From Candidatus Zhuqueibacterota bacterium (GTDB taxonomy: Bacteria; Zhuqueibacterota; Zhuqueibacteria; Residuimicrobiales; Krinioviventaceae): 59,930 nt of DNA. Numbering within the stretch: the stretch's first letter is position 1; each line of letters begins with the position of its first letter. The stretch spans positions 1-59,930 of the forward strand of contig JAFGSB010000159.1 in NCBI GenBank assembly GCA_016934825.1. Reading direction: 5' to 3'. The notes under the pieces were generated by a model, which did not search any database, had not been told where the DNA came from, and was given only the letters and a program-made list of their open reading frames with translations. The translations under genes were made by a program, and so were the position numbers. Positions 1-59,930 of the stretch are shown in pieces.

Positions 1-338
1 CAAATCATTTATTAATTTCATATTCGAAAACATTAATAATATAAAATGTTTAGAGTGTCGTGTCCGGGTTAAACCGGACACTGGTGATCAACTGTATATA
101 ATCACAGGCGCTTTTTCCCCGGTTCCTTTAATTGTCCCACCGGTTGTAAGACGACAATTCGTCATCGTCTTATATCACAGGAGTTAAATAAGGGATGCTA
201 TCACTTATAAATTCACTATAAACATTGAGGATTTTGAGTTGATGTTATTCAATCGACCCAAAAGATTAAGGCTTGTGGACCTGCTATTTTCAAGATATTT
301 GGCGCAAATGTTCGATTAAACAATGGGACATTATGGTA
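1..338. other. Intergenic DNA with two hairpins
   Basis: No convincing gene. Positions 60-81 form a hairpin, GTGTCCGG and CCGGACAC around six bases; it resembles hairpins at 44589 and 59843. A second hairpin has 8-bp arms at 147-154 and 165-172. At 240-340 two short open frames run in parallel, but neither resembles a family I recognise. The stretch could be the tail of a decayed gene. Confidence 0.4.
60..81. repeat. GTGTCCGG/CCGGACAC hairpin, possible dispersed repeat
   Basis: Perfect 8-bp inverted repeat around GTTAAA. The flank CTGGTG on its right side also occurs on the left of the copy at 59843. It may be the end of a mobile element or a regulatory palindrome; no gene beside it settles the question. 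Confidence 0.4.
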
Positions 339-1097
339 CTATTTAACTATCAAAAAAATAAAAAGTCCGGTATAAACCACCATCCATATTCTTACGCTGA
401 ATTCAAATTTTTTATATGTCATTTTTTTGGTTATCCGGTTTGCCATTACAACTGAAACAGGTAAACATAAAAATACAAGACCAATACCGGCCAATACATC
501 ACTTGGGTAATGGGCGCCTAAGAAAATTCTCGCAAAACAAACCACTAACGCCAAAAACATTAGAACAATTTTGACAAAAGAATGGCCGCGGCCTTTGTAC
601 CCGGCAAAGAACAGAAACGGTATCACCAGCGCAGCGCTTTTGGATGCGTGCCCGGACGGGAAAGAAGCGGTACCCGGATTCGACAAACATACAATATTTT
701 CCGCGTATTTTACGACCGGCCGGGCGCGATCAAACACCTCTTTCAGTACTTCGCCTGTTATTCCCGTAAAGGCAAATGATAACAAAATAAGCAGAAAAAT
801 CTGCTGCCCGTTTATCAAATGATTGATTTTATCGGACAAAACTAAATAACAAAGATATATAAAAACAATTACAGCCATACCGTAACGCGAAAAAAAATGG
901 ATAAAGTAAACTATCCCCTCATTAAAATGTGAATTATTCAGGGAGAAAAGAACAAATCTGTCCAATTCTACCTGAAACCAAAGATAAAATGAAATACCCC
1001 ATAAAATCAAAAAGAGCAATACAAAACCGAGCCATTGTTTTTTCGAAACATAAATTTTCCAGCCTTTAGCTGATTCATGAACATTTTTTCTCTGCAA
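339..1097 (-). CDS. PAP2-superfamily membrane phosphatase
   Basis: Integral membrane phosphatase of the PAP2/PgpB type, 252 residues with about six hydrophobic segments. The three signature blocks are visible: a K-x6-RP block (K, then EVFDRA, then RP), SFPSGHAS with the catalytic His, and a later block with FARIFLGAHYPSD that supplies the Arg, nucleophile His and Asp. Known family substrates are undecaprenyl pyrophosphate, phosphatidylglycerol phosphate or lipid A phosphates; the sequence does not tell which. The start is TTG, supported by GAGG six bases upstream. It is a single gene with no operon partner. Undecaprenyl-pyrophosphate recycling is the most likely role, but that is inference. 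Confidence 0.85.
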   Translation of the reverse strand: MQRKNVHESAKGWKIYVSKKQWLGFVLLFLILWGISFYLWFQVELDRFVLFSLNNSHFNEGIVYFIHFFSRYGMAVIVFIYLCYLVLSDKINHLINGQQIFLLILLSFAFTGITGEVLKEVFDRARPVVKYAENIVCLSNPGTASFPSGHASKSAALVIPFLFFAGYKGRGHSFVKIVLMFLALVVCFARIFLGAHYPSDVLAGIGLVFLCLPVSVVMANRITKKMTYKKFEFSVRIWMVVYTGLFIFLIVK

Positions 1098-1406
1098 ATT
1101 TTACCTCAATAAAAAATTCCATAACCTTATAAAAATATACCATAAAACCGTTAACCGGACCGGCTAAGAACTGTACCGACAAAACTTCCCGCGAACAGCA
1201 GACTTTTTGCTGTCAAAAAAGGATATAGCTTTATATTATTTAAAACTTGTATTTTGATCTCTTTGAACAGGGGACTAAAATAAACTACCCAAAATAGCCT
1301 GAATTTTTCTTTTATCGTAATTGTGCTGTTCTCCAACATACTTTAATTTAAATCAAAACTTTGTTCTGTATATGGTTATCATGTTTTTTTAAGTATTTTA
1401 ATATAG
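1098..1406. other. Intergenic DNA, nothing recognised
   Basis: AT-rich. A 62-codon open frame on the minus strand (1151-1339) has no recognisable domain and no clear ribosome binding site, so it is not called as a gene. Confidence 0.4.
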
Positions 1407-2124
1407 TTAATAATTATATTTAATTGCAATTGTCGGGTAAATCAATAATTGATCGGAATAGGAATAAACATGATAGAACAATTTGATCTCCGAACCGATT
1501 GCCCATAATTTATTCAGATTATACCAGATTTGCGGTTCGCTCAGGAAAAAAATTTTTTTACCGTTCAGGTTCGCGGTCCATACGTCGCCGTGATTTTTGT
1601 TTTACGACCAGATCACAAAATGACCGGTGAGGTTGATCTTTTCACTCAGAATATTTCTCCCCCACCAGAATGAGAATTGTATATCATGACTGACTCTGTC
1701 GAAATTGTTGTAGCGGTTACGCGAGATATGTGCTGAACCGGGCATTTTGCCACTGAAAAGGAAAAGCTGCTCCAACCAGGTACGCGTTGTTAATATAATA
1801 ACCGGCATCCGTCCGGCTGATTATACCAAGCCCGCCGCAATATTGAAGATGCACGAAAACGGGTAATTCCCGGAATTTTAAAGTATGGGATATTTCGGTA
1901 TAAAAATTACCGATATTGCTTTTGTCCCCTTTAAGATCAAGGTCCATCTTTATAAAAAAAGAACCATAGTTTTCCTGCTTAAAGGTTTCAAAAGAAAAGG
2001 TGGCATATTTTTTTTCATTGTACTCGGGATCGATTGAATGTCGAAAATCGTTATGTAATTGCAGGTTCTGCGCCGAAACCACTGTTGATAACATACAGAT
2101 AACAATACAATAAAAAAATTTCAT
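1407..2124 (-). pseudogene. Broken DUF5020-family outer-membrane protein gene
   Basis: The intact 5' part encodes a signal peptide (MKFFYCIVICMLSTVVSAQ) followed by NLQLHNDF, ETFKQENYGSFF and similar blocks typical of DUF5020 beta-barrel-like proteins of Bacteroidota. At 1717-1718 one extra base shifts the frame and produces an immediate stop after residue 135. Removing one base restores the family-like reading AYRYNNFD. Downstream an in-frame TAA at 1602-1604 interrupts the protein again. The same frame then continues through LSEPQIWYNLN and ends at 1407, giving about 239 residues, close to the usual family length. One frameshift plus one nonsense codon make a pseudogene more likely than a sequencing error. 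The native function of the family is unknown. Confidence 0.75.
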
Positions 2125-2292
2125 TGGTATTTTCCCGTTTTTTTGTTCGAATGCTCATGTTTCCGGCAAAATTATTTTTGACAGCTTCCACCGGGGCTTC
2201 TAAAAATGTTATTCTTATTCGTGATGTGATGCGACCGGGACAAATCAATTGAGTGATTTATAATTTTATTTATTAAACGGTCGGGGATTTCA

Positions 2293-3984
2293 TTAACGCA
2301 TCATTACCATTTTCCGCACATCAATATAATTTTTTGCTGATTGTAATTGAATAAAATAAATTCCGCTTGGAATATTATCAGGCTTAAAACTGATGGAATA
2401 TCTGCCGGCCTGCTGATATTTATTGACTAAAGTACGTATTTCTCTGCCCAGGGTGTCAAAAATCTTTAAAATAACAAACCCGGGTTCGGATAATTCATAT
2501 CGAATGACCGTTGACGAATTAAACGGATTCGGATAATTTTGCACCAGTTTATTCTTTTCGGGCAAAGAGTTAGCTTCGGAATTTTTATTTATTGCGGTTG
2601 TAACAGGAGTAAACCGAAACCAGTCGATATCAAACAGGTCCCATTCACCGCCGGTAAATTTTAATACTAATTGATGTCTATCGCTGACACCGCTGACCGG
2701 ACAGGTTTTTTCCGTCCAGATATCCCAACCTCCGGTTGGTTGAATTTCAACCTGCCCCGCAATATGACCCGTAAGTGAGTCCAGGTGAATTTCGACAAAT
2801 CCGCCGATCCCGCCGCTCGCGGTTTTTACTTTAAATTCGACCGCCCCCTCGTTGAAATCCACAGTATTATAAACGACATAATCGCCATTACTGATGTACC
2901 CTATTTTGTCCCCCAGGTCAATAACTCCCGATGGTCCTCCCTGCCGATTGTAGTATTCGGCATCTATCCGCGAAAAAGCGTCCCGGACGGCCGGGGGAGG
3001 CCAGTTCCCGAAATCCGGTTCCCAGTCTATTCCGACATTTTCGATAATCGTCTTGAATTTATTCGGGTTCTGTATCTCAGAGACATCGAGAAAATGAAGA
3101 TAGGATACATAGTTGTTTTCATGTACTCTTGTTAGCTGTCTGAACAGGTTTATTGAAGAATTGTCATTGATATCCAGGTAGCATGGTTCGGTATTCATGA
3201 TACTGTACCCGGCATCCCGTACATCCTGAAATACATTTTCCAATTCATAATACTCTACTCCATATCCGTGGGTGGCTATTGAACAATTAGTCCAGTCGAT
3301 TTCATTGCCCAGGTTCTGAATATCCTGAAATATCCCCTCCGAATTGGTCGGACATGCGTAGGAAAATAACAATACATGCGTATCCGGCGCGTAACACCGG
3401 ATGAGTGAATAAACATCCCTTTCCATCTTCAGGGTGGAATCCGGGTAAGGCGGCGACCAGGCAAAAGGTTCATTATGAATTTCGTATAACACATGTGTTT
3501 TTTCGGCGTATCGCGGCGCATAATAATTCCAGAATCCCATGGCAAAATCATAGTTATAATCACCGTTTTGATCCATGCAGCCGATGGTTAAAACAAGATA
3601 TAACGAATCCTGCCCCGTCCAACTGACAAGACTGTCAACCAGAACATGCAGTTCACCGGGCACATGTTCAACAAAACTTTCCGCATACAGATGGATTGTG
3701 TTCAAACCCGATTGTTTTATCGCCGTAACGGAGGACCGGGGCGGTAACTGTTCGTCAAAATCCGTTGATACACGACATCCGCGCAACAGCGTACCACGGT
3801 CGGTTACAACGGTGCCGTTTAAAATTGTCACTCTGCCGCGTGTTTTATTTACAAAAGTCGTTTCGTGCTTATTGAATATTTTGTCGGATGCGCCGTACAA
3901 TATTTTTGGGAAAATTGCGGGGGAAATGACTATAGTCGATAAAAGTGTTGTTAACACGAACATGATCCTGAACATGCTTCTCAT
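2293..3984 (-). CDS. Secreted GH5-like glycoside hydrolase with CBM6-like domain and sorting tail
   Basis: Exported 563-residue protein. Order: signal peptide (about 1-30); a GH5/clan-A-like catalytic barrel (about 65-340), with the acid/base Glu in YEIHNEPF and a probable nucleophile Glu in NTEPCYL; a CBM6-like carbohydrate-binding sandwich (about 345-460) starting YYNRQGGPSG and ending DIDWFRF; and a type IX-like sorting tail (about 480-563) with NYPNPFNSSTVIRYEL and a final basic MVMMR. The start ATG follows GGAGGG. Known family substrates are beta-glucans, mannans or xylans; specificity cannot be read here. It precedes a GH16 gene on the same strand, separated by about 200 bases, which suggests shared glycan targets. 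The two-Glu assignment is by motif and the GH family number is a judgement. Confidence 0.78.
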   Translation of the reverse strand: MRSMFRIMFVLTTLLSTIVISPAIFPKILYGASDKIFNKHETTFVNKTRGRVTILNGTVVTDRGTLLRGCRVSTDFDEQLPPRSSVTAIKQSGLNTIHLYAESFVEHVPGELHVLVDSLVSWTGQDSLYLVLTIGCMDQNGDYNYDFAMGFWNYYAPRYAEKTHVLYEIHNEPFAWSPPYPDSTLKMERDVYSLIRCYAPDTHVLLFSYACPTNSEGIFQDIQNLGNEIDWTNCSIATHGYGVEYYELENVFQDVRDAGYSIMNTEPCYLDINDNSSINLFRQLTRVHENNYVSYLHFLDVSEIQNPNKFKTIIENVGIDWEPDFGNWPPPAVRDAFSRIDAEYYNRQGGPSGVIDLGDKIGYISNGDYVVYNTVDFNEGAVEFKVKTASGGIGGFVEIHLDSLTGHIAGQVEIQPTGGWDIWTEKTCPVSGVSDRHQLVLKFTGGEWDLFDIDWFRFTPVTTAINKNSEANSLPEKNKLVQNYPNPFNSSTVIRYELSEPGFVILKIFDTLGREIRTLVNKYQQAGRYSISFKPDNIPSGIYFIQLQSAKNYIDVRKMVMMR

Positions 3985-4192
3985 GTTACCCTCCTCTAAT
4001 GTTTTGATATTCCGTAATGGTTCCGCATTATGGCGAACAACACTACAGTTTGCATCCGAACATACAGTGGAAAAATCTGTTACCCTTTTACAACCTGTAT
4101 CTCACTTCCTCTCCGGCTGATCCTGTTTACCCGAAAAAATATCCCGGAATAAATTTATATTGCCGGGGTTTTATTTCCCTTGAATATCACCT

Positions 4193-4978
4193 CTATGGAC
4201 CATTCCAGGGATAGAATCTGACCCAGTCAATCAAATAGACCGCTCTGGTCGCAGGCGGCCCGTTGATCCATTCTTCCTTTGTCCACGCGTTGAAAAAAAA
4301 CTGGTAAGGGGCCGTGAGAGAGAACTCGTCATTGTAAACAAATGTTCTGAGAAGCTGCCTGTCGACAAACCAGCTCACCGAGTCGGGCAGTATCTGAATG
4401 GCCCAGACATGGAAGGTATCGGACGGATTGAACGCCAGCAGTACATCTTCCCACCAGTAGTTTGTTTTTCCGTCCTCGTGCAGGGCCAGATGCACCGATC
4501 CCTTATCTTTGCCGAAAGTACGGGTTAAAAATTCTATATCCACTTCCTCGTAACTCTTACCGTTCCAGTCGTCAGTAAACATGCTGTTCAATACTCCCCG
4601 GACGGGGGAAGGCTTTAAACTGGCCTCCCACCTGCCGTATGACCATTTGTCGTTCCGGGTCTGGATCGAACCGCCCCTGTACGGCGTGCCGGGCAGAACA
4701 GTGAGTTCCAGACAACCGTTATTCGCCTGACACCGGTCGACGTCCATCTGCGTATCGTTCTGCATCCAGGATGCCTGCTGCCAGAACGAAGTCCCTTTGT
4801 TCGTTTCCCACTCCGGATCGTCAAATTCGTCGACGGCGGAAGGAACCGTACTGATTGCCGGTTCCGCCGGCGCCTCGGGATTACTTTTCTTCTCGTCGCA
4901 GCCGAACAGAAATTGAGAAAGTAATACTATAAATGTTATCAATTTGATTAATGATATATTTTTTACATTTAATCCGAT
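4193..4978 (-). CDS. GH16-family glycoside hydrolase lipoprotein (start uncertain)
   Basis: Extracytoplasmic glucanase-like enzyme. A hydrophobic leader ends in the lipobox LFGC, so it should be an outer-membrane or periplasmic lipoprotein. The GH16 jelly roll follows, with the catalytic block EEVDIEF (nucleophile E, helper D, acid/base E) and the aromatic-rich core expected of laminarinase, lichenase or carrageenase relatives. Which polysaccharide is cut is not evident. The start is odd: the frame has no ATG or GTG near the leader. AAAAGGAG lies seven bases before an ATC at 4976-4978, and a TTG sits too close to that site. I annotate from the ATC; the upstream ATG at 5146 would put 56 non-signal residues before the leader and is unlikely. 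Confidence 0.75.
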   Translation of the reverse strand: MGLNVKNISLIKLITFIVLLSQFLFGCDEKKSNPEAPAEPAISTVPSAVDEFDDPEWETNKGTSFWQQASWMQNDTQMDVDRCQANNGCLELTVLPGTPYRGGSIQTRNDKWSYGRWEASLKPSPVRGVLNSMFTDDWNGKSYEEVDIEFLTRTFGKDKGSVHLALHEDGKTNYWWEDVLLAFNPSDTFHVWAIQILPDSVSWFVDRQLLRTFVYNDEFSLTAPYQFFFNAWTKEEWINGPPATRAVYLIDWVRFYPWNGP

Positions 4979-5150
4979 GTTCAAACTCCTTTTAATGAAC
5001 AAACAATAATGCACCGGCTCAAAATCGTATTCAAAGTTGATGAGCCAACACAAGAGAAATCCGACCCAATGAAAAAAATCTGCGTTTATCAAGCGTGGCG
5101 GGCGGTAATTTTCAGTCGCGCAAAGACCTGCGCCCCAATGCCGCATTTAA

Positions 5151-6008
5151 TTACTTACCCGGCCTGCCCATATTTTTCGCCTTTTCAAGTATACCCGGAA
5201 TGGACTCATCCATCATGAATTTGATGTCCTCATACCTGTAACACCGTTCCTCGAAAGTCCGGGTTTCGAGCGCTTTGATGAACCGCTCCTCAAAATCCCT
5301 GAAATACGCGCCGTAAATATGGTAACTGTCCGCCTGATGCACATAGCGGCCGATTTTGATCTCTTTTCCCATAAGATCGGATATACGTTCCGCTATCCTG
5401 ACCTGAAGCCGGACCAGGGCAAACATATTCATAAATGCCGCCTTGTAGGCGTCGTTGGAACGGAACCGGACATTCGTATTCAAAAACCAGCCGCCTTTTT
5501 TTTCCTGCAGCAGCCGGCACCAGATACTCTGCAGACAGGGCGGATCGTAACAGAAATTATCCTCCCATACCTTCCAGGTGATGGCCTGGGCCCGGCGCGA
5601 ATAGGGCGTTTTGGCCAGTTTTTGCGCCAGCAGGTCGATCTGGTTGTATACCTCTTTGATCTCGGGTACCGAATACTCCGCCAGTCTCTGGTGATAGGTA
5701 TATTCCCAGCGTGTATCATCGGGGTCGTCGGCGTCGCGAACAAGGTGGTCCTTGATGCCGTCGGTCACTTCCAGGACATATTCCTGCAGGTCTTCAAGTC
5801 CGCCAGGGAAATCCTTATGGATCATCGGTTCCGCCAGTGGATCGTTTACAACGATGGTCATTGTACTGTCCTTGCTGGGCGGATCGCCCGGCTTGTCGTA
5901 TTCGGTTTTAATGTCGCACCCGTGCCTGTGCACGCTGATCAGGGATTTTTCCCAGGCTTCGGCCAGGCAGTTCCCTTCTACAAATAGTACAGGTATGTTT
6001 CCGTTCAT
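5151..6008 (-). CDS. Divergent thymidylate-synthase-family protein
   Basis: A 285-residue protein with the thymidylate synthase fingerprint in degenerate form: the paired Arg in SRRAQ (138-139); the active-site PPC with Cys158 followed by LQSIW; RFRSNDAYKAAFMN (181-194), where Asn194 aligns with the Asn that selects uracil in ThyA; and DSYHIYG (227-233), matching the D-x-H-x-Y block that binds the nucleotide sugar. It resembles archaeal-type thymidylate synthases and nucleotide hydroxymethylases more than E. coli ThyA. Likely chemistry: reductive methylation or hydroxymethylation of dUMP using methylenetetrahydrofolate in the cytoplasm. It stands alone, with glycosidase genes next to it and repeats upstream. 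Asn194 argues for dUMP rather than dCMP. Family membership is fairly sure; the exact reaction is not. Confidence 0.68.
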   Translation of the reverse strand: MNGNIPVLFVEGNCLAEAWEKSLISVHRHGCDIKTEYDKPGDPPSKDSTMTIVVNDPLAEPMIHKDFPGGLEDLQEYVLEVTDGIKDHLVRDADDPDDTRWEYTYHQRLAEYSVPEIKEVYNQIDLLAQKLAKTPYSRRAQAITWKVWEDNFCYDPPCLQSIWCRLLQEKKGGWFLNTNVRFRSNDAYKAAFMNMFALVRLQVRIAERISDLMGKEIKIGRYVHQADSYHIYGAYFRDFEERFIKALETRTFEERCYRYEDIKFMMDESIPGILEKAKNMGRPGK

Positions 6009-6307
6009 GATATTTTTCCCTGTCTTTAATTTACTTTATGGCGTATAATTCCGGCCTGCACCACTACGCCCTGATGAATTGTTAGTAAAACAATTTTATA
6101 GAAAAATAAGAAAGATCCGAAAAAACGCTCAAGCCCGATGGGTGAAACACAGCGGCGTTTTTTCATTCATATAAAACCCGCAACAATTTTTCATTTTGGT
6201 TTTTAAAAGATAAAACGAAAAAAATTATCAGTCAACGTTTTTATGGTGAAAAGCGGGGAAAGTTGAATTTCTGTCACCGTTGGGGTCTTTGCATCGCTGT
6301 CAAAAAT

Positions 6308-6381
6308 GCCCCGGGGTGTATCATCTAATGATTATTGAACTTTTCATATAGCCGTAAATCGGATAAAGGACACCCCGGGGC
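6308..6381. repeat. 74-bp inverted-repeat element, copy 1
   Basis: Perfect 12-bp terminal inverted repeats, GCCCCGGGGTGT at the left and ACACCCCGGGGC at the right. The core includes CTTTTCATATA. A second copy of exactly the same length lies at 31960-32033 with the same TTTTTCATATA core. It carries no coding capacity, so it is a candidate miniature mobile or structural repeat. Single arms of it occur near 6757, 26713, 31900 and 35395. Confidence 0.65.
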
Positions 6382-6581
6382 GTGGATGCACGAGAATAAA
6401 AAGAAAGATAATAAATACCGGTCGGCGAGTAGGGCTGTCGATCCCGCAGTGCGGGAGCGAGACAGACTATATCGGGACGTCCGCCGGTGCGAATGGACCT
6501 GTTTCTGCTCAGCGATAAAAAAACCTTATACAACCATAGATGAACGCCGATGAACGCGGATACAGCAGAAGTCAAAGGAAT

Positions 6582-6681
6582 CTGTCATTTCGAACGCAGG
6601 GAGAAATCTTTGTATTTTAAACAGGTATCACTTTATTTAAGGAAACAAGATTTCTCATCGCTTCGCTCTTCGAAATGACAG
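6582..6681. repeat. 100-bp inverted-repeat element, copy 1
   Basis: Outer arms CTGTCATTTCGAA and TTCGAAATGACAG are perfect over 13 bp. Inner arms GAGAAATCTT (6601-6610) and AAGATTTCTC (6647-6656) are also inverted, so the whole unit can fold into one long hairpin. A second 100-bp copy lies at 35430-35529. Translated, such units give short low-information peptides like those often mis-annotated as genes in other bacteria. Confidence 0.65.
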
Positions 6682-6777
6682 ACTACCGGGAACGACCCGG
6701 TGTGTTTCATCTTTGGCATTTTTTTTATACACAAGTTTGTGATCCAAATAGAGAACACTCCGGGGCGTTAGTTTCAA

Positions 6778-6819
6778 TATCCGCGTTCATCCGCGTTTAT
6801 CGAGCGCAGTGGGCGGTTT
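6778..6819. repeat. Dispersed repeat, ATCCGCGTTCATCCGCG type
   Basis: Reads TATCCGCGTTCATCCGCG, then TTTATCGAGCGCAGTGGGCGG. Inverted relatives are at 34451-34519 and 35310-35382, and shorter versions at 6537, 32094, 34618 and 35550. All copies are between genes. Confidence 0.55.
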
Positions 6820-6936
6820 ATTATTAAACCACGCAGTAACAGAAACCTCTGGGAACTTGATATATTCAGATACGGTAATTGAACAGGTTAATATAATAAT
6901 TGGGGAATAGCAGTGGGCAAGTATTTTGCGGGGAAT

Positions 6937-7011
6937 AAAAAAAATCGCAAAGGATACATATTCCGTTCCGTATCGTAATAGCGCTCCATTCCGTTAATAT
7001 CCCTTGCGATT
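6937..7011 (-). terminator. Long stem with T-run on the minus strand, orphan terminator-like
   Basis: Arms 6943-6956 and 6998-7011 pair over 13 of 14 positions (AATCGCAA pairs perfectly with TTGCGATT; GGATA with TATCC). Read on the minus strand, the stem is followed by eight T residues. The 41-base loop is long for an intrinsic terminator, and no gene ends just upstream on that strand. It may instead be the end of a small RNA or of a lost gene. Confidence 0.35.
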
Positions 7012-7456
7012 AGTGAAATATTAATTAAGCAAGGACCACAAAGGACCCGCCAGGGTTACAGGGATACCGCCTCTCACATAATAAACACATAAATCAAAGT
7101 CAGCCGTAGATTCGAATTACAAATTCATTCAATATGGTATACAAAAATGTATCTCTGCACCCTCGCGTATCCTTCAGGGGCCTTGTCGACTGCACACCTA
7201 AGTATATAAAGAACAATGAATAAAACAATTTGTTAGTGCGCCTGTCGTGAATCTGTAACGGTTTAATGCAACCTGTATGCCATAAATTTTTGATAAAATT
7301 CAAAGGGTAATAAATGCGTCACACATGTGTCGCGTAAATACCGAACCCAACAGTTAAAATGTTTACATAGCGTCGATCGCTAAAAACAGGCACTATATTT
7401 GCAATTTATCATTTTTATAAACCAGGTTCAATTACAACCGATAAACGGATGTAAAA

Positions 7457-8227
7457 ATGGCAAAATTTCTCAAATATTTTTTTCTTTTCTCAATTATCAT
7501 TTTCCTGAATTGCGAAAAGGACAACGCCACCAATCCGGACAAATATTACGACCGCTACAGCGGCCGCAACCTGCAAAACTGGTCCGTTAACCTGGGCGAT
7601 TCGCTGATCGTTTTTGAAAACGAACAGCCGATATCTGCAAATGACATACGCACCCTGCATTATTATGAGTACACTTCCGTTGAGGCAAACATCAACCACC
7701 GCGGAATCCAGGCGCATAACCTGACTTTTAAACAAATCAACGACGCCAAGGCGGTCCATGTCAGTCATCACGCCGTTTTTTATTTTAATCTGCCTTTAAA
7801 GCCGTCCCGGCAAAATAAAGACAGCAGTGTTCATGCAGTCGAATGCGGGTTATTCATTCGGGACGGTTCGACAACGCAAAAACAGTTCGGGGTGGCTTTC
7901 CGTTGGATCGTCAATCCCTGGCGTGACGATCTCGGCCGGATTTACGTCTGGGATGGAGATGAATGGCAGCCCGAAACGGTCCTGCAGCCGGACTCTCTGC
8001 AGCATACCGTTACTTTTATCCTGGACAAAATGGATAAAACCGGGTCCATCCAGATCGACAATCATAAAATTGCTAACGCCTTTTCCGAGACATCTCTGCC
8101 CGATTCCGTAACCGGCATTTCCACAATACTGCAATTCGGGGTTCTCAATCCGTTCCCGCCCGAAGCCAATGTTCACCCTGCGGCGTCGGTTTATTTCAAA
8201 AACTGGAAATGGGAATGGCTCTTATAA
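7457..8227 (+). CDS. Predicted lipoprotein of unknown function
   Basis: A 256-residue protein with a lipoprotein signal: hydrophobic residues 8-17 then the lipobox FLNC at about 17-20, followed by an acidic and Asn-rich spacer (EKDNATNPD). The remainder is rich in aromatic and beta-forming residues, with blocks such as FGVAFRW, GRIYVWDG and a C-terminal KNWKWEW, which suggests a beta-sandwich similar to concanavalin-like or carbohydrate-binding folds. I recognise no named family. It stands alone, facing the hybrid kinase gene with 70 bases between the ends. Confidence 0.7.
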   Translation: MAKFLKYFFLFSIIIFLNCEKDNATNPDKYYDRYSGRNLQNWSVNLGDSLIVFENEQPISANDIRTLHYYEYTSVEANINHRGIQAHNLTFKQINDAKAVHVSHHAVFYFNLPLKPSRQNKDSSVHAVECGLFIRDGSTTQKQFGVAFRWIVNPWRDDLGRIYVWDGDEWQPETVLQPDSLQHTVTFILDKMDKTGSIQIDNHKIANAFSETSLPDSVTGISTILQFGVLNPFPPEANVHPAASVYFKNWKWEWLL

Positions 8228-8297
8228 GCGTCAAATCCCGTACCGGTCGGGGAATAATCATTTTCTAAATACACTCGGTTTTATAGAGGGGGAAAAT

Positions 8298-10256
8298 TTA
8301 TTTAAGCGGTTTCGTTTCTTTCTTGTCCTCTTTCGGTGATTCGATCTTCATATCCAGAACATCCCGGACTTTGATCAGCAAATCGTTCATCTCAAAAGGT
8401 TTTTGCAGAAAACCGTTAACGCCCCTTTGCAAAATTTCGCTGGCCTGGCCGTCAGGACTGTAACCCGAGGACAGAAACGCTCTTATCTTCGGATTCAGCA
8501 TTTTCAATTTGATATAGGTTTGCAGTCCGCCCATTTTCGGCATGACCATATCCAATATGACCAGGTCTATCTTGTCTTTATATTTTTTAAATATACTGAC
8601 CGCCTCTTCGCCGTTTTCGGCAAGAAATACCGTATATCCGTATGCCTCGAGAACATCCTTGACGAACATGCGGATAGGTTCTTCATCATCCACAACCAGT
8701 ATAACTTCATTCCCCTGCTGCGGTTTTTTGGTAACAGATTTCGCCCCCTTTTTAAATTTATCACAGGCCGGGAAATATATCTTAAAAGTTGTACCTTTAT
8801 TAGGCTCACTGGTCACTTTTTCAAAGCCCCCGTGATTTTTAATCACACCGTAAACCATGGAAAGTCCGAGCCCGGTCCCCTTGCCCTTTTCCTTGGTAGT
8901 AAAAAACGGATCGAATATTTTCCCCAAAGTGTCTTTATCCATACCCACACCGGTATCCGATACCGAAACAGTAACATAAGATCCCGATTTTACTCCAACG
9001 TAAAATGACGTATCATGGTCATATATAAAAGTCATATCAGTTTCAACAATCAATTTGCCGCCGAAGGGCATGGCATCACGTGCATTGACGCATAAATTCA
9101 TCAATAACTGCTGCATTTGTACTTCATCAGCCCGAACAGCGGTAAGACCGTTAAACAACCGGGTTTCGATTTCTATTGCTTTGTCAAAAGTGCTCTTAAT
9201 AATTTTCACCGTCTCATTCACGATATCATTTAAATTGATCGGTTTAATATCCTGTTTGCCGCCCCGTGTAAATGTAAGGAGTTGAGATGTGAGTTCCGCG
9301 CCGCGTTGTGCGCTTCTTTCAATTGTTTCAACATATTTATAATTGGGATCTTCAATATCCAGTTTTATTTTCATGAATGATGCGTATCCCAGTATAGCGG
9401 CAAGGATGTTATTGAAATCATGAGCCACACCCCCGGCCATCAGTCCGATACTTTCCATCTTTTGCGCCTGTGTAAGCTGTCTTTCCAGTTTCTTTTTATC
9501 CGTAATATTTCTGAATACCAGGACAGCTCCATTTATATTGCCTTTTTCATCTCGTATAGGGGAAGCGCTGCTGTCAATGGGTAATTCATTTCCGTATCGT
9601 GTGGTTAATACGGTATTGGGGGAAAAATTATTTACAATTCCTTTTTTAAGAACTTTTTTTATCGGTTCCTTAATTTTTATTTTATTATCGTCGTCCCTGA
9701 TATTAAAAATCTGGTTAATTTTTTGATTTAAAGCTTCGTCATGTTTCCAGCCCGTCAAAGATTCAGCCAGGGGATTAATAAATTTTATCATACCCTCCGT
9801 GTCGGTCGCGATGACAGCATCGCCGATACTGTTCAGGACAATTGAAAGCCACTGCTCACTCTGTTTTAATTTTCTTTCCATATCATGACGATAAAACGCC
9901 ATTTCAATTGTGGTATGTAAAGCACGCTCATCGAACGGTTTTATCAAATATCCAAAAGGCTCCGATACTTTCGCCCGCGTTAAAGTGGCTTCATCCGAAT
10001 GGGCGGTTAAATAAATGACCGGTATATCATACCTGTTTTTTATTTGTTCCGCAGCAAAAACACCGTCAATTTTACCCTTTAACATGATATCCATTAATAC
10101 AAGATCGGGTTGCGTTTCACCGGCTTTGACGATGGCCTCTTCACCCGAAGCCGCGGCATAAGCAATACTGTATCCCAGACCTTTCAGTCTATCCTGTATT
10201 TCCATGGATACGATAAACTCATCTTCAACAACCATTATTCTGGCTTTATCGTTCAT
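8298..10256 (-). CDS. Hybrid histidine kinase: receiver-PAS-kinase-receiver
   Basis: Cytoplasmic signalling protein of 652 residues without membrane segments. Order: N-terminal receiver (about 5-120, phospho-acceptor Asp56 in LMDIM, Lys in LIKPF); PAS domain (about 130-250, beginning SEQWLSIVLNSIGDAVIATD); histidine kinase dimerisation domain with His279 in GGVAHDFNNILAAILGY; ATPase domain with the N box (LLMNLCVNARDA) and glycine boxes DTGVGM and GKGTGLGL; and a second receiver (about 520-640, Asp near 569 in LDMVM). This is the AtoS/NtrB-like hybrid arrangement in which phosphate may pass between two receivers. No output-domain regulator is adjacent, so the target is unknown. No strong ribosome binding site is seen before the ATG. 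Confidence 0.92.
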   Translation of the reverse strand: MNDKARIMVVEDEFIVSMEIQDRLKGLGYSIAYAAASGEEAIVKAGETQPDLVLMDIMLKGKIDGVFAAEQIKNRYDIPVIYLTAHSDEATLTRAKVSEPFGYLIKPFDERALHTTIEMAFYRHDMERKLKQSEQWLSIVLNSIGDAVIATDTEGMIKFINPLAESLTGWKHDEALNQKINQIFNIRDDDNKIKIKEPIKKVLKKGIVNNFSPNTVLTTRYGNELPIDSSASPIRDEKGNINGAVLVFRNITDKKKLERQLTQAQKMESIGLMAGGVAHDFNNILAAILGYASFMKIKLDIEDPNYKYVETIERSAQRGAELTSQLLTFTRGGKQDIKPINLNDIVNETVKIIKSTFDKAIEIETRLFNGLTAVRADEVQMQQLLMNLCVNARDAMPFGGKLIVETDMTFIYDHDTSFYVGVKSGSYVTVSVSDTGVGMDKDTLGKIFDPFFTTKEKGKGTGLGLSMVYGVIKNHGGFEKVTSEPNKGTTFKIYFPACDKFKKGAKSVTKKPQQGNEVILVVDDEEPIRMFVKDVLEAYGYTVFLAENGEEAVSIFKKYKDKIDLVILDMVMPKMGGLQTYIKLKMLNPKIRAFLSSGYSPDGQASEILQRGVNGFLQKPFEMNDLLIKVRDVLDMKIESPKEDKKETKPLK

Positions 10257-10764
10257 CAGATATACCCGTATACTAATTTTTTAATTACCATACTTAAAAT
10301 ATCTCATGAGAAATCAAAGAGTGTAAAATTCCTGCATTCAAATTAAATTGTGAAAATTCTATTGCCAAAATTATGCCAGTTTGTTACCTATAAATTAATA
10401 CCATTTGGTATATACGTATTTTGAATAATTGGGAATTAATAATTAATTTTTATACATTTAAATACCATAAAAGGATTGATCCTGCGGAATTGAATAAAAT
10501 TATTCCCAGCCGCAAATAAAAGTGTGGCTGTCATTATACAGTTCTATAATTTTTAATTCAAAGATGTCCATTATATCGGCAACCGGCCCGGAAATTTTTC
10601 TTTAGCACCATAAAAACGAACTCTACTAAACATTAAAGTCATAGTGTTCATAACGGTTAACTTTTAATTTTTTTTCTCATAGCCATGTTGGAAAAATAAC
10701 ACCGGATACAGGAACTTTTAGTGAAAAATAATCATGACCAAATAAGAACATTTAATAATTATTA
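10257..10764. other. AT-rich intergenic DNA
   Basis: About 510 bases between two genes of the same orientation. I see no open frame with a domain, no strong hairpin and no repeat family member. It probably holds the promoter of the hybrid kinase gene. Confidence 0.4.
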
Positions 10765-11055
10765 TCACTTGTTTCCCTTTTTGAATAGTTCATCAAGTTT
10801 CTTGCGGGCGTCATCCTGCTTTGATGTTATTCTTTTCCCCGTAACTTCTCCCGGTTCAAAATAATCACAAAAATTGGCCGCTTCTTTATCACGGGCCCAT
10901 TTGGCTTCCGATTCACGGCATTCATGCGAAGCTAAAGGATCATAAAACCGGCAATTTAAACAACAGTGAAGATAACTGTCGCATTGTGGACAAACATCCT
11001 GCCTGAATACTTTACGATCTAAAATAATCTCGGTTCCGCAATTAAAACACTTCAA
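10765..11055 (-). CDS. Small Cys-rich zinc-ribbon-like protein
   Basis: A 96-residue soluble protein with nine Cys: C3-x2-C6, C22-x2-C25, C31/C32-x2-C35, C46 and C63. The first two pairs look like a zinc ribbon. The second part, with NCRFYDP, CRES and NFCDYF, matches small metal-binding proteins of unknown function seen in several Gram-negative phyla. The C-terminal 25 residues are charged and probably flexible. The start is TTG with GGAAAGGA upstream; no ATG is available. Function unknown; metal binding is inferred from the Cys spacing. Confidence 0.72.
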   Translation of the reverse strand: MKCFNCGTEIILDRKVFRQDVCPQCDSYLHCCLNCRFYDPLASHECRESEAKWARDKEAANFCDYFEPGEVTGKRITSKQDDARKKLDELFKKGNK

Positions 11056-11174
11056 TTTTTATCCTTTCCTGATAATGAGTCAAAGTCTCATAAAAATAAT
11101 ATTTACAGATCAAAAAGGCAAGATTTTATTAATATTGAATTCCGTAAAATCAAAAGTGTAATATGTGTTTTAAT

Positions 11175-11188
11175 CAACATATATGTTG
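11175..11188. promoter_or_regulatory. 14-bp perfect palindrome, possible operator
   Basis: CAACATATATGTTG is its own reverse complement and lies about 120 bases upstream of the Cys-rich protein gene. A dimeric regulator could bind such a site, but AT-rich DNA yields palindromes by chance and there is no second copy in view. Confidence 0.22.
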
Positions 11189-11274
11189 TAATAAAATGTA
11201 GATATGAATCCCCGTATGTAACAATGAACATTCAATTTCGAATGATTCATACATATTTATCTTATTTATCGCAA

Positions 11275-11991
11275 TTAATCGATCCTCAATCCCATACGTA
11301 AAACATCATGATAACGACCGTCGATTAAAACTTCGTTGCGCAGGATCCCTTCCACTTTGAAACCCAATTCCTCATTCAGTTTAATATTTCTGATGTTGGT
11401 ATTCAGAGTATTCAGGTAAATTTTTTTCAACCCGAGCGCTTTAAAACCGTATTTAAGCCATAAAATTGTCGCTTCCTTGGCGTAACCTTTTTCACGATAC
11501 TCGGGTTCGCCAATGATTTTACGCAACTCCGCCTTGTGTTGGTTTGTGTCAAAATTCAAAAACGCAACGGCCCCAATGGAAACGCCGTTCTGCAGTGTTA
11601 TAATACCGGTGATATTTTTCTCATCATAAAGAACCTGGTCAATCGTCAACAACTGCGCGGTGCTCCGCGACAATAAAAAATATCTCCCGTTCTTTTCGGC
11701 AATCCATTTTTCAAACAAGGCTTTATCATCCAAAGGGGCGGGTTTACGAATAAACAATCTTTTCCCGCATAACGGCAATTTGATGTTCCCGGCTTCATCG
11801 TCGTATAAAACGTCTTTAATGTTTTCGTGTTTTTTCATGCCGTTTTTATTATGCATGGCTATATCCAGTAAACTGTTCACAAATCGAAGATAATCGACCT
11901 GTTTAAAACCATAACCAGAAGACTCTTTAAAAAAACTCCGTGCGAGGGTCTCTATGGTTGCATCAGGTATATTGGACTCTGTTTCAGACAT
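11275..11991 (-). CDS. GNAT-family N-acetyltransferase with N-terminal extension
   Basis: A 238-residue cytoplasmic acetyltransferase. The GNAT core spans about residues 80-238: the strand LFIRKPAPLDDKALFEKW, a central GIITLQNG/IGAVAFLNFD region, an acetyl-CoA binding segment around PEYREKGYAKEA, and the RimJ/RimL-like end with NTNIRNIKLNEELGF. The first about 80 residues are an added segment with no domain I recognise. It may acetylate a protein N-terminus, an antibiotic or a small amine; nothing in the context decides. AAGGAATATT precedes the ATG. It is a single gene. Confidence 0.8.
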   Translation of the reverse strand: MSETESNIPDATIETLARSFFKESSGYGFKQVDYLRFVNSLLDIAMHNKNGMKKHENIKDVLYDDEAGNIKLPLCGKRLFIRKPAPLDDKALFEKWIAEKNGRYFLLSRSTAQLLTIDQVLYDEKNITGIITLQNGVSIGAVAFLNFDTNQHKAELRKIIGEPEYREKGYAKEATILWLKYGFKALGLKKIYLNTLNTNIRNIKLNEELGFKVEGILRNEVLIDGRYHDVLRMGLRID

Positions 11992-12166
11992 AATATTCCT
12001 TGATTTGATTGTTTTTACGAAAATATAAATTTGAAATTATTTTAATTTATTATCAATGAACTGAAACAACTTTTTCTTCACAAGACCACAATGTAATTGT
12101 AACAACTTTTTTACCAATCCTTTTCCGCCCTCGTACAGTTTTGATCCCCATGTCTGTAGAAAAAAT

Positions 12167-12802
12167 TTAAACACTGAAACAAATATACTTTATCTTTTTA
12201 TCAAGTGCAAGATGTTTTAATTCAAAGGTTGTTTTTATTTTTGTTAGCTCATTTGTGTTTTCCCCCTGATAAAGATCGTCCGTTTTATTATGGATAGTAC
12301 ACTTTTCCGATTCCAGAACTCTCAATGAGGCAAAATAATATCTTGTATCGTCCGTTTTAAAATGGATTTTTCCGTTACTCTTTAGAAATTCCCGGTAATA
12401 ACTCAAATATCGCGGGGAGATCAGCCGTTTATTCGGTTTTTTCGGATAAGGATCGGGAAAAGGCAGCCATATTTCATCCACTTCATCGGTATCAAAAATG
12501 TCATTAATCTTTTCAATATGCATTCGAATAAAAACCGCGTTGCCGAGTTCCAGGTACAGGCCCTTTTTGGCGGCAACCCACAAACGCGCGCCTTTTAAAT
12601 CGATTCCTATATAATTCCGATCCGGTACTCTCTGCGCTAATTCCAGGGTATACTCGCCCTTGCCGCACCCCAGTTCCAGAGTGACGGGATTGTCATTTTT
12701 AAAATATTCATGACTCCATTTCCCCTTAAACTGTTCCGGTTCCAAAACAACATTTTTAAAAGTCGGCAATTCTCTGAATCGTACCAGTTTATTCTTGCTC
12801 AT
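12167..12802 (-). CDS. trmB: tRNA (guanine-N7-)-methyltransferase TrmB
   Basis: Transfers methyl from S-adenosylmethionine to N7 of G46 in tRNA. At 211 residues it has the usual family length. Visible motifs: the SAM-binding ELGCGKGEYTLELAQR, the acidic YIGIDLKG, and the TrmB signature LPFPDPYPKKPNKRL, followed by KTDDTRYY. It is last in a three-gene operon after purU and the saccharopine-dehydrogenase-like gene, 13 bases downstream of the latter. AAGGAACC precedes the ATG. Confidence 0.93.
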   Translation of the reverse strand: MSKNKLVRFRELPTFKNVVLEPEQFKGKWSHEYFKNDNPVTLELGCGKGEYTLELAQRVPDRNYIGIDLKGARLWVAAKKGLYLELGNAVFIRMHIEKINDIFDTDEVDEIWLPFPDPYPKKPNKRLISPRYLSYYREFLKSNGKIHFKTDDTRYYFASLRVLESEKCTIHNKTDDLYQGENTNELTKIKTTFELKHLALDKKIKYICFSV

Positions 12803-12815
12803 GGTTCCTTAAAAT

Positions 12816-13937
12816 CTATTTTTCTGTTCTTATATAATGAATATTCCTTTGCCGCAGACCGGTTAATATTTTTTTTAAGTTATTTTCATCGACACCCAGA
12901 TATTCCGGGGGTGAAATTCCTTTTTCCCGGTAATCCCCGTTTAATACCAGGCGTGCAACAACAGTGCATGTATACCCGGTTGTCCTGGCCATTGAACTCG
13001 TCCGGCTTTCCGGGTCATAACGGTCGTATAAGAAATACTCAATTGTCCGTATTTTATTGTCTTGTTCACCTTTGATGATAATCTTCATCACGGTAAACTC
13101 GTCTTCTGTTTCTCCAAGTTTCCATTTCGGGAAAAGCAGCCGTGATGTAAAATCAACCGGACGTATCGGAACGCCGTTAATTGTGATCTCGTTTGTATCG
13201 AAGAAACCGGTTTCCCTGAAAATTTTTAAAAGCCGGATATGCCCGGGATACCTCAACGTCTTTTCTTTCATATACGGTATCCGCATGGTCGCGAGCAACG
13301 TTCTCAGTCCATCCGTATTAAAAGCTTCCAGGGTGCCGATTCCCTCAAATTCCATCAGCTCCGGTTCGGAAAGCGCCGGTTTTGTGACAATAGCACCGTT
13401 TTCAACAAGACGCGCCGGGCGTGTGTATTCCTCCAGCACATCGGATGGTGAAAAGGGCGCCTTGTATTCAAACGGCCACGTACGTGTAACCGGCAAACCG
13501 CCAACATAACACTCAAAACTCTTTACATTCATCCTGTTATTGTGATATCCCAGTATCAAATTTCCCATTCCGGGAGCAACGCCGCAATCTACCACGGCGG
13601 TGACATTTTTCTGTTTAGCCAGTATATCCAGCGCAAAAGGGTCCTGGGCGAAAAAGGATATATCGACAATATTTTTGCCGCATTTTATAACGGATTCGAG
13701 CGTTTCAAAACCCATATGACCGGGAACGGCGTTAATAACCAGGTCGGCATCTTTTATCAATTGTTCAAGCGTATGATGATCCGTCAGATCGGCGCGTCTC
13801 ACTAAAATATTTTTGCGATCCCGTAAAACATCCAAATTGTCTTCCTTGATGTCAACGGCCGTAACATGAAATTCCGACGCAAGGTCAACGGCAATGGCTT
13901 TTCCAATCAGCCCCGCTCCAAGTACGACAATATTCAT
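12816..13937 (-). CDS. Saccharopine dehydrogenase-family oxidoreductase
   Basis: A 373-residue cytoplasmic NAD(P)-dependent enzyme. The N-terminal Rossmann motif MNIVVLGAGLIGKAIA is followed by VDIKEDN (cofactor-selecting acidic strand end) and the saccharopine-dehydrogenase-type GVAPGMGNLILGY. The C-terminal half carries the catalytic/oligomerisation domain. The family catalyses reductive amination or its reverse in lysine metabolism. It could be a lysine 6-dehydrogenase or carboxynorspermidine-type enzyme; the sequence does not separate these. It lies 12 bases after purU and 13 before trmB, so the three genes are almost certainly cotranscribed. AGGAGAAG precedes the ATG. Confidence 0.85.
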   Translation of the reverse strand: MNIVVLGAGLIGKAIAVDLASEFHVTAVDIKEDNLDVLRDRKNILVRRADLTDHHTLEQLIKDADLVINAVPGHMGFETLESVIKCGKNIVDISFFAQDPFALDILAKQKNVTAVVDCGVAPGMGNLILGYHNNRMNVKSFECYVGGLPVTRTWPFEYKAPFSPSDVLEEYTRPARLVENGAIVTKPALSEPELMEFEGIGTLEAFNTDGLRTLLATMRIPYMKEKTLRYPGHIRLLKIFRETGFFDTNEITINGVPIRPVDFTSRLLFPKWKLGETEDEFTVMKIIIKGEQDNKIRTIEYFLYDRYDPESRTSSMARTTGYTCTVVARLVLNGDYREKGISPPEYLGVDENNLKKILTGLRQRNIHYIRTEK

Positions 13938-13949
13938 ATAACTCTTCTC

Positions 13950-14822
13950 CTAATCAAAAACAACCGTTTTATTTTTGTATACGAGTACTTTATGCTGAAG
14001 ATGACCCCAGATCGCCCGGGCCAGAACAATTTTCTCAAGGTCCTTTCCCTTGCGAATAAAATCGGTGATGGAATGCTGATGTGTAACCCTGATAATATCC
14101 TGATCGATAATGGGGCCGCCGTCCAGATCGGATGTGACATAATGGCTTGTCGCGCCGATAATCTTCACTCCGCGCGAATAGGCCGAATGATACGGTTTTG
14201 CGCCCGGAAAGGCCGGTAAAAATGAATGATGAATATTGATGATCTTGTTTATATAGTGCAAGATAAAATCTTCGGATAAAATTTGCATGTAGCGGGCCAA
14301 CACAATAAAATTAATATCATTCGCCTTTAATAATTCCAATTGTTTCTTTTCCTGCGCTTTTTTATTTTTTTCATTGACCGGAAAAACAAAATAATTAATA
14401 CCGAATTTCTTGACGATCGGATCGGCATCGGGATGATTACTGATAACCAGCGGTATTTTAATATTCCATTCTCCGGCCTGGTAGCGGGAAAGCACATCGT
14501 ACAAACAATGCGTCAATTTGGAAACAAATACGGCGACGCTGGGCACAAAATCCGAAAAATGCAGCTCCCATTTCATATTGAACCGCTCCATCAAATCTTT
14601 TATATGCGGTTTTATCTGGTCACGGGGAATCGCGAAATCTTTCAGTTCCCATTCCACACGGGATAAAAAAACATTTTCCTGTGAATCCACGTGTTGATCC
14701 AGGCGGATAATGTTACCGTTGTTTTCATACAAAAAACGGGTAATGGCGGCGACGATCCCTTTCTGATCGGGACAGGAGATCAGCAATATGGCTGAACTAT
14801 CAGTGGAATGATTTTGACGCAT
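13950..14822 (-). CDS. purU: Formyltetrahydrofolate deformylase PurU
   Basis: Hydrolyses 10-formyltetrahydrofolate to tetrahydrofolate and formate, balancing one-carbon units and feeding formate to purine synthesis. The 290-residue length is normal. The N-terminal ACT domain (about 10-90, starting ILLISCPDQKGIVAAITRFL) binds regulatory ligands. The formyltransferase-fold domain (about 95-290) carries the catalytic His in NIHHSFLPAFPGAKPYHSAY and the Asp in TSDLDGGPIIDQD. It is first gene of the operon with the saccharopine-dehydrogenase-like gene and trmB. GGGAG lies about ten bases before the ATG. Confidence 0.95.
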   Translation of the reverse strand: MRQNHSTDSSAILLISCPDQKGIVAAITRFLYENNGNIIRLDQHVDSQENVFLSRVEWELKDFAIPRDQIKPHIKDLMERFNMKWELHFSDFVPSVAVFVSKLTHCLYDVLSRYQAGEWNIKIPLVISNHPDADPIVKKFGINYFVFPVNEKNKKAQEKKQLELLKANDINFIVLARYMQILSEDFILHYINKIINIHHSFLPAFPGAKPYHSAYSRGVKIIGATSHYVTSDLDGGPIIDQDIIRVTHQHSITDFIRKGKDLEKIVLARAIWGHLQHKVLVYKNKTVVFD

Positions 14823-14925
14823 GAATAAAACTCCCTAACGGCTGAATAAAATAATCATTTATTAATTCAAAACAATATATATACAAACTTTTTCATCTTA
14901 AATCAAGGGAAACTAATTCTTTCCA

Positions 14926-14962
14926 TAAAAAAAGAGACGCACAAAAAAAATATGCGTCTCTT
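14926..14962 (-). terminator. Intrinsic terminator of the small membrane protein gene
   Basis: A perfect 10-bp stem (AAGAGACGCA with TGCGTCTCTT) around an 11-base loop. On the minus strand it is followed by five further T residues, and it lies 36 bases after the stop of the membrane protein gene at 14998. Confidence 0.88.
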
Positions 14963-14997
14963 AATAAATATTGGAAAAGTAAAATATGGGGATTTTT

Positions 14998-15375
14998 TTA
15001 TTTTTTCAATGCTTCTTTTTCTTCCTCTTTTTTCATCATTTTAACAGCAATACTATAATAGATAATCAAAGCCAGGCCGCCGAATATGAACATGAGCGCG
15101 AAAATAATAGCTTCCTCGTCATGTGTGCGCATCATAATGCCGGGCACCTCCGTTAAGATTTTACCCAAAAATATTGCCAGACCAACCGCAATCAACACCA
15201 TACCCCACTTTAATGACGAAGGCACATATTTCTCCATCCGGTCTGTATACAGAAATTTGACGCTTTCATTGACCATTTCCTTCTCTATCAATAAATTCTT
15301 GGTATGGTTATCCGACAAAACTTTAATTATCCATCCAATAACAATAAAAAGAATGATAGGAACTAAAATACCCAT
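14998..15375 (-). CDS. Small membrane protein, DUF6249-like, divergent from the ECF sigma gene
   Basis: A 125-residue inner-membrane protein with three hydrophobic segments: about 1-20 (GILVPIILFIVIGWIIKVL), 56-76 (WGMVLIAVGLAIFL) and 90-112 (IIFALMFIFGGLALIIYYS). The tail is Lys/Glu-rich. The pattern matches the DUF6249 proteins that often sit beside an ECF sigma operon in Bacteroidota. AAGGAG precedes the ATG. It has its own promoter-like sequence facing that of the sigma gene, with the same spacing, so it is probably a member of that sigma factor's regulon. Molecular function unknown. Confidence 0.78.
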   Translation of the reverse strand: MGILVPIILFIVIGWIIKVLSDNHTKNLLIEKEMVNESVKFLYTDRMEKYVPSSLKWGMVLIAVGLAIFLGKILTEVPGIMMRTHDEEAIIFALMFIFGGLALIIYYSIAVKMMKKEEEKEALKK

Positions 15376-15423
15376 GACGTTTCTCCTTATTTTATATAAT
15401 ACAGGTTTTTTTCTATCTATATC

Positions 15424-15450
15424 TGACAGGCTTTATAAAAAAATGTTGCA
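15424..15450 (-). promoter_or_regulatory. ECF-type promoter of the small membrane protein gene
   Basis: On the minus strand: TGCAAC (15450-15445), 15 bases, then CTGTCA (15429-15424). Motifs and spacing match the promoter in front of the sigma gene on the other strand. The start codon lies about 50 bases further on, behind AAGGAG. Assignment to the ECF sigma is inference from the matched pair. Confidence 0.55.
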
Positions 15451-15473
15451 AATTATCTAAAAAAAAATTAATA

Positions 15474-15500
15474 TGCAACCTTAACGGTTTTTAACTGTCT
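15474..15500 (+). promoter_or_regulatory. ECF-type promoter of the sigma/anti-sigma operon
   Basis: TGCAAC (15474-15479), 15 bases, then CTGTCT followed by AAAA (15495-15504). AAC at -35 and GTC at -10 are typical of ECF-sigma promoters. The ATG at 15509 is only nine bases after the -10, so a transcript starting at the usual distance would have almost no leader. No ribosome binding site is present there, which agrees. Confidence 0.55.
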
Positions 15501-15508
15501 AAAATAAT

Positions 15509-16087
15509 ATGAATGAACATCAGCAAAAAGAGCTTGTTGATAAAATAATATCCGGCAGTTCCAGGGCTTTCAGGACTTTTATTGAAGAATATAAAAATCT
15601 GGTCGCTCATATTGTATTCAGAATGATTGATAATATTGAAGACCGTGAAGATATGTGTCAGAATATTTTTATTAAAATATACCAGAATCTGCATACTTTT
15701 AAATTTGAAAGTAAAATTTCAACATGGGTGGCAAAAATTGTCTATAATTCCTGTATCAATTACCTGGAGAAAAAAAAAGTCCCGTTATTTGAAGATATTG
15801 CAGCGGAAAATACTACGATCGACAGCCTGGCCGGAACCGTCGATATGCCGGACAGTTTAATAGAAACCGGAGAAACACATCATTTGTTGCAAACAGAAAT
15901 CGATAAACTGCCGGTTAAATACCGTACAATTCTAACACTGTACCATCTTGATGAAATGAGCTATTTGGAAATCGGTGAAATAATGGGCTGGCCGGAAGGT
16001 ACGGTTAAGAACTACCTGTTCAGGGCAAGGAAATATTTGAAAGAAAAACTTGTAGCAAAATATCAAGTTGAGGATTTATATCAATAA
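15509..16087 (+). CDS. ECF-type RNA polymerase sigma factor
   Basis: A 192-residue group 4 sigma factor. Region 2 (about 20-90) includes AFRTFIEEYKNLVAHIVFRMI, then EDMCQNIFIKIY and FKFESKISTWVAKIVYNSCINYL, which melts the -10. Region 4 (about 130-185), KLPVKYRTILTLYHLDEMSYLEIGEIMGWPEGTVKNYLFRARKYL in part, is the helix-turn-helix that reads the -35. It directs RNA polymerase to a small regulon in response to an envelope signal relayed by its anti-sigma. Its last base is the first base of the anti-sigma gene (TAATG), so the two are translationally coupled. Promoter-like sequences nearby suggest autoregulation. Confidence 0.93.
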   Translation: MNEHQQKELVDKIISGSSRAFRTFIEEYKNLVAHIVFRMIDNIEDREDMCQNIFIKIYQNLHTFKFESKISTWVAKIVYNSCINYLEKKKVPLFEDIAAENTTIDSLAGTVDMPDSLIETGETHHLLQTEIDKLPVKYRTILTLYHLDEMSYLEIGEIMGWPEGTVKNYLFRARKYLKEKLVAKYQVEDLYQ

Positions 16088-16602
16088 TGAATAAAGACGA
16101 TTTAGAAATACAGGATTACCTGGATAACAATTTATCCGGGGAAAAAAGAGAGCAATTTATTAAACGGCTGAAATCGGACCCGAATCTGCGAATCAGGTTT
16201 AAAGCCTACAAAAGAATATATAACGGCTTAAAATCCGAAAGCGGTTTTACACTCTCGCCCAAATTCACTTCGCGGGTGTTAAAGAAAACCCACATCGAAT
16301 CCCTGGGATCGGTACATTTCGAATTGTGGCACATTTTTATTGTGTTGTTTGTCATCATTATCGGTATTAATGTGACTTTTTATTATGTTGATATGACTGC
16401 CCTGGTCAACGACATGAAATTTTCACCGGATATCGATCTTAATCTACCCCAGGGAATTCTAAACAAAATAGCCGCTTTTTTCAGCAGCCTGAATTTTAAT
16501 TTCGCTCTGCCCGCTCTGGCCGTCATTATTCTGGTTGTTCTGGGCCTGCTGGATCACTTTGTTTTGAGCGGCCGGCATAAAACAGCCTCGTCCTACCGGT
16601 GA
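16087..16602 (+). CDS. Membrane-bound anti-sigma factor
   Basis: A 171-residue inner-membrane protein. The cytoplasmic N-terminus (1-72) has the acidic helical pattern of anti-sigma domains, DYLDNNLSGEKREQFIKRL; it lacks the HxxxCxxC zinc motif of the ZAS type. A membrane segment lies at about 78-100 (HIFIVLFVIIIGINVTFYYV) and a second at about 136-156 (LPALAVIILVVLGLLDHFVL). The two-helix layout would leave a short periplasmic loop of about 35 residues as the sensor. It overlaps the sigma gene by one base. The role is inferred mainly from position and topology. Confidence 0.75.
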   Translation: MNKDDLEIQDYLDNNLSGEKREQFIKRLKSDPNLRIRFKAYKRIYNGLKSESGFTLSPKFTSRVLKKTHIESLGSVHFELWHIFIVLFVIIIGINVTFYYVDMTALVNDMKFSPDIDLNLPQGILNKIAAFFSSLNFNFALPALAVIILVVLGLLDHFVLSGRHKTASSYR

Positions 16603-16916
16603 TAAATTGTTAATTCCCTTATCCACGTTCCCTGTGTTTTATCGGTTTTACATTCCGGCAGTTTATTATGAAATGACATCATGCCCGGCAGCCGGAGTGT
16701 ATTTTATTATACGGCCGTTATCGTACATTCTCATCTCACAGGTCTTTTGATTTTTCAATGAAACGGATTCTGCTCTTGATCGCGCTCAAATCATTAAATT
16801 TCCCCACGATGTCTTCATAAAAAATTCCGGTATTCCAGCATCCCGAAACGGGATACGTTGAATACCGGAATTCCCTGACCCCTGTACTTATATATTTTGT
16901 CTGAATTCCAGGAGAC
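16603..16916. other. Intergenic DNA between convergent genes
   Basis: No gene. A 10-bp stem, ACATTCCGGC (16650-16659) with GCCGGAGTGT (16691-16700), has one G-T pair and is followed by ATTTTATTAT on the plus strand. It could end the sigma/anti-sigma transcript, though its loop is long. A nested hairpin terminator for the opposite gene lies at 16817-16872. Confidence 0.4.
16817..16872 (-). terminator. Nested-hairpin terminator of the sorting-tail protein gene
   Basis: A 13-bp perfect outer stem (AATTCCGGTATTC with GAATACCGGAATT) encloses a second 6-bp stem (ATCCCG with CGGGAT). On the minus strand a run of T follows. It lies 44 bases after the stop at 16917. Confidence 0.8.
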
Positions 16917-17933
16917 CTACTTTGAAAATGTCATTTTTTTAACCTGTGTAAATATTCCGGCCTCAATCTTGTAAAAATAAATTCCCGAGGACACGGGGAT
17001 TCCCGAATCCGATAGCCCGTTCCAGGTTATCGAATAACTGCCGGCTCCTTTTTCCTCGTTCACCAATTCGCGGACAACTCTGCCAAGCGCATTGTAAATG
17101 ACCAGCTTAACATGCCTGTCCTTAGGTAATTGATAATTGATGGTTGTTTCGGGATTGAATGGATTTGGAAAATTTTGGGATAATTCGTAACGTTCAGGAA
17201 TATGATGGGAATCTACATAAACTGTTAACGGTTTGGAGAACTCGTGACCTCCGTTCCAATCCACCGCCTGGATTTTATATATATAAGTATTACCGAATTC
17301 CACACTATTGTCCTGGAAAGTATGAATAAAATCTTTGCCGGCGCTGCTGGGATGGAAAATCGTCGTTTTATTTATTTTAACGAATTCCCAGTCCGACTCT
17401 TCCCTTCGAAAAATATTAAAACCCAGGTTGAAGGATGTTTTTTCCAGAGCCCAAAGCAGTTCAACGGTACCGTTGTTCACATTTGCGGTAAACTGAACCA
17501 TTTCTCCCATTAACGGTATTCCTTCCTGACCCAGTTGCTGCCACATAATACCGTCCAGGGTACCTTTTATAACACTGCGCTCACCGTGGTAAATGCCGCC
17601 GCTTATATTTTCAATTTCAATTACAATTTCATCCCCGATAGAGGCTGTTGTATCGGTAACATCGTCTCGATTTGGATAAAATCCCCATTGTGTATTAATA
17701 TCGTAATTCCAGCTATTTTTTACATTCACCGATTCTATGTAATCTGCAGGATTCTTTTTTAAATAAGCGCGAACCGACAGATCGCCCGATGAAGGGACGG
17801 AACCATCCGAATTATATATATACATCCAAACATTTTTCGATACCTGAGCATTACTGATGCCGCTAAATAACAACCCCGCTAACAGGATTGTTAATACTAA
17901 AGTTTTACCTGATTTAATATAATATGCAAACAT
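16917..17933 (-). CDS. Secreted protein with fibronectin-like region and type IX-like sorting tail
   Basis: A 338-residue exported protein. A signal peptide (about 1-29) ends before QVSKNVWMYIYN. Residues 30-140 form a domain I do not recognise. About 145-245 resembles a fibronectin type III-like or similar sandwich (VELLWALEKTSFNLGFNIFR to YIYKIQAVDWNGG). The last about 85 residues form the sorting tail, with LSQNFPNPFNPETTINY, a GRVVRELV block, SGIYFYKI and a terminal KKMTFSK. Such tails direct secretion through a type IX-like pathway and surface attachment. No enzyme motif is visible, so a structural or binding role is likely. It is a single gene with its own terminator. Confidence 0.82.
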   Translation of the reverse strand: MFAYYIKSGKTLVLTILLAGLLFSGISNAQVSKNVWMYIYNSDGSVPSSGDLSVRAYLKKNPADYIESVNVKNSWNYDINTQWGFYPNRDDVTDTTASIGDEIVIEIENISGGIYHGERSVIKGTLDGIMWQQLGQEGIPLMGEMVQFTANVNNGTVELLWALEKTSFNLGFNIFRREESDWEFVKINKTTIFHPSSAGKDFIHTFQDNSVEFGNTYIYKIQAVDWNGGHEFSKPLTVYVDSHHIPERYELSQNFPNPFNPETTINYQLPKDRHVKLVIYNALGRVVRELVNEEKGAGSYSITWNGLSDSGIPVSSGIYFYKIEAGIFTQVKKMTFSK

Positions 17934-18406
17934 GACTATATCCTTTTTATATTTATTGTTTCATATAATTTTTCAATATACAGGACAATTAATGTGCCAT
18001 TTATCCGGCCGCTGAAAAAACATTCCAAGCCATTGTATTACAATGACTTAAGATTATATCTATTAAATTAATTGTGATCTGCATTCTTTTGTAAATTAAA
18101 TTTTTGATTTTTATATATTTATATACAATTTCACTTTTTTATAATAATTTTTAGTAACAATTTTGAAATGAAAAATCCATTTTTGTGTTTAAAATATATT
18201 CCTCCGTTTATTTGTATAGCAAACGAGTTCATATTCCGGTTTCAAAATGGTAAAATTAAACCATCAGAACTTTTACCTGTGGATATAATAAAAATCCAAT
18301 GACATAAAATTCTGATATTGATTGGCTTACAGGATAAAAAAGCCGGTCACAAAGGGGAATTATAAAGTGTGACCGGCCTTAGTGAGAAGTAAATTATGAA
18401 AATTAA
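17934..18406. other. AT-rich intergenic DNA with terminator
   Basis: No gene. It holds the terminator at 18336-18377 of the following minus-strand lyase gene and presumably the promoter of the sorting-tail protein gene. Confidence 0.4.
18336..18377 (-). terminator. Intrinsic terminator of the heparinase-like gene
   Basis: A 10-bp stem (GCCGGTCACA with TGTGACCGGC) with a 16-base loop. On the minus strand the stem is followed by TTTTTT. It begins 30 bases after the stop of the gene ending at 18407. Confidence 0.87.
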
Positions 18407-21400
18407 CTAAAATTCGCCTCCGGAAATAACATTTACAAGGTAAGAATAACCTGGCTGAGTTGTAAAGTTTGTACCCTGCAAAAAAGGAGGCAAATGCGGA
18501 GCAAAGCTGACCCAGCGCTGGTTTTGTGTATCCCAATATGATAAACCATTGACCGTATTCTCCCCCAGTTTCGCCTCGATGGCCGCCGCCAATTCACTCG
18601 CGTTGGTTATTGAATACTTGTCCAGGTCCAGCGCAATTACATTATATCCCTGTTGCAGTGTATAACATAATTCCTGTTTTTCTCCACTTAGGGTCCATGT
18701 TCCGCTAACCGTAGTATTCATAAGAACCGGTAAACCGCAAGGTATGGCAAAATCTGTTCCCTGTAAAAATGGCGGTAAATGCGGGGCAAAACTGATCCAG
18801 CGCTGCAGTGAGGCATCCCAATATGAGAGACCGTTTACAGTATTTTCTCCCAACTGGCTTTCAATTTCGGCGGCTAGTTCACTGGCTTTGGTTATCGCTT
18901 CATTCAGCAACGGAACCGCAATTGTACAATATCCAATAGGAAGAGTATAATCGATTGTCTGAACACGCTTTTGACCGGGAATAAAGTTCAAATCATTGGT
19001 AATCAAAATCTGGTCCAGTTTGGTTCCGTCCTCACGTGTTCTTATTCTGAGAGTATAAGTTCCGGGAGATAAGATAAACTCAACCGGATCGATCTCCGGT
19101 TGTTCCCATGTCCCGATGCCCCGGTCGGTAATCTGGTCCCATGTCCAGACACTTGTATATCCTTCGTACGAAACATCCCAAATACGTTCATTTACATTGT
19201 TTATCGAATAAAAGAAAGAGTTTTCAGTGAGTCCCGAGGCAATAGTACGGCCCCAGATATAATAAATATCATCAAAGGGCACTGTGAATGATATATCGGC
19301 ATAACCCTGATTATCGCCGATACCATTCGGTGCATGGATGTACTGGCCACCCGACGCTTCGGAATCCATCGCTACCTGCATCGGAGAAGTGATTGTCCCG
19401 GATTCGGCTTCAATATACAAATAGATATTTTCGGATGGCATTGCTGTAGTAAAGTGTAAAACATAGGCATCCCCACCGGTTCCATCAGCGTTTCCATCCA
19501 GGGGATTCCCGGCTAAATCAGTTGCTGAACCTGAAATGGTTACAGTATAGGCCTGGGATCCCTGAAGACTGGACAGGGGGGTAATGACCAAAGTATTACC
19601 ATTCCAACCAAAAGAAACATTCGCAGACGGGGACAATGATACCGCTGATTCCACACTGCCCGTATTCATAGTTTCGTTAAATGTGATGGAGATGGGTGAA
19701 TCGACATTTATATATTTTGACTGGTCGGCAGGATTTGTAGTAATGACCATAGGGGAAAATTCATCCTGCAATTGTTCGGTACCTTCAGTGCTGGTAATTA
19801 AACCGTTTGCATCCATAATGGCGGTACCCGGAATAAGAAAGGAAACCGGCCCGGGATATGAACCGGGTGGGAAATATTTCATATCAACTGAACCGCCGTT
19901 GTAATTAAAACCGGGTTCGTCATCGGTTACAATTCTGTTACCTCCGGCGCTTTTTATTTTGTAACCCCATTTCCAACCGTTGCCCCAGGTTACAATCATC
20001 GTTTTACCGGTCAACTCCCCGGTACCGGGCAGGTTCGTATCAACAATAAAACTGTTATCACTGTCGCCATTTTCACGTCGATTGACCCGATTGACATAAC
20101 CCCGGTACGAAAAATCACCCTTTTGTGAAGAAATCGAACGACTGCCATAAGTAAGTGATTCACCTTGTGTGAGTTGCATCCAGATCACATTGTTGTTTTT
20201 GACCCGCACATGCGCGAAACGTCCTTTTACTGTAAAATTTGTCACGCCCTGGATCTTGTGTGCCGGGTAGTTCGGACCTTCATCAAGTGTGTGGATAACA
20301 TAATCCACTGTGTTATCATCAAGATTGATTTTCATCCCGACTGCCGTTCCCGGGTCCCCCTCGAATTGTATTGCTTCTATGGATTGAATATGCGGGGAAC
20401 CTGTATATGTTTCATGTACTGCCAAAAATTTTTCATTATCGGAAGTACTGGCCTGGCGTCGCACGACAATATAATCCTGGTCACTTGTAGCATTTTCAAC
20501 AGATTGAATGCCCCGCCCTTTATAGATTGTTGTATTATCCCGCGCCAACATGGAAAATCTGTTGATTACGCCGTTATAATTGAATTCACCATACCAGCTA
20601 TTATTGGTTGTGGCCCTTTGTTGAAAATTGATTCTCCCAAACGATCCCGATGTACTGCTCATACTTAAATTTGTCGATGCCTGATAGGGCGGATGTACGG
20701 GTGCAATTGTTGAAACATGACCGCCATGCAAGGCCCAGTCATACTGAGAGCCGCCTCTGAGACGGAAAAAATCGACAAGATATACATCGTTATTTGCAAT
20801 ATTGACAAGGGCAAGCATTCTCTGGTACTGATTAACGCCCAAATGGTCATAGGCATTTTTGGCATCGACTTCTACAATCTGAATATCCTTGTTACCCTGA
20901 TATCCCGGTTCGAACAGGAGAACGTTGTTGTGTATATTGGTTTCCGTATACGGAATTGCCACGTTTCGCGGATAACCGTCTTGACGCCCTTCATCCGGGA
21001 TATATGGGGTGCTGGTATAATTTGTCCAGTATTTATATTTCTGTTCGCTGCCATTCACAACTACCAGGTTCTGATTTAAAGTTGAAGCGTTCCATTCTCG
21101 ATCCATGTAACTGTAACTGGTTCCGCCGAGCACCTCCTCACCTTTGTTGTAATAAATGAGGTGTAAGGCATCTTTATGGACGTGGATTACCGAATGACTG
21201 AAATCCAGCCGGACCTGTGTCTGGGAAGGACCGCTGCCGTTTGTGAGTGCGGCGTGTCCTACTCCATACATCAATAATGAATTATCTAATTGATTTTTAG
21301 AGACTTTTCTGTTTGCTCCCGTTGGGAATGACTGGGTTTCATTCATTATCGGCCAGAGTTTATCAGGTAATGCGGTATCATACAAAAGCGTCGTCATTCT

Positions 21401-22270
21401 TTCATACATTGGTTGATAGGCTTTATCGAAATCGAAATTATCAATACGGGCTGTATCCCATATATTATCATACGGTACATGTTGAAAATCCGGGGGATCA
21501 GAATACCCGTCGAGATAATATTTGTATTCGGGTTTCATCATATGCGGAACCACAATCGACATGTAATCATAATTTGCTCCATACCAGTATCCGTCGGGTC
21601 CGTAACATTCGTGAATCATTTTATTGTAATACCAGTAACCCAGGTGAACAAGTTCGGGATCTTCCAGCACACGACCGAAAATAATCTGACCCAGGGGGCG
21701 GGTTCCCGCCATATTGTACATATATAACAAATATCCCATATCTACTTTGACGACATATTTAAGAAAATCATAAATTTTCGTTTCGGTGCCCGAATCGAAA
21801 GAATCATATACATTGCTGTACCGGGTCATATCAAAAGCCTGGGCCAAATGTCGGGCCTTGTAACCTAAATCAAAATGAAACCAGTCAAGCATGCCCCACA
21901 TTGAAAATCCTCTGGCGGTTCCATAGTCCAGGGGCCATTCAGGGAACACATCGGCATAACGATCCAGCAGAACGGTAACCTTTCGCGCGTATTCGATATC
22001 TTTGGTACCCTGGTATAATAAACCAAGCCCATAAACGTTATGAACCATTTCAGTATTGTTTGTATTGGCTTTTCCCGATTCGTCCAGCAGGTTGCGTAAT
22101 TCCGAATCAGACATATTGATGTATGTACTTAGCGCCGTCCGTAACGAATCCACATTTATATTATTCGGCACCCAAACCGGTTCCGTATTGGCATGCACGA
22201 TTGAAGTAAATATTAAAACAAGAAATATAAAGTAAATATATTTATGATAATACTTCCCAAAGTTCCGCAT
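18407..22270 (-). CDS. Large secreted heparinase II/III-like polysaccharide lyase
   Basis: A 1287-residue exported protein from the ATG that follows AAGGAG. Order: signal peptide (about 1-28); alpha-helical toroid (about 30-340); heparinase II/III-type beta-sheet domain (about 350-560), with HKDALHLIYYNKGEEVLGG and WNASTLNQNLVVVNG; further sandwich modules (about 560-810); a bacterial Ig-like Big_5-type domain (about 815-920, ITTNPADQSKYINVDSP); a CBM-like sandwich (about 930-1085, IEAESGTITSP); and two tandem C-terminal units of about 90 residues sharing GENTVNGLSYWD, FAPHLPPFLQGT and ASELAA. The enzyme would cleave uronate-containing polysaccharides by beta-elimination. The usual YPNPFN sorting tail is absent. 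Exact substrate unknown. It is a single gene with its own terminator. Confidence 0.82.
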   Translation of the reverse strand: MRNFGKYYHKYIYFIFLVLIFTSIVHANTEPVWVPNNINVDSLRTALSTYINMSDSELRNLLDESGKANTNNTEMVHNVYGLGLLYQGTKDIEYARKVTVLLDRYADVFPEWPLDYGTARGFSMWGMLDWFHFDLGYKARHLAQAFDMTRYSNVYDSFDSGTETKIYDFLKYVVKVDMGYLLYMYNMAGTRPLGQIIFGRVLEDPELVHLGYWYYNKMIHECYGPDGYWYGANYDYMSIVVPHMMKPEYKYYLDGYSDPPDFQHVPYDNIWDTARIDNFDFDKAYQPMYERMTTLLYDTALPDKLWPIMNETQSFPTGANRKVSKNQLDNSLLMYGVGHAALTNGSGPSQTQVRLDFSHSVIHVHKDALHLIYYNKGEEVLGGTSYSYMDREWNASTLNQNLVVVNGSEQKYKYWTNYTSTPYIPDEGRQDGYPRNVAIPYTETNIHNNVLLFEPGYQGNKDIQIVEVDAKNAYDHLGVNQYQRMLALVNIANNDVYLVDFFRLRGGSQYDWALHGGHVSTIAPVHPPYQASTNLSMSSTSGSFGRINFQQRATTNNSWYGEFNYNGVINRFSMLARDNTTIYKGRGIQSVENATSDQDYIVVRRQASTSDNEKFLAVHETYTGSPHIQSIEAIQFEGDPGTAVGMKINLDDNTVDYVIHTLDEGPNYPAHKIQGVTNFTVKGRFAHVRVKNNNVIWMQLTQGESLTYGSRSISSQKGDFSYRGYVNRVNRRENGDSDNSFIVDTNLPGTGELTGKTMIVTWGNGWKWGYKIKSAGGNRIVTDDEPGFNYNGGSVDMKYFPPGSYPGPVSFLIPGTAIMDANGLITSTEGTEQLQDEFSPMVITTNPADQSKYINVDSPISITFNETMNTGSVESAVSLSPSANVSFGWNGNTLVITPLSSLQGSQAYTVTISGSATDLAGNPLDGNADGTGGDAYVLHFTTAMPSENIYLYIEAESGTITSPMQVAMDSEASGGQYIHAPNGIGDNQGYADISFTVPFDDIYYIWGRTIASGLTENSFFYSINNVNERIWDVSYEGYTSVWTWDQITDRGIGTWEQPEIDPVEFILSPGTYTLRIRTREDGTKLDQILITNDLNFIPGQKRVQTIDYTLPIGYCTIAVPLLNEAITKASELAAEIESQLGENTVNGLSYWDASLQRWISFAPHLPPFLQGTDFAIPCGLPVLMNTTVSGTWTLSGEKQELCYTLQQGYNVIALDLDKYSITNASELAAAIEAKLGENTVNGLSYWDTQNQRWVSFAPHLPPFLQGTNFTTQPGYSYLVNVISGGEF

Positions 22271-23126
22271 TATTTTACTCCTTATTAATATTATTATACA
22301 AAAATGTGACAATTTTGTAACAAATTACATAAACTGTTGTATTAATGTCCCAAAATGTAATTTATATAAAATGTTAATAAATTTAACGAATACATCAAGC
22401 AATTAATTTTATTGATTTTACACATTTTAACTCTTCTTTTCTGCTTATTTTGTCTTATTAAATTCAAATTCTATGCCACTTAATTTGAGGAATCTGGAGT
22501 TATTTAGTCACTATCTGCGCATATTAAACAATATATGAACAAATAGTAATAGAATTTTAAAATTTTTTAGAAAAAATTAAAATAAATTATTTAAGTAATT
22601 ATACATTTTTGATAATGTTACATCCGGTGGTCGGAAACCAGGGCCTACGTAAATGAGTCTCTAAAAATAAATTTTGTTAAAACATTTACCGGATTAATGA
22701 TTTAATTTCAAATTATTTTCAAAATATCCAATTGTGAATTATTTTAAATCCCGCACAACCCGCTATTTTTTCTGCGTAATGATCTGATGATCATCAAGGA
22801 TCACAGAAAAGAATCTATAAAAAGGATATAACATTATATACCAAAAATCGTATGGTTTACGTAGAATTTTTCTTATATTAGCACGTGAATGTTCTATTTT
22901 GAAAAAGCGGCTTTTGGCTCTGTGGAGATTGTGTGTACCCGGCAGTGTAAAGCGTAGCGTATTTTTAATATCATATGAATATATTGTGTCTGGTATTATA
23001 TTGTTTAACCCTGATATTTTTCCTGTAATTTATGGTAAGTTCTTTAATTTCTCCTTTAAAAAATTTATAAATTGTACTACATTTTTTCCTTTTCAACCGG
23101 GAATGAATAATTTAATTTTTTATTAA
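22271..23126. other. Long AT-rich intergenic region between divergent genes
   Basis: About 850 bases with very high AT content. A 75-codon open frame at 22899-23126 lacks a domain and a ribosome binding site and is not called. I see no repeat element or RNA gene. It must hold the promoters of the lyase gene and possibly of the SGNH hydrolase gene. Confidence 0.4.
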
Positions 23127-23864
23127 ATGATCAAAATACAAAAAAGGTTCCAATTTATCGCCTGTCTTCTCAGGATGACTTTTCCGAAATTTATGTCGTT
23201 GACCGGCAGAAAACGTCATTCGACAAGAATTCTCTGTTACGGGGATTCAAACACGTGGGGGTATGAGCCGCTCACAGGGAAAAGGTATAAACGTGAAAAC
23301 CGCTGGACGGGCGTCCTGGACAGGGAACTGGGCGGTGGATATACGATTATCGAGCAGGGTCTGAACGGCAGGACAACGGTTTGTGATGAGCCCGGCGAGT
23401 TCCTGAGAAACGGCGGAAAATATCTGCCCCGCTGCCTTGAATCTTTTAAACCTTTGGACCTTGTTATTATATTTCTGGGTACCAATGATCTGAAACACCG
23501 GTTTGCGCTGTCGGCAGGCGATATTGCCCGCGGCGCCGGGCAACTCGTGGATATAGTTCAGCAAAGTGTAACCGGACGAAACGGCAATCCGCCTTATGTT
23601 CTGCTGCTGGCGCCGCCGCCGGTCGGACGGCTTACCAAATTTGCCGGTATGTTCAAAAATGCGCAGGTTGAATCAAAAAAATTGGGGAAATATTATAACT
23701 CCATTGCGGATGAAAAAGGCTGCTTTTTTATGGATACAGCCACGGTTATTAAAAGCTCGGACCTGGACGGCATACATCTTGAAAAAAAGCAGCATACCAG
23801 ACTGGGTAAAAGTATTGCGGAGTTTATCAGGGACATGAAAGTTTCCGTTCTACAGATCATTTAA
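23127..23864 (+). CDS. SGNH/GDSL-family hydrolase (esterase)
   Basis: A hydrolase of up to 245 residues with the SGNH blocks: block I ILCYGDSNTWGYEP (catalytic Ser), block II NGRTTVCDEPG (Gly/Asn), block III FLGTNDLKH (Asn) and block V DGIHLEKKQH (Asp and His). It resembles arylesterase/acyl-CoA thioesterase I-like enzymes that remove acyl or acetyl groups. Its surroundings suggest deacetylation of sugars, but that is inference. No clear signal peptide is seen. The true start may be later (an ATG at 23175 or 23193), since the first ATG has no ribosome binding site. It converges with the AMP nucleosidase gene with one base between the stops. Confidence 0.8.
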   Translation: MIKIQKRFQFIACLLRMTFPKFMSLTGRKRHSTRILCYGDSNTWGYEPLTGKRYKRENRWTGVLDRELGGGYTIIEQGLNGRTTVCDEPGEFLRNGGKYLPRCLESFKPLDLVIIFLGTNDLKHRFALSAGDIARGAGQLVDIVQQSVTGRNGNPPYVLLLAPPPVGRLTKFAGMFKNAQVESKKLGKYYNSIADEKGCFFMDTATVIKSSDLDGIHLEKKQHTRLGKSIAEFIRDMKVSVLQII

Positions 23865-23865
23865 A

Positions 23866-24687
23866 TCACCAGCGGTAATGCCGTATGTGCTCCCCCTTGT
23901 CCTGTATCTCTATCATGGAACGGATACCGATATGAATATGTCGTTCGGTGTACTCGGCAAACACTTTTTTGGAAGACGCTTTGGTCTTGATCCCGCCCTC
24001 TAAAAGCGGCATATCCGATACCAGCAGCAGCGCGCCAATGGGCACTTTACTTACAAATCCCACCGAGAACAGCGCCGCGCATTCCATATCAATTGCAATG
24101 GCGCGTTCTTCATAAAGATTTTTCTTAAACTTTTCGTCAAATTCCCAGAACCGGTAATCGGTTGTATGCACGACACCGGTTCGGTAATCGAGTCCCTCCT
24201 CCACCAGCATCTGGCTGACGAATTTCTGGATTTTAAATGTGGGCAGGGACGGTACCTGCGGCGGTATAAAATGGTGTGACACGCCTTCATCACGTATCGC
24301 CGCCATCGGCAGAATAAAATCCCCGACTTCCAGCGACGGGTGCAGGCCGCCGCACATGCCCAGAAACAGCACCGCCTGCGGATCAAGTACGCTTAGCAGT
24401 TCAATGATCAGCGCCGCGGTCGGCGCGCCGATCTTGAAATCGACCATACTCACTTTTATATCATTGCCGTGCACCACGGACATTACGGAACCTGTTTGTA
24501 TGCTGCTGTTGGAATGTTTGGCAAAAATATCCAGATATTTGTTAAAATTGGTTAATATGATATACTCGTTGAATTCGTCCAGTGAGCCGCCGGTGTACCG
24601 CTCCAGCATATCCCGCGCGATTTGCAACTTTTCCGGATTATTATAAATGAGCTTTTGTCGCGACAGCTTTTTATATTTTTTGGTCAT
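23866..24687 (-). CDS. amn: AMP nucleosidase
   Basis: Cleaves AMP to adenine and ribose 5-phosphate, a purine salvage and adenylate-balancing step. The 273-residue form matches the short type found in Bacteroidota rather than the longer E. coli enzyme. The nucleoside-phosphorylase fold is evident: VDFKIGAPTAALIIELL, FLGMCGGLHPSLEVGD (phosphate/ribose loop), IRDEGVSHHF, AIDMECAALFSVGF (purine-site Glu) and LLLVSDMPL (catalytic Asp). I start at the ATG behind AAAAGGTAC. An in-frame ATG 45 codons upstream exists, but that extension looks non-coding. It is divergent from the sulfatase gene. Confidence 0.88.
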   Translation of the reverse strand: MTKKYKKLSRQKLIYNNPEKLQIARDMLERYTGGSLDEFNEYIILTNFNKYLDIFAKHSNSSIQTGSVMSVVHGNDIKVSMVDFKIGAPTAALIIELLSVLDPQAVLFLGMCGGLHPSLEVGDFILPMAAIRDEGVSHHFIPPQVPSLPTFKIQKFVSQMLVEEGLDYRTGVVHTTDYRFWEFDEKFKKNLYEERAIAIDMECAALFSVGFVSKVPIGALLLVSDMPLLEGGIKTKASSKKVFAEYTERHIHIGIRSMIEIQDKGEHIRHYRW

Positions 24688-24993
24688 GATGTACCTTTTG
24701 ATAACATGATACCTGGAGTAATTGTTATTTATATAATTAAATAAATTATTGGCATATATCAAACCATAAATTTGAAACCAGGGCTTTAGGAATCCCCCCG
24801 ACAAACACATAATGGGCATCAATTCCCTGTAAACCGGAATATAATTGTTTATTGAATTTAAATTTATTACTATATAAAAGTATTTAATTCATTTTGGTTG
24901 TACAATAACAATATATTAACAAACATATATAAATATTTTATAAAAAAACGGAGAACCTGTTATATATTAAAATATGGGAGGAAAAGGATTCGG
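24688..24993. other. Intergenic region between divergent amn and sulfatase genes
   Basis: AT-rich. No gene and no strong hairpin seen; it presumably carries both promoters. In-frame ATG codons upstream of each gene are judged not to be the starts. Confidence 0.4.
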
Positions 24994-26565
24994 ATGAAAT
25001 CATTAAACAGAAGAGAGTTTAACAAAAACCTGCTGAAAGGTATCGGTGCCGTGACCGCGGTATCCGCGTCTATGACCGGGTCGAAAACCGCCGCAGCCAA
25101 ATCTCGTAAACGACCGAATATAGTCTTTATCTGTTCGGACCAGCATGCTTACAAATACGCCGGTTTTATGGGCCATGATCTGGTGAAAACACCGAATCTT
25201 GACCGGATCGCCCGAAACGGAGTTGTATTCACAAATAATTACAGCGGCAATCCCGTGTGTGTGCCCGGCCGTTCCGCGATGATGACCGGGATGTACGCCT
25301 CGGACTGCCATTCTTACTGCAATTCAACGGTGTGGGACGGCAGCCACCCGACATGGAGCAAACGACTTCAGGATGCCGGCTATTACTGCCGGGCCGCCGG
25401 CAAACTGGACCTGAATGAAGATTTTGATATGGGATTCGTCCATGTGGAAACCAGCAACGGGCATTATTCAAATCCCGATATCACGTCGCTTTTCCGGCGT
25501 CCCTGTGTTTACCGTATCAATGAGCGGGACCAGATCAACGGCGGGTCAAGGGATTCCAGACACAAAGATGAATCCACGGCCCGGAACGCCGTAAATTTCA
25601 TCCGGAATGAAACCAAAGAGCTCAAAAAACCCTGGGTGTGCTATACGGGCTTTCTCCAGCCGCATCCGGGTTTTACGGCGTTGAAAAAATATTATGATAT
25701 GTACTATCCCAATCGGGTTGATACGCCCAATGTGCCGCCGGACTATCTGGAAAACCTGCATATTGTTTACCAGGAACTCAGGAATTTTAAAAGGATTGCC
25801 ACACCCATCGCGGATGAAAAAATGCGGAAAGCGCGCGCCGGTTATTATGGCATGATCACCGAACTGGACGAATATGTCGGACAAATATGGGACGCGTTGG
25901 CAGCCTCCGGACAGCTTGAAAACACGATTTTTATTTACACCTCCGACCACGGCGAGGCCCTGGGGGAGCACGGCATGTGGTTGAAAAACAATCTCTTTGA
26001 CGTGGCGGCCCGGGTGCCGCTGGTGATCGCCGGCGCCGGCATTCCCAAAGGCGTTACCGTGGACACACCCGTCGGCCATGTGGACCTGGTTGCCGCCATC
26101 CTCGAATGGGCCGGGGCGGACAAACCGGACAACCTGCGCGGCCGTTCGCTGGCGCCGCTGATGTTCAACAAACCGGAGCAAGGGCCGCAATTCGCTTTTT
26201 CGGAAACCCATTCCGAGGGCAACTGTACCGGTTCGTTTATGGTCCGCAAAGGGGACTGGAAATATATATATTTCAGTTTTTACGACGATCTGCTGTTCAA
26301 CGTCAGGGAAGATCCTTACGAACTGAATAACCTCGCCAATGCCCCGGAGGCGCAGGAGATCAAAAAGGAACTTTACGGCATTCTGACCTCACTATTGGAC
26401 CCGGACAAGGTGACGCTGGAGGCGTTTGAGGTCCAGGGCCGCAAGCTGAAAGAGATCGCCGATCCACGCACCGAGGACGAATTGACGGAATATCTGACAA
26501 GCCGTCTGGGCGAAGGCCAGGCCCGCCTGGTGGCCAAAAAGATCAAACAAGGGAAGATGGTTTAA
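24994..26565 (+). CDS. Tat-exported arylsulfatase-family sulfatase
   Basis: A 523-residue enzyme that removes sulfate esters, probably from polysaccharides. The N-terminus has a twin-arginine-type signal, LNRREFNKNLLKGIG, then an Ala-rich segment. The sulfatase core starts RPNIVFICSDQ with the metal-binding acidic residue. The Cys converted to formylglycine is Cys89 in CVPGRSAMMTG (C-x-P-x-R). Further metal-site residues lie in TSDHGEALGEHGMW. The C-terminal part (about 440-523) contains GDWKYIYF and DPYELNNLA typical of the family. The ATG follows GGGAGG; the upstream ATG at 24898 would bury the Tat signal. A sulfatase-maturing enzyme is not in the window. Substrate unknown. Confidence 0.9.
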   Translation: MKSLNRREFNKNLLKGIGAVTAVSASMTGSKTAAAKSRKRPNIVFICSDQHAYKYAGFMGHDLVKTPNLDRIARNGVVFTNNYSGNPVCVPGRSAMMTGMYASDCHSYCNSTVWDGSHPTWSKRLQDAGYYCRAAGKLDLNEDFDMGFVHVETSNGHYSNPDITSLFRRPCVYRINERDQINGGSRDSRHKDESTARNAVNFIRNETKELKKPWVCYTGFLQPHPGFTALKKYYDMYYPNRVDTPNVPPDYLENLHIVYQELRNFKRIATPIADEKMRKARAGYYGMITELDEYVGQIWDALAASGQLENTIFIYTSDHGEALGEHGMWLKNNLFDVAARVPLVIAGAGIPKGVTVDTPVGHVDLVAAILEWAGADKPDNLRGRSLAPLMFNKPEQGPQFAFSETHSEGNCTGSFMVRKGDWKYIYFSFYDDLLFNVREDPYELNNLANAPEAQEIKKELYGILTSLLDPDKVTLEAFEVQGRKLKEIADPRTEDELTEYLTSRLGEGQARLVAKKIKQGKMV

Positions 26566-27411
26566 GCTGCAATATAAAGTCGAAGGGGGGCGCAAGCCCC
26601 CGCGGCGATACATCCTTAAAATTGCGCAGGGGTTCCCACCCCTGCGCCGAATTATCCGCATTCCATCCGTGCAAATCCGCGGCGAAAAAACCGTATTTAT
26701 CCTATTTTACTCACGCCCCGGGGTGTCGTCATTTTAAGTTACGCGGGGGTTCACGCCTCTGCGCCGAATTACCCCTGCTCAAATCGTAAAAATCTAAAGT
26801 ATAACCAAAAATGGATTTTGAAACGGTTTTTACTGCAAATATCCTAACCATACGGTGCCTGCCTGGTCCCTGGCGATAAGCGGCTTTAAATAAAAATATT
26901 TCAGCAAATACATAAAAATCCCTTGACATGTTAATGAAATGTATATATAATTATGTATAGGCTTGATAAAATCAGGGTACTTGCCTGACTAGCAAATCAA
27001 ATACTAAAATCTTCAGTCATTGAACAACAACAGTTGTATCTCGAATATTTTTTTGTCATAATATTGAAAAGGTCAATATTATGGAGTCCTTTTGGGTATT
27101 TCCATTTTATTAGAAATTGTGATTTAAATTTCTGTTGTTCACAATACATCAATGTATTAGGGAAGGTATTTGTCAACATTAGTTGTATTAAATCCGGCAC
27201 CGGTAAATCTTACGAATTATTATGGGAACCAGCCTGTAAAAATATTTTTGTATCTTAAGCGGTTGGTCTCATCTATGTAAAGCATTTTTCAAATGAATCC
27301 ATGGTAAATGCGAAGGTTTGGATGAATAATAGGTAATATACAAACTAATGGTCTTTATTATCATAAAAAATTTTATTTGCTTTAATTAATTCATTATTTA
27401 AGGAGCAATAA
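26566..27411. other. Intergenic DNA with repeats, upstream of the PKD protein gene
   Basis: No gene. After the sulfatase stop lie GGGGGGC-GCAA-GCCCCC (about 26584-26600), a copy of the long direct repeat (26615-26730) and a degenerate second piece of the same kind (26735-26775). The rest (26780-27400) is AT-rich. Open frames inside (26729-26929, 26997-27200, 27034-27258) have no domain. Confidence 0.5.
26615..26730 (+). repeat. About 115-bp direct repeat, copy 1
   Basis: Modules in order: GCGCAGGGG...CCCCTGCGCC inverted repeat, GAATTATCCGCATTCCATCC, CCGCGGCGAAAAAACCGTAT, then ACTCACGCCCCGGGGTGTCG. The same modules occur in the same order and orientation at 31814-31917, just after the PKD protein gene, and a partial copy lies at 32784-32865. 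Confidence 0.65.
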
Positions 27412-30400
27412 ATGACAAAATTAACAAAAACTTTAGTCATCCTATTGGGACTTTTTTGTTCATTATTCCCAAATGCCAACTCACAAGAACACCCGCCTCA
27501 TGGAGATACTTCAAAATCAAATCGTATTGTTGACAATGTAGAGGCAACTGTGACCAGATCTGTTTTAACCATGCCAAAGGATCTTAACTTTGATATTTTG
27601 ACCGGCATGAACACTCAGATTGACAGTAAAGGAACCGAGTTCTGGATTTGCTTTCAGGAAAATTATGATAATTCCAAATACCCACTTTCCTTTACATTAT
27701 TTATAACCAGTGATGTAAATACTCAAGTGACGATTCACATACCAACAATTAATTGGCAAAAACAATATAGTGTGTTAGCACATCAAATAACCACTGTTCA
27801 AATACCGTCACCGTTGAGTGTGGTCGTGAATGGCGAAGGGAAAACGAATAAAGGTATTCATATTTTTGCGAACGATGAAATAACCGTATATGGATTAAAT
27901 CAAATGCAGGCATCTACAGACGCTTATTTGGCATTACCGTTGGATATTCTAAATGTTTTTTATATGATCATGAGCTACCCGAGTATTTCCAATGATTATA
28001 ATCAATCTCAATTTGCGATAGTGAGTCCTTATGATAATGTAAGTGTAACCATAACACCCGCGTCAAATACCGAAGGAGGGCGGACTGCCGGTCAACCATT
28101 TACTATCACCTTAAACGAGGGGCAGGTGTATCAAGTCCAGGCTCCTGATAACAAGGATTTAACCGGGTCTATAATCCAATCGTCCTTACCTGTTGCTGTT
28201 TTTAGTGGACATTCATGTGCGAATATTCCGATAGGTTATGGCTATTGCGATCATCTGGTAGAACAAATTCCACCGGTAAATACATGGGGAAGTTCGTTTT
28301 TAACTGTTCCGTTGAGCGGCAGGGAAAATGGTGACACATTTAGATTTCTGTCCTCTCAGGACGGCACAAATTTAAAAATTAACGGACAAACTGTTGCAAC
28401 TTTAAATTTCGGGGATTATTATGAAACTATACTTACCAAATCTGCACAAATAACGGCTTCAAATCCAATTTTAGTTATGCAATACTCGAATGGTGATAGT
28501 TATGATCCCTATGTTGATAATAACGGTGATCCCTTCATGATGTTAATTCCACCCACAGAACAATTTTTAAATCTTTATTCTTTTTCAACACCAAGCAGTA
28601 ATTTCCCCACGAACTATATGAGTATTACTATTCAATCTGATGAAGTGACATCGCTCATGTTAGATGGCAATCCAATTAGCAGCTCATTATTCAAAGTAAT
28701 AGGAAATACCGGATATTCCGGTGCTGCGATACCAGTTGAAGTAGGTCCGCACAGTATTGAAAGCGTAAATAGTGTTCCATTTGGTATTTATTCGTATGGT
28801 TTCTGGTTTTGTGACTCTTACGGATACGCGGGGGGTTTGTCATTGGAATACATTTATGAAGGCAGCGCCCCTATAATTACGCGTACCAATGAAACCATCC
28901 AATTGTCAAATCAGGCTCAGGTTGAAGGTCAAACAATTAACATTTCAGCGAAAATCACTGATCCAGAATACCCTTATACTAAATCTGCAACTCTATATTA
29001 TCACCACTCATCTCAGCAAACTTTTAAAACTGTACAAATGGTAAAAGGTTACAACAATATATGGTCAGCTTCAATTCCATCATACGAGGTTCAGTCACCC
29101 GGTTTATTCTATTATTTATACTCGACAGATGGGCAGTTGAGTTCAACAAGTCCTACTATCAATGCACAAAACAATCCATATAGTATTGCGGTTCTGCCAA
29201 ATGAACCACCTTCGATCAGTCATACGTCTGTCACATCATCAAATCTTTCAACTCAGATCAAAATTAACGCGACTATATCCGATCAAACCTTATCTTTAGC
29301 ATCAAGAAAGCTCTATTATCGGATACCAGGAGGGAATCCAGTCTATATTCAAACGAACATGAATCATGTGAGTGGGAATGTTTATGAAGGGATCATCCCC
29401 GCAAGTTTTGTCACGGAAAAAGGAGTGGAATATTATATACAAGCAACAGATAATTATGGTGTCAGTAGTTATCATGGATATCCCGATGACCCTCATTTTA
29501 TTATAATACAAGACCCCTATATTAAAACACCTACACCAATTTTATTAAGTCCTGCCAACCAGTTAACAAATGTAGATTTAATGCCAAAATTAGAATGGCA
29601 CAGCGTTGAAGGAGCGACCCATTGGATACAATTAGCAGATAATACCAGGTTTGCCAGCCCGGTTATCAACGTGACCGGAGTAAAAAGTAAATATATGAAT
29701 ATACCTGCCTGGCTTTTACAAACGAGTACCCGGTATTATTGGCGGGTTCTTGCTCGAAAAGATGGCATCCCGAGTAATTGGCCAAATTATTTTTATTTTG
29801 TCACTGCCGATGAAATTGATACAAACAGATTATTTATCAGCAATTTGTTGCCCAGTACTTATGAAGCTGTTTATATGGAAAAAGGTGAACCTTGTTATGT
29901 TGACCGGGATTACCTCCTGGATTTTTTACCTGATGATTTAAAAAATTTGTTATGGATACGAACAGCCAATGATGATAAAAAGAGTACTGTAACACAATTA
30001 ATTACATTTAATTTATTAAAAAAAGCAAAAATATATATTTTATATGACGTCAGGACCGTCACAAGACCAAATTGGTTAACGTCTCAATTCACTCAGACAA
30101 ATTATGAGGTCAAATGTACAGATATGTCTCTGGATCATTTTGAAGTATGGAAAAAAGAGTTTGAACCGGGGATAGTTAAATTTGGTGGTAATTTGTCTGA
30201 TGGGGCATCCGGTGCGTTAATTAATTATCTGGTCTTGTTAGAACCTGTTTTAATTCCTCCCCCGGTCGCGGATTTTGATGCCAATCCAAAATCCGGCAAA
30301 AAACCGCTTACTGTTCAATTTCTGGACAAATCTGAAGGCGAAATAACTCAATGGGATTGGAACTTTGGGGATGGTAACACCAGTTCCTTACAAAATCCTG

Positions 30401-31803
30401 TTCACACTTTTAATGATATAGGTAAATACAATATAACATTAATGGTAACAGGACCGGGTGGTACAAACAGTATTAAGAAAAATGAATATATTGATGTTTA
30501 TGAAGCTCCTCCTATAGCTGATTTTACAGCGGATAAAACTTCCGGTAATAAACCGTTAACGGTTAAATTTACAGACACGTCAACTGGAATAATAACAAGC
30601 AGATATTGGAATTTTGGCGACGGAAGCACAAGTGAAGAACAAAATCCCATACATACATATCAGTCTACCGGAACCTTTACTGTTTCTTTATCTGTAGAAG
30701 GCCCCGGAGGTTCGGACACAGAGGAGAAAAAAGACTATATTACTGTTACTGAACAGGCACCTGAGGCTGAATTTAGCGCCGATAAAACGAACGGTAAAGC
30801 TCCATTAACAGTTAAATTTACGGATTCATCAACCGGAGAGATTACTCAATGGTTATGGGATTTTGGCGACGGCGGTACCAGCACCCAGCAAAATCCCGAA
30901 CATATCTATAATACAGTTGGACAATTTACCGTCAGTTTGACTGTAACCGGTTCGGGCGGTTCGGATACGGAAACAAAAGTTGATTATATTACCGTAACCG
31001 AGTCGGCGCCGGCAGCAAATTTCGGCGCGGAACCAACTACCGGGGAAAGGCCATTAACAGTTCAGTTTGCGGACAGTTCGACCGGATTGGTTACATCGCG
31101 TTTATGGGACTTTGGCGACGGTAACGGCAGTACGGGGCAAAATCCTTTGCATACTTTTGATGAAACGGGTTCTTATACTGTTACTCTAACTGTGGTCGGC
31201 CCGGGAGGTACGGACAGCAAAACCCGGGAAGATTATATTAAAGTCAAAGAACCGGCGCCGGTTGCCAATTTCGGTGTTGAACCTCATACAGGAACAAAAC
31301 CTTTGACGGTGCAATTTGCCGATAGCTCAACCGGATTGATCACGAGTCGTTTATGGGACTTTGACGACGGTAACGGCAGTACGGAACAGAATCCCGTACA
31401 TACCTACGAAGTAGCGGATTCATTCACCGTATCGTTAACCGTTGCCGGTCCGGGAGGTGTAAACACAAAGACGATTGAAAATTGTGTGTGCGTCACTGAG
31501 CCCACCGGCATTTCCGGTCTGTATGACGCCGCAATCCCGGATAAATTTCAGTTGTATCAGAATTATCCCAATCCCTTCAATCCGTCAACGACCATTCAGT
31601 TTGGGCTGCCCAAGGCCGTTCATGTAGAGTTATCCATTTACAACCTGTTCGGGCAGGTCATCGATAAGCTGGTGTTGCAGTCTCTGGCTCCGGGCAGTTA
31701 CAGATACACATGGGAAGCGGCCAAGTTCCCGTCCGGTGTATATTTCTACAAAATAAACGCCGGTGAATTTGTGGATATAAAGAAAATGATTTTTATGAAA
31801 TAG
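27412..31803 (+). CDS. Giant secreted IgGFc-binding/PKD-repeat surface protein with sorting tail
   Basis: A 1463-residue exported protein. Order: signal peptide (about 1-25); an IgGFc-binding N-terminal-type domain (about 65-490, beginning GTEFWICFQENY, with SGHSCANIP and EQIPPVNTWG); two related beta-sandwich units (about 495-700, each with an LYY strand and a late YYLYSTD or YYIQATD strand); a fibronectin-like unit (about 703-805); a sandwich with YVDRDYLLDFLP and TANDDK (about 810-945); five PKD repeats of about 84 residues (from 947, 1031, 1115, 1199 and 1281), each with WxFGDG or DFDDG; and a sorting tail with YQNYPNPFNPSTT. An adhesive or matrix role is likely. AAGGAG precedes the ATG. 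The 3' third is visibly more GC-rich than the 5' part. Confidence 0.85.
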   Translation: MTKLTKTLVILLGLFCSLFPNANSQEHPPHGDTSKSNRIVDNVEATVTRSVLTMPKDLNFDILTGMNTQIDSKGTEFWICFQENYDNSKYPLSFTLFITSDVNTQVTIHIPTINWQKQYSVLAHQITTVQIPSPLSVVVNGEGKTNKGIHIFANDEITVYGLNQMQASTDAYLALPLDILNVFYMIMSYPSISNDYNQSQFAIVSPYDNVSVTITPASNTEGGRTAGQPFTITLNEGQVYQVQAPDNKDLTGSIIQSSLPVAVFSGHSCANIPIGYGYCDHLVEQIPPVNTWGSSFLTVPLSGRENGDTFRFLSSQDGTNLKINGQTVATLNFGDYYETILTKSAQITASNPILVMQYSNGDSYDPYVDNNGDPFMMLIPPTEQFLNLYSFSTPSSNFPTNYMSITIQSDEVTSLMLDGNPISSSLFKVIGNTGYSGAAIPVEVGPHSIESVNSVPFGIYSYGFWFCDSYGYAGGLSLEYIYEGSAPIITRTNETIQLSNQAQVEGQTINISAKITDPEYPYTKSATLYYHHSSQQTFKTVQMVKGYNNIWSASIPSYEVQSPGLFYYLYSTDGQLSSTSPTINAQNNPYSIAVLPNEPPSISHTSVTSSNLSTQIKINATISDQTLSLASRKLYYRIPGGNPVYIQTNMNHVSGNVYEGIIPASFVTEKGVEYYIQATDNYGVSSYHGYPDDPHFIIIQDPYIKTPTPILLSPANQLTNVDLMPKLEWHSVEGATHWIQLADNTRFASPVINVTGVKSKYMNIPAWLLQTSTRYYWRVLARKDGIPSNWPNYFYFVTADEIDTNRLFISNLLPSTYEAVYMEKGEPCYVDRDYLLDFLPDDLKNLLWIRTANDDKKSTVTQLITFNLLKKAKIYILYDVRTVTRPNWLTSQFTQTNYEVKCTDMSLDHFEVWKKEFEPGIVKFGGNLSDGASGALINYLVLLEPVLIPPPVADFDANPKSGKKPLTVQFLDKSEGEITQWDWNFGDGNTSSLQNPVHTFNDIGKYNITLMVTGPGGTNSIKKNEYIDVYEAPPIADFTADKTSGNKPLTVKFTDTSTGIITSRYWNFGDGSTSEEQNPIHTYQSTGTFTVSLSVEGPGGSDTEEKKDYITVTEQAPEAEFSADKTNGKAPLTVKFTDSSTGEITQWLWDFGDGGTSTQQNPEHIYNTVGQFTVSLTVTGSGGSDTETKVDYITVTESAPAANFGAEPTTGERPLTVQFADSSTGLVTSRLWDFGDGNGSTGQNPLHTFDETGSYTVTLTVVGPGGTDSKTREDYIKVKEPAPVANFGVEPHTGTKPLTVQFADSSTGLITSRLWDFDDGNGSTEQNPVHTYEVADSFTVSLTVAGPGGVNTKTIENCVCVTEPTGISGLYDAAIPDKFQLYQNYPNPFNPSTTIQFGLPKAVHVELSIYNLFGQVIDKLVLQSLAPGSYRYTWEAAKFPSGVYFYKINAGEFVDIKKMIFMK

Positions 31804-31813
31804 GTTGTACCTC

Positions 31814-31917
31814 ACGCAGGGGCCCCCAAGCCCTGCGCCGAATTATCCGTGCTTCATCCGTGTAAAACTGCGGTAAAAAAAACCGTATTTATTTTACTCA
31901 CGCTCCGGGGCGTCGTC
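31814..31917 (+). repeat. About 105-bp direct repeat, copy 2
   Basis: Same module order as the copy at 26615-26730, with scattered substitutions and short length differences. The two copies bracket the PKD protein gene in direct orientation about 5.2 kb apart. Confidence 0.65.
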
Positions 31918-31923
31918 ATCTAT

Positions 31924-32076
31924 CTGTCATTTCGGGTTGGTGACTAGTAATAAATCCACGCCCCGGGTTGTATCACCTAAAGAGATATAACTTTTTCATA
32001 TACACGTAGTCCATATAGACGACACCCCGGGGCATTTTCAAAGAACAAAAATTTCTCTCGGAGATCGAAATGACAG
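31924..32076. repeat. Split copy of the 100-bp inverted-repeat element
   Basis: The left arm CTGTCATTTCGGG and right arm TCGAAATGACAG match the ends of the elements at 6582 and 35430. A complete 74-bp element lies between them, so this copy looks interrupted by insertion of the smaller element. Confidence 0.5.
31960..32033. repeat. 74-bp inverted-repeat element, copy 2
   Basis: Ends GCCCCGGGTTGT and ACACCCCGGGGC (one mismatch between arms) and a core with CTTTTTCATATA. Same length as copy 1 at 6308-6381. Confidence 0.65.
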
Positions 32077-32448
32077 AATTCTCTGTCTTGCTCAATCCGC
32101 GTTCATCTGCGTTTATCCGCGGTAGTTTTAACATACTGTGGTGAGAACCCCTCCTCTGCCAATATCAACTGCCACAGGAATAGATATCCAATCACCAATG
32201 TTATACATTCTTACATTATCATAGCTATGGTAATAAAAATACACACCCGGAACAGCGCCCCAAACCACTGAAGTAAAGTGTACTTTATTACGCATTTTGA
32301 AATATGCACAGGAGATCATTTATTATATAAACAGAAAGGATAATATTATTAAATCTTTCGAAAAGGCTTATCTGACAAAACAAAAAGTTAGATTGTCTTT
32401 TTGATTGTGATCAAGCTTTATATTTACCAGTAAACAGGAGGTTTTGCC

Positions 32449-32724
32449 ATGTTATATATCAAAGTTGCTTTTAAAGTTAAAGATTTTAATACCTGGAAAG
32501 CGGGATTTGACGAACATGAACAGGCCCGCAACCAATCTGGCTCGACAGGAGTTCATTATATCATGCAAAACGTGGATAATCCGAATGATGTCACCGTTTT
32601 GCTGGAATGGAAAAATTTGGACCGGGCGCGTCAGTTTGCCAATGATCCGGAGTTGAAAGAAGCCATGCAAAAAGCGGGAGTCGAAGGAAAACCCGACATT
32701 CAATTTGTCACTTCTGCCAACTGA
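32449..32724 (+). CDS. Small dimeric alpha/beta-barrel (ABM/cyclase-like) protein
   Basis: A 91-residue cytoplasmic protein with the beta-alpha-beta-beta-alpha-beta pattern of the dimeric ferredoxin-like barrel: MLYIKVAFKVKDFNTWKAGFDEH, then a central VHYIMQNVDNPNDVTVLLEWKNLD and FANDPELKEAMQKAGV. It resembles small antibiotic-biosynthesis-monooxygenase-like and DUF proteins that bind hydrophobic or haem-like ligands; no active site is evident. A strong AGGAGG precedes the ATG. It is a single gene between repeat blocks. Specific function unknown. Confidence 0.78.
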   Translation: MLYIKVAFKVKDFNTWKAGFDEHEQARNQSGSTGVHYIMQNVDNPNDVTVLLEWKNLDRARQFANDPELKEAMQKAGVEGKPDIQFVTSAN

Positions 32725-32972
32725 ATTGATAATAAAAACGATTTGTCCGACAAACATAATCCAATGTGACAAATCGCTCCATTCACATTGCGCAGGGGCT
32801 CCCCCGCCCCTGCGCCGACAAACCATGTTCTATCACTGAAAATCCGCGGTCAAAAAGGCAAGATAAAACAGTACCTGGTAATCTGATTATGTCTTTTCCC
32901 GTTTTTCCGAAACTCTTTGGACTTGTTTCTTAATACAATATTGTTATATTTAAACGGTCCAGACCGGGAGAA
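32725..32972. other. Short intergenic region with hairpin and repeat
   Basis: A 9-bp stem (CGATTTGTC at 32739-32747 with GACAAATCG at 32768-32776) follows the small barrel gene but lacks a T-run. A partial copy of the direct-repeat module (GCGCAGGGG to CCCCTGCGCC, then ATCCGCGGTCAAAAAGG) lies at 32784-32865. Confidence 0.45.
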
Positions 32973-32978
32973 TTGATC

Positions 32979-34436
32979 GTGTTGGCAAAAATATGTTCCT
33001 GTCTTTTATTATTCACGTTTTTCATTCATTGTATTGCTTTCGGGCAAACAAATTTGAACCGAAAACAACCTGAATTGCGATACACCGAACCGCCCAATTT
33101 CATTATTTCCGATCTCAACTCATATATCCCAGAACGCATGTCTGAAGGAAACGTCCCGGGACTGTCAATCGCGCTGATCCGTGATTTTCAGATTATCTGG
33201 TGCGAAGGTTTCGGCGTGACCAACAAATTCACCAAAAAACCGGTAACGCCCGAAACTGTTTTTGAGGTCGCCTCCATCAGCAAGCCGGTCACGGCCTGTA
33301 TCGCGCTCCGGTTGGTCGATGCAGGTATACTCGACCTGGATGACCCGGTTCACACACAAATAAAAAACCCGTGGCTTCCCTCTTCCGTATACGGGAACAG
33401 GATCACACTGCGGCGCCTGCTGTCGCACAGTTCGGGGCTGGGCGATAGCGCTCCAATAATAAACAAAACGGTGCTGTTTGAGCCGGGTTTGGCATTCAAA
33501 TATTCGGGGACCGGTTTTCTGTATGTTCAGAATGTCATTGAACAGGCGACCGAAAAATCCCTTGAGCAAAATGCCCGGGAACTGGTTTTCGATCCGCTGA
33601 ACATGACCGCCAGTAGTTTCATCAACCGTCCGGATGTGAAAACCCGACTCTCGAACGGACACATGCGTTTCACCCTGCCGCTGATCGCGTTCCTGCTGCC
33701 TTTTTTACTCATTTTTACGGCGACATGGATTATTGTTTTGTTCATAAAACGTCTGAGCACCGGAAACTGGACATTTCATTGGAAACTGACCCTCGGGACC
33801 GGCCTTTTCGCGCTGACGCTGACGGAACTGCTCCTCTACCTGCTGATGGGAAAACCGTTCCCAAACCTGGTAGTGTTTGAACTGATGTGCGCGGCGGCGG
33901 TTCTTGTTATCATGATACTGTTATATGTTATTTTGAAGCGGCTGTACGGTTCTTTTCCAAGGGCATGGCATAAAAAAGGCATCTGGGGCGTATTTATATC
34001 GATATGGATGATAATGAGTATCATGATTTTGATACGACTTTCCGGATCCACATCCGTTCCAGTGCCTAAACTGGACTCAAACCGGGCCAGCGCCATCGGT
34101 TCACTGCGTTCGTCCGCGCCGGACCTGGCGGCCTTTCTGATCGAACTGGCAACACCGCGGCTGCTGAGCGACAGCCTGGCGTCACAAATGGTATCGGTCC
34201 AGACCCCGATCAACCGGGATTTTTCATGGGGACTCGGGCCCGGCATCATTCACACTCCCGACGGAGACGCGTTGTGGCAAAACGGCATGACGTTCGCCTT
34301 TCAAAGCGTGATGGTCATCTATCCCGTCCAGGGATTCGGCGTCGTGGTGCTGACCAACAGCGAACTTGGTCTGCCCGCGGCCTATGATGTCGCGGCGCGC
34401 GCCCTCGGCGGACAGGCCAAATGGAAGGAATTTTAA
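32979..34436 (+). CDS. Beta-lactamase-fold serine hydrolase with four-helix membrane insert
   Basis: A 485-residue class C beta-lactamase/penicillin-binding-like protein. Start GTG, eight bases after GGGAG; the TTG six bases earlier is too close to that site. A signal or anchor (about 1-22) is followed by the SISK motif (Ser99, Lys102), LLSHSSGLGD and YSGTGFLYVQ, where the usual Tyr-x-Asn is Tyr-Ser-Gly. The fold is then interrupted after LSNGHMRF by four hydrophobic helices (about 228-360, for example LLPFLLIFTATWIIVLFI). It resumes with GSLRSSAPDLAAFLIEL and ends in WQNGMTFAFQSVMVIYP and VVVLTNSE. An even number of helices keeps both halves outside. The substrate may be a peptide or ester; no drug resistance is implied. 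Confidence 0.82.
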   Translation: MLAKICSCLLLFTFFIHCIAFGQTNLNRKQPELRYTEPPNFIISDLNSYIPERMSEGNVPGLSIALIRDFQIIWCEGFGVTNKFTKKPVTPETVFEVASISKPVTACIALRLVDAGILDLDDPVHTQIKNPWLPSSVYGNRITLRRLLSHSSGLGDSAPIINKTVLFEPGLAFKYSGTGFLYVQNVIEQATEKSLEQNARELVFDPLNMTASSFINRPDVKTRLSNGHMRFTLPLIAFLLPFLLIFTATWIIVLFIKRLSTGNWTFHWKLTLGTGLFALTLTELLLYLLMGKPFPNLVVFELMCAAAVLVIMILLYVILKRLYGSFPRAWHKKGIWGVFISIWMIMSIMILIRLSGSTSVPVPKLDSNRASAIGSLRSSAPDLAAFLIELATPRLLSDSLASQMVSVQTPINRDFSWGLGPGIIHTPDGDALWQNGMTFAFQSVMVIYPVQGFGVVVLTNSELGLPAAYDVAARALGGQAKWKEF

Positions 34437-34848
34437 ATCAAAATTATTTATCTGCGAAGATCAGTGGCAAAAATAAATTATTACCGCCCGCTGCGCTCGA
34501 TAAACGCGGATGAACGCAGTTTTTCTTCATCAATTCCAGGGACTTGTTCGGTTCAATCTGTACTCAGACATTGGAGCGCTTCACTGGTGCGACGCGCTCC
34601 GGGACGGCGCTATTGCATATCCGCATTAATCCGCGTTTATCGGCGGTTGAATAATATTATTCCGGCCCGGGCAACAAACCGGGCCGTCCGTATCTGAAAA
34701 TCACCCAAATATCACAATGCCGAAATTATATGAAACTAAACTTATTTTAAATATAAAATATCAGGTCACCCCGGATAATTTTTTTGTTTTCTTTCAGTAA
34801 AATTTATTATATTCAACAAATAACCAATTTTAAAAATGGAATAGTTTG
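34437..34848. other. Repeat-containing intergenic region upstream of hicBA
   Basis: Repeats of the GAAGATCAGTGGCAAAAATA...CGCTGCGCTCGATAAACGCGG type at 34451-34519, and ATCCGCATTAATCCGCG at 34618-34648. A GGCCCGG/CCGGGCC stem lies near 34664-34686. The last 130 bases are AT-rich and should hold the hicBA promoter. Confidence 0.5.
34451..34519. repeat. Dispersed repeat, GAAGATCAGTGG...GCGGATGAACGCAG
   Basis: About 64 bases match 35317-35382 with only a few differences, in the same orientation, so copies lie on both sides of hicBA. The right end is the inverse of the unit at 6778-6819. Confidence 0.65.
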
Positions 34849-35052
34849 ATGAAATTAAAAGTAATTGTCCATGAAGCCGAAGAAGGTGGATTTTGGGCGG
34901 AAGTGCCAGGCATACCCGGTTGCGTGACCCAGGGCGATGACTATGATGAACTCATTGAAAATATTTATGAAGCGGTTGAAGCCGCCCTCTTGGTTGACGT
35001 TAAAAAAATTAAAATTTCAGATAAAGACAGAATTATAGAAGTGGCCGTATGA
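34849..35052 (+). CDS. hicB: HicB-family antitoxin
   Basis: A 67-residue antitoxin of the partial RNase H fold (HicB-like). Visible signature: VHEAEEGGFWAEVPGIPGCVTQGDDYDELIENIYEAVEAAL. It lacks a separate helix-turn-helix tail, so operator binding, if any, is by another surface. It neutralises HicA by direct contact. The stop overlaps the toxin start (ATGA), giving coupling. Here the antitoxin gene is first, the reverse of many hicAB loci. The ATG is chosen over the TTG immediately before it. Confidence 0.9.
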   Translation: MKLKVIVHEAEEGGFWAEVPGIPGCVTQGDDYDELIENIYEAVEAALLVDVKKIKISDKDRIIEVAV

Positions 35053-35255
35053 GGTCCATCTCGGGGAAAAAATTTTGTAAAGTATTGGAGAAAAAAGGCT
35101 GGAAATGTGCCCGTATCCACGGCAGTCATTTCGTTTATATGAAAGAAGGTTCCGATTTAAGAATAACTGTCCCGGTCCATAAAAACAAAAACCTGAAAAC
35201 GGGATTATTAAAAGCATTAATGAAAATGGGTGAAATTAAGGAAAAAGAACTTTAA
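35049..35255 (+). CDS. hicA: HicA-family mRNA interferase toxin
   Basis: A 68-residue toxin with the double-stranded-RNA-binding-like fold. The catalytic His is His27 in GSHFVY. SGKKFCKVLEKKGWKCARIHG and the late ITVPVHKNKNLKTGLLKALMK segment complete the family pattern. It cuts mRNA and stops translation when free of HicB. It overlaps hicB by four bases. All key residues are present, so the pair looks functional. Confidence 0.92.
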   Translation: MRSISGKKFCKVLEKKGWKCARIHGSHFVYMKEGSDLRITVPVHKNKNLKTGLLKALMKMGEIKEKEL

Positions 35256-35309
35256 AATTCAATTTTGTTTATATAAAATATTTGGGGTTTAACGTCAATA
35301 AATCCTTGT

Positions 35310-35382
35310 TTCATCCGTGAAGATCAGTGGTAAAAATAAATGATAACCGCCCGCTGCGCTCGATAAACGCGGATACACGCAG
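35310..35382. repeat. Dispersed repeat, second copy flanking hicBA
   Basis: Same unit and orientation as 34451-34519; the two direct copies bracket hicBA about 0.86 kb apart. Confidence 0.65.
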
Positions 35383-35429
35383 ATATTAAAAACCACGCCC
35401 CGGGGTGAGGTCATCTATCCTCACCGTCT

Positions 35430-35529
35430 CTGTCATTCCGGGTAGCGCAGCGACGAGAAATCTTAAAACCTTTATAGCTACCATCCCCGCAAAGCACATA
35501 AAGATTTCTCCCTACGGTCGAAATGACAG
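35430..35529. repeat. 100-bp inverted-repeat element, copy 2
   Basis: Outer arms CTGTCATTCCG and CGAAATGACAG; inner arms GAGAAATCTT and AAGATTTCTC. It has the same 100-bp length and arm layout as the copy at 6582-6681, while the middle differs. Confidence 0.65.
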
Positions 35530-35614
35530 AATATTTTGTTTTACTTGATCCGCGTTCTACCCGTGCTAATCCGTGGCGAAAAACACAATAAACAGAGCCC
35601 ACCGTCTCGGAAAT

Positions 35615-36673
35615 TCACTTGAATATCCCGATCCCGAAATTACAGTTCCGGCACATCTCGATAGAATCCCGGTTGCGAAGTAATCTTGTACGGAATCCCC
35701 GGTATTTTTTTGCTTCCCAAATTTCGATAAAATTGTTCTCGTTCACATTACCCAGCGCGTGGTCGCCATTCTTGTCAAAACAGCACGGCACCACCAGTCC
35801 GTCCCAGTCCACCAGCGTCGTCAGCCAGGGCCGGGGACACGCTCCTTTGCCCTTTTTCACTTTGAAATCTTTTTCCGTGACCGTATAGCGCCGGTATTTA
35901 TCGTTCACCGGCAGCCATTCCAGCGCCTCCTCAAAAGTCATCACCTGAGTGGTCTTGATCAACAGCCGGTCCACCCCCAGCTCTTTTGTCAGCTTTTTTA
36001 AGGCTGGTATCTCATGCTCGTTATGTTTCATCACCAGGAACTGGACAAACAGGTACGGTGTTTTGCTGTTCAGGTTTTTTTTGGCTTTAACAAGATTACG
36101 GATGCCGTCCAGCACGGTCTGCAGGTTTCCGCCGCGCCGGTAAAACTCGTAGGACTCCTGCGTCACCCCGTCCAGCGAGATGATCATGCTGTCGATACCG
36201 CTTTTTACGGTTTCTTCGGCGGTCTGTTCGTCAAAATAATGCGCGTTGGTGCTGGTGTTGACATATACGCCTTTGGTTTTCGCGTAAGCCACAAACTCGT
36301 TAAACCGCGGATTGAGATACGGCTCACCCTGGGAATACAGTGTGATATAGATGATCCGGTCGGCGACCTCATCCACAACTTTTTTAAAAACGGCAAAATC
36401 CATCTTGCCGCGCGGACGTCTCATCTGGCCGCTGCCGGTGACGCATAACGGGCATTTCAAATTGCATATATTGACGGGTTCGATGTTAAGGATCGGCGGC
36501 ACGCCCCAAACAATGTTTCTCTTTAACAGGGCCGACAGCAAAAATGACAATAATATTTTGGCCGCGTTGAGCAGACGTTTTAACGTCAGCGCTTTCAGCA
36601 CCCGGCTGACGGCCACTTCCCTGCCGATGCCGACATTGAGTTTGTTAAATAAATGGTTTATACTTTTAAACAT
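35615..36673 (-). CDS. Radical SAM protein with SPASM-type C-terminus
   Basis: A 352-residue iron-sulfur enzyme. The radical SAM cluster motif is CNLKCPLC (C-x3-C-x2-C), near residue 73. Conserved blocks are LYSQGEPYLNPRF (SAM-contacting GE), STNAHYF and ISLDG. The C-terminal Cys set, GACPRPW, VPCCFDKNG and EMCRNCNFG, is SPASM-like and should bind auxiliary clusters. Such proteins modify peptides, nucleosides or lipids. There is no precursor peptide gene beside it, so the target is unknown. It is followed on its strand by repeats and preceded by the RloB-like gene. Confidence 0.88.
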   Translation of the reverse strand: MFKSINHLFNKLNVGIGREVAVSRVLKALTLKRLLNAAKILLSFLLSALLKRNIVWGVPPILNIEPVNICNLKCPLCVTGSGQMRRPRGKMDFAVFKKVVDEVADRIIYITLYSQGEPYLNPRFNEFVAYAKTKGVYVNTSTNAHYFDEQTAEETVKSGIDSMIISLDGVTQESYEFYRRGGNLQTVLDGIRNLVKAKKNLNSKTPYLFVQFLVMKHNEHEIPALKKLTKELGVDRLLIKTTQVMTFEEALEWLPVNDKYRRYTVTEKDFKVKKGKGACPRPWLTTLVDWDGLVVPCCFDKNGDHALGNVNENNFIEIWEAKKYRGFRTRLLRNRDSIEMCRNCNFGIGIFK

Positions 36674-36761
36674 AAAAGGATGAATTTATTTTTCAATATT
36701 ATTTCAATGAATTTATTAAAATGTCAGGTGAGATGCAAAAGATAAAAAGCAGGCTGAAAAA

Positions 36762-37352
36762 TTATATTATTTTTTCTACCACTTTATATACGTGAGTGCC
36801 AATATTTTGCGGCCACCTGTCGCCCGGATTTATATCTATTTCTCTGGCTCGAATTAGCGCGTCATGAATATGATTTTTAAAATCTATTATATGTAACCGG
36901 GCGCTATTATATGAACCTAACTGTTGACGCAGGCGGGATTTAAAATCTTGACATGTCAAAAGATTTTGCTCTAATGATGTAAAATGCAAAAAAAGCCATA
37001 CTTCAAAACATGGATTGCTGATTGCCAGTCCATACCCTTTTTGAAAACCAAGCCGGGTTATTTGTGATATTTTTCTTACTCCCCATTTATCAACGTCAAA
37101 CATGATCCACAATTCATCATCCCCTTCCAAATTATATTCTTTGGCAAATTCATCCAGTCTGTCAATTACCCAGTTTGGAGCCGAATGTCCATTGCAGGCA
37201 GGTAAAATTTTAACCTGAACTCGCGAATTCCTGAAAATATCAAAATATTGCTTTTCCGTTTCCTTGCCTTCGGTAGCAATTATGAATAGTTTTGTATCTT
37301 TGAAATGTTTAATCTTCCGGTCAAGAGGTCGTTTTTTTCGTGAAATATTCAA
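36762..37352 (-). CDS. rloB: RloB-like protein (AbiLii-like) of a two-gene defence module
   Basis: A 196-residue protein with the RloB pattern: FIIATEGKETEKQYFDIF (acidic residues 28, 31 and 33), LWIMFDVDKWG (Asp85 and Asp87) and SNPCFEVWLFLHF. The Glu and DxD arrangement resembles a Toprim-like metal-dependent nuclease site, which is inference. RloB-type genes accompany an ATPase gene in RloAB/AbiL phage-resistance modules. It lies 17 bases after the ATPase gene and is certainly in the same transcript. The TTG start is supported by AGGGGGGTG upstream; no ATG is available. Confidence 0.85.
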   Translation of the reverse strand: MNISRKKRPLDRKIKHFKDTKLFIIATEGKETEKQYFDIFRNSRVQVKILPACNGHSAPNWVIDRLDEFAKEYNLEGDDELWIMFDVDKWGVRKISQITRLGFQKGYGLAISNPCFEVWLFLHFTSLEQNLLTCQDFKSRLRQQLGSYNSARLHIIDFKNHIHDALIRAREIDINPGDRWPQNIGTHVYKVVEKII

Positions 37353-37369
37353 AGCACCCCCCTGGAAAT

Positions 37370-38719
37370 TTATTTCAATAATTGTTTGATATTTTCAATG
37401 CCGCTTAAAAAAGGGATGGCACCGAATCGTCCGTTCAGGTAACCTTTTTGATAATTCAGATCTTTACGTTCTTTATACTCGGCCAACGATGTGATGTGCG
37501 ACGAGCCGGTAGCATCTTTTTCTGTAAACCAGATTTCATCTCTGCGAAAAAGTTTCGCGTCCAACAGGTTTGATTCATGAGTAGTAAATACAAGTTGACT
37601 GTTTGGATTTCTTGATTTTAAATATATTTCGACAAACGCCCTTGATAATAACGGATGTAATCGTCTGTCCAGTTCATCAATAAAAATGACTTTGTCATTA
37701 TATATCATATCAACAAGCGCAGGGGCCAAATGAATGAATCGCTTTGTTCCATCGGATTCATCTTCGAATTGAAACTCAATATAATCATCCGAGTTTTTAA
37801 TTTTATGTTTTGTCTTTAATTTTATCAATACCGGATTTCTATTCTCGTCCAATTTAATACAATATTGTATTCCCTCATCCGACATTATGATACCTGAATC
37901 ATCATTTATCACATTAAAAAATTTTTTCCTGATTTCTTCATCCAGTTCCGGAAATTGTTCATTCAGGTTTACGGGCGTTTCAGAAGTTTTAATATTGTCA
38001 ATATCATTACTCATATTTTTCAAAATTTCACATAAAAAATTTAAAAAAGTTTTGTCCTCCCTGGTTCGAACCGGAAGAAATGCGTATTTTGAATCGGCAT
38101 GAATAACTTCGAGTTTATTATTAAACCAGCCATACAAAGGATTAATTTTTTCAATATTTTTTTCTTTGGCTTCGGTTAGAAATAATTGATTTTTTCTTGT
38201 CCCCTTCATAATAAATTCATGAAACTGATAATTTTTTTTTGATGATTTATCGACAAATGAAGGGCCAAACTCGTATTTTGATTTTCCGGCTTCATCGACA
38301 AGTCGTTCAAAATATTTTGCAAATCCTTTTTTGTTTTTTACATACAGCCATTCTTCATGAATCCTGCTTTTATCGAATGAAAAAAAATAATGATAAATTT
38401 TCGAATCGGCATAAATTAAAAATTCAAATTTACTTGGTTTTGCATAACATTCCTTATTTAATTTAAAAAAATTCTGAGGAATGCTCTGATCCGGTTTCAT
38501 ACCGTTAACGATTAAATCCCTGGCAAAATCGAGCGCTTTTACCAGATTGGATTTTCCAGAGGCATTCGCGCCGTACAAAGCGGCTAAACTTAATAAATTT
38601 ACATTTTTATCTGTTTTGATCAAATGAGAATCATGTTCTTTATTGCCGGTGGCAATTAAATCTAAAGTCGTCTCATTTTCAAATGATAAAAAATTTTCAA
38701 ATATAAACTTCAACAACAT
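37370..38719 (-). CDS. rloA: RloA-like ATPase (AbiLi-like) of a two-gene defence module
   Basis: A 449-residue ATPase of the SMC/ABC-like AAA_15/AAA_21 group. N-terminal KFIFENFLSFENETTLDL is followed by Walker A GANASGKS (50-57). A late signature/Walker B region has DGTKRFIHLAPALV and VIFIDELDRRLHP, then TTHESNLLD. Between them is an alpha-helical insertion (about 150-310). In RloAB/AbiL and related ATPase-nuclease systems, the ATPase senses infection and releases its partner. It is the first gene of the pair; the ATG follows AAGGCAT. No reverse transcriptase is nearby, so it is not a retron. Confidence 0.88.
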   Translation of the reverse strand: MLLKFIFENFLSFENETTLDLIATGNKEHDSHLIKTDKNVNLLSLAALYGANASGKSNLVKALDFARDLIVNGMKPDQSIPQNFFKLNKECYAKPSKFEFLIYADSKIYHYFFSFDKSRIHEEWLYVKNKKGFAKYFERLVDEAGKSKYEFGPSFVDKSSKKNYQFHEFIMKGTRKNQLFLTEAKEKNIEKINPLYGWFNNKLEVIHADSKYAFLPVRTREDKTFLNFLCEILKNMSNDIDNIKTSETPVNLNEQFPELDEEIRKKFFNVINDDSGIIMSDEGIQYCIKLDENRNPVLIKLKTKHKIKNSDDYIEFQFEDESDGTKRFIHLAPALVDMIYNDKVIFIDELDRRLHPLLSRAFVEIYLKSRNPNSQLVFTTHESNLLDAKLFRRDEIWFTEKDATGSSHITSLAEYKERKDLNYQKGYLNGRFGAIPFLSGIENIKQLLK

Positions 38720-38820
38720 TATATATGCCTTTATTCAGTGATTTTTTCACAAAATATATATAATAAATTAAAAAATCAAGATATTTTTTCATTATTCTTG
38801 TGATTATTTCACCGAAAAGA

Positions 38821-39582
38821 TCAATCCTTCCGCCTGTTCTGCATAACGCGGGCGTACAAATTATAAGGCAGAAATCTGCTTATCTTTGACAGGATCGAAA
38901 TCCTGAGTGGGAAATATATTTCCGGCTGGCCCTTCTCCAGGCCGCGGATTATCCGGCGCACGGCTTTGTCGGTCGCCATCATGAACGGCATGGTAAAACG
39001 GTTTTTCGCGGTCATTTCCGACACCACAAATCCCGGCGAGATCAGCACACATTTTATGCCGGTCTTCCACAGATCGATGCGCAGGCTTTCGATAAAATTG
39101 GACAGTGCCGCTTTACTGGCGGCATACGGCGCCGATTTCGGCATACCCCGGTACCCGGCCAGACTGGAAACCACCGCGATCGTACCCGTGTTTCTTCTCA
39201 ACATTTCCGTCAGCAGATATTTCACAAAATATACAGCGCCGAAAAAATTGACCTCGAATATCTGCCGGAATTTGTCCATATCTATATCATCGGCCATGAA
39301 TTTCCCGCTCATTCCCGCATTCAGAAACAGGACGTCAATAACCTTACCCTCCCCGGTTATCTGTCGGCATACGGATTCCACCTGCTCTCGCACGCTCACA
39401 TCGCACACATAGAAACGATGATCCTGGTTATCCGGCAGTGATTGTACCAGTTTCCGCAGCCGATCCTCGCGCCGGGCAATCAGCAGCAGCCGGTTGTTTT
39501 TCGCGGCAAGCTGTACGGCCAGTTCTCTGCCGATCCCGGATGACGCGCCGGTTATCAGTACGGTTTTTCCCTCTAATTTCAT
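38821..39582 (-). CDS. Short-chain dehydrogenase/reductase
   Basis: A 253-residue NAD(P)-dependent oxidoreductase. The cofactor loop is LITGASSGIGRELA; AGMSGKF and VSSLAG supply structural and catalytic Ser positions; the catalytic YAASKAA carries Tyr and Lys. The basic IARREDRL after strand 2 suggests NADP. The C-terminal segment (about 230-253) is hydrophobic and basic and may touch the membrane. It is last in the gcvT-comB-ftsK-lolA run, 56 bases after lolA. Substrate unknown. Confidence 0.85.
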   Translation of the reverse strand: MKLEGKTVLITGASSGIGRELAVQLAAKNNRLLLIARREDRLRKLVQSLPDNQDHRFYVCDVSVREQVESVCRQITGEGKVIDVLFLNAGMSGKFMADDIDMDKFRQIFEVNFFGAVYFVKYLLTEMLRRNTGTIAVVSSLAGYRGMPKSAPYAASKAALSNFIESLRIDLWKTGIKCVLISPGFVVSEMTAKNRFTMPFMMATDKAVRRIIRGLEKGQPEIYFPLRISILSKISRFLPYNLYARVMQNRRKD

Positions 39583-39638
39583 AAAAAATTATTTTCCCGG
39601 GCAGGTAATGAGTCACAGGTATATATTTTCAAAACGTA

Positions 39639-40271
39639 TTAACGCAGGTCGACGACTTCATATTGTTCAATATCTTTGATCTTGAAATAATCCGCCGTCA
39701 ACGACACATCGGTGCGGATGTTGTCGACTTTATAATCCGTCGTGTTTTCATTCGCGTCATGCTGAATCACATTGAGAAGGAAATATGATTTTTTATCCAC
39801 CTGTAATTGAACTTCGCGAATGAATTCGTCTTCCGATTTCGCGGTCAATTTTAATAAATAATATTCCTTTTCCTCGGCTTCCAGTACAGCGGTATAATCC
39901 CGGATAAACTTGTCTATGAATTGTTTTAAAAATGGCGCTCCTTCGGAATCCTGGCTGCCGTTATTCACAATCACCTGGTTATTGGTGCGGTTCAAAGTCC
40001 ATAGCGCTTCTCCATCGTTGACGATGACATTGTCCGGGGTTTCGATCTTGAATTTTACACCTTTTTGCACACAAATCGTACCGGAAAGCACATGTTCTTC
40101 CTCCGTCAACTTCCAGATGAACTTTTGTGTAAAATCCGCGCAGATATTGGTATTTTTCTGGTATATATCTTTTACCTGTTTCAGAATCTCGTCGGCGCTT
40201 TTATCGGCCGCGTTCACAATCATAACGGCCAGGAAAAAGACCGCAAAAAAAAGAAAAATGTATTTCCTCAT
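39639..40271 (-). CDS. lolA: Outer-membrane lipoprotein carrier protein LolA
   Basis: A periplasmic chaperone that carries lipoproteins from the inner-membrane Lol transporter to the outer membrane. From the ATG behind AGGGAAA it is 210 residues: signal peptide (about 1-22, ending VNA-AD), then the LolA half-barrel with ADEILKQVKDIYQKNTNICADFTQKF, KGVKFKIETPDNVIVNDGEALW and DYKVDNIRTDVSL. It lies 22 bases after ftsK. An upstream ATG would overlap ftsK and add 16 non-signal residues. Confidence 0.9.
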   Translation of the reverse strand: MRKYIFLFFAVFFLAVMIVNAADKSADEILKQVKDIYQKNTNICADFTQKFIWKLTEEEHVLSGTICVQKGVKFKIETPDNVIVNDGEALWTLNRTNNQVIVNNGSQDSEGAPFLKQFIDKFIRDYTAVLEAEEKEYYLLKLTAKSEDEFIREVQLQVDKKSYFLLNVIQHDANENTTDYKVDNIRTDVSLTADYFKIKDIEQYEVVDLR

Positions 40272-40293
40272 ATAAATATTTCCCTGTTTTAAA

Positions 40294-42696
40294 TTATTCA
40301 AATTCTTCTTCGTCATCACCCAGGCTCAGGGTCTCGAGCTCTTCCGGTGTAACCAGAACTTCCCTGGCCTTGCTGCCTTCAAACGGGCCGACTATCCCGG
40401 CATCTTCCAACTCGTCGATGATCCGGGCCGCCCTCGAATACCCGACCTTCAGCCGCCGCTGTATCAGTGAAACGGAACCCTGCTGATGGCGGACAACCAG
40501 CTTCATGGCCTCTTCAAACAAAGCGTCTCTTTTACCGCTGTCCAGTCCCAGCCGGGCCGCTTCTTCCTCCTCGGAGAAAACCGGCAGCGGCTTTTTATTC
40601 ACCGGGGCCTGGTGACGAACATGTTCTATAATACTTTCAATTTCGTTCAAATTAATATAAGCGTTATGGATACGGATAAGCTCCGGACTGGCCGGCGGCA
40701 GGAACAGCATATCGCCGCGGCCCAGCAGTTTTTCTGCGCCGTTCATATCCAGTATGGTTCGCGAGTCGATCTTTGAAGCAACCTGGAACGCGATCCTTGC
40801 CGGAAAATTTGCTTTAATTACCCCGGTGATCACATCGACTGAGGGACGCTGGGTTGCCAAAATCAAATGAATGCCCACAGCCCGGGACATTTGCGCAAGA
40901 CGCGCTATCGGCTCTTCCACCTCCCTGGACGCGCTGGAAGTCAACATCAGATCGGCTAGCTCGTCAACAATAATGACCATGTAAGGTAACGACACCGGTT
41001 GCTCTTCATTCTCGGGCACATAGATACCTTCTTCGATACGTTGATTGTATTCCTCGATATTTCGGACGCCCGCTCCGGCAAGTAATTCATAACGGCGCTC
41101 CATTTCCTGCTCAATGGATTTAAAAGTGGCTATGGCTGTTTTGGCTGACGTTGCCACTTTTTCCTTTGATCCCTCCACATAACTCAAATGGTGCCGGAAC
41201 AGCTTTGCATAGTTTGACAACTCCAGCCGTTTCGGATCGATCAATACCAGTTGAACCTGGGTCGGGTCGGCTTTATATAAAAAGCTCATAATTATGGTAT
41301 TCAGGCACACGCTTTTCCCGGAACCGGTCGCCCCGGCCACCAGTAAATGGGGCATTTTTGCCAGGTCCGCGACAAACGGCTGACCGGATATTGTTTTGCC
41401 GAAACCGATAGTCAGCGGCGATTCGGCTTCCTGAAATTCTTTTGTCGATAAAATTTCCCGTAAATAAACCACGGCCGGATTCGCATTCGGCAGTTCAACA
41501 CCCACAGCCGCTTTACCCGGGATCGGGGCAACAATTCTGATACGTTTGGCGCGCATGGCCATCGCCAGGTCATCGGCAAGCGATGTAATACGGGCAACTT
41601 TGATCCCGGCGGCCGGCTCGAGTTCATAACGGGTGATCACGGGGCCGGGGTGAATTTCAATGACACGGGCTGATATACCAAAATCTGCCAGCTTGTCCTC
41701 CAGCATCCTGGCATTGGCCTGCAGCAATTCCTCGTCAATAAAATCTTCGTCTTCATCCGGCATATGCAGCAAATCCAGCGGCGGCTTTTCATAAGGTTTT
41801 GTGGTCACGGGTATTTTTTCCGCGTCCAGGTCAAGATCCGACTGCTCATCAGCGGTTTTTTTCTCGACTCCGGGTTTTAATTCCAGGTCAAGCTGTTCCT
41901 TGAGTACACCGATTTTATCCAATTTCTTTTCAGGACGATTATCATTAAATATAGCCGGTTTTGGATGCGGCCGGGTTTCGAATTTATCTTTAAAAGATAC
42001 TTCATCCTCATATTCCGGGGGTTTTGGGCGGACAAGCGCCGGAATTCTCGTCTTCGCTCCCGAAGTTCCTTTAAAAACTGTCCTGCCCAATTGCCGTATT
42101 TTTATGAACAATTTCAATAAAAACGAACTCAGGATGTTATATACCTGCGCAAAACTGAATGTCGTGGCCAGCAAAACAACCATCATAATAATACCGATCA
42201 GAACGACAACAGCGCCGTAATGACCGAAAATCAGTACCAGAAATCGCGCACCCAGTCCCCCGAACCATCCCGAAAACTCGAATACCGGTTTACCGCTAAC
42301 CGTTGAGATCAGTTCATGCAATGCAAAACTAACGGATAACAAATACGCAAATAAAAACGTTAATCCCGTCCAGCGGAACAAGTCGTGGGTACTTTTACCC
42401 AGCAGTCTGTTTATTCCCCACGCGATGATAAAAAACGGGAATATGAATATGGGAAAGCCAATTGTCCATCTGATGAGGAAATCGGAAATATAAACGCCGG
42501 CAATACCCAGCCCGTTCTTTACTGCGGCAAGATTATGGATCTCGCCGGGTTTTTCACCCGGCTCATAGGTAAACAATGCGATCAACACCAGTATGCCCAT
42601 AATAAGCAAAAGCAAACCGATTAACTCTTCCTGCTTGCGATAGACCGGCTCAGGATTTTGGTGGTACCTTTTTCTGTTTTTGTTTATATTTTTCAT
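40294..42696 (-). CDS. ftsK: DNA translocase FtsK
   Basis: An inner-membrane septal DNA pump that clears chromosome ends during division. 800 residues: four N-terminal membrane helices (about 27-190), an acidic/Pro linker (about 215-320) and the RecA-type motor with Walker A VAGATGSGKSVCLN (near 455) and Walker B YMVIIVDELADLM. The DNA-reading gamma domain at the C-terminus (about 735-795) contains SLIQRRLKVGYSRAARIIDELEDAGIVGP in part. Its start overlaps the comB stop by four bases (ATGA). It lies in an unusual neighbourhood with gcvT, comB and lolA. Confidence 0.95.
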   Translation of the reverse strand: MKNINKNRKRYHQNPEPVYRKQEELIGLLLLIMGILVLIALFTYEPGEKPGEIHNLAAVKNGLGIAGVYISDFLIRWTIGFPIFIFPFFIIAWGINRLLGKSTHDLFRWTGLTFLFAYLLSVSFALHELISTVSGKPVFEFSGWFGGLGARFLVLIFGHYGAVVVLIGIIMMVVLLATTFSFAQVYNILSSFLLKLFIKIRQLGRTVFKGTSGAKTRIPALVRPKPPEYEDEVSFKDKFETRPHPKPAIFNDNRPEKKLDKIGVLKEQLDLELKPGVEKKTADEQSDLDLDAEKIPVTTKPYEKPPLDLLHMPDEDEDFIDEELLQANARMLEDKLADFGISARVIEIHPGPVITRYELEPAAGIKVARITSLADDLAMAMRAKRIRIVAPIPGKAAVGVELPNANPAVVYLREILSTKEFQEAESPLTIGFGKTISGQPFVADLAKMPHLLVAGATGSGKSVCLNTIIMSFLYKADPTQVQLVLIDPKRLELSNYAKLFRHHLSYVEGSKEKVATSAKTAIATFKSIEQEMERRYELLAGAGVRNIEEYNQRIEEGIYVPENEEQPVSLPYMVIIVDELADLMLTSSASREVEEPIARLAQMSRAVGIHLILATQRPSVDVITGVIKANFPARIAFQVASKIDSRTILDMNGAEKLLGRGDMLFLPPASPELIRIHNAYINLNEIESIIEHVRHQAPVNKKPLPVFSEEEEAARLGLDSGKRDALFEEAMKLVVRHQQGSVSLIQRRLKVGYSRAARIIDELEDAGIVGPFEGSKAREVLVTPEELETLSLGDDEEEFE

Positions 42697-43439
42697 GAGA
42701 CAAGAAAAGAGTTTATAATCATTCCATTTTCAAAAACCGCACAGGCATTTATAAAATTTAATTTGGAACAAAATTCCAGATCGGGGCCAAACCCGATTTC
42801 TTCAAGATATTGACCGTGCCTGCTGGTACGTAACATGGTCAGTAAATTGTCCCTGTATTCATTAGCCTGTGTTACAATTTCAGAACATTTATTATCCGTT
42901 AAAAATTTATCCGATTTTTTTACCAGCTCATTAATGAACAGCCCGGCGCACACGTTGTCTTCCAGCGACGTTTGACCATTGGTACCGGCGCAAATTATAT
43001 TAATATCTTCATTCAAACAAGCAACCTGGTTAACGGTTGTCTCTAAATTCAGCAATGACAACACGTAAATGACTTTTGCTTCCTGTGCTGCCGTCAGCGC
43101 CGGGGTCCCGTTGGTTGTCGTCAAGATCAGGACTTTGTCCCTGACCACCTCGTTTTGATATTCCGCGGGTGAATTTCCCAGGTCAAATCCGTCAATTTTT
43201 TTGCCGTATCGTTCCCCGCACAAAAGCGGCTTTTGAGCAAAATATTGTTGTCGTAATAATAGTGCCCGTTCAATTTCCGCAACCGGAACGACACCTCTGC
43301 AGCCGTTATGAATTGCGTTAATTATAGTTGACGTCGCACGCAAAACGTCAATTACGACGGCAATCGAACCTTTGAATGAACAAAATTCCGTATCAGCAGG
43401 TTTTTCAAAGATCTTTATACTTTTTTTTTCTTTAAACAT
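42693..43439 (-). CDS. comB: ComB-family 2-phosphosulfolactate phosphatase
   Basis: A magnesium-dependent phosphatase of the ComB family, whose known substrate is 2-phosphosulfolactate in coenzyme M or sulfolactate synthesis. Signature blocks are VVIDVLRATSTI, CGERYGKKIDGFDLGNSP, LTTTNGTPAL and ICAGTNGQTSLEDNVCAG. The start is uncertain. I use the ATG at 43439, which gives a normal N-terminus (KSIKIFEKP). A TTG at 43475, overlapping the gcvT stop (TTGA), would add 12 residues. The 3' end overlaps ftsK by four bases. The biological product in this organism is not known. Confidence 0.85.
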   Translation of the reverse strand: MFKEKKSIKIFEKPADTEFCSFKGSIAVVIDVLRATSTIINAIHNGCRGVVPVAEIERALLLRQQYFAQKPLLCGERYGKKIDGFDLGNSPAEYQNEVVRDKVLILTTTNGTPALTAAQEAKVIYVLSLLNLETTVNQVACLNEDINIICAGTNGQTSLEDNVCAGLFINELVKKSDKFLTDNKCSEIVTQANEYRDNLLTMLRTSRHGQYLEEIGFGPDLEFCSKLNFINACAVFENGMIINSFLVS

Positions 43440-43471
43440 CCGGTAATTAAATTCGTATCGATAATCTGTTA

Positions 43472-44554
43472 TCAATGTTTGTAAAATGGTGTTTTAACAA
43501 CCAATGCGGGTACATTTTTATTGCGGATTTCTATTTCAATTTCGCTGCCGGTGTCCGCGTTTTCTTTTGTTACATATCCCATACCGATTCCTTTTTCAAG
43601 TATGGGCGAAAATGTACCGCTTGTTACATGACCGATCTGCCGGTCGCCTTTTTTAATTTTATAATTATGCCGTGGAAAAGCCCTGTCCTGCAGTTCAAAT
43701 CCGACAAGTTTACGTTCTACACCCTTTTCCTTTACCCTGGAAATCGCGTTATGGCCGATAAAATCACCTTTGTTTAATTTGGTGATCCAGCCCAGGCCGG
43801 CTTCAAGCGGATTTGTAGTGTCGTCAATATCGTTGCCGTACAGGCAATATTTCATTTCCAGGCGCAGTGTGTCGCGGGCGCCCAGCCCGATGGGTTCGAT
43901 ATTAAATTCCTCCCCGGCTTTCATTATTTTTTCCCAAATATTTTCCGAATGTTTTCGGGGAAAACACAATTCAAATCCCGGTTCGCCGGTGTAACCCGTT
44001 TTGGAAACGATCATCTCTACGCCTGCCACCTTCCCCTCACTTAACCAGTAATATTTAATATCTGAAAGGGGGATATCGGTTATTTTTTGCAGGACGGATT
44101 CGGCACGTGGCCCCTGCAGGGCCAATAATGATGTATCGTCGCTTATATTTTCCAATTTGACATTGGGCAAAATATTTTTATTTGCCCACTCCCAGTCTTT
44201 TTGCAGGTTCGCGGCATTGACGACCATAAAATAATAATTGGGAAATTTGTAAACCAGTAAATCATCAACTATTCCCCCATGCTCATAACACATAGCGGAA
44301 TACTGGACCTGGTGGTCTTGTAACTGGCTGACATCGTTAATTGTCAGGTTTTGTAAAAAGACTTCCGCATTAGATCCCCGGACAACAAATTCTCCCATAT
44401 GGGAAACATCAAACAAACCAACGGTTGTTCTCACCCGTTTATGCTCATCAATAATACCTTTGTACTGAATGGGCATATAGTATCCGGCAAACTCCACAAC
44501 CTTTGCATTCAGTTTTTTATGAATTTCATAAAAACCGGTTTTCTTTATATCCAC
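43472..44554 (-). CDS. gcvT: Glycine cleavage system T protein (aminomethyltransferase)
   Basis: Transfers the methylene group from the H-protein-bound intermediate to tetrahydrofolate, releasing ammonia. The start is GTG, five bases after AAAGGAG; an ATG 18 bases upstream lies before that site. 360 residues with EFAGYYMPIQYKGI, LFDVSHMGEF, MVVNAANLQKDWEW, SKTGYTGEPGFELCFP, GLGARDTLRLE and SGTFSPILEKGIGMGYV, all typical. It is first gene of the gcvT-comB-ftsK-lolA run. The partners gcvH and gcvP are not in the window. Confidence 0.95.
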   Translation of the reverse strand: MDIKKTGFYEIHKKLNAKVVEFAGYYMPIQYKGIIDEHKRVRTTVGLFDVSHMGEFVVRGSNAEVFLQNLTINDVSQLQDHQVQYSAMCYEHGGIVDDLLVYKFPNYYFMVVNAANLQKDWEWANKNILPNVKLENISDDTSLLALQGPRAESVLQKITDIPLSDIKYYWLSEGKVAGVEMIVSKTGYTGEPGFELCFPRKHSENIWEKIMKAGEEFNIEPIGLGARDTLRLEMKYCLYGNDIDDTTNPLEAGLGWITKLNKGDFIGHNAISRVKEKGVERKLVGFELQDRAFPRHNYKIKKGDRQIGHVTSGTFSPILEKGIGMGYVTKENADTGSEIEIEIRNKNVPALVVKTPFYKH

Positions 44555-44587
44555 AGCCGCTCCTTTCAGCATGTAGTACATTTTTAG

Positions 44588-44637
44588 CGGTGTCCGATTA
44601 ACAGGCGCCTCAACCTGAGCCGGATAAAAAGTTCAAA
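44588..44637. repeat. GGTGTCCG-TTAA repeat, degenerate copy upstream of gcvT
   Basis: GGTGTCCGATTAACAGGCGCC begins a stretch that aligns with 59842-59890. Both continue ACCTGA-CC-GAT and AAAAGTTCAA. The hairpin arm here carries three changes compared with the copy at 59843. It sits about 35 bases before the gcvT start, so it would be in or near that promoter. Confidence 0.45.
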
Positions 44638-44868
44638 TACTTTATAAAATACAATTATCTACTTTTCTGACTTAAAACAAGATTTAATAGCATATTATAC
44701 CCGAATTCCCGGATTAAAATCAGGCTTAAAGTATCTGCTGTTAAACGGACAATCGTGATAACATTTTGTAAATTAAAAAATAACATTTAAAAAGGACAGT
44801 GTCAAGTTCATTTTTGCAGGAAGAAAAATATTATAAAACAGGAAATATTTTTTGCAGGAATTAATCAG

Positions 44869-44893
44869 GACCGGCGGAAAAATTCCGCCGGTC
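44869..44893. terminator. 11-bp stem after rseP, probable terminator
   Basis: GACCGGCGGAA pairs perfectly with TTCCGCCGGTC around three A residues, 13 bases after the rseP stop. The T-run is better on the plus strand (CTTTTAAAAA) than on the minus strand, where it would be needed for rseP. It may still end that transcript or stabilise its 3' end. Confidence 0.55.
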
Positions 44894-44905
44894 TTTTAAA
44901 AATAA

Positions 44906-45985
44906 TTACTTTACAAGCCTTGAAAAATCATTAACGATTACAAACAGCATCAGGGCAAGTAATAACGCCATTCCGATCTGTTGAACAACAAGTTTCATTT
45001 TAACCGACAATGGGCGGCGGATAACAGCTTCGATAGCCAGAAAGACCAGGTGTCCTCCATCCAGCACCGGAATGGGTAAAAGATTTAATAATCCCAAATT
45101 TATACTTAGAAATGCGGCGAACCACATTAAACTCTCAAAACCGGCTTCGGCCTGTTCGCCGGTCATTTTAGCGATCTGAATCGGACCGCCGATACTATCC
45201 TTGAACGGAACCTTGCCGCTGAATAATAACTTGAATGATTTACCGATCAAGGCTGTTAAATTCCAGGTCATTTTGAAACCCATACCCATCGCCTCAAAGA
45301 AACCGGGCTGCCTGATTTGCGTAACCGGTCCAACCCCAATCAGGCCGATACCGTTCAATTGATCCAGTTCCGGCACCACAATCCCGGAAGATAACTCGCC
45401 GTCACGTTCCCAGACTAAAGTTAATTCCTTCCCGGCTGAATTATGTATAATATTGATAAGATCCATCCAGGTATATACCGGCTGTGAATCGATACTTTTA
45501 ATAATATCGCCTTCTTCTAAACCCAATTTTGCCGCCGGTTTATCCTGAACGACACTGCCCACAACTGCCATGGTGGGAGTTACGGGTTCCGTAATTCCGC
45601 TAATATATAAACTGATAAAAAATATAAATGCCGCTAATAATATATTAAAAGCAGGGCCGGCAAATATGACCAGGGCTCGTCTCCATACAGGCTTCGACAT
45701 AAATTCCCAGGGTTCGCCTTTGATACCCTCTTTATCCAGACTTTCATCTATCATTCCGGACATTTTTACATATCCGCCAAAAGGGAGAGCGGATATACAA
45801 TAGTCCGTATCCCCTATTTTTTTACCGAACAATCTGGGGGGAAATCCGATTGAGAATCGTTCCACGCGGATCCCCATTAATTTTGCCAATAAAAAATGAC
45901 CTAATTCATGTATAATTACAAGCAGACCCAACACAAACACAAACGGAAAAAAATAAGTGGTAAAAAAATTACTTACGGCGTCCAT
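44906..45985 (-). CDS. rseP: Site-2 intramembrane metalloprotease RseP
   Basis: An inner-membrane zinc protease that cuts anti-sigma factors and signal-peptide remnants within the membrane. 359 residues: zinc motif HELGH at 26-30, a PDZ domain (about 110-200, with AAKLGLEEGDIIKSIDSQPV), and the second catalytic block LLPIPVLDGGHL near the C-terminus. There is one PDZ domain instead of the two in E. coli RseP. AAGGAAATAAA precedes the ATG. It is in the envelope gene cluster downstream of dxr. It is a plausible processor of the anti-sigma encoded at 16087, which is inference. Confidence 0.93.
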   Translation of the reverse strand: MDAVSNFFTTYFFPFVFVLGLLVIIHELGHFLLAKLMGIRVERFSIGFPPRLFGKKIGDTDYCISALPFGGYVKMSGMIDESLDKEGIKGEPWEFMSKPVWRRALVIFAGPAFNILLAAFIFFISLYISGITEPVTPTMAVVGSVVQDKPAAKLGLEEGDIIKSIDSQPVYTWMDLINIIHNSAGKELTLVWERDGELSSGIVVPELDQLNGIGLIGVGPVTQIRQPGFFEAMGMGFKMTWNLTALIGKSFKLLFSGKVPFKDSIGGPIQIAKMTGEQAEAGFESLMWFAAFLSINLGLLNLLPIPVLDGGHLVFLAIEAVIRRPLSVKMKLVVQQIGMALLLALMLFVIVNDFSRLVK

Positions 45986-46187
45986 TTTATTTCCTTATTC
46001 ATTAAAAATTGAAAAATTTATTTTATCATTAAAATCCAGTATCTATTTGACGTTATAAACTCCAAAAAGGTTCATTTTTTTTATAAACCTGTAAGCTTTT
46101 TATTCATAACAAACAATTACATAATTATCTTTCATATAGTTTTCAAATCTGTCAGGTTCCAAACGGAACCGATAAAATTTGTAAAAT

Positions 46188-47348
46188 CTAATCACCGATA
46201 AACTGCATCACATGTGCCCGCGCCTGTTTATCCGCTTGTAGCAGGTCTTCCAGTCCGGGATGCGATACGATTTTTATTTTGTCAAGAGTTTCCTCAATAC
46301 ATTCGGCTATCCGGATAAAACTAATCTTCTCCTCAAGGAACAGCCGCACAGCGGTTTCATTTGCCGCATTCATAACGGCGGGAGCGGTGCCACCCGTTTC
46401 GGCGGCCTGATAAGCCAGCGCAAGGGCCCTGAATTTATTCGGATCTGGTTCTTCAAATGTCAGGCTTTTTAATGTGCCAAAGTCGATACGGGGAAACTCC
46501 GAAGGTTTCCTTTGCGGGTATGTCATGGCCAATTGTATAGGGACCCGCATATCCGGTTCGCCCAACTGCGCCTTGACCGAGCCGTCATAAAAAGCAACCA
46601 TTGAATGAATGATCGACTGCGGGTGGATGACAACGCGAATTTTGTTTACGGGGACATGAAACAACCATTTCGCCTCGATCACCTCCAGTCCCTTATTCAT
46701 CATCGTGGCCGAATCGATGGTAATTTTATTGCCCATCGACCAGTTCGGGTGATTCAGCGCCTGTTCAACCGTTACGGAAAATAATTGTTCTTTCGACCAG
46801 GTCCGAAATGGGCCTCCCGATGCCGTTAAAATAATCTCCTCAATTGTATTATGATCTTCACCTATAAGACACTGAAAAATGGCGCTGTGTTCGCTATCAA
46901 TGGGTAATATGGTGCGGCCGTGTTTTCGGGCCGCCTGTATGATCAGTTCGCCGCCCACGACAAGCGTTTCCTTGTTTGCAAGCGCAATATTTTTCCCCGC
47001 TTCAAGGGCCGTCAGGGTCGGCACAAACCCGGCCGCGCCGACAACGGAATTGATTAACAGTTCATAGTCCGCTTCACGAACAATCTCAACAAGGCTGTCT
47101 TGACCGAAAAAAAGTCTTGTTCCAAGCTGTTTAAAACTTTGTTGCTGTTGTTCCGTTGGAATTACGCCTGTAACGGCCGCCATGTGCGGTCGAAACCGTT
47201 TGACCTGATCTATCAAAAGGGATATATTTTTATTCGTGGTCAATGCCGTAACATTGAACTCACCGGACAGTTTTTCCGCAACATGAAGACAATTCTGTCC
47301 GATTGATCCTGTTGCTCCCAGAATAGCAATTTTTTTCCCGGATCTCAC
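46188..47348 (-). CDS. dxr: 1-deoxy-D-xylulose 5-phosphate reductoisomerase
   Basis: Second enzyme of the MEP isoprenoid pathway, making methylerythritol 4-phosphate with NADPH. The 386-residue length is normal. Motifs are the cofactor loop AILGATGSIGQNCL, NKETLVVGGE, PIDSEHSAIFQCL (metal and substrate), TASGGPFRTW, HPNWSMGNKITIDSATMMNKGLE in part, and VIHPQSIIHSMV. The start is GTG. It feeds UppS, encoded upstream in the same cluster. It lies about 200 bases before rseP. Confidence 0.96.
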   Translation of the reverse strand: MRSGKKIAILGATGSIGQNCLHVAEKLSGEFNVTALTTNKNISLLIDQVKRFRPHMAAVTGVIPTEQQQQSFKQLGTRLFFGQDSLVEIVREADYELLINSVVGAAGFVPTLTALEAGKNIALANKETLVVGGELIIQAARKHGRTILPIDSEHSAIFQCLIGEDHNTIEEIILTASGGPFRTWSKEQLFSVTVEQALNHPNWSMGNKITIDSATMMNKGLEVIEAKWLFHVPVNKIRVVIHPQSIIHSMVAFYDGSVKAQLGEPDMRVPIQLAMTYPQRKPSEFPRIDFGTLKSLTFEEPDPNKFRALALAYQAAETGGTAPAVMNAANETAVRLFLEEKISFIRIAECIEETLDKIKIVSHPGLEDLLQADKQARAHVMQFIGD

Positions 47349-47395
47349 TCAATTTTATTCCTGATATTATTTATTATTGTCAATTTTTCCCCAAT

Positions 47396-48220
47396 TTATG
47401 AAATTATCTTCCGGATTTCCTGACCGGAGACGGCTTGTACTGTTTCCAATTCGCGTTTTGTGAGTTCCGTTTCAAAAAATTTAATATCCAGTTCATTTTC
47501 AAATCCGGTTTTAATCACATTCGCCAACTGTGAAAAAGCGACGGTTGAATGGCTGATATCATTTAAACATATCGTTTTACTTTGCAGAAAATCCCGGATT
47601 CGATCATGTTTTTGGAGGTTCCCGTTAACAAGATAATTTACAAAGTCCAGATGCTTGCGGCCGATCAGAATTGATCCGTGCTGTAAAACAACGTGATCAA
47701 ACCGCCGCTGGGCGCTCCCGACCAGTTTTTTGCCTTTATAACTTATTTCATGCTGAACTGTGGACGCGTAACACATAGCGGATAATTCACCGCGGGAAAA
47801 ATTCCCCGGTGTGAACCGGGCGCGTTCAAAATTGACCTGTAAATTCAGTTGATGTAACGCGGTTGTTAAACACAGGCTGATTACTTCATATACCTTACTG
47901 ATTTCCGGGAAATAATAACGGCTGGATTTTGGTAAAATAACGGCGTATGTCAATTCCTCACTGTGCAGTATTGCGCGGCCGCCGGTGGGGCGATAAACGA
48001 CATCAATGCCGTCGCGCCGGCATTTGGATACATCAATATCATCCATTTTTTGGTGATATCCTAACGAAATTGCGGGAGGGTTCCATCCGTAAACCCGGAG
48101 AATGGGATAATGACTGTTGGATAACATACAACGGGCCAGGGCCAGATCAATCGCCATATTGGTCGCACCGTCCAGATAGCCGGAATTAATGAATCTCCAT
48201 GTTTCCAAAGAACTGCTCAA
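47396..48220 (-). CDS. Lipoate-protein ligase/octanoyltransferase family (LipM-like)
   Basis: A 274-residue enzyme of the LplA/LipB/BirA fold. Blocks are SGYLDGATNMAIDLALA, LRVYGWNPPAISLGYHQ, YRPTGGRAILHSEELTYAV and GKKLVGSAQRR (lysine). Cys150 in SAMCYAS sits where LipM-type octanoyltransferases carry their acyl-thioester Cys. It transfers octanoyl or lipoyl groups to carrier proteins such as GcvH or the dehydrogenase E2 subunits. Octanoyltransfer is favoured because of the Cys, but lipoate ligase is possible. The start is TTG. It lies between lpxA and dxr, 17 bases after lpxA. Confidence 0.82.
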   Translation of the reverse strand: MSSSLETWRFINSGYLDGATNMAIDLALARCMLSNSHYPILRVYGWNPPAISLGYHQKMDDIDVSKCRRDGIDVVYRPTGGRAILHSEELTYAVILPKSSRYYFPEISKVYEVISLCLTTALHQLNLQVNFERARFTPGNFSRGELSAMCYASTVQHEISYKGKKLVGSAQRRFDHVVLQHGSILIGRKHLDFVNYLVNGNLQKHDRIRDFLQSKTICLNDISHSTVAFSQLANVIKTGFENELDIKFFETELTKRELETVQAVSGQEIRKIIS

Positions 48221-48237
48221 TTAAAATTTCCCGATAA

Positions 48238-49008
48238 TTATATTAGTCCCCGGTTGGATCTCTCGATAAAATCCAGAACATGCTGGACCTCGGGGATTAG
48301 TTCAATATCCGATTTAATACGCTCAACCGCCTGTGATACATTCAATTTCGACCGATACAATAAATTATAGGTTCTTTTTAATGTCAGCACCGTTTCCGGT
48401 TTGAAACCACGTCGGCGCAATCCGATCGAATTGAGTCCGGAATACTTTAACGGTTCACCGGATGCTGTAATATATGGCGGAACATCCTGTACAGCCCTGA
48501 AATGACCGCCTATCATGCAGTGCCTGCCGATATGACAAAACTGATGAACCGGGCTCATGCCGCCGATTATCGCATATTCTTCCACTTCCACATGACCGCC
48601 CAGTTGCACAGCATTTGCCATAATAACATTATCGCCGATGATACAATCATGGGCCACATGTACATACGCCATCAGTAAACAATTACTGCCGACAACACTT
48701 TTCATGTGCTCTTTGGTGCCGCGATTTAGCGTACAAAATTCTCTTATTGTTGTATCGTCGCCGATCTCAAACAGGGTGGCCTCTCCACCAAACTTTAAAT
48801 CCTGGGGATCGGAAGAAACAACCGCGCCTTTATGGATCTTACAATTATTGCCGATCCGGGCGCCGTTGAATATATGAACATGGGAACCAATCTCGGTGTT
48901 GTTGCCGATGACAACATCGCCTTCAACAAGAGAAAAGGCCCCGATAGTGACGTTATTACCAATTTGGGCCTTTTTATCTATAATTGCGGTTGGATGAATG
49001 TTAGTCAA
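48238..49008 (-). CDS. lpxA: UDP-N-acetylglucosamine acyltransferase LpxA
   Basis: First committed step of lipid A synthesis: moves a hydroxyacyl chain from ACP to the 3-OH of UDP-GlcNAc. 256 residues of left-handed beta-helix with hexapeptide repeats (IGNNVTIGAFSLVEGDVVIG). The catalytic His lies in MAYVHVAHDCIIGDNVIMAN and the C-terminal helical domain starts GLRRRGFKPE. The start is TTG with AAAGGA upstream. It follows lpxC-fabZ by about 55 bases in the envelope operon. Confidence 0.95.
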   Translation of the reverse strand: MTNIHPTAIIDKKAQIGNNVTIGAFSLVEGDVVIGNNTEIGSHVHIFNGARIGNNCKIHKGAVVSSDPQDLKFGGEATLFEIGDDTTIREFCTLNRGTKEHMKSVVGSNCLLMAYVHVAHDCIIGDNVIMANAVQLGGHVEVEEYAIIGGMSPVHQFCHIGRHCMIGGHFRAVQDVPPYITASGEPLKYSGLNSIGLRRRGFKPETVLTLKRTYNLLYRSKLNVSQAVERIKSDIELIPEVQHVLDFIERSNRGLI

Positions 49009-49063
49009 AATGTATTTCCTTTATAATAGCCTGTTCCTTATCGTAATTTATTTCTGGCACCGA

Positions 49064-50464
49064 TCAACTTTCACGGTCGACTATTGCCGCCATTAAATCC
49101 GCTTCACACGCAAGTTCATCATTGACAAACGCTCTGCCAAACATTTTCGCCATGGACCGTCGAAACGGGCCCATTTCCACTTCAAATCGCAATGTATCAC
49201 CGGGTGTGACAATTTTTCGGAATCTGACATTATCAATACCCGTGAAAACGACCAGTTTATGCGCGGGATCGGTTTCCGCATTGAGCAGCAGAATACCGCC
49301 GGTTTGCGCCATGGCCTCGATAATCAACACGCCGGGCATGATTGGCTTGCCCGGGAAATGGCCCTGGAAAAAAGGTTCGTTCGAAGTGACATTTTTAACC
49401 CCGATGACCCGTTCCTGGGGGATCAGATCAATGATCCGGTCAACCAGCAAAAACGGGTATCTGTGCGGCAGTATTTTTTGGATCGCATCCGCGTCGAGAA
49501 AAACATCCGATTTTTGATTCACCTGGTATTTGGATTTAATCAGTTTTTTCTTGTATTCCTTGCGAATCAGCTTGACAAGTTCCGCATTTGCCGCATGACC
49601 GGACCTGGCCGCCAGTACATGCCCCCTGATCGGCACACCTAAAAGTGCGAGGTCACCGATCAGATCCAACGCTTTATGGCGGACCGGTTCATTGGGATAT
49701 CGTAATTCTTTTCCGTTCAGTATGCCGTTTGCCGATAAATGCACCTTTGAATCGATCCCGAACATTTTCCTCAATTCAGCCAATTCATCATCATCCATAT
49801 CGCGGTCGATGATAACGACCGCATTATCCAGGTCGCCGCCTTTGATCAGCCCCGCCTTCCACAATTCCTCAACCTCATGCAAAAAACAAAAAGTTCTGGC
49901 GGCGGCAAATTCTGTGGCAAATTCCTCTCTCAGGGAATACATTGACGTATATTGCGTGCCCAGCGCCGGATTTTTGTAATCCACCATAAAGGTGATACGG
50001 AATTCATCCGATGGGAATATAACAATATCGATTCCCCTTTCCGGTTCGGAATAAGTGATCGTTTTATCAATAATCAGGTAATCGCGCGGAGATTCCTGTT
50101 CAACAAATCCAGCTTTGAGCAACACTTCAACGAATGGCAAAGCGCTGCCGTCGCCAACAGGCGGTTCGTTGCCGTGTATTTCACAGATTATATTATCTAT
50201 TTCAAGTCCGCTTATTGCGGCCAATACATGTTCGACCGTATGAATTTTAACATCATCAATTCCTATCGTTGTGCCCCTGGAGATATCAATGACATGATCC
50301 ACATCGGCCGGTATTACAGGACTGTCCTCTATATCCACCCGCTTGAATAATATACCCGAATTGGCGGGCGCCGGTTTAAAAGTAATTTTAGTTTTATTTC
50401 CAGTATGTAATCCGGTTCCTGAATACGAAATTTCTTCTTTTATCGTTTGCTGGTTTTTAAGCAT
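49064..50464 (-). CDS. lpxC/fabZ: Bifunctional LpxC deacetylase/FabZ dehydratase fusion
   Basis: One 466-residue protein joins two enzymes. The N-terminal part (1 to about 300) is the zinc-dependent UDP-3-O-acyl-GlcNAc deacetylase with HTVEHVLAAISGLEIDN, GDGSALPF and later RHKALDLIGDLALLG. The C-terminal part (about 318-466) is the hydroxyacyl-ACP dehydratase with ILPHRYPFLLVDRI, GHFPGKPIMPGVLIIEAMAQ (catalytic His and Glu). This fusion is typical of Bacteroidota, Chlorobi and related phyla, and is the best lineage marker in the window. AGGAGG precedes the ATG. It lies between lpxD and lpxA. Confidence 0.97.
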   Translation of the reverse strand: MLKNQQTIKEEISYSGTGLHTGNKTKITFKPAPANSGILFKRVDIEDSPVIPADVDHVIDISRGTTIGIDDVKIHTVEHVLAAISGLEIDNIICEIHGNEPPVGDGSALPFVEVLLKAGFVEQESPRDYLIIDKTITYSEPERGIDIVIFPSDEFRITFMVDYKNPALGTQYTSMYSLREEFATEFAAARTFCFLHEVEELWKAGLIKGGDLDNAVVIIDRDMDDDELAELRKMFGIDSKVHLSANGILNGKELRYPNEPVRHKALDLIGDLALLGVPIRGHVLAARSGHAANAELVKLIRKEYKKKLIKSKYQVNQKSDVFLDADAIQKILPHRYPFLLVDRIIDLIPQERVIGVKNVTSNEPFFQGHFPGKPIMPGVLIIEAMAQTGGILLLNAETDPAHKLVVFTGIDNVRFRKIVTPGDTLRFEVEMGPFRRSMAKMFGRAFVNDELACEADLMAAIVDRES

Positions 50465-50537
50465 TAAACCTCCTGATAAACTCTGGCGCTCGATATTTTT
50501 TTAATTCATCCGGCAAAAAGCGAATATTAAAAAAATG

Positions 50538-51581
50538 TCAATCATGTTCAATATTTAATTTATCACAAATTTTTTTCAGTTGGGATTCCAACAGTCTGAT
50601 TTTCTTCAGCAACTCGGGGAGTTTTGTCAGGCTGGCTTCCTCTCGTTTTGCCGTCATATGGGGTCGCGCCGGATAACCTGAAATAAATGCATTTTCAGGC
50701 ACCGATTTGGTAACCCCGCTTTGCGCACCGATTAATGCATTATCACCTATTTCAATATGACCGACAAAACCGGCCTGCCCTCCGATTTTAACATATTTCC
50801 CGACTTTGATACTGCCCGATAACCCGGTTTGTGCGGCGATAACCGTATTTTCGCCGACCTGCACGTTATGTGCTATCTGAACAAGATTGTCAATTTTTGC
50901 ACCCTTTTTTATGATTGTCTCACCCATGGTAGCGCGGTCAATCGTTGTATTTGCGCCGATTTCGACTTCATCCTCAATTACAACATTACCCATTTGCGGT
51001 AATTTGTGATATTTTCCATCCTCAAAAGCAAATCCGAATCCATCGGCCCCGATTACGGCCCCAGGGTGAATGAACACTTTATTGCCGATACGACATCTTT
51101 CCCGGATGCTGACATTCGCGTAAATAATTGTGTTCTCTCCCACCTGCACATGACTACCAATGACCACACCGGGGTGTATGATCGTATTTTTGCCTATTTT
51201 ACATTTTTTTCCGATGACGACATGAGCGCCGACAGCGCATTTTTCTCCGATCACGCAATCCTGACCGATAACCGCGGTATGATGTATGCCCGTTGCCACC
51301 TGCGGTTCCTGTACATAAAACTGTTCCGCCATTTTTAAAAAAGCAAAATACGGATTCCGAATCCGAATAAGCGTCCTGTCGGATTTTGGAAAATCAATAT
51401 CTACCAATATGGCGGACGCCTGTGTTGTTTCAATAAATTTATGATACTTGGAATTTGCAATAAATGAAAGCTGACCGGATTGCGCTTCCTCGATTTTTGC
51501 CAATCCTGTAATCTCTGCCGACCCGTCTCCATCTACCGTACCCCCTAATATTTCAGCAATTTTTGATATTGTGAGCGCCAT
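50538..51581 (-). CDS. lpxD: UDP-3-O-(3-hydroxyacyl)glucosamine N-acyltransferase LpxD
   Basis: Third lipid A step: N-acylation of UDP-3-O-acyl-glucosamine. 347 residues. An N-terminal uridine-binding domain (about 1-100, LTISKIAEILGGTVDGDG) is followed by the hexapeptide beta-helix (about 105-305) with catalytic His in LVQIAHNVQVGENT, and the C-terminal helix (about 318-347). It lies 37 bases after the Skp-like gene in the envelope operon. Confidence 0.96.
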   Translation of the reverse strand: MALTISKIAEILGGTVDGDGSAEITGLAKIEEAQSGQLSFIANSKYHKFIETTQASAILVDIDFPKSDRTLIRIRNPYFAFLKMAEQFYVQEPQVATGIHHTAVIGQDCVIGEKCAVGAHVVIGKKCKIGKNTIIHPGVVIGSHVQVGENTIIYANVSIRERCRIGNKVFIHPGAVIGADGFGFAFEDGKYHKLPQMGNVVIEDEVEIGANTTIDRATMGETIIKKGAKIDNLVQIAHNVQVGENTVIAAQTGLSGSIKVGKYVKIGGQAGFVGHIEIGDNALIGAQSGVTKSVPENAFISGYPARPHMTAKREEASLTKLPELLKKIRLLESQLKKICDKLNIEHD

Positions 51582-51618
51582 ATGCAGACCTTAAAATTTA
51601 GAACAAAAGAACCGGTTA

Positions 51619-52170
51619 TTATTTTTGGGTGCTGCTTTCAAGTCCCTTTTCCAGTTCTTCTATGACCAGGTCCGTCAGGTCTGTTTGACTTGGGCTGGCA
51701 TATACGATGTTACCCGCGACCGTATCAAAAATATAATCATAACGTTCTTCCTCTCCGACAAGTTTTATTGCGGAATTGATCTTGTCGAAAACCGGTTTCA
51801 TCACTTCATCCTGCTTTTTATAAAACTCACCGGTTTGGCCCCATTTTTCAACCTGGAATTGTTGGGCCTTTATGTACAACGCCTGTATTTCCTGTTCTTT
51901 CTCTTTTTGTCGCTCTTCACTTAATAAAAGACTTTGCGACTGCAATTGTTCATTCATTTCCTGCAACTGGCTCTGCATTTCACGGGCTTCGGCTTCCCAT
52001 TCCTTATTGATCTTGTCAAGCCTGTCCTGTGCGTCCTGCGCCTCTTTATAGGTTGCCAGAATCTGCTGTGAGTTAATATAACCGATCTTTTGAGCAAAAG
52101 TTGAACCTGATAACAACAAAAATAAAATAAGCGTTACCATCGCCATTTTTACAAATTTGTTAGTTTGCAC
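51619..52170 (-). CDS. skp: Skp/OmpH-family periplasmic chaperone
   Basis: A periplasmic holdase that keeps outer-membrane proteins soluble until BamA inserts them. Start GTG, chosen because AGGAGG lies six bases upstream; the longer TTG-started frame runs through that site. 183 residues: signal peptide (about 1-26, ending TFAQ), KIGYINSQQILATYKEAQDA, then a long coiled-coil arm rich in Glu and Gln (about 45-125), and C-terminal strands with YDYIFDTVAGNIVYASP. It lies between bamA and lpxD, the usual family location. Confidence 0.9.
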   Translation of the reverse strand: MQTNKFVKMAMVTLILFLLLSGSTFAQKIGYINSQQILATYKEAQDAQDRLDKINKEWEAEAREMQSQLQEMNEQLQSQSLLLSEERQKEKEQEIQALYIKAQQFQVEKWGQTGEFYKKQDEVMKPVFDKINSAIKLVGEEERYDYIFDTVAGNIVYASPSQTDLTDLVIEELEKGLESSTQK

Positions 52171-52227
52171 TTTTAACCTCCTGATAAGCAATTACTTAAA
52201 ATGAATATTATTAATTTTTAAGATAAA

Positions 52228-54540
52228 TTAAAAACTCCGGCCGAATACAAAATGCATTTTCCATTTCGGGTCCGGATTTCCATTTACATCGATTCGGTCA
52301 AAACCATAACCATAATCAAAACCGATAATTCCAATCATGGGCATAAAAACGCGGGCTCCGATTCCTGCGGAACGTCGCATACTGAAAGGATCGGCCGTTT
52401 TAAAATTAGACCAGATATCGCCGGCCTCTGCGAAAAACAAACCGAAAATAGTCGGGTTCGGGGCAATCGGTATACGAAGCTCCGCCGTATACTTGAGCAT
52501 TGCCTTACCGCCCGATTCAACTGTGCTGTAACCGGCAAGAGGGTCCTCATACCCTCTTAAAGGAATGGACCTTGATAATCCGTCGCCTCCCATAAAAAAG
52601 TATTCCAGGTAAGGTATTCTGTTATTACCGCCGATTGATTCCATATATCCGGCCTGAAAACTGGAATACAAAACAAGTTTCCAGAATGACGGCATAAACC
52701 AGTCCATTCTAAAAATATATTTCTGATAATCGACATTACCGCCTAAAACGGTACCGGCCAATTCGGTTGTCAGCGAAAATTCCGAACCGGCTGTTGGGAA
52801 TTCCGGTCGATCAAGACTGTTTCGGGAAATAATCTGGGTAACACTGCTGCTGATAAGCGGCCACCAGTCCGAAGCGATACCGTTCGGATTGGCCGCTAAA
52901 ATATATGAATTAAAATCCGACAGGGTTGTTCTATCCAGTGTATAAATCCAGTCGCCCCGGAAAAAGTTGTCCGGCCAGTTGAACCTTCTCCCAAGCCGTA
53001 ATGAACCGCCGCGGCTCACCTGTTTATAGCCGATGTAATAGGCATCACGTTTGGTATCGTAAAAATTAAAACCGGCAAGGGTCGGAGTGTCAAACAGCCA
53101 GGGTTCGGTAAAACCGATATTGAATGAACGATAATAGCGGCCAAAATTCCAGTCAAAACTTAAACGCTGCCCATTGCCGAACAAATTGGCCATCGCAACG
53201 CCCACACTGCCTATCAATTTATCCCGTTCACTCCATCCCGCCGACATATTGGCCGTATCTGTGGATTTCTCTTCCACTTTAAATTCCAGGTCAACTTTGT
53301 CGCCCCCCGTGGGCAGAACCTTGGGTTCTACATTGGAGAAATAATTTAACATCCATACTTCACGCTGGCTTCTTTCCAGTAAGGAACGATTAAACGTGTC
53401 ACCGGGAAGAATTCGTATCTCTCGGCGTACGACCTTTTCCTTTGTTTTTGTATTCCCGGAAATCTTGATTTCATTAATTTTTGCCTGTTCTCCCTCGGTC
53501 ACAATAAAATGTATATCGAGTTCGTTATTTTCATCAACTGTTTCACTTGGCGTGATATTTGAATAGATATAACCCCTGTCGTAATATAAATTTCCAATGT
53601 CCTGAAAAACGGCTTCAGTTATTTTCTTTTTACTATAAACTTCGCCCTTATGAAAACGAATATTTGATGATAGTTCCTCGGATGAAAATAATTCATTGCC
53701 CTCCCAGGTTATTTCGCCAAAGGTAAATTTTTCACCCTCATTTACCCAAATATCAATATACATATCATCCTGGGCTTCATTATAATATATTGAATCTTTC
53801 AGGATTTCTATATTACGGAATCCTTCATTTTGATAAAATTCAACCAGTTTGCCTAAATCCTCGGTGTATTCTTCCTGGTCAAAATCGGCGCCACGCCACC
53901 AGCGGTCCTCCTTGATCTTTTTAAATTGCTTTTTGAGTTTCCCGTCGGAAAACGAATTATTCCCATAAAAATTAATTTTTTCGACCTGGACTTTTTTCCC
54001 CTCATCAAAGAAAAACCGGACAACCACCCTGTTGCTGTCCGTAAGGGACGGGATTTGTGTCGTGCGTATTTTTGCCAGTAAATATCCCTTTTCCTTGTAC
54101 TTTTCATACACTTTTTGCCGTGACCGGGCAAGCATGGTCGGATTAATAACCTGACCGGAATAGAAATTTAAAATTTCATCGATATCATCTTTTTTCAATT
54201 TCTTGTTGCCGGCAAGTTCCACCTTGTCAAGACGGGGGTATTCCTTCACTCTGATGATAAGATAAACACCCTGGGAAAGCTCACGGTCTATGAGTATCTC
54301 AATATCGGAAAAAAGATCCAAGCGCCATAATTGTTTTATCGCGTCCTGAATGCTTTCACCCGTAATTTCGGTTCCGGTGCTCAAACCCGAATTTAATCGA
54401 ATCATACTGGGATCCGTGGTTTTAGCGCCTTCAATTGATACATCCAGTACTTTTACAGATTGTCGCTGGGCTGGTAATTCAATAACGCTAAAAATTATTA
54501 AAATTAAAATAAGAAAAAAATATTTCTGTGCTCTGTACAT
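52228..54540 (-). CDS. bamA: Outer-membrane protein assembly factor BamA
   Basis: Core of the BAM complex, inserting beta-barrel proteins into the outer membrane. 770 residues: signal peptide (about 1-24), five POTRA domains (about 28-430) with GAKTTDPSMIRLNSGL, VELAGNKKLKKDDI, INFYGNNSFSDGKLK, ITWEGNELFSSEEL and IKISGNTKTKEKVV, then a 16-strand barrel ending in the aromatic terminus VFGRSF. The conserved barrel motif is present as FFMGGDGLSRSIPLRGYED. AAAAGGTG precedes the ATG. It is between the tamB-like and skp genes. Confidence 0.96.
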   Translation of the reverse strand: MYRAQKYFFLILILIIFSVIELPAQRQSVKVLDVSIEGAKTTDPSMIRLNSGLSTGTEITGESIQDAIKQLWRLDLFSDIEILIDRELSQGVYLIIRVKEYPRLDKVELAGNKKLKKDDIDEILNFYSGQVINPTMLARSRQKVYEKYKEKGYLLAKIRTTQIPSLTDSNRVVVRFFFDEGKKVQVEKINFYGNNSFSDGKLKKQFKKIKEDRWWRGADFDQEEYTEDLGKLVEFYQNEGFRNIEILKDSIYYNEAQDDMYIDIWVNEGEKFTFGEITWEGNELFSSEELSSNIRFHKGEVYSKKKITEAVFQDIGNLYYDRGYIYSNITPSETVDENNELDIHFIVTEGEQAKINEIKISGNTKTKEKVVRREIRILPGDTFNRSLLERSQREVWMLNYFSNVEPKVLPTGGDKVDLEFKVEEKSTDTANMSAGWSERDKLIGSVGVAMANLFGNGQRLSFDWNFGRYYRSFNIGFTEPWLFDTPTLAGFNFYDTKRDAYYIGYKQVSRGGSLRLGRRFNWPDNFFRGDWIYTLDRTTLSDFNSYILAANPNGIASDWWPLISSSVTQIISRNSLDRPEFPTAGSEFSLTTELAGTVLGGNVDYQKYIFRMDWFMPSFWKLVLYSSFQAGYMESIGGNNRIPYLEYFFMGGDGLSRSIPLRGYEDPLAGYSTVESGGKAMLKYTAELRIPIAPNPTIFGLFFAEAGDIWSNFKTADPFSMRRSAGIGARVFMPMIGIIGFDYGYGFDRIDVNGNPDPKWKMHFVFGRSF

Positions 54541-54628
54541 AAAAATTCACCTTTTCTACAATTTATAAATTTAATAAATTATTATGTTATTGTAAAGAAA
54601 AATATAAACTTGTAATTAATTTTACATG

Positions 54629-57600
54629 TTAAAACGGGAACCAATGCCTTAAAACAATTCTTTTATCATCCCTGTCATGTCTGTTCCATATCAAACTATC
54701 GTAATCGTATTCAAGTTCCAATAAAAGACGTGAATTGATATGATATTCCAACCCCATTTGATGATGCAGCCCCACGTTGATATCCTTATAACGGTAATCT
54801 ATCCCGGATTCCACCTGACCGGTATACTGGAAAAAAAGCTTGTCCGCAATATATTTTCCAACAACAAGACGTGTACTTCTCAACAGGGCTAACCTGCTGT
54901 TAACTCTCATATTATTATTCAGATTAAAATCAATAAAATTTTTCGTAAACCTTGAACTGAACCGGACATAATCCAAACCAAATGTTTCCTCTAATTTCCT
55001 TTCCACCGGTCTGATTAACGGCCTGAATATAATATTCTCCGTACCAAAACCAATGGCATCCAGGGCCGGGTTCTGCTGTAAACTGGCATCGGCATAACCG
55101 AGAGTTGAGAGTATCTGTGACTCGGTCGATCCAACATTGGGATTATCCGATGAAAGCTTGAACCGGATCTGGTCCCATCTTCCCCGGCTGTTTTCCTCCC
55201 TAACAAGATCGTCTACCGATTTTTTATCCATTGTGATATCATGGGTTTGCAGTGTTAACATGATCTGGGATGGAAAACCGGAAGAATCGGCTACTGTTGT
55301 TCGCGCGTTTCCATATACAACTGGCACCAGGCTGCTCCGATCAAATTCTGCGCCTGCGTTTTCCACCCGAAAATTCATATCCAGGTAATCAATAACACCT
55401 TTTGTGGAACTGACCTCACCGTTTATTCGAAAACTGTCATCTTGAATCTGACCGGTGAAATCGAGTTGGCTGTAATCTTCATTCAACTGCAAATTAACAT
55501 ACACATTATCAATAGCGGCGGGAAATGTCCTCGAATAACGGACATCTTTGATCGGTTTGACCAATACATCCCATTCAAGATTTTTTAAAAAATATTGTAT
55601 CGTCTCGGACGGAGAAGATGCGCCTTCATAAAAAGGATACATAATTTCACAATTGTATAAATTAATTCCGCCCCGAAAGGTAAGCCTTTCATCAATTGAA
55701 CCGAAATAAAAATTCTCCTCGCCGTCTCTTCCGACAAGTTCCAGGTTTCCGTAAACGCCGGGTTCCATTAATCCTTCGATATTCAGGGGAACTCCTTTTT
55801 CCGGCGTTTCCGGTATGACTACTCCAAGATTCAGGTCCGATTCGCCAAGAATAATGTTATCAATTGGTTTTACAGATAACTCCGGTGTTGCCAATGTGGT
55901 ATAAATATTAAATCGTTTACCCCCCATAAAACCGTTCAATTTTTTCACATTAATAAACTGATTCTCCGGAATAAATTCGATGTCCCCTGTTATTTCTGTT
56001 ATCGGCGGGATGACTGAACGGCACTGTATATTTCCGTTCACAAAATTAATGTTGGCTGATTGCAGCAACGGATTTTTGGGCGTCCCTTTAATATGAGCTA
56101 TGGCTGATCCCCGGCTCTCCGTGTGCTGGAAAAAGCTGAATTTATCGGACAATATTTTAAAAAAATTTCCATTCCCTTCAATATCAATATACATGCTATC
56201 CTGACCGTTTACAGGATATAAACCCTGACCACTCAATTCAAACTCGTTATGTCGCGTTAATCGAAAATCACGGACAAAAATGCCAGGGTAAAAAACCGGA
56301 TTTTTATCAAGATGTATTTCAATTTCATCAAACGGCACATTGTAAATCGTACCGCTTTTTATCGCAATCAGACCCTCTACATCCGGGTCCTGTTTTGAGC
56401 CGGATATACTCAAATCGACAAGAGTATTCCCGGATACGGGCGGTTGTTCATTTTGGGGTGTTTGCCAGATTGTATTTAAGTTAAAACCCGCCCCCTTGAC
56501 GAAAAAATCAAGACTGTCTTTTGAAAAATATTGTCCATAAGCGTATAACAAAGTCGCATCCAGAGAATTAAGAGCTAACTTTTTTAAATTTAATCCTTTG
56601 TTATCCCAGTTAAATTCAATTTCAGTGTTATATGGTCCTATGTTTCTATATTTTATTTCTTTTACGGCCATTTCACCATCTAAAACCGGATTCTCAGAAT
56701 TACCCCCCAAACTGATATCCATATCCAGATTACCACGAAATAAGGTATCGGGACCGATAAACAGTCTGGTCAGCTCAAAATCCCGGGCCTTTACAGCGCC
56801 GGCAAGGGAATTGAATCCGGACGAATCTCCATGCGAGGTGAATGTTGCGGAAAAATTATCTGTAAAAATAAATTCATCCAATATGAAAAAATCATTCTGC
56901 TGCTGAAATGTAAATTTTCCGTCCATTTCATCAGTTGTATTGGGATACAGAAAGATTTTACCATTACATTTTACTTTTTGATTCTGCCGGTTTAATTTGG
57001 CGTTAATAACGGCCAATTCCGACTTGAAATAACCCCCTTCCAGTTTATTGATATCAAAGGAAAGATTCATATCTTTCAATGAGCCGCTTAAATCCATGCT
57101 TATAGTCAGGTTTTGTGACAAATAGTCCGAATACGGGATTTCCCACAATGAAAAAATAATATCCTGGATTTGCCGCATAGAAAAATTGATATTGACTTTA
57201 CTGTCGGTATTTTCGAATGTACCCCTGATACCGGGCCCGTCATTTTCGTATTTGGGTATAAATGTAGCTGTGGGGCCTTCTGTAAAAAAATCTGTTTCTA
57301 ATTTTGTCGTGTCATTGGAATTTGTAATAATAAAAAAACCGATATCTCCCTGGACAACAGGTTTTTCAGTACTGCCTGAAAGTGTTGCATTTAACCATGT
57401 CGGACATGAAATTATTTTTTCCGCCGAAATACCCTTTAAATTTTCACCAATATCTCCGTTCATTTCTATGGTTCCATCAAGCGTCTTATCATTTTTTGTC
57501 AATTTGGCTTGTGCATTAATTGTAAAATCATTTCCGGCAAAATGAAAACGACATTGGTCAAAAGTTAACGCCTCATTATTAAAAGTATTTTCAATTTTAA

Positions 57601-58783
57601 TATCTTGAATTTTTAAATTTCCGTAATTACATTCAGATGAACTTAAATGATTATTTATTATGATCTCATTTAATGGGCCTTCAACTTTGGTAATTACCTG
57701 CGCCTGGCCGGACAATGTCTGAAATATCTTTTTCCCAAACATTTTGTTGAAATTTTCAACTCTTACATTGTCCGAGGATAAAGTGAAATCAAAATATGGA
57801 TTTAAAACATTTATCACTTTTCCCGTTAAATCAACGCTCGCGCCATTAACAACCTGCCTGGCATGATCAATAATTAAATTCCAATCATTTAGGTGTGATT
57901 GTATATTAATTTTATCCATTTTAATTTTATTATCCAGAGCCAGAGCGCTTGCATTTGAAATGCTGATTCCCCCGGACAGATCAAAACGACTTTGCGGCCC
58001 CCTCTTTCGGTCTAATAAAAGTTCTCCGTTGAGTTCACCGTCTATAAACTCGATTAATGAAAAACCAAACTGGGGAAGATGCTCTTTTAGATTATAATTC
58101 TGCAATTCCGCTTTGATATAGGATAGTGTACCCGTTTCACCCCATGCTTTTCCCGATAAATATAAATTTTGATTCTCTGAAGAAAACAGTTTCCCTTTCA
58201 AACGGATTTCTATCGAATCCGACCGGTCGACAAAAAAACCCCCCTCTATTGAATTGGCTAATAGAACTTTAAGGGAATCAAATCCATGGTAATATATTTC
58301 CCCTTCAATTATGGATAATCTTTTTAAAAATTCCAGTCTGTTCAACTGTTTTTTATAAGTATTTTTCAACTCGGTGATATCTGAGGGATAATTCAAAATA
58401 TTATATGAAGCTTTGGCCGTATCCACATCGGCGACATGGATATCAAGTCGGGGATTGATGAGTATAATATCCTGGGATATATTTTGGGGGTCAAATCCTT
58501 TTATCAGCAAACTGAATAAATTGAATCCGATCCGAATATCTTTAACAACAACAGAAAATTGTTCATCCGGCAAAGGGATCTCAACACCTAAAAATCGAAT
58601 ATTCCCAAAGCCAAGACGTACCTGCGAAATATTGCAACTATTGCCCAGAACAGGTCTGATTTCTGATAAAATATATTTTTTAACCCTTTCATTTGCTTTA
58701 AAAAAACGCCATCCATTTATGGAAAAAACCAGCAGACTAAAAAGAACGGCGAACAAATAAAGGACCCATCGACGAGCTCGCAA
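54629..58783 (-). CDS. tamB: TamB/DUF490-family envelope protein (AsmA-like)
   Basis: A 1384-residue protein with one N-terminal membrane anchor (about 7-23, LYLFAVLFSLLVFSIN). A long repetitive beta-taco region follows, with AsmA-like units such as FDLSGGISISN, LDGTIEMNGDI and GNLDMDISLGGNSENPVLDG. The C-terminal DUF490 domain (about 1070-1384) contains FRINGEVSSTKGVIDYLDMNF, TLGYADASL and a last aromatic residue (HWFPF). TamB-type proteins bridge the periplasm and are linked to lipid transport and outer-membrane protein assembly. The start is TTG with AGGAATTTTA upstream. No TamA gene is present; bamA is the next gene, 88 bases on. Confidence 0.88.
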   Translation of the reverse strand: MRARRWVLYLFAVLFSLLVFSINGWRFFKANERVKKYILSEIRPVLGNSCNISQVRLGFGNIRFLGVEIPLPDEQFSVVVKDIRIGFNLFSLLIKGFDPQNISQDIILINPRLDIHVADVDTAKASYNILNYPSDITELKNTYKKQLNRLEFLKRLSIIEGEIYYHGFDSLKVLLANSIEGGFFVDRSDSIEIRLKGKLFSSENQNLYLSGKAWGETGTLSYIKAELQNYNLKEHLPQFGFSLIEFIDGELNGELLLDRKRGPQSRFDLSGGISISNASALALDNKIKMDKINIQSHLNDWNLIIDHARQVVNGASVDLTGKVINVLNPYFDFTLSSDNVRVENFNKMFGKKIFQTLSGQAQVITKVEGPLNEIIINNHLSSSECNYGNLKIQDIKIENTFNNEALTFDQCRFHFAGNDFTINAQAKLTKNDKTLDGTIEMNGDIGENLKGISAEKIISCPTWLNATLSGSTEKPVVQGDIGFFIITNSNDTTKLETDFFTEGPTATFIPKYENDGPGIRGTFENTDSKVNINFSMRQIQDIIFSLWEIPYSDYLSQNLTISMDLSGSLKDMNLSFDINKLEGGYFKSELAVINAKLNRQNQKVKCNGKIFLYPNTTDEMDGKFTFQQQNDFFILDEFIFTDNFSATFTSHGDSSGFNSLAGAVKARDFELTRLFIGPDTLFRGNLDMDISLGGNSENPVLDGEMAVKEIKYRNIGPYNTEIEFNWDNKGLNLKKLALNSLDATLLYAYGQYFSKDSLDFFVKGAGFNLNTIWQTPQNEQPPVSGNTLVDLSISGSKQDPDVEGLIAIKSGTIYNVPFDEIEIHLDKNPVFYPGIFVRDFRLTRHNEFELSGQGLYPVNGQDSMYIDIEGNGNFFKILSDKFSFFQHTESRGSAIAHIKGTPKNPLLQSANINFVNGNIQCRSVIPPITEITGDIEFIPENQFINVKKLNGFMGGKRFNIYTTLATPELSVKPIDNIILGESDLNLGVVIPETPEKGVPLNIEGLMEPGVYGNLELVGRDGEENFYFGSIDERLTFRGGINLYNCEIMYPFYEGASSPSETIQYFLKNLEWDVLVKPIKDVRYSRTFPAAIDNVYVNLQLNEDYSQLDFTGQIQDDSFRINGEVSSTKGVIDYLDMNFRVENAGAEFDRSSLVPVVYGNARTTVADSSGFPSQIMLTLQTHDITMDKKSVDDLVREENSRGRWDQIRFKLSSDNPNVGSTESQILSTLGYADASLQQNPALDAIGFGTENIIFRPLIRPVERKLEETFGLDYVRFSSRFTKNFIDFNLNNNMRVNSRLALLRSTRLVVGKYIADKLFFQYTGQVESGIDYRYKDINVGLHHQMGLEYHINSRLLLELEYDYDSLIWNRHDRDDKRIVLRHWFPF

Positions 58784-58946
58784 TAAAATTCCTAAATAAA
58801 TAAAACTTTACAAATAACAAAAGGCGGTTTTAACCGCCTTGTAATTAAATATTAAACAGTACTTTGTTAATTCGGGTTCCCTTTTAATTATATATAGTTG
58901 ACATATAGCTATCTTAAAAACGACAAATTATTGATAAATTATTTTT
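58784..58946. other. Region between uppS and tamB with terminator
   Basis: Holds the stem-loop at 58811-58840. The terminator suggests that uppS is transcribed apart from tamB, or with partial read-through. Confidence 0.5.
58811..58840 (-). terminator. Intrinsic terminator after uppS
   Basis: GGCGG pairs with CCGCC, extended to AAGGCGGTT and AACCGCCTT. On the minus strand it is followed by TTTTGTTATTT. It lies about 106 bases after the uppS stop and 28 bases before the tamB start. Confidence 0.75.
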
Positions 58947-59693
58947 TTACACTTGATCGCTAACCTTCCCGAACCGTCTTTCCCGTTTCTGATAGGACTC
59001 GATAGCATCGAAAAAGTCGGATTCCCGATAATCAGGCCACAAAATATCAGTTATATATAATTCAGTATATGCAAGCTGCCACAGCAAAAAGTTACTAATT
59101 CGCATTTCCCCGCTTGTTCGGATCAATAGATCCGGGTCTTTTATATCATGTGTTTCAAGATATGTGCTGATCAAATCTTCATCAATGTCATCAGGTGTAA
59201 TCAATCCGTTTTTCACATCATTGGAAATCCTTTTTACGGATTGAACGATTTCCTGTCTTCCGCTATAACTTAATGCTAAATTTAATAATAACCCGGTATT
59301 GTTTTCAAGTTTTTTAATCGTATTCAAAACACCAATTCTGGGAGCCATTGGCAGCGAATTGATATCTCCGATAACCATTAAACGTACATTTTTACTATTT
59401 AATTCGTCCACCTCATTACGAATCGTTGTAAGTAACAACGACATTAAGGCTGATACCTCCTGTATGGGCCGGGACCAGTTTTCAGAAGAAAATGTATATA
59501 AAGTTAAAACTTTAATGCCAAGCGCACCGGCGGCCTCGACCACAGCCCTCACTGAATTGATGCCCTCTTTATGGCCCTCAATTCTCTGCAGACCTCGTTT
59601 CTGTGCCCAGCGTCCGTTACCGTCCATAATTATGGCAACATGTTCAGGTAAAGTACCGCGTTTTTTTATATCTTCGATTCTTAAAGAATCCAT
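58947..59693 (-). CDS. uppS: Undecaprenyl diphosphate synthase
   Basis: Builds the C55 lipid carrier for peptidoglycan and O-antigen by cis-condensation of isopentenyl units. 248 residues with the usual motifs: HVAIIMDGNGRWAQKRGL (Asp24), TLYTFSSENWSRP, LALSYSGRQEI and RTSGEMRISNFLLWQLAYTELY. It is the first gene of the envelope region on this strand. It is separated from tamB by a terminator. The ATG has only a weak GACAGG ribosome binding site. Confidence 0.96.
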   Translation of the reverse strand: MDSLRIEDIKKRGTLPEHVAIIMDGNGRWAQKRGLQRIEGHKEGINSVRAVVEAAGALGIKVLTLYTFSSENWSRPIQEVSALMSLLLTTIRNEVDELNSKNVRLMVIGDINSLPMAPRIGVLNTIKKLENNTGLLLNLALSYSGRQEIVQSVKRISNDVKNGLITPDDIDEDLISTYLETHDIKDPDLLIRTSGEMRISNFLLWQLAYTELYITDILWPDYRESDFFDAIESYQKRERRFGKVSDQV

Positions 59694-59930
59694 CCTGTCA
59701 ATCTCGATTAATATTTATCGTCTTGTTTCGGTTTATATATAATTTTATGTTATCAAAAGTATATTGTTCATTATTTTATTCAAATAAAACAAAAAAACAA
59801 TTATTCAAAGCCACAAAAGTATTCTTACCTCATCATTTCACTGGTGTCCGGTTAACGGACACCGTTACCTGATCCGATTTAAAAGTTCAATAAAATCAAT
59901 TAAAGTAATTATAACAATTTAATTTCTACA
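59694..59930. other. Window end with GGTGTCCG repeat
   Basis: AT-rich DNA upstream of uppS. It contains the repeat hairpin at 59843-59863; no gene is seen before the window ends. Confidence 0.4.
59842..59890. repeat. GGTGTCCG-GTTAA-CGGACACC repeat near window end
   Basis: A perfect 8-bp stem (59843-59850 with 59856-59863), followed by ACCTGATCCGATTTAAAAGT and TCAA. It matches the region at 44588-44637 along about 45 bases. The hairpin at 60-81 shares the GTGTCCGG core. Confidence 0.45.

Follow-up and report, generated by a model that had tools for sequence, protein, structure and literature searches.

The 59,930-base stretch of DNA analysed here (the window) carries a gene for a stress-type ECF sigma factor and, diverging from it across a 133-bp intergenic region, a gene for a small DUF6249 membrane protein. 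This arrangement raises the question of whether a single sigma factor drives both itself and its neighbour. An earlier note on this DNA had proposed as much from two mirror-image elements, TGCAAC-15 bases-CTGTCT before the sigma gene and TGCAAC-15 bases-CTGTCA before the DUF6249 gene, lying 23 bases apart.

The proposed promoter pair and the genes around it

Position, hexamers and sixth bases of both elements were as proposed. A pattern search of the window for TGCAAC-N15-CTGTC returned exactly two matches, TGCAACCTTAACGGTTTTTAACTGTC on the plus strand and TGCAACATTTTTTTATAAAGCCTGTC on the minus strand (Table 1), whose -35 ends are separated by 23 bp and whose -10 elements have T and A, respectively, as the sixth base. 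Dinucleotide shuffles of the window contained 0.01 matches on average, and none of 100 contained two; when the intergenic region was shuffled 200,000 times, the plus site was produced once and the pair never. Across the 5.39-Mb genome, TGCAAC-N14-16-CTGTC has five matches and the N15 form three, the third of these (C89:31955-31980) lying within a GntR-type coding sequence. Both -35 elements contain the AAC motif characteristic of ECF promoters, as do those of relatives. The CGT motif of the -10, the hallmark of an early ECF subset, is absent from these sites, where the -10 core is GTC; according to a review on ECF sigma factors, CGT in the -10 is no longer counted as a rule.

Table 1. Features of the sigma/DUF6249 locus in the window
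Feature	Position	Strand	Basis
DUF6249 small membrane protein gene, 125 aa	14998..15375	-	Pfam PF19762, E=2.9e-12
Shine-Dalgarno AGGAG of the DUF6249 gene	15383-15387	-	sequence read directly
Putative ECF-type promoter for DUF6249	15425..15450	-	-35 TGCAAC, N15, CTGTC; predicted +1 near 15415
Putative ECF-type promoter for the sigma gene	15474..15499	+	-35 TGCAAC, N15, CTGTC; predicted +1 at 15509
TAA stop	15500..15502	+	immediately 3' of the -10 core, in the reading frame of the sigma gene
ECF sigma factor, 192 aa	15509..16087	+	Pfam Sigma70_r2 1.8e-13, Sigma70_r4_2 3.2e-18
Predicted membrane anti-sigma factor, 171 aa	16087..16602	+	start overlaps sigma stop codon (TAATG)

The sigma factor has Sigma70_r2 at 24-90, Sigma70_r4_2 at 126-177 and no other significant Pfam domain, which is the composition of a Group IV factor, and it scores 107.5 bits on TIGR02937 (cut-off 42.9). 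Its divergent neighbour belongs to DUF6249, scoring 46.9 bits against a PF19762 gathering cut-off of 33 bits. An AlphaFold2 model of this protein (mean pLDDT 85.9) has three long predicted helices, at 4-31, 53-76 and 85-124; a fold search with the model against solved structures gave no meaningful match (best E 0.99), and we found no relevant literature on DUF6249 in the library searched.

We read the gene that overlaps the end of the sigma gene as encoding a membrane anti-sigma factor of the RsiW/RseA type, a prediction that draws on its orthologues and on its modelled structure. A family search with the product itself gave no match. Its orthologues have HLxDxxIQxYLD...HLxxCxxC in common; zf-HC2 is matched by 15 of 42 members, and HxxxCxxC is present in 38 of 49 and absent from 11, which are spread across several lineages. 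The top structural match of the model was RsiW bound to SigW (5wuq; prob 0.91, E 0.35), followed by RseA, RslA and MucA; the E-values are weak, and nearly all of the matches are anti-sigma factors. The gene overlap, the zf-HC2 domain of the orthologues and the RsiW/RseA-like predicted fold together fit the co-transcribed cognate anti-sigma factor expected of an ECF locus. The zinc motif HxxxCxxC has been lost from the window's copy and from that of its nearest relative (G001). Farther along, two minus-strand genes (16917-17933 and 18407-22312) encode products that appear to be secreted; one has a sorting-like domain at its C-terminus, and the other, 1301 aa long, has repeated C-terminal segments.

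We placed transcription starts by setting the C of GTC at -10, after E. coli sigmaE, which likewise requires C at that position (PMC8103513). The sigma ORF begins 9 nt past this C, and the predicted plus-strand start coincides with the A of the sigma ATG. A longer sigma N-terminus is impossible because of the in-frame TAA, with no start codon between it and the ATG. We infer that the sigma mRNA in the window is leaderless, both in its start site and in its translation. In 33 of 51 loci the sigma start lies 7-13 nt past GTC, the distribution peaking at 9 and 12, so leaderless or near-leaderless sigma mRNA is predicted through much of the group; leaders are longer in the remaining loci, and some of these include a Shine-Dalgarno sequence. 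For DUF6249 the predicted leader is about 40 nt and carries AGGAG. The coincidence of the sigma start with the predicted +1, like the assignment of the downstream gene to the anti-sigma factors, goes beyond the earlier note; the sigma mRNA, if leaderless as predicted, would be a simple oddity that lends itself to testing.

Conservation of the paired elements

Sigma orthologues, taken at E <= 1e-42, are present in 44 of 82 genomes covered for the phylum. Together with public contigs and family f11, these genomes yielded 59 loci; upstream of nearly all of the sigma genes lies a divergent DUF6249 gene. The promoter pair was recognised in 48 of 57 non-redundant loci, and the plus site was not recognisable in a few (G011, Dive96, DeMMO3, CSMAG2033). 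ECF polymerases need a rigid spacer (PMC6411747), and we measured spacing independently of the -10 by taking TG[CA]AAC anywhere in the sigma/DUF6249 intergenic regions and recording the distance to GTC. On the sigma side, 41 of 53 cases had GTC at 17 nt, and on the DUF6249 side 46 of 59 did; a distance of 18 nt occurred five times on each side, and every other distance from 8 to 29 at most five times. The resulting consensus, TGCAAC-[AC]TTTT...CTGTC[TA][AG]AT, has an information content of 28.2 bits for minus sites and 27.0 bits for plus sites. The earlier note had anticipated that these elements would define the promoter of this ECF group, and this consensus, with its rigid spacing across relatives, supplies such a definition.

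Intergenic regions are mostly short (131-200 bp) and autoregulation alone is the ECF norm, so conservation might merely follow from inheritance of a short region with its gene pair, in which case the sigma promoter alone would be functional and the DUF6249 site a relic. We regard this as very improbable, given that minus sites are conserved at least as well as plus sites and hold their spacing at 30-60% protein identity. They also persist where DUF6249 has been relocated, both in G029, where the gene lies about 2 kb away and the element is retained, and in three Bacteroidota genomes (L050, L051, L052). In the latter, the sigma gene, a zinc-type anti-sigma gene and a DUF6249-like gene all run in one direction, and the last of these is preceded by a TGCAAC...CTGTCTAA of its own. 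Cultured Bacteroidota that carry the module include Agriterribacter humi and Chitinophaga alhagiae.

The same loci bear on a second alternative, in which the mirrored elements, instead of being two promoters, form an inverted repeat to which a dimeric regulator binds. In the window, TTGCA and TGCAA arms do stand opposed across 23 bp. Among the loci, however, the distance between arms ranges from 16 to over 400 bp, each arm is coupled on its outer side to its own GTC at 17 nt, and the collinear Bacteroidota copies largely refute the idea, which we consider scarcely credible. Because the collinear Bacteroidota and the moved G029 gene retain the element, what selection keeps is the promoter copies and not their mirror geometry. 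This refines the earlier note: the pair of elements is conserved, and its mirror-image layout is inessential.

The two elements also change together. In f11 both sides have TGAAAC, a spacing of 18 and CCGGTC; in Flavobacteriales, the ECF sigma gene from which DUF6249 diverges is more distant, and TGTAAC stands on both sides, with GTC at 17-18 nt. On the evidence of these sequences, the pairing of sigma and DUF6249 promoters is kept across bacterial phyla. We found no literature linking the motif with ECF factors of Bacteroidetes. Two public contigs labelled Deltaproteobacteria (L041) and Actinomycetota (L037) have sigma loci almost identical to those of a Calditrichaceae contig or of the window's family, and are probably mis-binned or mislabelled.

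At a finer scale, whether T or G precedes GTC on one side is associated with the base at that position on the other (29/4/4/10, p=1.3e-4). We do not claim this covariation as proof of a shared sigma factor, because relatedness accounts for too much of the association: the tree offers only 2-5 independent well-supported contrasts. Differences in sigma residues that track the base were observed and are confounded by relatedness in the same way. Separately, tandem DUF6249 genes, two in number, adjoin the sigma gene in G046 (C206:12704-13534) and G011 (C231:369-989); in G046 a second site precedes the nearer copy of the pair.

The probable sigma factor for the sites and its predicted regulon

Among 60 genomes, 31 have both the sigma orthologue and DUF6249, 2 the sigma alone, 5 DUF6249 alone and 22 neither (Fisher p=2e-9, a statistic that ignores relatedness). 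Seven genomes are exceptions. Two fall at contig ends (G007, G017); in a third (G048) the sigma gene is truncated by the contig, despite which the promoter pair is present; and the other four belong to f11, where a different sigma gene stands beside DUF6249.

A promoter profile built from 38 sites, the window's own included, ranked the mirror sites first and second in their own genome (E 6e-5 and 0.009), with the next match at 0.57; this top rank is partly by construction, because the profile includes them. That circularity leaves unaffected the absence of strong sites from four family members without the sigma gene, in which the best match had E 0.55. Relatives without the sigma gene are also without DUF6249 and without a strong site.

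The window's genome has about 19 ECF-like candidates, and an AAC-type -35 is often common to ECF sigmas, so these might be real ECF promoters read mainly by a different ECF sigma, with DUF6249 and the sigma gene both targets of a third regulator. Against this, the strong sites disappear with the sigma gene in G003, G004, G006 and G008, genomes that retain 13-25 ECF-like candidates each, and where the adjacent sigma differs from one lineage to another, the element differs with it. We therefore judge this alternative improbable. Comparison of the sequences shows that the two elements are present and conserved, that each keeps a rigid spacing, and that they co-occur and have changed in parallel; from this we infer that both are functional promoters, read by the sigma factor encoded at 15509-16087. 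The central proposal of the earlier note, one sigma factor driving itself and its neighbour, is strongly supported by the conserved pairs, the co-occurrence and the parallel change on both sides; expression of DUF6249 is very probably turned on along with that of the sigma factor.

The earlier note had also placed the membrane protein in the regulon of this sigma factor and suggested a whole-genome scan and a comparison of the same intergenic region in related genomes. Both lent it support: the paired elements proved to be conserved and to co-occur with the sigma/DUF6249 pair, and the scan found two strong sites, both at the sigma/DUF6249 locus. With only these two strong sites in the window's genome, the high-scoring core regulon consists of sigma, anti-sigma and DUF6249, and the predicted regulon there is essentially limited to the locus; the scan scores the best 150 first-look candidates per genome, and weak promoters may be missed. 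Over all 82 genomes the strict pattern has 48 matches, 35 of them at the sigma/DUF6249 locus and 13 at other places, against 9 for the reversed pattern used as a control. A candidate third member in the window's family (sites in G002 and G007, E 0.03-0.08) was rejected, as GTC is absent.

Envelope genes seem to have been added to the core regulon in some relatives. In f10, at L177 (G031), L215 (G042), L179 and L214, extra promoter-like sites precede an FtsX-type permease, a serine-hydrolase-like protein and a DUF4097-like protein. The site before the last of these, whose name comes from reading its sequence and not from a family search, is shared by G031 and G042 and occurs in both genera. This family possibly has a larger, lineage-specific regulon.

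A predicted local loop and its relation to known systems

We have high confidence that the ECF sigma factor of the locus recognises both sites as its promoters; with its anti-sigma factor and DUF6249, it would form a local loop. In the circuit that we propose, a signal, most likely from the envelope, would inactivate the membrane anti-sigma factor (16087-16602). The freed sigma factor would then drive its own operon rightwards and DUF6249 leftwards, and the DUF6249 protein would enter the membrane. The loop would be local because the genome has just two strong target sites: the sigma factor would amplify its own expression, that of its inhibitor and that of a single small membrane protein with three helices. 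We suggest that DUF6249 may work in or at the membrane, either as what the response puts out or by partnering the anti-sigma factor. A fuller reading, in which DUF6249 is a YhdK-like membrane co-regulator of a nearly closed, self-limiting loop with leaderless sigma mRNA, in a module spread across several phyla, we offer tentatively and think rather unlikely as a whole; the likeness to YhdK lies in the membrane helices and the predicted co-regulation. As judged from sequence, the locus is of the ordinary autoregulated ECF type, unusually well conserved and, in the window's genome, unusually small.

These results provide a usable promoter definition for an ECF group that occurs in much of a phylum so far little studied and has relatives in Bacteroidota. 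They also connect DUF6249, a domain of unknown function, with one particular regulatory circuit. As the two promoter copies have drifted in parallel, they supply natural pairings of sigma factor and promoter from which ECF specificity might be decoded.

Like Bacillus subtilis SigW-RsiW and E. coli RpoE-RseA, the locus combines a Group IV sigma factor with regions 2 and 4 and AAC in the -35 with a predicted co-transcribed membrane anti-sigma factor, whose zinc-type N-terminal domain is seen here in orthologues. The sigma factor has SigW as its best NCBIfam relative (132 bits), and the anti-sigma factor is closest to RsiW in its predicted fold. The window's sigma factor falls below the curated SigW equivalog cut-off of 209 bits (NF007223). 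The window also differs from both systems in its -10 CTGTC, in having only two strong sites in its genome, in a dedicated partner, DUF6249, that has a promoter copy to itself, in the predicted leaderless sigma mRNA and in the loss of HxxxCxxC from its anti-sigma factor. In B. subtilis SigM-YhdL-YhdK, full anti-SigM activity requires YhdK, a second membrane protein (PMC6827917). Like that system, the window would have an autoregulated ECF locus with an anti-sigma factor and a second membrane protein under the same sigma; YhdK, however, is encoded in the sigM operon, whereas DUF6249 has its own promoter, and SigM has 69 listed regulon genes. YhdK serves as the closest working analogy for DUF6249, and not as a demonstrated relative.
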